NCBI GenBank assembly: GCA_947473805.1
Contig: CANJGB010000031.1
Span: forward strand, 1-37,180
Source: Alphaproteobacteria bacterium
GTDB taxonomy: Bacteria; Pseudomonadota; Alphaproteobacteria; Ferrovibrionales; Ferrovibrionaceae
Reading direction: 5' to 3'
Length of the DNA stretch: 37,180 bases
Each line of letters starts with the position of its first letter. Position 1 is the first letter of the stretch. Position numbers and translations under genes: made by a program. A model generated the notes under the pieces. It saw nothing but the letters and a program-made list of their open reading frames with translations. It was not told the DNA's origin and searched no databases. Shown one piece after another: positions 1 to 37,180 of this stretch.

Positions 1-143
1 ACAGGCCAGCCTCGCAGCAGACCCATAAACCTCCGCAGAAGGATGTGCTCAACAGCAACAAGACCTACCGGTCAGGCCGCCGCCCACACATCCCTTCCAT
101 CAAACAACAATGTCAAAGAACAAATCCCAACCTCGCGGCGGGA
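1..143 (-). other. rRNA operon leader (5' external spacer), partial
   Basis: Read on the minus strand, this stretch follows a strong promoter and contains two motifs in the order found in bacterial rRNA leaders: a boxA-like TGTTCTTTGACA (111-122) and a boxC-like TGTGTGGGCGGC (79-90). Alphaproteobacterial pre-16S leaders commonly carry a TTTGACA segment followed by a GATGTGTGGGCGGC-like segment. The 16S gene itself is not in the window; from usual leader lengths it should begin shortly beyond position 1, transcribed leftwards. No protein-coding gene is supported in positions 1-325. The identification rests on motif recognition, not on visible rRNA sequence. Confidence 0.75.
79..122 (-). promoter_or_regulatory. 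boxA / boxC antitermination signals of rRNA leader
   Basis: boxA-like TGTTCTTTGACA lies at 111-122 and boxC-like TGTGTGGGCGGC at 79-90, both read on the minus strand. The E. coli rrn counterparts are TGCTCTTTAACA and TGTGTGGGCACT. In known systems boxA binds NusB and NusE (S10) so that RNA polymerase reads through the long untranslated rRNA operon. A short partly self-complementary segment (CCTGACCGGTAGG) follows at about 64-76 on the minus strand. Confidence 0.7.
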
Positions 144-149
144 GGCGGG

Positions 150-178
150 TATATACGCGCCGCCTTCAGGCCCGTCAA
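150..178 (-). promoter_or_regulatory. rRNA operon promoter (sigma-70 type)
   Basis: On the minus strand a -35 TTGACG (173-178) and a -10 TATATA (150-155) are separated by exactly 17 bases. A GC-rich stretch (CCCGCC) follows the -10, as in the discriminators of stringently controlled rRNA promoters. Transcription would start near 143 and run left into the boxA/boxC leader. It is the closest match to the promoter consensus that I found in the window. Confidence 0.75.
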
Positions 179-325
179 CCGCTTCGTTGCAGATTCTTTG
201 CGGCGCACTAAGAAAGCGGAAAGGCCCGCAGAATCATGGGCTTGCGAAAATAAAAACTTGACCCCCCGGCTTTCAGCCGACAAGGTTCCCGCGGGGTTGT
301 TAAAGAAGTTCGGCGAGGGGGTCCA

Positions 326-1723
326 TTGGAGCCAAATTCTGCGCAGAAATGGCGCGTCGCCGCAGCCAAAGTCATGGCCGCGCGTCCTGCCACCCCCATG
401 CTCACCGCAGTGGCCATGGCCGGCCTTATTGGCGCCGTTGGCTTCGGTTTCTCGCACCAATACAAACATCCCGCCACCGAGCGCAGCGCGACGTTCAATC
501 CCGGCACCGTCCTCGACAATGTCGAGGCCTCGGTCAATGCAGCGGTCAACGGGGCCACGGCCCTGGAGCCGCTGCTGACGCAGCCGTCCACCTCTATGCA
601 GACATTGGCGCCCGCCTCGCTGGTCAAGACCCTGGCGGTCGGCCGCGGCGACACGCTGATGAAGCTGCTGGCCAAGGCCGGCGCCGACAGCACGGAATCG
701 GCCCTGGCGATCGAGGCCATGCGCGGCCTCTACAATCCGAAGAAGCTGCAACTGGGCCAGGAAATCACCCTGAAGTTCGAGCGCGCCGATGGCGACGCCC
801 TTCAGCTTGCGGCTCTCAACGTGCAGGACTCAGTGGAGCGCACGGTAACGGTCACGCGCGGCGATGCCGGTTTCCAGGCGCAGGAGATTGTCCGCGAGCT
901 GGACAAGAGCCACGTGCGCAGTGCGGGCACGATCACCTCGAGCCTGTATGAGTCCGCACTCGATGCCGGCATTCCGATGCCGGTGCTGAGCGAGATGATC
1001 CGCCTGTTCAGCTACGACGTCGACTTCCAGCGCGAGGTGCAGAAGGGCGACGGCTTCGAGGTGTTCTACGAACAGTTCGCCGGCGAAGACGGCAAACCGG
1101 TCAAGGCCGGCGCAATCCAGTCCGCCGCAATGATGCTGAGCGGGCAGGAGATCCGCTATTACCGCTACGCGCCACCCGGCGAAGAGGCGGACTATTTCAC
1201 CGCGCGCGGCATGAGCGTGCGCAAGGCGCTGCTGCGCACGCCGATCGACGGTGCACGTCTGTCGTCGGGCTTCGGCATGCGCGGCCATCCCGTGCTGGGC
1301 TTTAGCCGCATGCACCGCGGCGTCGATTTCGCCGCCGCAGCCGGCACGCCGATCCAGGCGGCAGGCGACGGTACGGTTGAGACCGCTGGCTGGAGCGGCG
1401 GTTATGGCAATTACGTGCGCGTACGGCACAATGGCCAGTACGCGACGGCCTATGGCCATATGAGCCGCATCGCGGTGAAGAACGGCCAGCGCGTGCGCCA
1501 GGGCCAGATCATCGGCTATGTCGGTGCCACCGGCCTCGCTACCGGCCCGCACCTGCACTACGAGACGATCTACAACGGCGGCCAGATCAACCCTCTGTCG
1601 ATCCGCCTGCCGACCGGCCGCAAGCTGGAAGGCAAGGAGTTCGCCACGTTCCAGCGCAACATCGACGCCATCGAACGGCAGATCGCGGCAACGCCTACCA
1701 AGACCTGGCTGGCGCAGAAGTAA
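326..1723 (+). CDS. M23 family murein endopeptidase (MepM-like)
   Basis: Predicted zinc metallo-endopeptidase that cuts peptide cross-links in peptidoglycan, anchored to the inner membrane and acting in the periplasm. The 465-residue protein has a membrane segment at about 25-43, a LysM/OapA-like region near 100-152 and a C-terminal LytM domain at about 315-425. The zinc and catalytic residues are visible: H330 and D334, H378, and the HLH pair H409/H411. The start is TTG at 326, preceded by a purine-rich GAGGGGG site; the next in-frame ATGs fall just before or inside the membrane segment, so TTG fits best. Its nearest upstream neighbour is the divergent rRNA promoter, and a strong terminator follows. 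No convincing promoter was found in 179-325. Family assignment is firm; the exact substrate bond is inferred. Confidence 0.93.
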   Translation: MEPNSAQKWRVAAAKVMAARPATPMLTAVAMAGLIGAVGFGFSHQYKHPATERSATFNPGTVLDNVEASVNAAVNGATALEPLLTQPSTSMQTLAPASLVKTLAVGRGDTLMKLLAKAGADSTESALAIEAMRGLYNPKKLQLGQEITLKFERADGDALQLAALNVQDSVERTVTVTRGDAGFQAQEIVRELDKSHVRSAGTITSSLYESALDAGIPMPVLSEMIRLFSYDVDFQREVQKGDGFEVFYEQFAGEDGKPVKAGAIQSAAMMLSGQEIRYYRYAPPGEEADYFTARGMSVRKALLRTPIDGARLSSGFGMRGHPVLGFSRMHRGVDFAAAAGTPIQAAGDGTVETAGWSGGYGNYVRVRHNGQYATAYGHMSRIAVKNGQRVRQGQIIGYVGATGLATGPHLHYETIYNGGQINPLSIRLPTGRKLEGKEFATFQRNIDAIERQIAATPTKTWLAQK

Positions 1724-1744
1724 GCGTCAAATCGGCATGAAATG

Positions 1745-1777
1745 AACCGGCGGAGCCCAAGGCTCCGCCGGTTTTTT
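1745..1777 (+). terminator. Intrinsic terminator after the M23 peptidase gene
   Basis: A perfect 13-base-pair stem (1745-1757 with 1761-1773) closes a 3-base CAA loop and runs straight into a T6 tract (1772-1777) on the plus strand. It lies between the M23 stop and the convergent clpB stop at 1779. The minus strand lacks a comparable T tract, so it should mainly stop M23 transcription. Confidence 0.9.
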
Positions 1778-1778
1778 C

Positions 1779-4370
<2,592 letters not shown>

Positions 4371-4455
4371 GACGATCTCCTGATCGTGGCAGCCCGTTCT
4401 CCCCCCCCACCTCAACGGTCGCGCCGGGTATTTGGGCCCCTTGAGAGTCAAAGCC

Positions 4456-4483
4456 GATATAATGTGGCGCTTTGGCAACACAA
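4456..4483 (-). promoter_or_regulatory. Candidate clpB promoter
   Basis: On the minus strand TTGTGT (4478-4483) and TATATC (4456-4461) are 16 bases apart, giving an untranslated leader of roughly 80 bases before clpB. The upstream element reads CCCTTG, which resembles the CTTG half of heat-shock (sigma-32) promoters, but the -10 half does not match the sigma-32 pattern well. The same AT-rich patch reads TATAAT on the plus strand (4458-4463) and could serve the MOSC gene, although no good -35 is placed for it. Confidence 0.35.
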
Positions 4484-4499
4484 GGGCCGCTGCCACATT

Positions 4500-5255
4500 A
4501 TGCCGCAGATCGTTTCGCTCTACCGCTATCCGGTCAAGGGCCTAAGCCCCGAACCGCTGGGGAATGTAAGGCTGAGCCCCGGCGAGGCTTTCCCGGGCGA
4601 CCGTGCCTATGCAATCGCCCAGGGCGATGCCCTGTTCGACCCGGCCGCCCCGGACTACCTGCCGAAGACGCACTTCCTGATGCTGATGCGAAACGAACGC
4701 TTGGCGACCCTGCGCACGCGGTTCGACGCGGCGAGAGGCGAACTGTCGATCACCGCGCCGGATGGTTCGTCCGTGCAGGGGCGGCTAGACCGGGTCGAGG
4801 GTCGCCACGCCATTGTCGATTTCATCGCCGCATTCATGCCCGAGGACCTGCGCGGCATGCCACATGTCGTGCACGCGGACGGGCACATGTTCTCGGATGT
4901 ACCGGCGAAGTTCGTGTCGCTGATCAATGTTGCGTCTTGCGCCGCGCTGGAACCACTGGCGGGTCGCCCGGTCGATCCATTGCGCTTTCGCGCCAACATC
5001 TACTTCGACGGCCTGCCGGCGTGGGAAGAACTTGACTGGAACGGCCGGCGCCTGCGTATCGGTACGGTTGAGTTGGAGGTGACCAAGCGGACGCAACGTT
5101 GCGCCGCCACCAATGTCGATCCGCAATCTGGAGTGCGCGACCTGAACATCCCGCGCTTGCTGCACCAGAACTTCGGCCATGCCGACAACGGCATCTACGC
5201 CAAGGTTCTGACGGGTGGCGAGATTCGCGCCGGCGATTCGTTGGGCCTGGCCTGA
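4500..5255 (+). CDS. MOSC domain-containing protein
   Basis: Predicted molybdenum-cofactor sulfurase C-terminal (MOSC) family protein; members bind or transfer sulfur or the cofactor in Mo-enzymes such as YcbX/mARC-type reductases. The 251-residue protein has an N-terminal beta-barrel ([17 protein letters not shown], about 4-20) followed by a MOSC domain. The conserved Cys region reads [14 protein letters not shown] and the C-terminal part ends with an IRAGDSLGL-type strand. The frame is open far upstream across clpB, but that part is antisense shadow; the ATG at 4500 gives the typical family N-terminus. The ribosome-binding site is weak. It is divergent from clpB. The substrate cannot be deduced. 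Confidence 0.88.
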
Positions 5256-5266
5256 GCGCCAGGCCC
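5243..5266. other. Hairpin over the MOSC stop codon
   Basis: GGGCCTGG (5243-5250) pairs with CCAGGCCC (5259-5266) across an 8-base loop containing the TGA stop. It sits between two convergent genes, so it may help end or stabilise transcripts. There is no T tract on either side, so it is not a classic intrinsic terminator. Confidence 0.35.
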
Positions 5267-5281
5267 TAAACCGGATCTAGA

Positions 5282-5704
5282 TCAGGCTTGGGCTTCCTCA
5301 GCCTCGGCAACCATGGGCTGCTGCCCCTGGCCTTCCTCGCCGCCATCGACGTCCTGTCCGCCCTGGCCATTGCCGTTCGGCTGGTAATTGCCGTTGGCGC
5401 CCTGCTGGCCGTTCGGCCGCGGCTGGTTCACCAGGCCATTGGCCAACATGATGCGGTAATAGTGTTCGGCATGCTGAAGGTAGTTCTCGGCCGCAATGCG
5501 GTCGCCGCTTGAATTGGCGTCGCGTGCGAGCTGGCAATAGCGGTCGAAAATCTGCGCGGCAGTACCGCGAATTTTCACCTCTGGGCCGTTGCTGTCGAAG
5601 CTGCGGTTTCCACCGCCGCCCCCACCACCACCGCCACCCATCATGTGCGGGCGACGCCCGCCCGAACGACCGCCGCGGGTTCGTTTGTTGTTCACAGGTC
5701 TCAT
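5282..5704 (-). CDS. DUF4167 domain-containing protein
   Basis: A 140-residue protein of a family typical of alphaproteobacteria and of unknown function. The basic N-terminus (NNKRTRGGRSGGRR) could bind nucleic acid, followed by a run of ten glycines (23-32). The conserved DUF4167 core is near 43-90 (IRGTAAQIFDRYCQLARDAN and AAENYLQHAEHYYRIMLAN). The tail is low-complexity in Asn, Gly and Gln and ends acidic. The ATG at 5704 is chosen because it begins the family-typical MRPVNN and has AAAAGG just upstream; an upstream in-frame ATG at 5770 adds 22 atypical residues. It lies 215 bases downstream of prmC. An RNA-related role is only a guess from composition. Confidence 0.85.
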   Translation of the reverse strand: MRPVNNKRTRGGRSGGRRPHMMGGGGGGGGGGNRSFDSNGPEVKIRGTAAQIFDRYCQLARDANSSGDRIAAENYLQHAEHYYRIMLANGLVNQPRPNGQQGANGNYQPNGNGQGGQDVDGGEEGQGQQPMVAEAEEAQA

Positions 5705-5919
5705 AACCTTTTCAACTACGTTGATTGCGTGCAGGTCGCGCACCGACCGATCCGATGTTACCGGCGCCAATCTCTGGCTTTGGCCGAAGATCGAAAACTG
5801 CAGGTACTGGCGCGGGATCGGTTCGCATCGGCCAGATCATTTACGGCCATACGCGACGCAACCTGTGAAATGAAGCTAATGCCCCCGGCGGCAATCTCCA
5901 AACGATTTTTTTCGCCGGA

Positions 5920-6762
5920 TTAGGCGGCTTTTCGCAACAAAAGGCAGCGCTCATGGTCACCGAGATCGCGCACGCGAGTTACTTCCGAAAGTCCGGATGT
6001 CATCGCGATGGCGGCGACTGAATCCGCCTGTCCGGCACCGAGTTCCAAGGCAATCAGGCCTTGGGTCGTAACGAGTCGGCGGCTTTCAATGAGAACGCGG
6101 CGATAGCAGTCCAGCCCATCCGCGCCCCCGATCAACGCGCCGTGCGGCTCGTAGTTCCGCACCTCTGGCGCCAGTTTCTCCACTTCAGCCCGTGGAATGT
6201 AAGGCGGGTTCGAGACGACAACATCGAATTGTCCGGCCAGCGAGGCGCCCCAGTCAGACACGACAAATGTCGCCCGGTCCGCAAGATTCAGCAGCCGTGC
6301 ATTTCCGGCGGCCACACGCGCCGCTGCTTCACTGCGGTCAACACCGACGCCGCGAGCGCCACGCCGTTCGCTGAGCAAGGACAACAAGATACAGCCCGAC
6401 CCTGTGCCCAGATCTAGAATCGACGTTGGCGCAGGTGCATGCCTCAACACGGCCTCGACCACGGTCTCCGTGTCAGGACGCGGGTCCAGGACGTCGGGCG
6501 TGATGATGAAATCCAGGCTCCAGAACTCACGCCGGCCGATGATGCGGGAAACGGGCTCGCGCCGTATCCGCCGCGCTACCGCCGCCTCGAAGCGAGCCAA
6601 TGCGGCGCCTTCGAGTGCATCGTCACGGTGTGCGATCACCCATGAGCGATCACAGTCCAGCGCGTGTTGCAGCAATACCTCGGCGTCGCGCGGGGCGCCT
6701 TCTACCCCCGCCGCAGACAATCTGGCCCCGGCCGCGGCAAGCGCCTGGCGCGCCGTTGTCAC
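5920..6762 (-). CDS. prmC: Release factor glutamine methyltransferase PrmC (HemK)
   Basis: SAM-dependent methyltransferase that N5-methylates the glutamine of the GGQ motif in peptide-chain release factors. The 280-residue protein has an N-terminal helical release-factor-binding domain (about 1-80) and a Rossmann methyltransferase domain with the SAM loop DLGTGSG (117-123) and the catalytic NPPY (185-188). The start is GTG at 6762, overlapping the prfA stop as GTGA, so the two are translationally coupled. Its substrate RF1 is encoded directly upstream. Length is normal for the family. Confidence 0.96.
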
Positions 6763-7847
6763 GTTGTTTCTTGCAGGGTCGCCAGCCGCGCTGCCTGGTC
6801 GTCGGACACCAGCGCGTCGATGATCTCGTCCAGCGCGGTGCCGTTCATGACGTTCTCAATTTTGTAGAGCGTCAGGCCGATGCGGTGGTCAGTCACGCGC
6901 CCCTGGGGAAAGTTGTAGGTGCGCACGCGCTCGGACCGGTCGCCGGTGCCAACCTGGCCGCGGCGGGAATCGGCCCGGGCAGCGTCGCGGGCGGCCCGCT
7001 CGGCCTCGTACAGGCGGGCGCGCAGGATTTTCATTCCCTTGGCCTTGTTCTTGTGTTGCGACTTCTCGTCTTGCTGCGAGACGACGATGCCGGTCGGCAA
7101 GTGGGTGATCCGCACCGCGCTGTCGGTCGTGTTCACCGACTGGCCGCCGGGGCCGGACGAGCGGAACACGTCGATGCGCAGATCTTTGTCCTCGATCTTG
7201 ATGTCCACCTCCTCGACCTCGGGCAGCACGGCCACCGTCGCGGTCGAGGTATGGATGCGGCCGGCATTCTCGGTGGCCGGCACGCGCTGCACCCGGTGCA
7301 CGCCGGATTCGAACTTCAGCCGGGCAAACACGCTGCGCCCGGTCACCGTCGCAATGGCCTCGCGATAGCCCGACAGGTCGGTCTCGGTGATGCTCATCAC
7401 CTCGAACTTCCAGCCATGCAGGGCGGAATAGGCGCGGTACATGGCAAACAGGTCGGCCGCGAACAGGGCCGCCTCGCCGCCACCGGTGCCGGCCCGCAGT
7501 TCGAGGATGGCGTTCTTTTCGTCGGCCTCGTCCTTGGGCAGCAGCAGCAATTGCAGTTCGCGTTCGACCAGCGGCAGGCGCTGCTTCACATCGACCAGTT
7601 CGTCTGCGGCCATGGCCCGCATGTCCGCATCGGCGCCGGAATCAGCCGCCATGGCCTCGAGGTCCTGCAATTCCTGCCGGAGCGAGCGGAAACGGCTGAT
7701 GCCCTCGACCACCGGGGTCAGCTCGGCGTATTCCTTCGACATCCTGACAAAGGCGTCAGCGCCTGGCGCACCGGTCGACATCTCCGACTGGAGGGCATGG
7801 TGGCGCCGGACGATCTGCTCCAGCGTCGCTTCGGGCAAGGAGGCCAT
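6759..7847 (-). CDS. prfA: Peptide chain release factor 1 (RF1)
   Basis: Class I release factor that recognises UAA and UAG in the ribosomal A site and triggers peptidyl-tRNA hydrolysis. The 362-residue protein has the RF1-type stop-codon tripeptide PAT (190-192, in VQRVPATE) and the GGQ catalytic motif (234-236, in [11 protein letters not shown]). PAT rather than SPF separates it from RF2. The ATG at 7847 starts one base before the hisS stop region (7849), and the 3' end overlaps prmC by four bases, indicating one hisS-prfA-prmC transcript. Confidence 0.97.
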
Positions 7848-7848
7848 G

Positions 7849-9090
7849 TCAGTCCCGCGGCTGCAGGCGCTGCGCCAGTTCGGCGAGCGGGACCTCGGCC
7901 TGGGTGCCGGTAGTGAGGTCGCGCAGCATCGCGACGCCCGCCGCCAGTTCGTTGTCGCCGATGATGATCGCAGCCGTGCAGCCCAGCTTGTCGGCCCGCT
8001 TCATACGTTTGCCGGTATTGCCCTTGTAGCCGAGCTCGATGTGCAGGCCCGACGCGCGCAAGTCGCGGGCCAGACGCTGTGCCGCGAGTTCTGCGGTGGC
8101 GCCGATCGGGATGATGGCGATGGGCTTGCGGGCCGGCGCAGGCTCGCCCGCCAGCATGGCAAGACGTTCGATGCCACCCGCCCAGCCAATACCTGGCGCC
8201 GGATTTCCACCCAGCATCTCGATCAGGCCGTCATAGCGGCCACCGCCGATCACAGTGCCCTGCGCGCCCAGCGCGTCGGTGACGAACTCGAAGGCGGTGT
8301 GGGTGTAGTAGTCGAGCCCACGCACCAGACGCGGGTTAACGGTATAGCGCACGCCAGCTGCATCCAGGCCCGCACGCACAGCGGCGAAAAAATCGGTCGA
8401 GGCCTGCGTAAAGCTGCCGGCGATCTCGGGCGCGCTGGCGACAATGCGGCGATCGCCTTCGTCCTTGCTGTCGAGGATTCGGAGGGGATTACGCTCCAGC
8501 CGCGCCAGGCTGTCTGCTGACAGCGCACCGCGATGGCCCTCAAGATAGTCGACCAGCACCTGGCGATAGGCCTGCCGGCTGTCGCGATCGCCCAGCGAGT
8601 TCAGCTCCAGTACGCACTTGTCGAGGACGCCAAGCCTCTGCAGCACATCTGCGGCCAGCACGATCACCTCGACATCGGCCTCGGGCTCGGCCGTGCCGAT
8701 CACCTCGACGTCGATCTGGTGGAACTGCCGTTGCCGGCCCTTCTGAGGGCGCTCGTAGCGAAACATCGGTCCGTGGGCAAACACCTTGACCGGCGCATGC
8801 TGCTGCAGGCCGTTCGAGATGAAGGCGCGGCACAGGCCGGCGGTGTATTCCGGTCGAAGGGTCAGCGTCTCGCCGGACCGCTCGAACGTGTACATTTCCT
8901 TCGATACGACGTCGGAGGTTTCACCCATGGTGCGGGCGAAAGTATCGGTGAATTCGAAAATGGGCGTCGACATTTCCGCGTAGCCGTAGCTTTCGGCCAC
9001 GGCGCGCGCGGTATCGATCACTTTGCGGTGACGGCGGAACTCGTCCGGCAACAGGTCATGGGTGCCGCGAACCGGCTGAAGACTGGGCAC
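7849..9090 (-). CDS. hisS: Histidyl-tRNA synthetase
   Basis: Class II aminoacyl-tRNA synthetase that charges tRNA-His in the cytoplasm. The 413-residue protein shows class II motif 1 around [12 protein letters not shown], motif 2 in [17 protein letters not shown], the HisRS signature [15 protein letters not shown], and motif 3 near [11 protein letters not shown], then an anticodon-binding C-terminal domain. The start is GTG at 9090, with a strong GGAGG site six bases upstream. It is followed immediately by prfA and preceded by ispG with a 22-base gap. Confidence 0.97.
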
Positions 9091-9112
9091 GAAACGCCTC
9101 CGGAAATTTGAA

Positions 9113-10237
9113 CTATTCGGCCGCCGCCGGGGTGGCGGCTTTTGCGGCCTCGATCTCGCGCGCCTTGGCCTCGGCCAGCTGCACCAGATGCTCGACCACG
9201 TCCTGATCCTTCAGCCGGTGCGCCTGCACGCCGCCGAGATAGACCTGGTGGTTGTTGTTGCCGCCGCCGGTGAAGCCGATATCGGTCTCGCGCGCCTCGC
9301 CCGGCCCGTTCACCACGCAGCCAATCACTGACAGTGTCATCGGCACGGTGATGTGGGCGAGGCGCTTCTCCAGCGCCTCGACGGTGCGGATAACGTCGTA
9401 CTGCTGCCGTGCACAGGACGGGCAGGAAATGATGTTAACGCCGCGGTGCCTAAGGTTCAGCGACTTCAGCATGTCGAAACCGACACGCACCTCTTCCTCG
9501 GGCTCGGCCGACAGCGACACGCGGATGGTATCGCCGATGCCTGACCAGAGCAGCATGCCCATGCCGATGGAAGACTTCACCGTACCGGTGCGCATGCCGC
9601 CGGCCTCGGTGATGCCGACGTGCAGCGGATAGTCGCACGCCTCGGCCAAGCCCTGGTAGGCGGCTACGGCGAGGAACACGTCCGACGCCTTCACGCTGAT
9701 CTTGAATTCACGGAAGTCATGATCCTCGAGAATGCGCGCGTGGTGCAGCGCGCTCTCGACCATCGCCTCGGGACATGGCTCGCCGTACTTCTCCAGAAGG
9801 TCCTTCTCCAGCGAGCCGGCATTGACACCGATGCGCATCGAACAGCCATGGTCCTTCGCCGCCTTCACCACCTCGCGGACCCGGTCGTCCGAGCCGATAT
9901 TGCCGGGATTGATGCGCAGGCAAGCAGCGCCGGCCCTGGCCGCCTCGATGGCGCGTTTGTAGTGGAAATGGATGTCGGCCACGATCGGCACCGAAGACGC
10001 GCGCACGATCTCGCTCAGGGCCGCAGTCGAAGCCTCGTCAGGGCATGATACGCGCACGATATCGGCCCCCGCCTCAATACAGCGCTGCACCTGGGCGATG
10101 GTGGCCGGCACGTCGGACGTGCGCGTGTTGGTCATGGTCTGCACGGTGATTGGCGAATCACCACCGACCGGCACATTGCCGACCATAATCTTGCGGCTCT
10201 TGCGGCGCGCGATGTCGCGATAGGGACGTACGCTCAT
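9113..10237 (-). CDS. ispG: 4-hydroxy-3-methylbut-2-enyl diphosphate synthase (IspG/GcpE)
   Basis: Iron-sulfur enzyme of the MEP isoprenoid pathway that reduces methylerythritol cyclodiphosphate to HMBPP. The 374-residue protein has the TIM-barrel N-terminal part (VQTMTNTRT near 32-40) and the 4Fe-4S ligands C272, C275 and C307 with E314 (CPSC and CVVNGPGE). Its C-terminus is an Ala/Glu-rich tail. The ATG at 10237 is preceded by GAGGA at good spacing; the open frame extends upstream into the RodZ-like gene but with atypical sequence. It lies 52 bases downstream of the RodZ-like gene on the same strand. Confidence 0.96.
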
Positions 10238-10289
10238 CGGTTCCTCATCCGGCGGTCTCCACGCAACGCGGATGCCGCCCGGGTCCTGT

Positions 10290-11351
10290 CTAGTTGGCCG
10301 GGGCGCGGCGTTCAAGCGGCACGGGCGGCGCCAGCAGCACGGCGGGCGCCAGGGAAATGTTGCGCTTGGGCACGCCGGCACCGCCGAGCGGCGGGATGAC
10401 CTTGCCATCCACCACGACGTCCAGACCCCCAAGATTGCCGGCATCCATCACCAAATCGGGCTGGTTCGGCGCCCGGTAGGTCTCACCCGGCTCCAGAATG
10501 CGCTGGAACAGGGTCTGGCCCTGGGGACCGGCGACACGAATCCAGGCCCGCTGGGTCGCGTTGATGACGACCCGCACGTCCGCCTGCTCGCTGCCATAAA
10601 TGCCGGCAGGCTTCGATGGCGGCGGGACCACCTCGGCCGCCTGAGGCAGCGGTGGCGGTGCAGGCGGGGCGACGGCCGGGGCTGGCGGGACAACCGGTGA
10701 AGGCAAAAACGACGGCGGCGTGGGCGAAGAAACGGCCGCCTCCCCCGGAACAGAAGGGACACCCGCCACCGGCGGCGCCGGCAGTACGGGGACAATCGGC
10801 ACGACGGGCGTGGCGGGCGGTGGCGGCGCGGCGCTGAGGATGCGCTCGGGCACGGGCGGGACCGGCTCGGTTACCGCAAACAGCTGCTCCTGCCGGCTGG
10901 CCCAGTAGACGTAGATGCCGATCGCCACAACCAGGGCCGCAAAAACCAGCCAGAACCGCGGCAGGCGTTGCTCAGCGGCTGGGACCGGAAAGCTGAGGGG
11001 TTCATCCGCCGACGGGCCTCCCGTCTCCTCCTTGAAGGCCTCGACAGCGCGACTGCCGTCCAGGCGAAGGAACTCGGCATAGCTGCGGACGAAGCCGAGC
11101 GCATAGGAAGTGCCCGGCAAGGCGGCAAAGTCGCCGCGCTCAATGGCCCGCAGATAGTCACGGCGGATGCGCAGCCGCGTGGCGACGTCTTCGATCCGCA
11201 GGCCGTCCTGGCGGCGGGCCGTGCGGAGGACTGCACCAACACCCGTATAGTCCGGATTTTCGGGCGGCTCTTCGTCCGGGCCACGCAGCACGAGCCGCGG
11301 GCCGCCAACGGGCCGCAGCCGACTGCGTCGATTGAGCGGATCCTGAACCAT
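10290..11351 (-). CDS. RodZ-like helix-turn-helix membrane protein (DUF4115)
   Basis: Predicted bitopic inner-membrane protein related to RodZ, which links MreB filaments to the cell-wall elongation machinery. The 353-residue protein has a cytoplasmic HTH domain (about 36-105, including [17 protein letters not shown]), one transmembrane helix (about 132-150), a long Pro/Ala-rich periplasmic linker (about 163-250) and a C-terminal DUF4115 beta domain (about 255-325). The order HTH, membrane helix, proline linker, DUF4115 is diagnostic. It lies between ptsP and ispG. The start has only a weak ribosome-binding site, so the first few residues are uncertain. Confidence 0.88.
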
Positions 11352-11397
11352 CAGCGCAAGATTTCCATGCCGGGCGCCAAGTAAAACACAGTTCGGT

Positions 11398-13722
11398 TCA
11401 TACCGCCACGCAGGCCATCTCGGCGAAGCGGCGGAGATGTGGTCGCAAGGTGCGTTCAGCGGAACCGAGCATGGGAACCATATAGTCCTGCAGGTCTGGG
11501 ATCGACAGGCCCCGCAACATTTCCTTTACGGGGCCGACTGAGGCCGCCGGCATCGACAGGCTGACATAGCCAAGACCCAGCAGGCTCATCGCTTCAAGCG
11601 GGCGGGCCGCCATCTCGCCGCAGAAATTGAGCGGGACGCGAAACTCGGCGCACTGCTTGGCGATCCAGTGAAGGAAGCTGAGGAACGACGGATTCAGCGG
11701 GTCGTACCGGTCGGTCAGACGCGGATTGCCACGGTCGGCGGCAAAGAAGAACTGCATCAGGTCGTTCGAGCCAACCGACACGAAATCGACCAGCGGCAAC
11801 AGCGCCGCAAGCTGCCAGGCCAAAGCAGGTACTTCGAGCATGACGCCGACGCGAAGTTCGTTCGGTTGCGGCCGGTCGAGCTGCTTCAGCCGCTCCATCT
11901 CCTGGTCGACCACAGCGCGGGCGCGCACGAACTCGGCCACCTCGGCAACCATCGGAAACATGACCCGCAGCGACCTGCCGCCGGCGGCCAGCAGCAGCGC
12001 CCGGATCTGGCTTTTCAGCAAGGCCGGACGATCCAGCGAAATGCGGATGGCGCGCCAGCCGATGGCAGGATTGTCCTCGTTGATGTCCACCAGATACGGC
12101 AGCGGCTTGTCCCCGCCCACGTCCAGCGTGCGGAAGACGACCGGGCGGCCGCCAGCGCCATCAAGGACCTTGGCATACAGTTCGGTCTGCGCCTCGACCT
12201 TGGGAAAGCTGGACCGCACCATGAAATGCAGTTCCGTGCGGTACAGGCCGATACCGTCCGCGCGGGTTTCCTCGAGATGCGGCAGATCGACCAGCAGACC
12301 AGCGTTGAGATTCAGCGCGATCAGCTGGCCATCCTTGGTCACCGCCGGCTGGTCGCGATCGGCCGCATACTTGGCCAGGCGCTCCTCGCGAAGCTGGAAA
12401 TTCTGCCGGAACGCGCGCAGGACATCGTCGCCCGGCCGCAGGAAGATCTGCCGATGCTCGCCGTCGACAATGACCCGGTCGCCGGGCTCGACATGCTGCA
12501 CGATGTTCTCGCACTCGCCGATCACCGGAATGTTCAGCGCGCGGGCAACGATGGAGACATGGCTCATCGTTGAGCCCTCCTCCAGCACCACGCCCTTCAA
12601 GCGGGTGCGGTCGTAGTCGAGCAGTTCTGCCGGCCCCATGCTGCGGGCGAACAGGATGGTGTCCTCGGGCAGGTTACCCAGTGCTGCAGTATCTGGCTTG
12701 CCCGCAAGATGCTGCAGCAAGCGGTTGGCCAAGTCTTCAAGATCTGCCAGTCGCTCGCGCAGGTATGGATCGGTGACCGCGCTCATCCGGTAATGGGTAT
12801 CCGTCTGCACGCGCAGCACAGCTGCCTCGGCGGTCAGGCCGGAATCCACCGCCTCGTGCAGCTTGATCAGCCAGCCGCTATCATGGGCGAACATCTTATA
12901 GGCTTCCAGCACGTCGCGGCTTTCGCCCATGCCGTCGACATCATGGGTGGCGAACATCTCGTCCACCGCCTCGCGCATCGAGGCGACCGCCGCCTCCAGC
13001 CGCTGCTTCTCCAGCCCGACGTCGTCGGCAATGGTCTTCGAAACCGCGATGCGCGGTTCATGCAGCACCGCCGTACCGATGGCCAGGCCTTCGGACAGGG
13101 TGCGGCCCTCGCCACGGTGGGGCAGCGCGTTGCGCGTGGCGCGGGTCAGTTCGTCGGCGGCGAGCGGACCGGTACTGGCGAGTTCGGCCAGGACCATGGC
13201 CGTCGTCTCCATCGCCTCGACTTCTTCCTCGGCATATTTGCGACGGCTGCGGTTCTGTACCACCAGCACGCCGATCACCTTGCCGGCGCGCATGATCGGC
13301 ACGCCCAGCAGCGAGTGGTAAATCTCTTCGCCTGTTTCCGGCCGGTAGGCGAATTGCGGATGGCTCTGTGCGTCGTCCAGCGACAAAGGCCGGGCATTGG
13401 CCGCGATGTCGCCGACAAGACCCTCGCCGACCCGCAGACGGGTCTGGTGCACGGCCTCGGGGTTGAGACCCTCGGTCGCCATCAGTTCCAGCGTCTGGTT
13501 GCCGCGCATCAGGTAGACCGAGCAAACCTCGGCGACCATGTTGGCGGCGATGATCCTGACCGTCTTGGCCAGGCGCTCGTCCGGGCTGCCGCCCTCGGCC
13601 ATGACCTCGCGCAGACGGCGCAACAGAATGCGCGGGCCCGGTGGACGGCGGCTCCGGGGCGAGCGCGGTTCCTCCGCGCCGCCCGGCCTGGTATCGGGAA
13701 GCTCGTCCTCGGGCCGCGCCAC
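11398..13722 (-). CDS. ptsP: PEP-protein phosphotransferase PtsP (enzyme I-Ntr)
   Basis: First enzyme of the nitrogen phosphotransferase system: it autophosphorylates from phosphoenolpyruvate and passes phosphate to NPr, then EIIA-Ntr. The 774-residue protein has an N-terminal GAF domain (about 45-190), the EI N-terminal and swivel domains with active-site His388 (GSTMSHVSIVARA) and a C-terminal PEP-binding barrel with active-site Cys in NFCGEMA. The first codon is GTG at 13722 with a poor ribosome-binding site, and the first 40 residues are low-complexity Pro/Arg; an in-frame ATG at 13602 is a possible alternative. It lies 27 bases downstream of lysC. No npr or ptsN gene is in this window. 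Confidence 0.94.
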   Translation of the reverse strand: MARPEDELPDTRPGGAEEPRSPRSRRPPGPRILLRRLREVMAEGGSPDERLAKTVRIIAANMVAEVCSVYLMRGNQTLELMATEGLNPEAVHQTRLRVGEGLVGDIAANARPLSLDDAQSHPQFAYRPETGEEIYHSLLGVPIMRAGKVIGVLVVQNRSRRKYAEEEVEAMETTAMVLAELASTGPLAADELTRATRNALPHRGEGRTLSEGLAIGTAVLHEPRIAVSKTIADDVGLEKQRLEAAVASMREAVDEMFATHDVDGMGESRDVLEAYKMFAHDSGWLIKLHEAVDSGLTAEAAVLRVQTDTHYRMSAVTDPYLRERLADLEDLANRLLQHLAGKPDTAALGNLPEDTILFARSMGPAELLDYDRTRLKGVVLEEGSTMSHVSIVARALNIPVIGECENIVQHVEPGDRVIVDGEHRQIFLRPGDDVLRAFRQNFQLREERLAKYAADRDQPAVTKDGQLIALNLNAGLLVDLPHLEETRADGIGLYRTELHFMVRSSFPKVEAQTELYAKVLDGAGGRPVVFRTLDVGGDKPLPYLVDINEDNPAIGWRAIRISLDRPALLKSQIRALLLAAGGRSLRVMFPMVAEVAEFVRARAVVDQEMERLKQLDRPQPNELRVGVMLEVPALAWQLAALLPLVDFVSVGSNDLMQFFFAADRGNPRLTDRYDPLNPSFLSFLHWIAKQCAEFRVPLNFCGEMAARPLEAMSLLGLGYVSLSMPAASVGPVKEMLRGLSIPDLQDYMVPMLGSAERTLRPHLRRFAEMACVAV

Positions 13723-13749
13723 TAGGCTGCCGGGGGGGCGGTCATGGCA

Positions 13750-14970
13750 TCATGCCGCATCGAGGTCGAAGGCCGAGTGCAGGCTGCGCACGGCGAGTTC
13801 GGTGTAGTCGGCGCCGATCAGCACACTGACCTTGATCTCGGACGTGGTGATCGCCTGAATGTTGATGTTCTTCTCGGCCAGGGTCTGGAACATGCGGCGC
13901 GCCACGCCAGTATGCGAGCGCATGCCGACACCGACAACCGACACCTTCACCACATTCTTGTCATGCAACATCTTCTCGAAGCCGATCGAGGCCTTCTCGC
14001 GGGTCAGAACATCGAGCGCGCGCTCGTAATCGGCGCGACCGATGGTGAAGGTCAGGTCGGTATGCCGGCCATCCTCGGCGATGTTCTGGATGATCATGTC
14101 GACGTTGACGCCGGCCTCGGCAAGCGGACCGAAAATGGCGGCGGCAACGCCGGGGCGGTCTGCCACTCGCAGCAGGGTGATCTTCGCCTCGTCAGAGGAA
14201 TAGGTGACGCCGCTGACAATCTGCTTTTCCACGATTTCTTCCTCGTCCACGACCATAGTGCCCGGCTTGTCGACCAGACTCGACAAAACCTGCACCCGCA
14301 CCCGGTGATTCATCGCCATTTCGACGGAACGGGTCTGCAGGACCTTGGCCCCCAGCGAGGCCAATTCCAGCATCTCCTCGTAAGTGATCTTATCCAGCTT
14401 GCGCGCCGCCGTCACGATGCGCGGATCGGCGGTATAGACCCCGTCCACGTCGGTATAGATGTCACACTGGCGGGCACCGAGGGCCGCCGCGAGCGCAACG
14501 GCCGACGTGTCGGAGCCGCCCCTACCAAGTGTGCTCAACCGACGGTTAGGGCCAACGCCCTGAAAGCCGGCCACTACTGCTACCGTGCCCGCCGCCATGT
14601 CGGCGGCCATGGCGGTCGTGTCGATGCTCATGATTCGCGCCTTGCCATGGGCGCCATCCGTGTTGATCGGAACCTGCCAGCCCTGCCAGGACCGGGCCTT
14701 TACCCCCTCTGCATGGAGGGCCATGGCCAAAAGTCCAGTCGTCACCTGCTCGCCAGTGGCCACCACGGCGTCGTATTCGCGCTGGTCATGAAGGGGCGAT
14801 ATCTGGTTGCAAAAGTCGACCAGTTTGTTGGTTTCGCCCGACATGGCTGACACCACGACAGCGACCTCATTGCCGGCCTCGACCTCGCGCTTGACCTTCC
14901 GGGCGACGTTCTTGATCCGCTCGATCGTCCCGACCGAGGTGCCGCCGAATTTCATCACCAGACGCGCCAT
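13750..14970 (-). CDS. lysC: Aspartate kinase
   Basis: Phosphorylates aspartate, the first step toward lysine, methionine and threonine. The 406-residue protein has the kinase signature KFGGTSVG at residues 7-14, the TLGRGGSDTSAVALA substrate region, and two C-terminal ACT domains (about 265-400) for feedback control by lysine or threonine. Its length matches the monofunctional class, with no fused homoserine dehydrogenase. The ATG at 14970 is preceded by GGAGAGAG. It heads a minus-strand run with ptsP; a candidate promoter is at 15078-15106, sharing DNA with the ubiG promoter. Confidence 0.96.
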   Translation of the reverse strand: MARLVMKFGGTSVGTIERIKNVARKVKREVEAGNEVAVVVSAMSGETNKLVDFCNQISPLHDQREYDAVVATGEQVTTGLLAMALHAEGVKARSWQGWQVPINTDGAHGKARIMSIDTTAMAADMAAGTVAVVAGFQGVGPNRRLSTLGRGGSDTSAVALAAALGARQCDIYTDVDGVYTADPRIVTAARKLDKITYEEMLELASLGAKVLQTRSVEMAMNHRVRVQVLSSLVDKPGTMVVDEEEIVEKQIVSGVTYSSDEAKITLLRVADRPGVAAAIFGPLAEAGVNVDMIIQNIAEDGRHTDLTFTIGRADYERALDVLTREKASIGFEKMLHDKNVVKVSVVGVGMRSHTGVARRMFQTLAEKNINIQAITTSEIKVSVLIGADYTELAVRSLHSAFDLDAA

Positions 14971-15056
14971 CGAAACACTCTCTCCACGCGAACGACAAGC
15001 GGCGAGACCCGGGAGGGCCCACCCGCACTGTCGTCGGCAAAATCCAATGCTTTGCC

Positions 15057-15085
15057 TTGTCCCGGAAAAGGCGCGTATTCATACT
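15057..15085 (+). promoter_or_regulatory. Candidate ubiG promoter
   Basis: TTGTCC (15057-15062) and CATACT (15080-15085) are separated by 17 bases on the plus strand, giving a leader of about 43 bases before the ubiG ATG. An alternative pairing is TTGCCT (15052-15057) with TATTCA (15076-15081). The same -10 hexamer, CATACT, recurs before the J-domain gene. Confidence 0.4.
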
Positions 15086-15106
15086 CTGCGCCCCTTCCCC
15101 CGGCAA
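15078..15106 (-). promoter_or_regulatory. Candidate lysC promoter
   Basis: On the minus strand TTGCCG (15101-15106) and TATGAA (15078-15083) are separated by 17 bases. Transcription would begin near 15071, giving a leader of about 100 bases. I see no recognisable lysine riboswitch in that leader. The -10 overlaps the candidate ubiG -10 on the other strand. Confidence 0.45.
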
Positions 15107-15134
15107 GCGCCCGCCCCCTCAGGTTTTACCTGCC

Positions 15135-15896
15135 ATGACCCCGGTTTCGGCCCCCATTACACCCGCCAGCGCCAGTATAGACCCGGCCGAAATCGCCGGT
15201 TTCGAGGCTATGGCAGCCGAATGGTGGGACCCAAAGGGTAAATTCGCCCCCCTGCACAACCTCAACCCGGCCCGGCTGGCCTATCTGCGCGACCGCCTGG
15301 TGGACCGTTTCGCCGTCGACAAAGCCGAGCGACGGCCGCTGGCCGGGCTGAAAGTGCTGGATATCGGCTGCGGCGGGGGTCTGGTAGCCGAGCCTCTGGC
15401 GCGCTTGGGCGCGGCAGTTACCGGCGTCGATGCCGGTGCGGGGAATATTGGCGTCGCCCGGACCCATGCGGCCCAGGCCGGCTTGGACATCGACTACCGC
15501 TGCGCGGCAGCGGAAGACCTGGCTGCGGCTGGCGAGCAGTTCGACGCGGTTTTGGCCCTGGAGGTGGTCGAACACGTTGCCGACCTAGAGGCGTTCCTAG
15601 GCGCGGCAGCGGCCTTGGTTAGGCCCGGGGGCCTGCTTGTCCTTTCAACCCTGAACCGGACGGTGCGGGCTTTTGCCCTGGCCATTGTAGGAGCGGAATA
15701 TGTCATGCGCTGGCTGCCGCGGGGGACGCACCGCTGGGACCGCTTTCTCCGCCCGCATGAACTGGCCCGGGCGGTGCGCACGAGCGGTCTGGCCGTCACC
15801 GATATCGCCGGGATGAGTTACGATCTGCGCCGGAGCGAGTGGCGCATCGACCGCGATACCGCCGTCAACTACCTGCTGACCGCCGTGAAGGACTGA
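15135..15896 (+). CDS. ubiG: Ubiquinone biosynthesis O-methyltransferase
   Basis: SAM-dependent methyltransferase for the two O-methylation steps of ubiquinone synthesis. The 253-residue protein has the family N-terminus (FEAMAAEWWDPKGKFAPLH, about 23-41) and the SAM loop DIGCGGG (76-82), followed by the VVEHV motif and a C-terminal region typical of UbiG (RGTHRWDRFLRP). The ATG at 15135 is chosen because an upstream in-frame ATG at 15057 would overlap the promoter region and add atypical residues. It is divergent from lysC; a ubiG-lysC head-to-head pair is common in alphaproteobacteria. Confidence 0.95.
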   Translation: MTPVSAPITPASASIDPAEIAGFEAMAAEWWDPKGKFAPLHNLNPARLAYLRDRLVDRFAVDKAERRPLAGLKVLDIGCGGGLVAEPLARLGAAVTGVDAGAGNIGVARTHAAQAGLDIDYRCAAAEDLAAAGEQFDAVLALEVVEHVADLEAFLGAAAALVRPGGLLVLSTLNRTVRAFALAIVGAEYVMRWLPRGTHRWDRFLRPHELARAVRTSGLAVTDIAGMSYDLRRSEWRIDRDTAVNYLLTAVKD

Positions 15897-15920
15897 TCAG
15901 GCGACTGACGCGTCACCCGT

Positions 15921-16340
15921 TCAAGCGTCGGTGCGCGGCAACCACGGGACGACGCCGAACTCGACGCCCTCCTCGACCAGTTCCTCGGCCTGTTCCTTCG
16001 AGGTCTCGCCGTAGATGTTACGGGCCTTGGTCTCGCCGTAGTGAATCTTGCGCGCCTCCTCGGCGAACTTCTCGCCGACATAGTCGCAATTCTTTTCCAC
16101 CTGCTCGCGCATCTGCCTGAGCATCGCCACCGCCTGCTGGGCCTGCTGGCGCTGTTCGCTGCTGGAGGGGCTCTGCACCCGGGCGACGTTCGGCGCCATC
16201 GGCGCCTTGGCAACCTTCTTCGAGCCGCACTCCGGGCACACCACCTTGCCCGCCTTGGCCTGCTGGTCAAAGGCGGCGCTGTCGCGGAACCACGCCTCGA
16301 AGACGTGATCCTTGGCGCATTTGAGGTCGTAGACGATCAT
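15921..16340 (-). CDS. DUF1178 family zinc-ribbon protein
   Basis: A 139-residue protein of a conserved proteobacterial family of unknown function. The N-terminus MIVYDLKCAKDHVFEAWF and the pair CPECG around residues 35-39 form a likely zinc ribbon with the earlier Cys. The middle is Gln/Ala-rich, and the C-terminal half is helical with acidic residues (KIHYGETKARNIYGETS is typical of the family). It lies downstream of the nitrilase-like gene on the same strand with a 104-base gap, in which I see no convincing promoter. Its stop lies 24 bases from the convergent ubiG stop. Confidence 0.88.
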   Translation of the reverse strand: MIVYDLKCAKDHVFEAWFRDSAAFDQQAKAGKVVCPECGSKKVAKAPMAPNVARVQSPSSSEQRQQAQQAVAMLRQMREQVEKNCDYVGEKFAEEARKIHYGETKARNIYGETSKEQAEELVEEGVEFGVVPWLPRTDA

Positions 16341-16444
16341 CGACGTACGGCTACCTGATAAATGCCGGAAATGGCTACACCTTTGTTACATACAAATGGC
16401 GTGCCATCCAACGTGTGGCAAGCCTCGCCGGGAACAGATCAGGA

Positions 16445-17296
16445 CTATTCGGCGGCGGCAGACTTTGGAGCCGCGGCCGGCTCGAACGGTTGGTCAGCGT
16501 GCCACGCCGGCACGCTGGAGCGTGCCTTATCGACCAGGGCCGGATCGATATCGGCAATAATGAAGCCTGGCTCGTCGCCGCCATCGGCCAGCACCTCGCC
16601 CCACGGCGCGACGATCAGCGAATGGCCGTAGGTCCCGCGATTGCCGGCATGGATGCCGGTCTGCGCCGGGGCGAAGACGAAGGCGCCGGTCTCGATTGCC
16701 CGCGCGCGCAACAGCACCTCCCAATGGGCGACGCCGGTCGGCCGGGTGAAAGCCGCCGGCACGCCAATCAGCCGCGCGCCAGCCTGTGCCAGGTTGCGGT
16801 ACAGGTAAGCAAAGCGCAGGTCGTAGCAGATGGTCATGCCCAGCGGCCCGAACGGCGTCGGCGCCAGCACGGCTCGATGGCCCGGACGAACGAACTTGGA
16901 CTCGCGATACTTTTCGCCATTGGCGAGCGCGACGTCGAACATGTGGATCTTGTCGTACCGGGCGACGGTCTTGCCGTCGATGCCGATCAGGAACTGGCTG
17001 TTGCTGACGCGGCCGGCATCGGCCTTCAGCGCCAGCGAGCCAATCAGCAGCCAGACTTTCAGCTCTGCCGCGAGCTGGCGATACGCAGCCAAAGCCGGAT
17101 GGTCAGCCTCGTCATAGGCCAGGCGCGCAGGGTCGGTACCGGGGGCGACAATGCCGCCGGTATTCTCTGGCGTCGCGATGAACTGCGCCCCGGCCGCGTG
17201 CGCGGCGCGAATATAGCCGGTGGCCTGCGCGGTATTGGCGGTCAGGTCGTCGGAAACATTGAGCTGTACGCAGGCCAGTTTGAATGGCGCGGTCAT
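16445..17296 (-). CDS. Carbon-nitrogen hydrolase (Nit1-like, probable deaminated-glutathione amidase)
   Basis: Nitrilase-superfamily amidase with the catalytic triad E44 (ATPEN), K116 (RYDKIHMFD) and C157 (GMTICYDLRF). The pattern YDKIHMFDV and the 283-residue length match the Nit1/NitFhit branch, whose characterised members hydrolyse deaminated glutathione as metabolite repair. Other amidase substrates are possible. A GAGG site precedes the ATG at 17296. Eight bases separate it from the upstream glutaredoxin gene, which fits a thiol-metabolism link. The C-terminus is Ala/Pro-rich. Confidence 0.85.
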   Translation of the reverse strand: MTAPFKLACVQLNVSDDLTANTAQATGYIRAAHAAGAQFIATPENTGGIVAPGTDPARLAYDEADHPALAAYRQLAAELKVWLLIGSLALKADAGRVSNSQFLIGIDGKTVARYDKIHMFDVALANGEKYRESKFVRPGHRAVLAPTPFGPLGMTICYDLRFAYLYRNLAQAGARLIGVPAAFTRPTGVAHWEVLLRARAIETGAFVFAPAQTGIHAGNRGTYGHSLIVAPWGEVLADGGDEPGFIIADIDPALVDKARSSVPAWHADQPFEPAAAPKSAAAE

Positions 17297-17304
17297 ATCT
17301 GACC

Positions 17305-17562
17305 TCAGGCGCTCAGCAGCGCGTCGAGCTCGCCGGTGCGATCCAGCCGCACCAGATCGTCGGAACCGCCAACATGGTGGTCGCCGACGAACACCTGCGG
17401 CACGGTCCGACGACCGCCGGCCTTGCGCACCATTTCCTCGCGCAGGTCAGGGTCCATGGTCACGTCGATTTCCTCGAACGCGACGCCCTTCTTCTCCAGC
17501 AGCGCCTTGGCGCGGTAGCAATAGGGGCAGGTAAAGGTCGTATAGACTTTGACGGGGTTCAT
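17305..17562 (-). CDS. grxC: Glutaredoxin 3
   Basis: Small glutathione-dependent disulfide oxidoreductase of 85 residues, cytoplasmic. The dithiol active site CPYC is at residues 12-15 (TFTCPYCYRAK); the cis-proline TVPQVFVG and the GGSDDL glutathione-binding segment follow. The ATG at 17562 starts the family-typical MNPVKVYTTF; the frame stays open upstream into comF but that part is not protein-like. It lies 31 bases after comF and 8 bases before the Nit-like gene, so comF-grxC-nit-DUF1178 may be one operon. Confidence 0.95.
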   Translation of the reverse strand: MNPVKVYTTFTCPYCYRAKALLEKKGVAFEEIDVTMDPDLREEMVRKAGGRRTVPQVFVGDHHVGGSDDLVRLDRTGELDALLSA

Positions 17563-17593
17563 GGTCCGGGCTTTCACCAAACGGTCACAAGCA

Positions 17594-18361
17594 TCATATC
17601 GGGTCGTTTCCCGTCCGGACAACGCGGGCCAGCACGGCGACATCCACGTGGCTGGCCCCCGCCCGGCGCAGGACGCGGGCACAGGCTTCGACTGTCGCGC
17701 CGGTAGTAAACACATCGTCCACAAGTAAAATCCGTTTTCCTTGAACTTTTCCGGCCAAGCCGCTGCGTAACGCGAAGGCGCCTTGCACGTTGCGCGCCCG
17801 CTCGCTGCGTCCCAGGCCACCCTGGCTGGGCGTCGCGCGGGTCCGGCGCAGCAGATCGGGCAGAACAGGCTTACCAGCCAGCCGGCCCAGGGCCAAGGCC
17901 ACCAAGGCCGCCTGGTTGTAGCGCCGCCGCAGCAGGCGCCAGCGGTGAAGTGGCACCGGCACGATCACATCTGCCGCCGTCACCAGGTCGGCCGCCGCCT
18001 GGGCCATCCAGCGGGCGAAGGCCGGCGCCGCGTCGGTACGGTCGCCGTGCTTGAACGCCAGGATCGGACTACGGCTCGCGGCGTCATACCGCAGCACGGC
18101 GCGGGCGCGGTCAAACCTCGGTGGCTCGCGCAGGCATTCGCCACACAGCATGTCAGGCCCGGCCTCGACCTCGAATGGCAGGCCGCAACAGGCGCAAAAC
18201 GGCGCCGCGATGAACTGCATCCCACCCCAGCAGGCGGCGCACAGCCGTCCCGGCCGATCGACGATGGTGCGGCAGGCGAGGCATTGCGGCGGCAGCAAAG
18301 CGTCGAGCAGCAGACCCCCGCCCCGCCGCGCGCCATCGACCATCAGTTCCGCCAGGCCCAT
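17594..18361 (-). CDS. comF: ComF family phosphoribosyltransferase-like protein
   Basis: Member of the ComF/GntX family, associated with DNA uptake in naturally competent species; its role in non-competent bacteria is unclear. The 255-residue protein has an N-terminal zinc-ribbon with paired Cys (C27, C30, C41, C44, C56, C59, C73, C76) and a C-terminal PRTase fold with the PRPP loop LVDDVFTTGAT (213-223). The ATG at 18361 is preferred: upstream codons overlap the divergent methyltransferase gene. It has no clear ribosome-binding site and a -10-like TTTAAT six bases upstream, so the mRNA might be leaderless. Confidence 0.9.
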   Translation of the reverse strand: MGLAELMVDGARRGGGLLLDALLPPQCLACRTIVDRPGRLCAACWGGMQFIAAPFCACCGLPFEVEAGPDMLCGECLREPPRFDRARAVLRYDAASRSPILAFKHGDRTDAAPAFARWMAQAAADLVTAADVIVPVPLHRWRLLRRRYNQAALVALALGRLAGKPVLPDLLRRTRATPSQGGLGRSERARNVQGAFALRSGLAGKVQGKRILLVDDVFTTGATVEACARVLRRAGASHVDVAVLARVVRTGNDPI

Positions 18362-18367
18362 TCTTGG

Positions 18368-18396
18368 ATTAAACCACCAGACATGGCCCATGACGA
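18368..18396 (-). promoter_or_regulatory. Candidate comF promoter
   Basis: On the minus strand TCGTCA (18391-18396) and TTTAAT (18368-18373) are 17 bases apart. The -10 ends only six bases before the comF ATG, so transcription would start about at the initiation codon. The element lies inside the first codons of the divergent methyltransferase gene. Only partly matches consensus. Confidence 0.28.
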
Positions 18397-19270
18397 TCCC
18401 ATGCTGGTGTTCGACCGGATGCAGGTGCGCCGCCAGCGCGCCCGCGCCGTGGCGACCCTGGGCCAGGCCGACTTCCTGTTCCGCGAGGTGGGCGAGCGGC
18501 TGGCCGACCGCCTGCTGGACATCCGCCGCACCTTTCCCGTCGCGCTTGAACTTGGCGCGCGCGCCGGCGCGCTGCATGAGGGCCAGGCCGGTATCGAGTA
18601 TCTCGTCCGCGCCGACCATGTGCCGGGCCACGGCGTGCAGGTCGTCGCCGACGAAGAAATACTGCCGTTTGGGGAAGGCTCGCTCGACCTCGTGTTCGCG
18701 CCGGCCGGGCTGCACACGGTGAACGACCTGCCCGGCGCGCTGGCGCAGATCGCCCGTGCCCTGAAGCCCGATGGCCTGTTTCTCGCAGCGATGTTCGGCG
18801 GTGAGACACTAAGCGAGCTGCGCGACTGCCTGCTGGCGGCGGAACTGGAAATCGAGGGCGGGGGCAGCCCGCGCGTGTCGCCGTTCGCGGGCCTGCAGGA
18901 TGCAGCCGGACTGTTGCAGCGGGCGGGCTTCGCACTGCCGGTCGCGGACAGCGAGACAATTACCGTGACCTACGCCGACCCGTTCGCACTGATGCGCGAC
19001 CTGCGCCACATGGGCGAGGCTAACGCAGTGCACCTGCGCCGCCGGACGCCGACGCGACGCGCTACCCTGTTCCGCGCGGCCGAGCTATATCTGGAGCGCT
19101 ATGCCGGGCCGGACGGCCGCGTCCCGGCGACATTCCAGGTGATGACCCTGACCGGCTGGCGCCCGCATATCAGCCAGCAGAAGGCGCTGCGCCCCGGCAG
19201 CGCGAAAAGCCGCCTGGCCGATGCGCTGGGCGTGCCGGAGATTCCGGCCGGCGAGAAAGCCGGACGCTAG
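18383..19270 (+). CDS. Class I SAM-dependent methyltransferase, NDUFAF5/BioC-like
   Basis: A 295-residue protein of the family that includes mitochondrial NDUFAF5 (an arginine hydroxylase in complex I assembly) and BioC-like methyltransferases. Visible features are the N-terminal MLVFDRMQVRRQRARA, the SAM-site strand VALELGARAGALHEGQ (about 53-68), and the C-terminal MTLTGWRPHISQQKALRPGS typical of this alphaproteobacterial group. The SAM loop is poorer in glycine than usual methyltransferases. Start ATG at 18383; ATG at 18401 is an alternative. It is divergent from comF with a 21-base gap and its TAG stop overlaps the mutT stop on the other strand. Function is by family only. Confidence 0.85.
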   Translation: MAHDDPMLVFDRMQVRRQRARAVATLGQADFLFREVGERLADRLLDIRRTFPVALELGARAGALHEGQAGIEYLVRADHVPGHGVQVVADEEILPFGEGSLDLVFAPAGLHTVNDLPGALAQIARALKPDGLFLAAMFGGETLSELRDCLLAAELEIEGGGSPRVSPFAGLQDAAGLLQRAGFALPVADSETITVTYADPFALMRDLRHMGEANAVHLRRRTPTRRATLFRAAELYLERYAGPDGRVPATFQVMTLTGWRPHISQQKALRPGSAKSRLADALGVPEIPAGEKAGR

Positions 19271-19677
19271 AGTAAATCGCGCAGCATGGCGACCAGCGGC
19301 ACATCGGCCGGCGGCATCGGCATCTCGGCCATGTCGCGCGGGCGCTTCCACGTCAGCGCCTGGCCAAGCAGGGGCCGCGGCGTGCCAGACCAGCGGCGGC
19401 ACACATAAAGCGGCATCAGCAGGTGGAAGGTTTCGTAGGTATGGCTGGCGAAGGTGAAGGGCGCGAGGCAGGCGGCGGTGACGTCGATGCCGATCTCCTC
19501 CTTCAGCTCGCGGATCAGGGCGACTTCCGGCGTCTCGCCAGGCTCGACCTTGCCGCCGGGAAATTCCCACAAACCGGCCAGGCTCTTGCCCGGGGGCCGC
19601 TGCGCCAGCAGCACGCGACCGTCCGGATCGACCAGGGCAACGGCGACGACGAGAATCACGGGATGAGCCATGCGCAT
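19267..19677 (-). CDS. mutT: MutT-type Nudix hydrolase (8-oxo-dGTP diphosphatase)
   Basis: Probable (deoxy)nucleoside triphosphate pyrophosphohydrolase that removes oxidised dGTP from the pool. The 136-residue protein has a complete Nudix box at 42-64 (G42, E48, R56, E57, E60, E61, G63) and the MutT-like WEFPGGKVEPGE segment. The initiation codon may be the ATG at 19677 or the one at 19671 (MAHPVILVV). Its TAG stop shares the palindrome CTAG with the stop of the convergent methyltransferase gene. It lies 11 bases after argJ on the same strand. Substrate is inferred from similarity to MutT. Confidence 0.88.
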   Translation of the reverse strand: MRMAHPVILVVAVALVDPDGRVLLAQRPPGKSLAGLWEFPGGKVEPGETPEVALIRELKEEIGIDVTAACLAPFTFASHTYETFHLLMPLYVCRRWSGTPRPLLGQALTWKRPRDMAEMPMPPADVPLVAMLRDLL

Positions 19678-19688
19678 TCCCAGCCTGG

Positions 19689-20924
19689 CTAGGAGCGATA
19701 GTCCGCGTTGATGTCGATGTAGCCGTGCGTCAGGTCGCAGGTCCAGACACGGGCCCGGCCCTTGCCGATGGCGACATCGACCTCGATCTCGACCTCGCGG
19801 CCCTTAAGGTGCTTGGTGGCCTGCGCCTCGTCATAGCCGGGGCGGACCATGCCCTTCTCGGTAACCTGTTGGCCGCCAAGCTTGAGCACCAACTTGTCGC
19901 GATCGGCCTTCTCGCCCGATTTGCCGATGGCCATGACGACACGGCCCCAGTTTGCGTCCTCGCCGGCAATCGCGGTCTTGACCAGCGGCGAGTTGGCGAT
20001 GCTGAGCGCGATGGTGCGTGCTGCCTTGGCGGTGGCAGCGCCGGTTACGGTAACGGTGATCAGCTTCTGCGCGCCCTCGCCGTCGCGGGCGATCTGCTGC
20101 GCCAAGTCGGCCATAACGCCTTCCAGCGCGCGGACAAAGCCCTTGAGGCGCGGATCGGTCGCGCTGTCGATCTTCTTGTGCTTCGCCTGGCCGGTGGCGA
20201 ACAACAGCACGGTGTCGCTGGTCGAGGTGTCGCTGTCGACGGTCAGGCAGTTGAACGACTGGCCGTTGGCGCGCACCAGCAGCGCCTTCAGCACCGGCGC
20301 CGGCAACTTTGCATCGGTCGCGAGAAAGGCCAGCATGGTCGCCATGTCGGGCGCAATCATGCCCGAGCCCTTGCAGATGCCGTTGATCGTGACCGGCACA
20401 CCGTCGATCTCGCACTTCGCCGTCGCCTTCTTGGCGAAGGTATCGGTGGTGCGGATGGCGTCGGCAGCATCGGCCCAGCGCGCGGCGGCAAACTGCGCCG
20501 GCAGCGGCTGCAGCGCCGCGATCAGCTTCTCGTGCGGCAGGATCTGGCCGATCACGCCGGTCGAGGCCTGCATGACCTCCTTCGGCTTGCAGCCGGTCAA
20601 CTTCGCCACCGCATCGGCCATGGCCTTGATGGCGGCGAGGCCCGCCTTGCCGGTGAACACGTTCGAGCAGCCGGCATTGACCACCAGCGCGCGCGCCTTG
20701 CCACCGGGCAGCACCTTGCGCAGCCACTCGACCGGCGCGCCGGGCATCGACGACTGTGTCAGCAGGCCGGCGACCGTGGTGCCGGCCGGGAATTCCATCA
20801 GCAGCAGGTCGGGCCGGCCCTTGTAACGGGTGCCTGAATTGGTCGTGGCCAGGCGCACCCCGGGAATCGCCGGCAGGACAGCGGGAATTTCGGGGGCGAG
20901 CGGCGAAACGGCATGCTCGGCCAT
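19689..20924 (-). CDS. argJ: Bifunctional glutamate N-acetyltransferase / amino-acid acetyltransferase ArgJ
   Basis: Arginine biosynthesis: transfers acetyl from N-acetylornithine to glutamate and, in bifunctional forms, also uses acetyl-CoA. The 411-residue precursor self-cleaves; the site is visible as A195-T196 in PDMATMLAF, preceded by KGSGM (185-189). T196 becomes the catalytic N-terminal nucleophile of the beta chain. The ATG at 20924 has GGAG upstream at good spacing, and the longer open frame is rejected. mutT follows closely. In several alphaproteobacteria argJ, a parvulin gene and secA are neighbours, as here. Confidence 0.96.
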   Translation of the reverse strand: MAEHAVSPLAPEIPAVLPAIPGVRLATTNSGTRYKGRPDLLLMEFPAGTTVAGLLTQSSMPGAPVEWLRKVLPGGKARALVVNAGCSNVFTGKAGLAAIKAMADAVAKLTGCKPKEVMQASTGVIGQILPHEKLIAALQPLPAQFAAARWADAADAIRTTDTFAKKATAKCEIDGVPVTINGICKGSGMIAPDMATMLAFLATDAKLPAPVLKALLVRANGQSFNCLTVDSDTSTSDTVLLFATGQAKHKKIDSATDPRLKGFVRALEGVMADLAQQIARDGEGAQKLITVTVTGAATAKAARTIALSIANSPLVKTAIAGEDANWGRVVMAIGKSGEKADRDKLVLKLGGQQVTEKGMVRPGYDEAQATKHLKGREVEIEVDVAIGKGRARVWTCDLTHGYIDINADYRS

Positions 20925-21020
20925 GGCGGCTACTCCGGGCAGATGAAGATCAGGCTTTGTGCCGCAGCCGCAGCCCGCCCGCAAGCGCGGGATTGTGTCG
21001 GGACAAGCGGTGGCGAGACG

Positions 21021-21569
21021 TTATTTCGGCACGACCCATCCGATTATCTGCTTCAGTTCGTCTGACGTGAAAGGCTTGTCGGCATTGGCGGTCGCGGAAT
21101 CGCAGTACGTTCCAGCCATGTTCCAGGCATAGCCCTCGTCTTTGGGCGGGCCAAAATTATCGAATGCAAAACAGCGCATTTTGCGCGCGACGAACGTGGC
21201 GACCCAGGCATTGCCCTCGGTGCGAACCGGCGACCACTCGGTCCCTTCGCGCGCGATCTGCGAGGTTCTTTGCGCACGACTCAGAAATTCGTCGGCCTTC
21301 GACGATTTGATGTGAACCTGTGAACTGGGAATGATCCCGCCCACACTGAACCAGTTCGATCCCACCGCGAACCGCAAGCCGGCGCCGGCGCGATAAGTGG
21401 TGCCGCCCGTATAAGCAGGCCCGCCAAGGACATAACATTTCGGACTGGGGGCGCTGATCTTGACTGAAAGCTGGTCGCACGGCGTCTCTTCGGGCTTGTT
21501 ATCCTGCGCCGACGCGGCACCGACACACGACAGGCCAAAAGCTAGAGCCACCGCGAACTTGTTAATCAT
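21021..21569 (-). CDS. Secreted protein of unknown function
   Basis: I do not recognise this family. The 182-residue product has a clear signal peptide (MINKFAVALAFG..., predicted cleavage after AASA near residue 21) and a mature part with four cysteines (C31, C45, C133, C156) that could form two disulfides. It has a Gly/Tyr-rich beta-like stretch near 48-80 and ends GWVVPK. It probably acts in the periplasm or outside the cell. The ATG at 21569 follows purine-rich GGAGGGGGGAGG that can fold into a hairpin (21570-21594). It stands between argJ and the parvulin gene on the same strand. Codon use looks coding, with good third-position GC. Confidence 0.75.
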   Translation of the reverse strand: MINKFAVALAFGLSCVGAASAQDNKPEETPCDQLSVKISAPSPKCYVLGGPAYTGGTTYRAGAGLRFAVGSNWFSVGGIIPSSQVHIKSSKADEFLSRAQRTSQIAREGTEWSPVRTEGNAWVATFVARKMRCFAFDNFGPPKDEGYAWNMAGTYCDSATANADKPFTSDELKQIIGWVVPK

Positions 21570-21594
21570 GGCCTCCCCCCTCCGGAAGGAGGCC
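21570..21594 (-). promoter_or_regulatory. Hairpin covering the ribosome-binding site
   Basis: Just before the ATG at 21569, GGCCTCC (minus strand 21588-21594) can pair with GGAGGCC (21570-21576), a 7-base-pair stem over an 11-base loop. The same CCTCC can instead pair with the other GGAGG (21579-21583) over a 4-base loop. Either fold hides one of two Shine-Dalgarno-like GGAGG copies, so translation may depend on opening the structure. Confidence 0.4.
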
Positions 21595-21641
21595 AGACTA
21601 ATGCGGGTTCAGAACGCCGGCAATTCCCGGAATAATTGATC

Positions 21642-22598
21642 CTACTTGGCGGGCGCCGGGGCGGGCATGCTGTGCGGGGCGTTGCCCTGGGGCATGGCGC
21701 CGCCATGGGGGGAAGCGGGGGGGGCCTCGACCATCTGCTCGACCTTGGCAGACTTGCGCAGGTCGCCGATGACCGTCTGTACAGCGGCCTCGGCCAGGCC
21801 GGTGCGGATTTCCTCGCGCTTCTCCTCGAAGGTCGGCGCCGGCGCGGCGCGGCGGTCTTCGACCTTGATCACATGCCAGCCGAACTGGGTCTGGACGGGG
21901 GTCTTTGTGACCTCGCCCTTCTTCAACGCAAAAGCGGCATTGGCGAATTCGGGGACCATCTGGTCCTTGGTGAAGTAGCCGAGGTCGCCGCCATTATTGG
22001 CCGACGGGCCGGTCGAACGCTTCTTCGACACTTCGGCGAAATCCGCGCCCTTGTTTACTTCCTCGATCGCGGCCTTCGCCTCGGCCTCGGTCTTGACCAG
22101 GATGTGGCGCGCCTTGACCTCTTCGACCGGCGGCTGGTTTTTCACGGACTTGTCGTATTCGGCCCGCAGCTTGGCATCGGTCAGGCCCTTTTCGACCTCA
22201 CGGGTGAGGTAGACGTCCTGCAGCACGCGCTCGCGCGTCGCGGCCAGGCGCTTCTTGACCGCCGGGTCATCCGCGACCTTCGCCTTCTCGGCCGCCTGGG
22301 CCAGGATCTTGCCGTCGATCATCCGCTCCAGAACCGGCACGAACAGCGCGTCCGGCGGCACGCCCCGGTACTGCTCGGGAAGCGCCTCGATGGTCAGCAG
22401 AACCTCGGACCGGCGGATGTCCACGCCGTTCACTTTGGCAACCACCGGGTCGCCGGTTTTCGGCAGCATCTGCGGCGTGGGCTTCTGGCCTTGGGCCAGG
22501 GCGGGGGCCACGAGGGAACCAGGCAGTACAAAGGCCGTTGCAAGGCTGGCCGCCAGCAGAACGGGCGCGGTGGCGGCAAGACGGGGCAATCGGAACAT
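21642..22598 (-). CDS. Periplasmic parvulin-type peptidyl-prolyl isomerase
   Basis: Predicted exported foldase related to SurA/PrsA. The 318-residue protein has an N-terminal signal (MFRLPRLAATAPVLLAAS..., likely cut after APALA near 35), a helical SurA-N-like region (about 50-155) and a parvulin domain (about 160-248) with the hallmarks KARHILVKT, GDLGYFTKDQMVPEF and GWHVIKV. A Pro/Ala/Met-rich tail ends the protein. The ATG at 22598 has AGGA upstream; the open frame further upstream crosses the intergenic region and is rejected. It is divergent from secA, whose product exports such proteins. A TATAAG at 22644-22649 (minus) could be a -10. Confidence 0.92.
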   Translation of the reverse strand: MFRLPRLAATAPVLLAASLATAFVLPGSLVAPALAQGQKPTPQMLPKTGDPVVAKVNGVDIRRSEVLLTIEALPEQYRGVPPDALFVPVLERMIDGKILAQAAEKAKVADDPAVKKRLAATRERVLQDVYLTREVEKGLTDAKLRAEYDKSVKNQPPVEEVKARHILVKTEAEAKAAIEEVNKGADFAEVSKKRSTGPSANNGGDLGYFTKDQMVPEFANAAFALKKGEVTKTPVQTQFGWHVIKVEDRRAAPAPTFEEKREEIRTGLAEAAVQTVIGDLRKSAKVEQMVEAPPASPHGGAMPQGNAPHSMPAPAPAK

Positions 22599-22712
22599 CG
22601 TGAAATCCTTGGGTGTGGGCCGGTCGCGGCGGGTGGGACGCAACTTATACGTTTTCGGCAAGGCGGCAAGGCGTGCCCCGGAATCGTGGCACTTTCGGGG
22701 CGTCCCGCCGCG

Positions 22713-22741
22713 TTGACAGGGTGCCCCCCGGACCTTATCTG
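22713..22741 (+). promoter_or_regulatory. Candidate secA promoter
   Basis: A perfect TTGACA -35 (22713-22718) is followed after 17 bases by TATCTG (22736-22741). Transcription would start near 22748, about 50 bases before the secA ATG, which carries GGAG at seven bases. I see no SecM-like leader peptide in this short leader. Confidence 0.55.
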
Positions 22742-22797
22742 TCACGGGCGGTCGGCCGCTTTCCTCTTCGCCCGCCCATACTGTCACGGAGAATTTC

Positions 22798-25474
<2,677 letters not shown>

Positions 25475-25485
<11 letters not shown>

Positions 25486-25828
25486 GGCACGCCTCGAAGC
25501 CGAGGCCGAAGCGGCAAAGGCGAAGCAAGCAGACCAGCAGCGCCGCGCGATCTATGCGCTGGGCGTGGTGCTGGTCGTGCTGGGTTTCGCCTATATGGGC
25601 CTGATCTGGATTTTGAACAAACGCGACATCGTGCCGATTCCCTCAGAGGGGATGTCGAAGTGGCTGACGCTGTTCATCCTGGGCGTGCCGGCTCTGTCGT
25701 TTTTCTATACCGGCCAGACGCTACGTCGCCACGGGCACAGCACCGATCCCGGCGGCCTGCCGCCAATCGTCATGCCCTTCATCCTGGCGGCAGCGGCGAT
25801 CGGCTACTCCGTCTTATTCCGGGCCTAG
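25475..25828 (+). CDS. Small membrane protein of unknown function
   Basis: A 117-residue protein that I do not assign to a named family. It has a charged Ala/Lys/Glu-rich helix at 1-24, then hydrophobic segments at about 26-46, 62-78 and 97-115, so two or three membrane helices. The start is GTG at 25475 inside the last codons of secA; no other in-frame start lies before the first helix, and there is no strong ribosome-binding site, which points to translational coupling with secA. It ends seven bases before the convergent SnoaL-like gene. A role in the Sec system is only suggested by position. Confidence 0.72.
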
Positions 25829-25834
25829 ACCGAC

Positions 25835-26365
25835 CTATTTCTGCAGCCGCGGAAACATCGACAGGTGGGTATAAAGCAGGTCCTGCGCATCGGAGCGCGC
25901 ATCCGGCGTGCCGGCCGGCGTGGGCACCAGGCCAGGCACCGTCACCGGCCGCTTCCACGTCCAGTCCTGCACCAGGCGGCGATAGGTAAAGCGCCACTTG
26001 CCGTCGGCGCAGCGCCGGTAGCGGTCGAGGTAGCGGCCGCCTGAAATGACTTCCTCCTGCGGCATGCTCTTGGTGCGATGATAAGTGATCTTGTAGATCT
26101 CGCCCTCGCCTACGTCGCCTTCGACCGCAAAGATCGTATTGGTCACGCTGTGCAGCGTGGAATCCCAGGTTTCCAGAATCGACGGCAGCCACGCCACATA
26201 CTCGTCGGCAGAGCCCTTGAACATGTGGCCGTGGTCATCGATGGCGTCGTCGGTATAGAGCGAGCGCATCAGCGCATAGTCGTGCCGGTCGGCCGCGCGG
26301 CCGTAGATATAGACCAGCTCCTGCAGCTCAGACTTGTCCATCCACATCTGGATCTTGGCGTCCAT
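25835..26365 (-). CDS. SnoaL-like / NTF2-fold domain protein
   Basis: A 176-residue protein of the SnoaL-like family (NTF2 fold), which includes isomerases, dehydratases and ring-hydroxylating dioxygenase small-subunit relatives. Characteristic segments are ELQELVYIYGRAADRHDYALM, the DDAIDDHG pocket stretch and YLDRYRRCADGKWRFTYR. The conserved Tyr, Asp and His in the first helices match the catalytic dyad region of steroid-isomerase-like members, but the substrate is unknown. Its ATG (26365) overlaps the accA stop by one base, with GGAGGG upstream, so it is probably in one transcript with accA. Confidence 0.82.
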   Translation of the reverse strand: MDAKIQMWMDKSELQELVYIYGRAADRHDYALMRSLYTDDAIDDHGHMFKGSADEYVAWLPSILETWDSTLHSVTNTIFAVEGDVGEGEIYKITYHRTKSMPQEEVISGGRYLDRYRRCADGKWRFTYRRLVQDWTWKRPVTVPGLVPTPAGTPDARSDAQDLLYTHLSMFPRLQK

Positions 26366-27318
26366 CAGTTCAGGCCCTCCCGGCCCATGTCGAGAAATTT
26401 CCGCCGGCGGTCTTCGCGCAGCCGTGCGGGATCAAGTGGTTCAAGTGCCATGAGGTGCTTGGCGACAGCGTCGCCCAGCGCCTCGATCATGGCAGCGGCG
26501 TCACGGTGCGCGCCGCCCAGCGGCTCGCGGACCACTTCATCAACAACCTTCAGCCGCAGCAGATCAGACGCCGTGATCTTCAAGGCATCAGCGGCGTCCT
26601 GCGCCTTGTCGGCGGCGTTCCACAGGATCGCGGCGCCGCCCTCGGGGCTGATGACCGAATAGACCGCGTGTTCCAGCATCAGAACGCGGTTGGCCGCCGC
26701 CAGCGCGACGGCGCCACCTGACCCACCCTCACCCACGATGGCCGCGATAAGCGGCACCTGCAGGTCGAGGCAGCACTCGATGGAACGGGCAATGGCTTCG
26801 GCCTGGCCGCGCTCCTCGGCGCCGACGCCGGGATAGGCGCCCGGCGTATCGACCAGCGCAATTACAGGCAGGCGAAAGCGTTCGGCCAGGCGCATGAGGC
26901 GGATGGCCTTGCGATAGCCTTCAGGCTTCGCCATGCCAAAATTGTGCTTCACGCGGCCCTCGGTTCCGCGGCCCTTCTCATGCCCGATGAACATGACCGA
27001 GCGGCCGCGGAAACGGCCGATGCCGCCGTGGATCGCATTATCGTCAGCGAAGGCGCGGTCGCCGGCCAGCGGCATGAAGTCGGTGACGAGTGCCGCAACA
27101 TAGTCGGCGAAGTGTGGCCGGTCCTGGTGACGCGCGACTTGCGTTTTCTGCCACGGCGTCAGCTTGGCGTAGATCGCCTTGAGCTGCTCCTGCGCCTTGG
27201 CCTCGAGCCGCGTCACCTCTGTCTGGTCGGTGTCACCGGCATCGGCGACACGCCTCAGGTCGCGCAGACGGCTGTCGATCTCGGCGACGGGTTTTTCGAA
27301 ATCGAGATACACGCTCAT
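26365..27318 (-). CDS. accA: Acetyl-CoA carboxylase carboxyltransferase subunit alpha
   Basis: Alpha half of the carboxyltransferase that moves CO2 from biotin-BCCP to acetyl-CoA to make malonyl-CoA for fatty-acid synthesis; it works with AccD, not present here. The 317-residue protein has the N-terminal AccA helix (LDFEKPVAEID), DTPGAYPG (157-164) and the oxyanion-hole stretch GEGGSGGA (196-203). Length is normal. It starts two bases after the malyl-CoA lyase stop, so mcl, accA and the SnoaL-like gene appear co-transcribed. Confidence 0.97.
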   Translation of the reverse strand: MSVYLDFEKPVAEIDSRLRDLRRVADAGDTDQTEVTRLEAKAQEQLKAIYAKLTPWQKTQVARHQDRPHFADYVAALVTDFMPLAGDRAFADDNAIHGGIGRFRGRSVMFIGHEKGRGTEGRVKHNFGMAKPEGYRKAIRLMRLAERFRLPVIALVDTPGAYPGVGAEERGQAEAIARSIECCLDLQVPLIAAIVGEGGSGGAVALAAANRVLMLEHAVYSVISPEGGAAILWNAADKAQDAADALKITASDLLRLKVVDEVVREPLGGAHRDAAAMIEALGDAVAKHLMALEPLDPARLREDRRRKFLDMGREGLN

Positions 27319-27320
27319 GC

Positions 27321-28313
27321 TCAGCTCGCTGCTTTCGCTGCAATACGGTCGGCCTGGTTGACCAGCGCCTCGGCCTGGCGGATCGACGCGTAGTCAATCA
27401 GCTTGCCTTCCAGCGCCACGGCGCCACGGCCCTCGGCAATGGCCTGCTTCATGGCCTCGAGAATACGCCGGGCCTTGGCGACCTCGGCCACATCGGGCGT
27501 GAACAGTTCGTTGGCCAGGTCGATCTGGCTCGGATGGATGGCCCACTTTCCCTCGCAGCCCAGCACCGCGGCGCGGTTGGCATGCGCGCGGAAACCATCA
27601 GTGTCCGAGAAATCGCCGAACGGCCCGTCAATCGGGCGCAGGCCGTTGGCGCGGCAGGCGACGACGATGCGCGAAATGGCGTAGTGCCACATGTCGCCCC
27701 AGTGAAAGTCGCGGGCCTTGTCGCCATCCTTGTCGGTCAGCACGCCATACAGCTTGTTCGGGCCGCCGATGCCGACGGTGCGCGCCCGCGTGGACGCCGC
27801 ATAATCGGCGACGCCGAAATGCAGGCTTTCCAGGCGCGGGCTGGACGCCGCGATCTCGCTGATATTCTGCATGCCCAATGCGGTCTCGATGATGACCTCG
27901 ATGCCGATCTTCTTCTTGATGCCCTTGGCCAGTTCGATCTGGCTCAGCAGCATATCGACGGCGTAAACATCGGCGGCAGTGCCAACCTTCGGGATCATGA
28001 CCATGTCGAGCTTGTGGCCGGCCTGTTCCACCACATCGACGATGTCGCGATATGCAAACTGCGTGTCGAGGCCGTTGATGCGGACCGACACGCTCTTGCC
28101 CTTGCCCTGCCAGTCGATGTCGTTCAGCGCCTGGATCACATTCTTGCGCGCCGGCTCCTTGTCCTGCACGGCAACCGCGTCCTCGAGATCGAGGAACACC
28201 ACGTCGGCCTTGCCGCCCGCAGCCTTCTCGAAGAACTTCGGACTGGACCCGGGGACGGCCAATTCGCAGCGATTCAGGCGCGGAACGGGCGGCGGCGTGA
28301 CCTTGAAACTCAT
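27321..28313 (-). CDS. mcl1: L-malyl-CoA/beta-methylmalyl-CoA lyase
   Basis: HpcH/HpaI (CitE-like) family CoA-ester lyase. Members of this clade cleave beta-methylmalyl-CoA to glyoxylate and propionyl-CoA in the ethylmalonyl-CoA pathway and malyl-CoA to acetyl-CoA and glyoxylate. The 330-residue protein shows VFLDLEDAV (39-47), the CoA/Mg site GIEVIIETALGMQN and FGVADYAAS, and ends with a C-terminal lid helix. The length and full-length similarity to Rhodobacter Mcl1 favour this over citrate lyase subunit CitE. It is paired with accA. None of the other ethylmalonyl-CoA pathway genes is in this window. Confidence 0.85.
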   Translation of the reverse strand: MSFKVTPPPVPRLNRCELAVPGSSPKFFEKAAGGKADVVFLDLEDAVAVQDKEPARKNVIQALNDIDWQGKGKSVSVRINGLDTQFAYRDIVDVVEQAGHKLDMVMIPKVGTAADVYAVDMLLSQIELAKGIKKKIGIEVIIETALGMQNISEIAASSPRLESLHFGVADYAASTRARTVGIGGPNKLYGVLTDKDGDKARDFHWGDMWHYAISRIVVACRANGLRPIDGPFGDFSDTDGFRAHANRAAVLGCEGKWAIHPSQIDLANELFTPDVAEVAKARRILEAMKQAIAEGRGAVALEGKLIDYASIRQAEALVNQADRIAAKAAS

Positions 28314-28378
28314 CCAGGGCTCCGGACCATGTCAGGATTGTTGCGTTGCAGCGAAACTGGCACGGAGGGCACGCGGGG

Positions 28379-29305
28379 TCAATCCGCCCCGTCCGGGCGC
28401 GCCAGGGGGTGGTGCGACTGGACCAAGGCCTTCAGGCGTTCGGCCAGAACATGGGTGTAAATCTGAGTCGTCGAGATGTCGGCGTGGCCCAGCAATTGCT
28501 GTACGGCGCGCAGGTCCGCCCCATGTGCCAACAGGTGGCTGGCAAAGGCGTGGCGCAGCACGTGCGGCGACAATTTTCCCGGGTCGAGATTGGCCTTCAG
28601 CGCCGCTTCCTTGAGCCACAGGGCAAAGGCCTGCCGCGTGATGTGGCCGCTGTCGCCGCGTGAAGGAAACAGCCAGCGCGATGGTTCGTCATCTTTCAGG
28701 AACTGCGGGCGCACATCCAGATAGGCATCGAGTGCAGTCCGGGCCGCATCGCCGATGGGCACCAGCCGCTCCTTGCTGCCCTTACCGCGCACGCGCAGGA
28801 AACTATCCTGTTCGCGCGGCAGCGGCCATGGCAGGCCTACCAGTTCCGAGACGCGCAGGCCGGTCGCATAGAGCAGTTCCAGCAGGCAAGTCAGTCTCTT
28901 GCCCTCGGGCGACTCATCGGCATGCACGAGATCGAGCAGCGAGCCTACGTCGGGCTCGCTCATCACCTTGGGCAGCGCGCGCGCGCGCCGCGGTGCGTCG
29001 AGTATCGCCGAGGGGTCATCGGCGCGTATCCCGTCGCCGAGGAGAAACCGATAGAACTGTCGAAGAGCAGACAGTCGCCGCGCCTGGGTACTGGCGGCCA
29101 GACCGGCGTCGTTGAGCCGGGCCAGGTAGGCGCGCAAGGCCGTACTGTCAGCCTTCGCCGTCTCCAAGCCTTGCTTGGTCAGAAAGGCCGCAAGATCGTC
29201 GAGGTCGCGACGATAGGCGTCGATGGTGTTGCGGCTGGCGCCGCGCTCGGCCGCCAGCATCTCCAGGAACGTCTCGACGTGGGCCGCACCCGACACGCGG
29301 GTCAC
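28379..29305 (-). CDS. xerD: Site-specific tyrosine recombinase XerD
   Basis: Tyrosine recombinase that with XerC resolves chromosome dimers at dif. The 308-residue protein has the SAM-like N-terminal core-binding domain (about 1-95) and a catalytic domain with the full set R151, K175, H248, R251, H274 and nucleophile Y283. The C-terminal tail is typical of Xer proteins. The start is GTG at 29305, overlapping the upstream gene stop as GTGA. It is called XerD rather than XerC from its neighbourhood next to aroK/aroB. It is a housekeeping recombinase; no mobile element is seen around it. Confidence 0.92.
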   Translation of the reverse strand: MTRVSGAAHVETFLEMLAAERGASRNTIDAYRRDLDDLAAFLTKQGLETAKADSTALRAYLARLNDAGLAASTQARRLSALRQFYRFLLGDGIRADDPSAILDAPRRARALPKVMSEPDVGSLLDLVHADESPEGKRLTCLLELLYATGLRVSELVGLPWPLPREQDSFLRVRGKGSKERLVPIGDAARTALDAYLDVRPQFLKDDEPSRWLFPSRGDSGHITRQAFALWLKEAALKANLDPGKLSPHVLRHAFASHLLAHGADLRAVQQLLGHADISTTQIYTHVLAERLKALVQSHHPLARPDGAD

Positions 29306-31086
29306 ACGCCCCGGGCCAGCGCCGCCTCCAGCGCCAGCGCGCGCGCATCACTGTCGAGGCCGACCTTGCGCAAGCTGGCCAGCACCGTGCCAAGCGTCGC
29401 CGCATCAAGGCCCGCCGGACCACCACGACCGAGAACGAGAAGCGCATACAGGACCGTCTCGCCGCGCCGGGCGCCGTCGGCCGCGCGCTGCATTCCGCGC
29501 ACCGCCACGGGTGAAGCCGCACGCTCGCTGGCTGCTGCAGCGTTCGGCGGAACATCCGCCCAAGCTGAATCCGGGACCGCGTAACCCAGCGCCTCGAACG
29601 CAAACAGCAGCGTCGCGGAACGTCGCTGTCGCAGCAGTGCGGCAATGTCTTTCTGGCTCTCCACCCAGGCCTGCCAGCGTGCCGGGTCGAAACCATTGGA
29701 ACCACCGGCATCGGCCAGAAGCACCAGCGGCCAGATCGAGGCGACCGTGGCAGCGGCGTCCTTGTCCACCTCTGCGGGACGCGCGCGGGCCCATGCATAC
29801 CACTGGCGCGCGGCACGCTGGTCCCCGGCGGCGACGAGGGCGCGGTAGATGTCGGCAGCGGCGAAACCCAGTTCCTCGGACACTGGCAATTCGCGCGTCA
29901 TCGGCAGTGTCGCGTCAGCCATGGCCGGGAGCTGCCCGTTCCGCGCCGCCAACACCCAGGCGCGCCGCAACGCTTCAGCCCGGACGATCGGCACCGATTG
30001 CGCCGCCGCCGCCTGAAAGGCCAAGGCGCGGGCCCGCGCCGGATTGGCGTCCAGCTTGGCCAGGGAGGCCGTCGGGTCGCGCTTTTCCTCGGGCGTGAAC
30101 GTTATGGCCGCATAGGCCTTGGCCAGCGCATCACCCGCCAGAGCACCGGCAGTTTCCGCGCCCTCGGCCGCAATCACGCGCTGGTCGGCATCGCCGCCAG
30201 CCAAATCGAGCAAAGCCGCCTGGACGGCAGGCGGTGCATCGGCAAAGGCATCAGCCGGCGTCGGCCGTTTTGTCGCGCGCAACATGGCGAGGTTGAGCGG
30301 TCCGGGCTGGGTCAGGGACTCGAGCTTGCCGGCACGCGGATTGACAAGAATGTCGGCCAGGGTGAGGAAACCCGTGTCGTCGATGCCCTGTTCACGCAGC
30401 AACGTCAGCGAGAGCGCGGCGGCGTTGAGATCATTGTCCAGCACCCGGCAGAGAAAGCCGGACTTGAGCCAATAGGGATCAAGGTCTTCACGCACCCAGC
30501 GCTGCGCCGTGGTGCAGGCCGAGGCATTTTCGTTGCGGAGCCAGGCGGCATCAGCCGCCGCCCGCGCCAGGCGCGGATCGTTCAGAGTGGCGGGCGCAAG
30601 CCGGGACAGCGCAAGCCCCGCCTCGACCTGACCGAGGGCGACCAGGCGCTCGACCCGAAGGCCGAGCAGGCTTTTCGCAATGGGCTGGCCCTCGGGCACC
30701 GTCGCCGCGGTACGCAGTAGGCGCAACTGCATCGCCCGGGTGGCAGCCGAGCCACGGGTCGGCTCGATCAGCAACAAGCCGCGCTCCACCTGCGCGCGGT
30801 CGGAGCCACGCCACATATCGGGACCATAGCTGCCGGCAGCCTCGTCGGTCAGCGTACCGACCGACGACACGTCGGGCGCCTGGAGGGGTACGACCTGGAC
30901 AGGCGCGGATTCCACCGCCGGGCGCTCGCCCTCCGGCACCGCCTGGGCCGGCGTCTCGCCGGACGGCTGGACGATGAGGGGGACCTGGGGACGCTGGGCC
31001 GGGATCAGCTGGATCGGCTGCGCCGAAGCCGGCAATACCAGCAGCGCCAGCGCCGCTGCGGCGGCGCTACTTACCCAGCCGGTCAT
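29302..31086 (-). CDS. Large secreted helical protein of unknown function
   Basis: I do not recognise a named family. The 594-residue product has a signal peptide (MTGWVSSAAAAALALLVLPASA, cleaved near residue 22), a Pro/Gln/Val-rich linker (about 23-90), then about 500 residues of Ala/Leu-rich helices without transmembrane segments, reminiscent of TPR or HEAT-like alpha-solenoids. It should be periplasmic. The ATG at 31086 lies inside the upstream 45-residue gene (20-base overlap), and its stop overlaps xerD by four bases, so all three are probably co-translated. Its presence between xerD and aroK suggests a conserved but uncharacterised cell-envelope role; that is inference. Confidence 0.75.
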   Translation of the reverse strand: MTGWVSSAAAAALALLVLPASAQPIQLIPAQRPQVPLIVQPSGETPAQAVPEGERPAVESAPVQVVPLQAPDVSSVGTLTDEAAGSYGPDMWRGSDRAQVERGLLLIEPTRGSAATRAMQLRLLRTAATVPEGQPIAKSLLGLRVERLVALGQVEAGLALSRLAPATLNDPRLARAAADAAWLRNENASACTTAQRWVREDLDPYWLKSGFLCRVLDNDLNAAALSLTLLREQGIDDTGFLTLADILVNPRAGKLESLTQPGPLNLAMLRATKRPTPADAFADAPPAVQAALLDLAGGDADQRVIAAEGAETAGALAGDALAKAYAAITFTPEEKRDPTASLAKLDANPARARALAFQAAAAQSVPIVRAEALRRAWVLAARNGQLPAMADATLPMTRELPVSEELGFAAADIYRALVAAGDQRAARQWYAWARARPAEVDKDAAATVASIWPLVLLADAGGSNGFDPARWQAWVESQKDIAALLRQRRSATLLFAFEALGYAVPDSAWADVPPNAAAASERAASPVAVRGMQRAADGARRGETVLYALLVLGRGGPAGLDAATLGTVLASLRKVGLDSDARALALEAALARGV

Positions 31087-31204
31087 TCGGGATCACTTTC
31101 TCGACCTTTACCGTGGGCGGCGGAATATCCCACGTCGAAAGGAACAGGGCGGCGCCACCGAACAGCACCACGAGGATTACGACAAGGGATACGACAAGTT
31201 TCAT
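31067..31204 (-). CDS. Small single-pass membrane peptide (45 residues)
   Basis: An open frame of 46 codons from ATG at 31204 to TAG at 31067 encodes a peptide beginning MKLVVSLVVILVVLFGG. It has one hydrophobic helix at about 3-23 followed by a short conserved-looking periplasmic tail WDIPPPTVKVEKVIPNDR. The composition (Val/Leu helix, then Trp-Asp-Ile-Pro-Pro-Pro) is protein-like, and the frame overlaps the downstream secreted-protein gene by 20 bases in an operon-like way. I recall similar small proteins next to aroK in other Rhodospirillales but cannot verify it here. No strong ribosome-binding site is seen. Function unknown. Confidence 0.68.
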   Translation of the reverse strand: MKLVVSLVVILVVLFGGAALFLSTWDIPPPTVKVEKVIPNDRLGK

Positions 31205-31266
31205 GGATCAATGGGGCCTAAACCGGAGGGAGGGGACGCGAAGTCCAACCGCCCAATGTGCTACAG

Positions 31267-31294
31267 TTGGATTATGACTATTTTTCGATATTTT
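31267..31294 (+). promoter_or_regulatory. Candidate aroK promoter
   Basis: In the AT-rich patch between the divergent small-peptide gene and aroK, TTGGAT (31267-31272) and TATTTT (31289-31294) are separated by 16 bases. The patch stands out from the GC-rich background. The leader would be about 65 bases. Moderate match only. Confidence 0.3.
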
Positions 31295-31365
31295 ACCGGG
31301 CGCACCGGCGCGGCGCAATTGCCGCTCCGGGCGAAACCGCCAACGGTCAGACCCAGCCTGCGATC

Positions 31366-31929
31366 ATGAACGCCCTGCCCGCCGATACTGCCGAGGCCAA
31401 TGCGCTGCTGCGGACGGTCGTACTCGTCGGCATGATGGGTGCCGGCAAGAGTACCGTGGGCCGCCGCCTGGCGGCGCGGCTGAATGTGCCGTTCGTCGAT
31501 GCGGATACCGAGATCGAGACGGCCGCCGGCATGACCATCCCGGACATCTTCGAACGCCACGGCGAGTCCGAATTCCGCGCTGGCGAGCGACGCGTCATCG
31601 CCCGCCTGCTGGAGGGGCCGCCCAAGGTTCTCGCCACCGGTGGCGGCGCCTACATGGACGAAACCACCCGGGCGGCCATTCGCGAGCACGGCGTATCGGT
31701 CTGGCTGCGCGCGGACCTTGAGGTGCTGGCGAGGCGCACCGCCCGGCGTAACAACCGCCCGCTGCTGGCTGGCGGCGATCCGCGCGGCGCGCTTGAACGC
31801 CTGCTGGTCGTGCGCAACCCTGTCTATGCCTTGGCGGACCTCGCGGTCGACAGCGACGATGGGCCGCACGAGAGCGTGGTGGAAACCATCATCGGCGAAC
31901 TGGGGCAACGGGGAGTGCTGCGGTCATGA
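31366..31929 (+). CDS. aroK: Shikimate kinase
   Basis: Phosphorylates shikimate at the 3-hydroxyl, fifth step of the shikimate pathway to chorismate. The 187-residue protein has Walker [10 protein letters not shown] (22-30), the shikimate-binding FVDADTEIE and GGGAY segments and a lid with RNNRPLL. The ATG at 31366 gives a normal length; the frame is open to an ATG at 31258, but that stretch is the AT-rich promoter region. Its last four bases overlap aroB as ATGA, so the pathway neighbours are translationally coupled. Confidence 0.94.
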
Positions 31930-33038
31930 GCGCTGGGTCCGAAACAGTGCGCGTCGAACTGGCCGAGCGTGCCTACGACATCGTGATCGGCAACGGACCG
32001 GACCTGGCCGCCCTAGTGCGCCCGCACCTGGCACGGCCGTGGACGGTGATTGTGAGCGACCGCAACGTTGCGGCCCTGCATCTGGAGCGCATCCAGGCCG
32101 CGCTGACGGCCGGCGGCATTGCCACCGACGCCGTGATCGTCGACCCCGGCGAACCCAGCAAGAGTTTTGCGGGCCTGGAACACCTGGTCGAGCGCCTGCT
32201 GGAACTCAAGGTCGAACGCGGCGACGCTGTGATCGCGCTGGGCGGCGGCGTCATCGGGGACCTGGTCGGCTTTGCTGCTTCGATCCTGCGGCGCGGCAGC
32301 CGTTTCATCCAGATGCCGACCACCCTGTTGGCGCAGGTTGATTCCTCGGTTGGCGGCAAGACTGCGATCAACAGCCGCCACGGCAAGAATCTCATCGGCG
32401 CCTTCCACCAGCCGGTCCTCGTCGGCATCGACCTAGACCTGTTGCGCACCCTGCCCCGGCGCGAACTGCTGGCGGGCTATGCCGAGGTGGTGAAGTACGG
32501 TCTGCTGGGCGACGCCGCATTCTTTGCCTGGCTGGAGCAGAACCATGCCGACGTGCTGGGCGGCGGTCCGTCGCTGGCCCATGCGGTCGCGACCAGTTGC
32601 CGGCACAAGGCGCGCATTGTCGCCGCCGACGAGCGCGAGACCGGCGAGCGAGCACTGCTCAATCTCGGCCATACCTTTGGCCATGCGCTGGAAGCCGCAA
32701 CCGGCTTCTCGCAGCGCCTGCTGCATGGCGAGGCCATCGCCATCGGAATGGTCATGGCATTCGAACTTTCGGTCCGGCTGGGACATTGCCCCGCCACCGA
32801 CGCGGCGCGCGCGCGCCGTCACCTGGCGGCCTGTGGCCTGCCGACCGGGACCGGCGCGATTGCAGGACCGGCGCTATCGACCGAGGAACTGTGGCACCAC
32901 ATGCAGCAGGACAAGAAAGCCAGCCAGGGCAACCTGACCTTCGTGCTGACGCGCGGAATTGGCCAGGCGTTCCTCAGCCGCGACGTCAAGCGCGACGACG
33001 TTATGGCCGTATTGGCGCGGACCGCCGACGCCGCCTAG
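31926..33038 (+). CDS. aroB: 3-dehydroquinate synthase
   Basis: NAD- and metal-dependent cyclisation of DAHP to 3-dehydroquinate, second step of the shikimate pathway. The 370-residue protein has the NAD-binding GGGVIGD (106-112), the substrate-site DSSVGGKT (139-146) and the metal-ligand region [11 protein letters not shown]. It is coupled to aroK by a four-base overlap, and the CorC-like membrane gene starts three bases after its stop. Length is usual for the family. Confidence 0.97.
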
Positions 33039-33041
33039 CTC

Positions 33042-34340
33042 ATGGATCACGCACTTCTCCTCTCCATCGGGGCGGTCATCCTCCTCCTGCTGCTGTCGGC
33101 ATTTTTCTCCGCCTCGGAGACCGGCCTGACCGCCGCTAGCCGCGCCCGGATGCATCACCTCGCGCGCAACGGCAACAAGCGCGCCAAGGCGGTCGAATGG
33201 CTGCTGGACCGGCGCGAAGACCTCATCGGCGCGCTGCTGCTGGGGAACAATGTCGCCAACATCGCCGCTTCATCGCTGGCAACCGGCGTGCTGATCGGCA
33301 TGTTTGGCGAGCATGGCGTTGCCTATGCCACCGCGATCATGACCGTTCTGGTGCTGGTGTTCGCGGAAGTCATGCCCAAGACCTACGCCATCAACCGGCC
33401 CGACCGCGTCGCCCTGTTCGTCGGCCCGCTGGTACGGGTGCTGGTCGCGATCCTGCTGCCCGTCGTTCGCACGGTCCAGGCCATCGTCCGCCAGACATTC
33501 CGCCTGTTCGGCGCGCGTGTCCACGACACCACCGACGACGTGTCACCAACCGAGGAACTGCGCTCGTCGATTGATCTTCACGTGCGCGAGGGCGGCATGG
33601 TCAAGCACGAGCGCGACATGCTGGGCTCGATCCTGGACCTGGCCGAATACGCGGTCGGCGACATCATGATCCACCGCCAGGAGATGCAGACGATCGACAT
33701 CGGCGAACCGCCGGCGCAGATCGTCGATCAGGTGCTGGCCAGCGGCCATACACGGCTACCAGTCTGGCGCGACAATCCGGACAATATCGTCGGCGTGCTG
33801 CACGCCCGCGATTTGTTGCGCGAACTGTCGCGGCGCGGCGGGGCGACCGAAGCCATCGACATTTCGAAGGTGGTGACCGATCCGTGGTTCGTACCCGAAA
33901 CCACGACGCTGCGCGCGCAGTTGTCCGCCTTCCGCCAGAAGCGGCAGCACTTCGCGCTGGTTGTCGACGAGTACGGCACGCTGCAGGGCCTCGTGACCCT
34001 GGAAGACATTCTCGAGGAGATCGTCGGCGATATCCGCGACGAGCACGACAAGACCGCCACCGGCGTGCGGCCGCAGCCGGACGGTTCGTGGCTGGTCGAC
34101 GGCACGGTCACCATCCGCGACCTCAACCGTCTGCTTGACTGGCACCTGTCGGACGAGGACTTTTCCACCGTCGCCGGCCTCGTCATCCACGAGTCACGCA
34201 CCATCCCCGAGCCGGGGCAGAGCTTCGTCTTCTTTGACCGCAAGTTCGAGGTGATGAAGCGCCAGCGCAACCGGCTGACCTCGTTGCGCATCTCGCTGCT
34301 CAAGCCGTCGGAGAACGACGACCCCGACAGCACGGGCTAG
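33042..34340 (+). CDS. CNNM/CorC-type membrane protein (DUF21, CBS pair, CorC_HlyC)
   Basis: Predicted inner-membrane magnesium/cobalt transporter or efflux regulator of the HlyC/CorC family. The 432-residue protein has a DUF21/CNNM membrane domain with about four helices (5-25, 62-84, 95-115, 125-145), including the SASETGLTAASRARMH signature, then a CBS pair (about 205-330) that in relatives binds ATP-Mg, and a C-terminal transporter-associated domain (about 345-425). It follows aroB by three bases. Its TAG stop sits in a CTAG palindrome that would also end the neighbouring BLUF gene if that gene is frameshifted. Mg export is inferred from CNNM homologues. Confidence 0.9.
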   Translation: MDHALLLSIGAVILLLLLSAFFSASETGLTAASRARMHHLARNGNKRAKAVEWLLDRREDLIGALLLGNNVANIAASSLATGVLIGMFGEHGVAYATAIMTVLVLVFAEVMPKTYAINRPDRVALFVGPLVRVLVAILLPVVRTVQAIVRQTFRLFGARVHDTTDDVSPTEELRSSIDLHVREGGMVKHERDMLGSILDLAEYAVGDIMIHRQEMQTIDIGEPPAQIVDQVLASGHTRLPVWRDNPDNIVGVLHARDLLRELSRRGGATEAIDISKVVTDPWFVPETTTLRAQLSAFRQKRQHFALVVDEYGTLQGLVTLEDILEEIVGDIRDEHDKTATGVRPQPDGSWLVDGTVTIRDLNRLLDWHLSDEDFSTVAGLVIHESRTIPEPGQSFVFFDRKFEVMKRQRNRLTSLRISLLKPSENDDPDSTG

Positions 34341-34386
34341 ACGCGGTTCTCGCCCCGGCCACGCAGGCGATTCATGATGCGCGGAA

Positions 34387-34761
34387 TTACCTGGTCGCCG
34401 CCGACGACTTTGGCAGGCGCTGACCGTCGAGATCAAGCCTGCCCTCGCGCCTATCCTGCATCTGCTCGCACCCCATGTACCACTGGGGGAAGTCGCGGAC
34501 GTCGTTCTCGTACCTGACGATCTCGCGCATCTCCCGGTGGCGCGGATCAGCCTGGATAGAAGCCAGCAAATCGTTGACTGAGTTCGGGGCGCCCTCGAGG
34601 GCCTGGACGTAGCTGCCGTCGCGGTGCAGCAGCAGCCCGGTCACGTCCAACGCGGCGTTCCTCACGCGCGACTTTGCAATCAGGTCGTCAAGGGCGGGCA
34701 CCGAGAGAAAGGGTGAGGCAGTGCTGATATAAAGCACGTGGAGGACTAAATTCGATTGCAT
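34387..34761 (-). CDS. BLUF-domain blue-light photoreceptor (short)
   Basis: Predicted FAD-binding blue-light sensor. All five flavin-site residues are present at the AppA spacing: Y11, N35, Q53, W94 and M96 (AppA Y21, N45, Q63, W104, M106). The segments are VLYISTASPFLS, RNAALDVTGLLL, YVQALEG and FPQWYMG. The 124-residue protein is a bare BLUF domain plus short tail, with no fused EAL, GGDEF or HTH domain, so it should act through a partner. The ATG at 34761 starts the domain; the open frame further upstream is shadow. Downstream, a different frame encodes a protein-like tail to a stop at 34337, suggesting a one-base frameshift near 34410. It is divergent from an AEC carrier with a 57-base gap. 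Confidence 0.88.
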   Translation of the reverse strand: MQSNLVLHVLYISTASPFLSVPALDDLIAKSRVRNAALDVTGLLLHRDGSYVQALEGAPNSVNDLLASIQADPRHREMREIVRYENDVRDFPQWYMGCEQMQDRREGRLDLDGQRLPKSSAATR

Positions 34762-34818
34762 GTCCAGTTCTCGTGCGAAGATGAACAAATGGAAAGTAGG
34801 CCAAAGGGCTAGGCGGCA

Positions 34819-35697
34819 ATGACTAGTGAGCTGTTCGCGATTGTTGCGCCGGTCTTTCTGCTGGCCGCCCTGGGCTATGTCTGGGTGCGGATGAAGCAGC
34901 CGTTCGACGCGGTGTTCGCCAGCGCGCTGGTCATCAACCTGGGCACACCATTCCTGACCTTTTCGTCGCTGACGCGGCTGCACCTGAAGCCGCTCGAATT
35001 CCTCCAGATCGCCGGCAGCGCCGGTGCCGTTCTGGCCACGGTTGGCTTGATGTCCGTCGCCGTGCTGAAGCTGATGAAGCTGCCGCTGCCGGACTATCTT
35101 CCGGCCCTGATGTTCGGCAATTCCGGCAATATGGGCCTGCCGCTGTCGCTGTTCGCGTTTGGCGATCACGGCCTGGCCCTGGCGGTCGGCTATTTCGCCG
35201 CCACGTCGATGGTGAACATGACATTCGGCCAGTGGATCGCCAGTCGCAAGCCGGCGGGGCGATTGTTGCTGCGTTCACCGGTGGTCTATGGCGTGCTGGC
35301 CTCGCTGGCGTTCATGCTGACCGAAACGCCGGTGCCGCGCTGGCTGGACAACACGGCCTACCTGCTGGGCGGCTTCACGATTCCGCCGATGCTGCTGATG
35401 CTGGGCGTGTCGATCGCGCAATTGCGCATCACCATGGCGCACCGCGCGGTGCTGATGGCACTGCTGCGCCTCGGGCTTGGCTTTGCGGCGGGATGGGTAA
35501 CGGCGTGGGCACTGGGGCTCGAAGGCGCGGCCCGCGGCGTTGCCATCCTGCAGGCAACCATGCCGGTCGGCGTCGTCAACTACGTCTTCGCGCGGCAGTA
35601 CGGCAACGACCACGAAACGGTAGCCGGCGCGGTGATCGTCTCAACACTACTGTCGTTCGCGATCCTGCCGCCGCTGCTGCTCTACCTGCTGCCCTGA
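34819..35697 (+). CDS. AEC (auxin efflux carrier) family transporter
   Basis: Predicted inner-membrane carrier of the AEC family, whose bacterial members move dicarboxylates or other organic anions. The 292-residue protein is hydrophobic throughout with about 8-10 helices, including the FGNSGNMGLPLSLFAFGDHG stretch and a second half with FTIPPMLLMLGVSIAQL, matching the inverted-repeat AEC layout. The substrate cannot be told. The ATG at 34819 has AGGCGG nearby. It is divergent from the BLUF gene, and its 3' end overlaps bolA on the other strand by 16 bases. Confidence 0.9.
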   Translation: MTSELFAIVAPVFLLAALGYVWVRMKQPFDAVFASALVINLGTPFLTFSSLTRLHLKPLEFLQIAGSAGAVLATVGLMSVAVLKLMKLPLPDYLPALMFGNSGNMGLPLSLFAFGDHGLALAVGYFAATSMVNMTFGQWIASRKPAGRLLLRSPVVYGVLASLAFMLTETPVPRWLDNTAYLLGGFTIPPMLLMLGVSIAQLRITMAHRAVLMALLRLGLGFAAGWVTAWALGLEGAARGVAILQATMPVGVVNYVFARQYGNDHETVAGAVIVSTLLSFAILPPLLLYLLP

Positions 35698-35966
35698 GCG
35701 GCCTCTTCCGGCGTCTGCGTGGTCAACGCCAGGGCATGCACCCCGTCGCGCAACTCGTCGGCCAGCAGCCGATAGACCAGCCGCTGCCGCGCCACCCGGC
35801 TCTGGCCGGTAAAAGCCGCAGCGACAACCATCACGTCGAAATGCGTCTCGCCCCCCGGCCGGTGTCCGGCATGGCCCGCATGTTTCGCGGAATCATCGAC
35901 GATATCGAGGGTCTGTGGCTGCAACCCCTCGGTGAGCTTGGTGCGGATGCGCTCGGCCATGGTCAT
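35682..35966 (-). CDS. BolA family protein
   Basis: A 94-residue BolA-like protein; family members pair with monothiol glutaredoxins to handle iron-sulfur clusters or act in stress responses. The core has AERIRTKLTEGLQPQTLDI, a His-containing loop (GHAGHRPGGETHFDVMVV) and RLVYRLLADELRDGVHAL. The initiation codon may be the ATG at 35966 or at 35960. It overlaps the end of the AEC gene and is divergent from the J-domain gene. Which BolA subgroup it belongs to is not clear from sequence alone. Confidence 0.92.
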   Translation of the reverse strand: MTMAERIRTKLTEGLQPQTLDIVDDSAKHAGHAGHRPGGETHFDVMVVAAAFTGQSRVARQRLVYRLLADELRDGVHALALTTQTPEEAAQGSR

Positions 35967-36006
35967 TCGATCCTATTGCCGTACCGGGACCCGCGGCGTC
36001 AATGCC

Positions 36007-36035
36007 TTGTCAGTCCTCGACCAGCCTCCCATACT
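36007..36035 (+). promoter_or_regulatory. Candidate promoter of the J-domain gene
   Basis: TTGTCA (36007-36012) and CATACT (36030-36035) are 17 bases apart. The -10 ends seven bases before the ATG at 36043, so the transcript would begin at or next to the initiation codon. No Shine-Dalgarno-like sequence is visible before that ATG, which agrees with a leaderless message. Confidence 0.45.
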
Positions 36036-36042
36036 TCGTTAG

Positions 36043-36627
36043 ATGCAAAAACAGCAGCGCCGCCACGTCGTCCTGGACTGGGAGCCCAAGCGGGCCTCGG
36101 CCGGGCGTGGCTGCGACCATCCTGGCTGCACTGGCGGCGGCGACTACCGGGCACCCAAGGCGCGCGACCCGGGCGGCGGCCACTGGTGGTTCTGCCTGGA
36201 CCATGTGCGCGATTACAACCGGGCGTGGGACTTTTTTGCCGGCATGAGCCAGGCCGATATCGAGGATTACCAGCGCAAGAACGCCACCTGGCACCGCCCG
36301 ACTTGGCGCCTGGGGGAGCGGATCGGTGCGGATGTGGACGGCGTGTGGGTCAGGGATGACCTCGGGCTGTTGGCCGAGGTTGAACTCGATAAAACGATCT
36401 TCGGCGGCAAACGTTCCGCAGCCCCGCCGAAAAACCCCGAGGAGCGCCAGGCGCTAGCCGCTCTGGACCTGCAACCCCATGTTTCCCTTGCAGAAATCAA
36501 GACCCGCTACAAGGAATTGGCGAAACGCTTCCACCCTGACACCCATGGCGGCGACAAGGACGCGGAAGAACGTTTCAAACAGATCAACCAAGCCTACACC
36601 TATCTGCTTTCCTGCGGTTATACTTGA
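36043..36627 (+). CDS. J-domain (DnaJ-like) protein
   Basis: A 194-residue co-chaperone-like protein with a C-terminal J domain (about 136-192) containing the HPD motif (164-166), which stimulates DnaK ATPase activity. The N-terminal half has a distinctive Cys/His-rich part (CDHPGCTGGGDYRAP, then WWFCLDHVRDYN) that looks like a small zinc-binding module, and the WDFFAGMS segment typical of an alphaproteobacterial family. Such genes often directly precede cobS, as here (70-base gap). A role in cobaltochelatase assembly is possible but unproven. Confidence 0.9.
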   Translation: MQKQQRRHVVLDWEPKRASAGRGCDHPGCTGGGDYRAPKARDPGGGHWWFCLDHVRDYNRAWDFFAGMSQADIEDYQRKNATWHRPTWRLGERIGADVDGVWVRDDLGLLAEVELDKTIFGGKRSAAPPKNPEERQALAALDLQPHVSLAEIKTRYKELAKRFHPDTHGGDKDAEERFKQINQAYTYLLSCGYT

Positions 36628-36697
36628 GGCAGAGCGCGGCGCCGGACCGTGCCCAGCCTTCAAATCCGGCCAATAACCTGTCAGACGGAAGCAGTTA

Positions 36698-37180
36698 ATG
36701 ACCTCGATCCAGACCGGCGACCATGGCAACCCGTGGTCCAAGGCCACGCCGGACATCAAGCTGTCGGTACGGCAGGTGTTCGGCTTCGACAGCGACATGC
36801 AGGTGCCGGCGTTCAGCCAGGCCTCCGAGTTCGTGCCCGACGTCGATGATGCCTATCGTTTCGACCGTGAGACCACGCTGGCGATCCTGGCGGGCTTTGC
36901 CTACAACCGCCGCGTCATGGTCCAGGGCTATCACGGCACTGGCAAGTCGACCCATATCGAGCAGGTCGCCGCCCGTCTCAACTGGCCCTGCATCCGCATC
37001 AACCTCGACAGCCATGTCAGCCGCATCGATCTGATCGGCAAGGACGCCATCGTCCTGCGTGACGGTCTGCAGGTGACCGAGTTCCGCGAAGGCATCCTGC
37101 CGCAGGCGCTGCAATCGGCGACCGCACTGGTCTTCGACGAGTACGACGCCGGCCGGCCCGACGTGATGTTCGTGATCCAG
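36698..37180 (+). CDS. cobS: Aerobic cobaltochelatase subunit CobS, 5' part
   Basis: AAA+ ATPase subunit of the CobNST chelatase that inserts cobalt into hydrogenobyrinic acid a,c-diamide during aerobic cobalamin synthesis. The first 161 codons are present and the gene runs off the right edge; the family is about 330 residues long. Visible are the CobS N-terminus (IKLSVRQVFGFDSDMQVPAF), Walker A GYHGTGKST (77-85) and Walker B region ALVFDEYDAG. The ATG at 36698 has a GGAA site upstream. No cobalamin riboswitch is visible in the 70 bases before it. Confidence 0.95.
   Translation, partial: MTSIQTGDHGNPWSKATPDIKLSVRQVFGFDSDMQVPAFSQASEFVPDVDDAYRFDRETTLAILAGFAYNRRVMVQGYHGTGKSTHIEQVAARLNWPCIRINLDSHVSRIDLIGKDAIVLRDGLQVTEFREGILPQALQSATALVFDEYDAGRPDVMFVIQ

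Follow-up and report, generated by a model that had tools for sequence, protein, structure and literature searches.

A probable one-base frame break at the 3′ end of a short BLUF photoreceptor gene

The BLUF gene and its surroundings

The window (the whole stretch of DNA analysed, 37,180 nucleotides) is a single contig of a draft genome of 58 contigs and 3.31 Mb. It carries a short BLUF gene that converges on a CorC-like gene and diverges from a transporter gene, with the following features:

33042–34340, plus strand: gene for a CNNM/CorC-like (YtfL-like) membrane protein of 432 amino acids, convergent and unbroken (NCBIfam NF008604)
34337–34340, no single strand: CTAG in which the tail stop (minus) and that of the convergent CorC-like gene (plus) overlap (sequence)
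34337–34411, minus strand: 3′ tail that lies out of frame, in frame −1: KVVGGDQVIPRIMNRLRGRGENRV followed by TAG at 34339–34337 (codon-usage switch; homologue length and similarity)
34387–34432, minus strand: stretch left open in both frames, to which the frame break is confined (stop positions)
34408–34411, minus strand: A_AAG, the sole in-frame Z_ZZN tetramer of that overlap (sequence; class described in an excerpt of PMC5009743)
34387–34761, minus strand: short BLUF blue-light sensor gene, in-frame reading, 124 amino acids (Pfam PF04940 and translation)
34819–35697, plus strand: gene for an AEC (auxin efflux carrier) family transporter of 292 amino acids, divergent, the next upstream neighbour (NCBIfam TIGR00946)

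Read in frame, the BLUF gene has 124 codons, with a C-terminus of ...RLPKSSAATR and a TAA stop at 34389–34387. The protein belongs to the BLUF family, matching PF04940 along the full profile (E 6.3e-24, residues 7–97, profile positions 2–92 of 92) with 84.3 bits against a curated cut-off of 25. Tyr, Asn and Gln, together with Trp and Met of strand 5, are the conserved flavin-pocket residues of BLUF domains. The window protein retains Y11, N35, Q53, W94 and M96, which are among the invariant columns of an alignment of eight BLUF proteins, and all other invariant columns of that alignment are retained as well. Its best PDB matches were Tll0078 (E 1.2e-13, residues 8–104) and the BLUF-family receptor 2BYC (1.5e-11), which we take to be BlrB; TePixD/Tll0078 (1X0P), BlrB (2BYC) and Slr1694/PixD (2HFN) share with it a core bearing the conserved Tyr, Asn, Gln, Trp and Met. 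Modelled with AlphaFold2 (mean pLDDT 81.7), the 124-residue protein was confidently predicted in the core and unstructured past residue 100, with pLDDT values of 53, 47 and 39 in the last three blocks. The gene has the layout of a stand-alone short photoreceptor of the PixD/BlrB type, and its conserved residues indicate that the FAD-binding, light-sensing core is intact up to the fifth strand. The C-terminal helical part that follows strand 5 in such proteins was not found in the same frame.

The BLUF and CorC-like stops are separated by 46 bases (34341–34386), as an earlier, sequence-only reading had counted. For the latter gene, which had been called CorC, the best model is NF008604 (PRK11573, presumably YtfL), matched over profile positions 12–425 of 428 with 334 bits, under the cut-off of 475; the CorC model covers the C-terminal half only. 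The AEC gene matches TIGR00946 over positions 6–328 of 336 with 79.3 bits, under a cut-off of 246. Elsewhere in the window, the IspG open frame (9113–10444) is extended on its N-terminal side by about 70 residues, overlapping a RodZ-like gene, and the true IspG start probably lies downstream. A second BLUF gene in the same genome (contig C3, 1582–1854; loci L002/L006) lacks both the Trp and the Met of strand 5, that region reading HRLFATGSTELR, and has a normal LLKSF-type C-terminal end. The genome's two dnaE-like genes each occupy one open frame. Searches of the draft, which is listed as 95% complete, gave no match to rpoB or rpoC; part of the chromosome is therefore probably absent from it.

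Coding signal and ancestry of the shifted tail

On the BLUF strand, the −1 frame is open from past a TGA at 34435–34433 up to the TAG at 34339–34337. This TGA and the frame 0 TAA delimit the overlap of the two open frames, which confines the break to 34432–34387. Following frame 0 to CCA (34413–34411) gives 117 codons, and the 24 codons of the tail bring the protein to 141 residues, the approximate length that the sequence-only reading had proposed; its sequence, its two frame readings and its coordinates were as written.

Codon usage follows the tail. Per codon, its 24 codons score 0.558 bits when read in frame −1, whereas the two remaining frames of the strand give −0.549 and −0.573, and sliding windows place the move from frame 0 to frame −1 at 34418–34410. 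A second codon model, built from 180 genes drawn from the window and from other contigs, reproduced the switch (0.63 versus −1.27 and −0.66 near 34410). GC content by codon position points the same way: it is 0.75/0.42/0.79 in the tail and 0.66/0.38/0.82 in the body of the gene, the codon bias of which is rather weak (0.203 bits per codon). One antisense frame across the tail scores 0.519; antisense frames often score well in codon usage, and the gene on that strand stops at 34340. Among in-frame 24-codon stretches from 12 window genes, 88 of 205 score at least as well as the tail, whose coding signal therefore matches that of intact genes. The open −1 frame could instead be due to chance, the 124-residue protein being the natural product, and short open stretches are indeed common out of frame in this GC-rich DNA (105 and 141 in the two shifted frames of the same 12 genes). 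However, only 4 of the 105 and none of the 141 score as well as the tail.

Length also argues against a natural 124-residue product. Homologue searches gave 119 loci, one of which (L095) runs off its contig and was left out; others were duplicates (four pairs, collapsed) or the window itself, leaving 113 distinct homologues for alignment. Measured from the Trp94 column to the end, the window protein has 31 residues, the tail reading 48 and the median homologue 51. The distance is at least 46 residues in 112 of 113 homologues, all in one frame (46–64 in 103, more than 64 in 9), and the window protein is shorter than each of these 112. The one exception, L038 (26 residues), is a damaged gene that carries a stop and an internal deletion. 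Relative to its homologues, the window protein has lost about 17 C-terminal residues.

Similarity of the tail itself to homologue ends lends moderate support at the level of sequence. A few alphaproteobacterial BLUF proteins have C-termini like the tail (PRLLNTF, PRIISTF), with the best matches in L013 and L036, two genomes of one genus that are hardly independent (QLLASEQIVPRLLN, score 38), and in L042 (IKGPDILPRIIS, score 29). We compared the scores with three sets of null peptides (codon-shuffled, base-shuffled and random window). In ungapped alignment anchored at the Trp94 distance ±6 residues, the best score was reached by 1, 6 and 1 of 1,000 nulls, respectively, and in gapped free local alignment by 4, 12 and 5 of 1,000; the gapped top-ten mean was reached by 20, 52 and 69 of 1,000. 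Averaged over 100 homologue tails, 20, 68 and 99 of 1,000 nulls did as well when anchored and 195, 491 and 534 when aligned freely. A profile of the same 100 tails failed to recognise the window tail (−0.8 bits, reached by 86, 719 and 940 of 2,000 nulls), a result that favours chance openness, whereas the Trp94-anchored similarity opposes it. Thirteen of the 113 rows (L038, L010, L084, L021, L025, L057, L061, L074, L081, L016, L030, L019 and L067) had been left out of the 100-tail profile as long, fused to other parts, broken or stop-flagged; excluding L084 was over-cautious, as its stop precedes its likely start. A model of L042 places a helix at 126–136, the part aligned with the tail, but counts for little, being poor overall (mean pLDDT 58.1) and near 40 in that helix.

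The homologues compared are distant. None of the 113 is a close orthologue, and no genome of the same genus was among those searched. A search of 17 other genomes of the same family returned two weaker BLUF matches and no orthologue, and wider draws of genomes with a contig scan added distant homologues only, with at most 46% identity among the matches listed.

Codon usage and length carry the argument for the tail, and with the weaker tail similarity they agree with the earlier claim of a one-base frame break near 34408–34416. The homologue ends were compatible with that claim too: by eye, none of the 113 has an SSAATR-type end, and IMNRL-like ends are present in L013, L036 and L042. Given the codon switch, the length, some tail similarity and the lack of SSAATR-like ends among homologues, we conclude from sequence comparison that the tail once formed the end of the BLUF gene; that the frame was never broken is very improbable.

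Origin of the frame break

A lost frame is most simply read as a mutation or an assembly error, but the ribosome might also restore it. The switch coincides exactly with A_AAG at 34411–34408, the only Z_ZZN tetramer in the 16-codon overlap, so low-level compensatory frameshifting is possible there; in-frame A_AAR occurs 11 times in 4,597 codons of window genes, a chance of about 4% per 16 codons. Slippage by −1 at this site would yield some full-length protein, and hence two forms, the shorter lacking the output helix and the longer carrying it. Excerpts of PMC5009743 describe low-level −1 shifting at NNA_AAG as used by IS1222, and an incidental NNA_AAG shift in a Bacillus cytidine deaminase gene that gives an extended product. 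That gene (A_CGA_AAG) and the window BLUF gene share the tetramer and a −1 reading that would extend the product, but shifting is documented for the former (PMC5009743, in the same excerpts), whereas the latter has the tetramer only.

Other features of the junction speak against slippage. The overlap contains no X_XXY_YYZ heptamer. No stimulator was found at a proper spacing: folding of 34330–34420 is ordinary (z = 0.44, equalled or bettered by 129 of 200 shuffles), the sole obvious hairpin abuts the tetramer with no spacer, and no Shine–Dalgarno-like stretch was seen just upstream of the tetramer (hairpin and upstream stretch judged by eye). The homologues reach their C-termini in one frame, with no conserved arrangement at the junction, and a short run of A is also a likely site for a one-base mutation. 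We therefore regard slippage at A_AAG as unlikely. Its fuller form is about as improbable: a sensor of 124 residues lacking the output helix and one of 141 residues that has it would be made together, and the level of slippage would set the ratio of silent to signalling photoreceptor. Of the three origins that the sequence-only reading had offered (sequencing error, mutation and programmed frameshifting), programmed frameshifting is the least likely.

Assembly or sequencing error is the main rival to mutation. Under an error, the true gene would run in one frame and encode a short BLUF protein of about 141 residues ending ...IMNRLRGRGENRV at the shared CTAG. The tail's lack of decay, its openness as far as a stop interlocked with the convergent gene and the draft state of the 58-contig genome all favour an error, although a recent mutation would look just as fresh. 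Single-base runs in the overlap reach three bases at most, and no other checked window gene was seen to be frame-broken in NCBIfam or Pfam comparisons, which bound the error rate weakly, over about 4,600 codons. Ten window genes match NCBIfam models in one frame along the whole or the greater part of their length (the AroB match starts only at profile position 23), and ArgJ, NUDIX, DUF1178 and both RodZ domains gave one-frame Pfam matches; one of the eight proteins checked in Pfam (29305–31086) had no match and is uninformative. Error keeps a substantial minority of our credence.

Separately, we ran a home-made frame-switch scan over 437,180 bases of the genome to estimate how often frames break in this assembly. 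It was discarded: of the 69 events it called, at least two lay inside genes that are in one frame in Pfam (RodZ-like, 10290–11351; NUDIX, 19267–19677), and it missed the BLUF break.

A mutation in the organism is made credible by broken BLUF genes in other genomes. Three alphaproteobacterial homologues are likewise damaged: in L010 a stop interrupts the BLUF core midway, at a position where homologues mostly have Tyr or His, and L029 and L038 belong to one genus but differ in their damage, with an early stop in L029 and an internal deletion and a late stop in L038. These lesions are stops or a deletion lying mostly in the core, whereas the window lesion is a frame break that touches only the last helix. 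From such sequences, BLUF genes seem to decay repeatedly; a literature search for BLUF together with frameshift and pseudogene found no report among the papers covered. We infer that the change most likely arose in the organism rather than in the assembly. That a genuine, recent one-base mutation near 34411–34408 left a truncated sensor, with signalling probably impaired, is the reading we favour, with modest confidence.

Consequences for the photoreceptor

Under a genuine mutation, the one-base break near 34411–34408 in this stand-alone short BLUF gene would have swapped the last helix, which is part of the output and dimerisation region in short BLUF proteins, for a short unrelated SSAATR tail, leaving a truncated sensor whose signalling would probably be impaired. 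Compared with short stand-alone BLUF photoreceptors, the window gene has its C-terminal helix region out of frame (the Tll0078 chain has 143 amino acids, the window protein 124), and through the frame break the protein most likely loses that helix. According to an excerpt of PMC4630285, C-terminal capping helices are part of BLUF proteins up to about 140 residues long. In PixD, such helices play a part in signalling, and without the C-terminal region the stable dimer and the PixE complex were lost (PMC5899715, in excerpts). By analogy alone, the truncated window protein may retain flavin binding and a light response, but signal poorly.

Automatic gene calling has produced here a 124-residue protein with a false C-terminus, and the annotation should be corrected so that the coding 3′ end of the BLUF gene reaches 34337. 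Either the window BLUF gene, an accessory gene, is genuinely frame-disrupted or the assembly is in error. Only if slippage at A_AAG were true would the locus have greater significance, as one encoding two forms of a single photoreceptor. As a mutation, it would add a further case of a damaged BLUF sensor gene with a still readable core.
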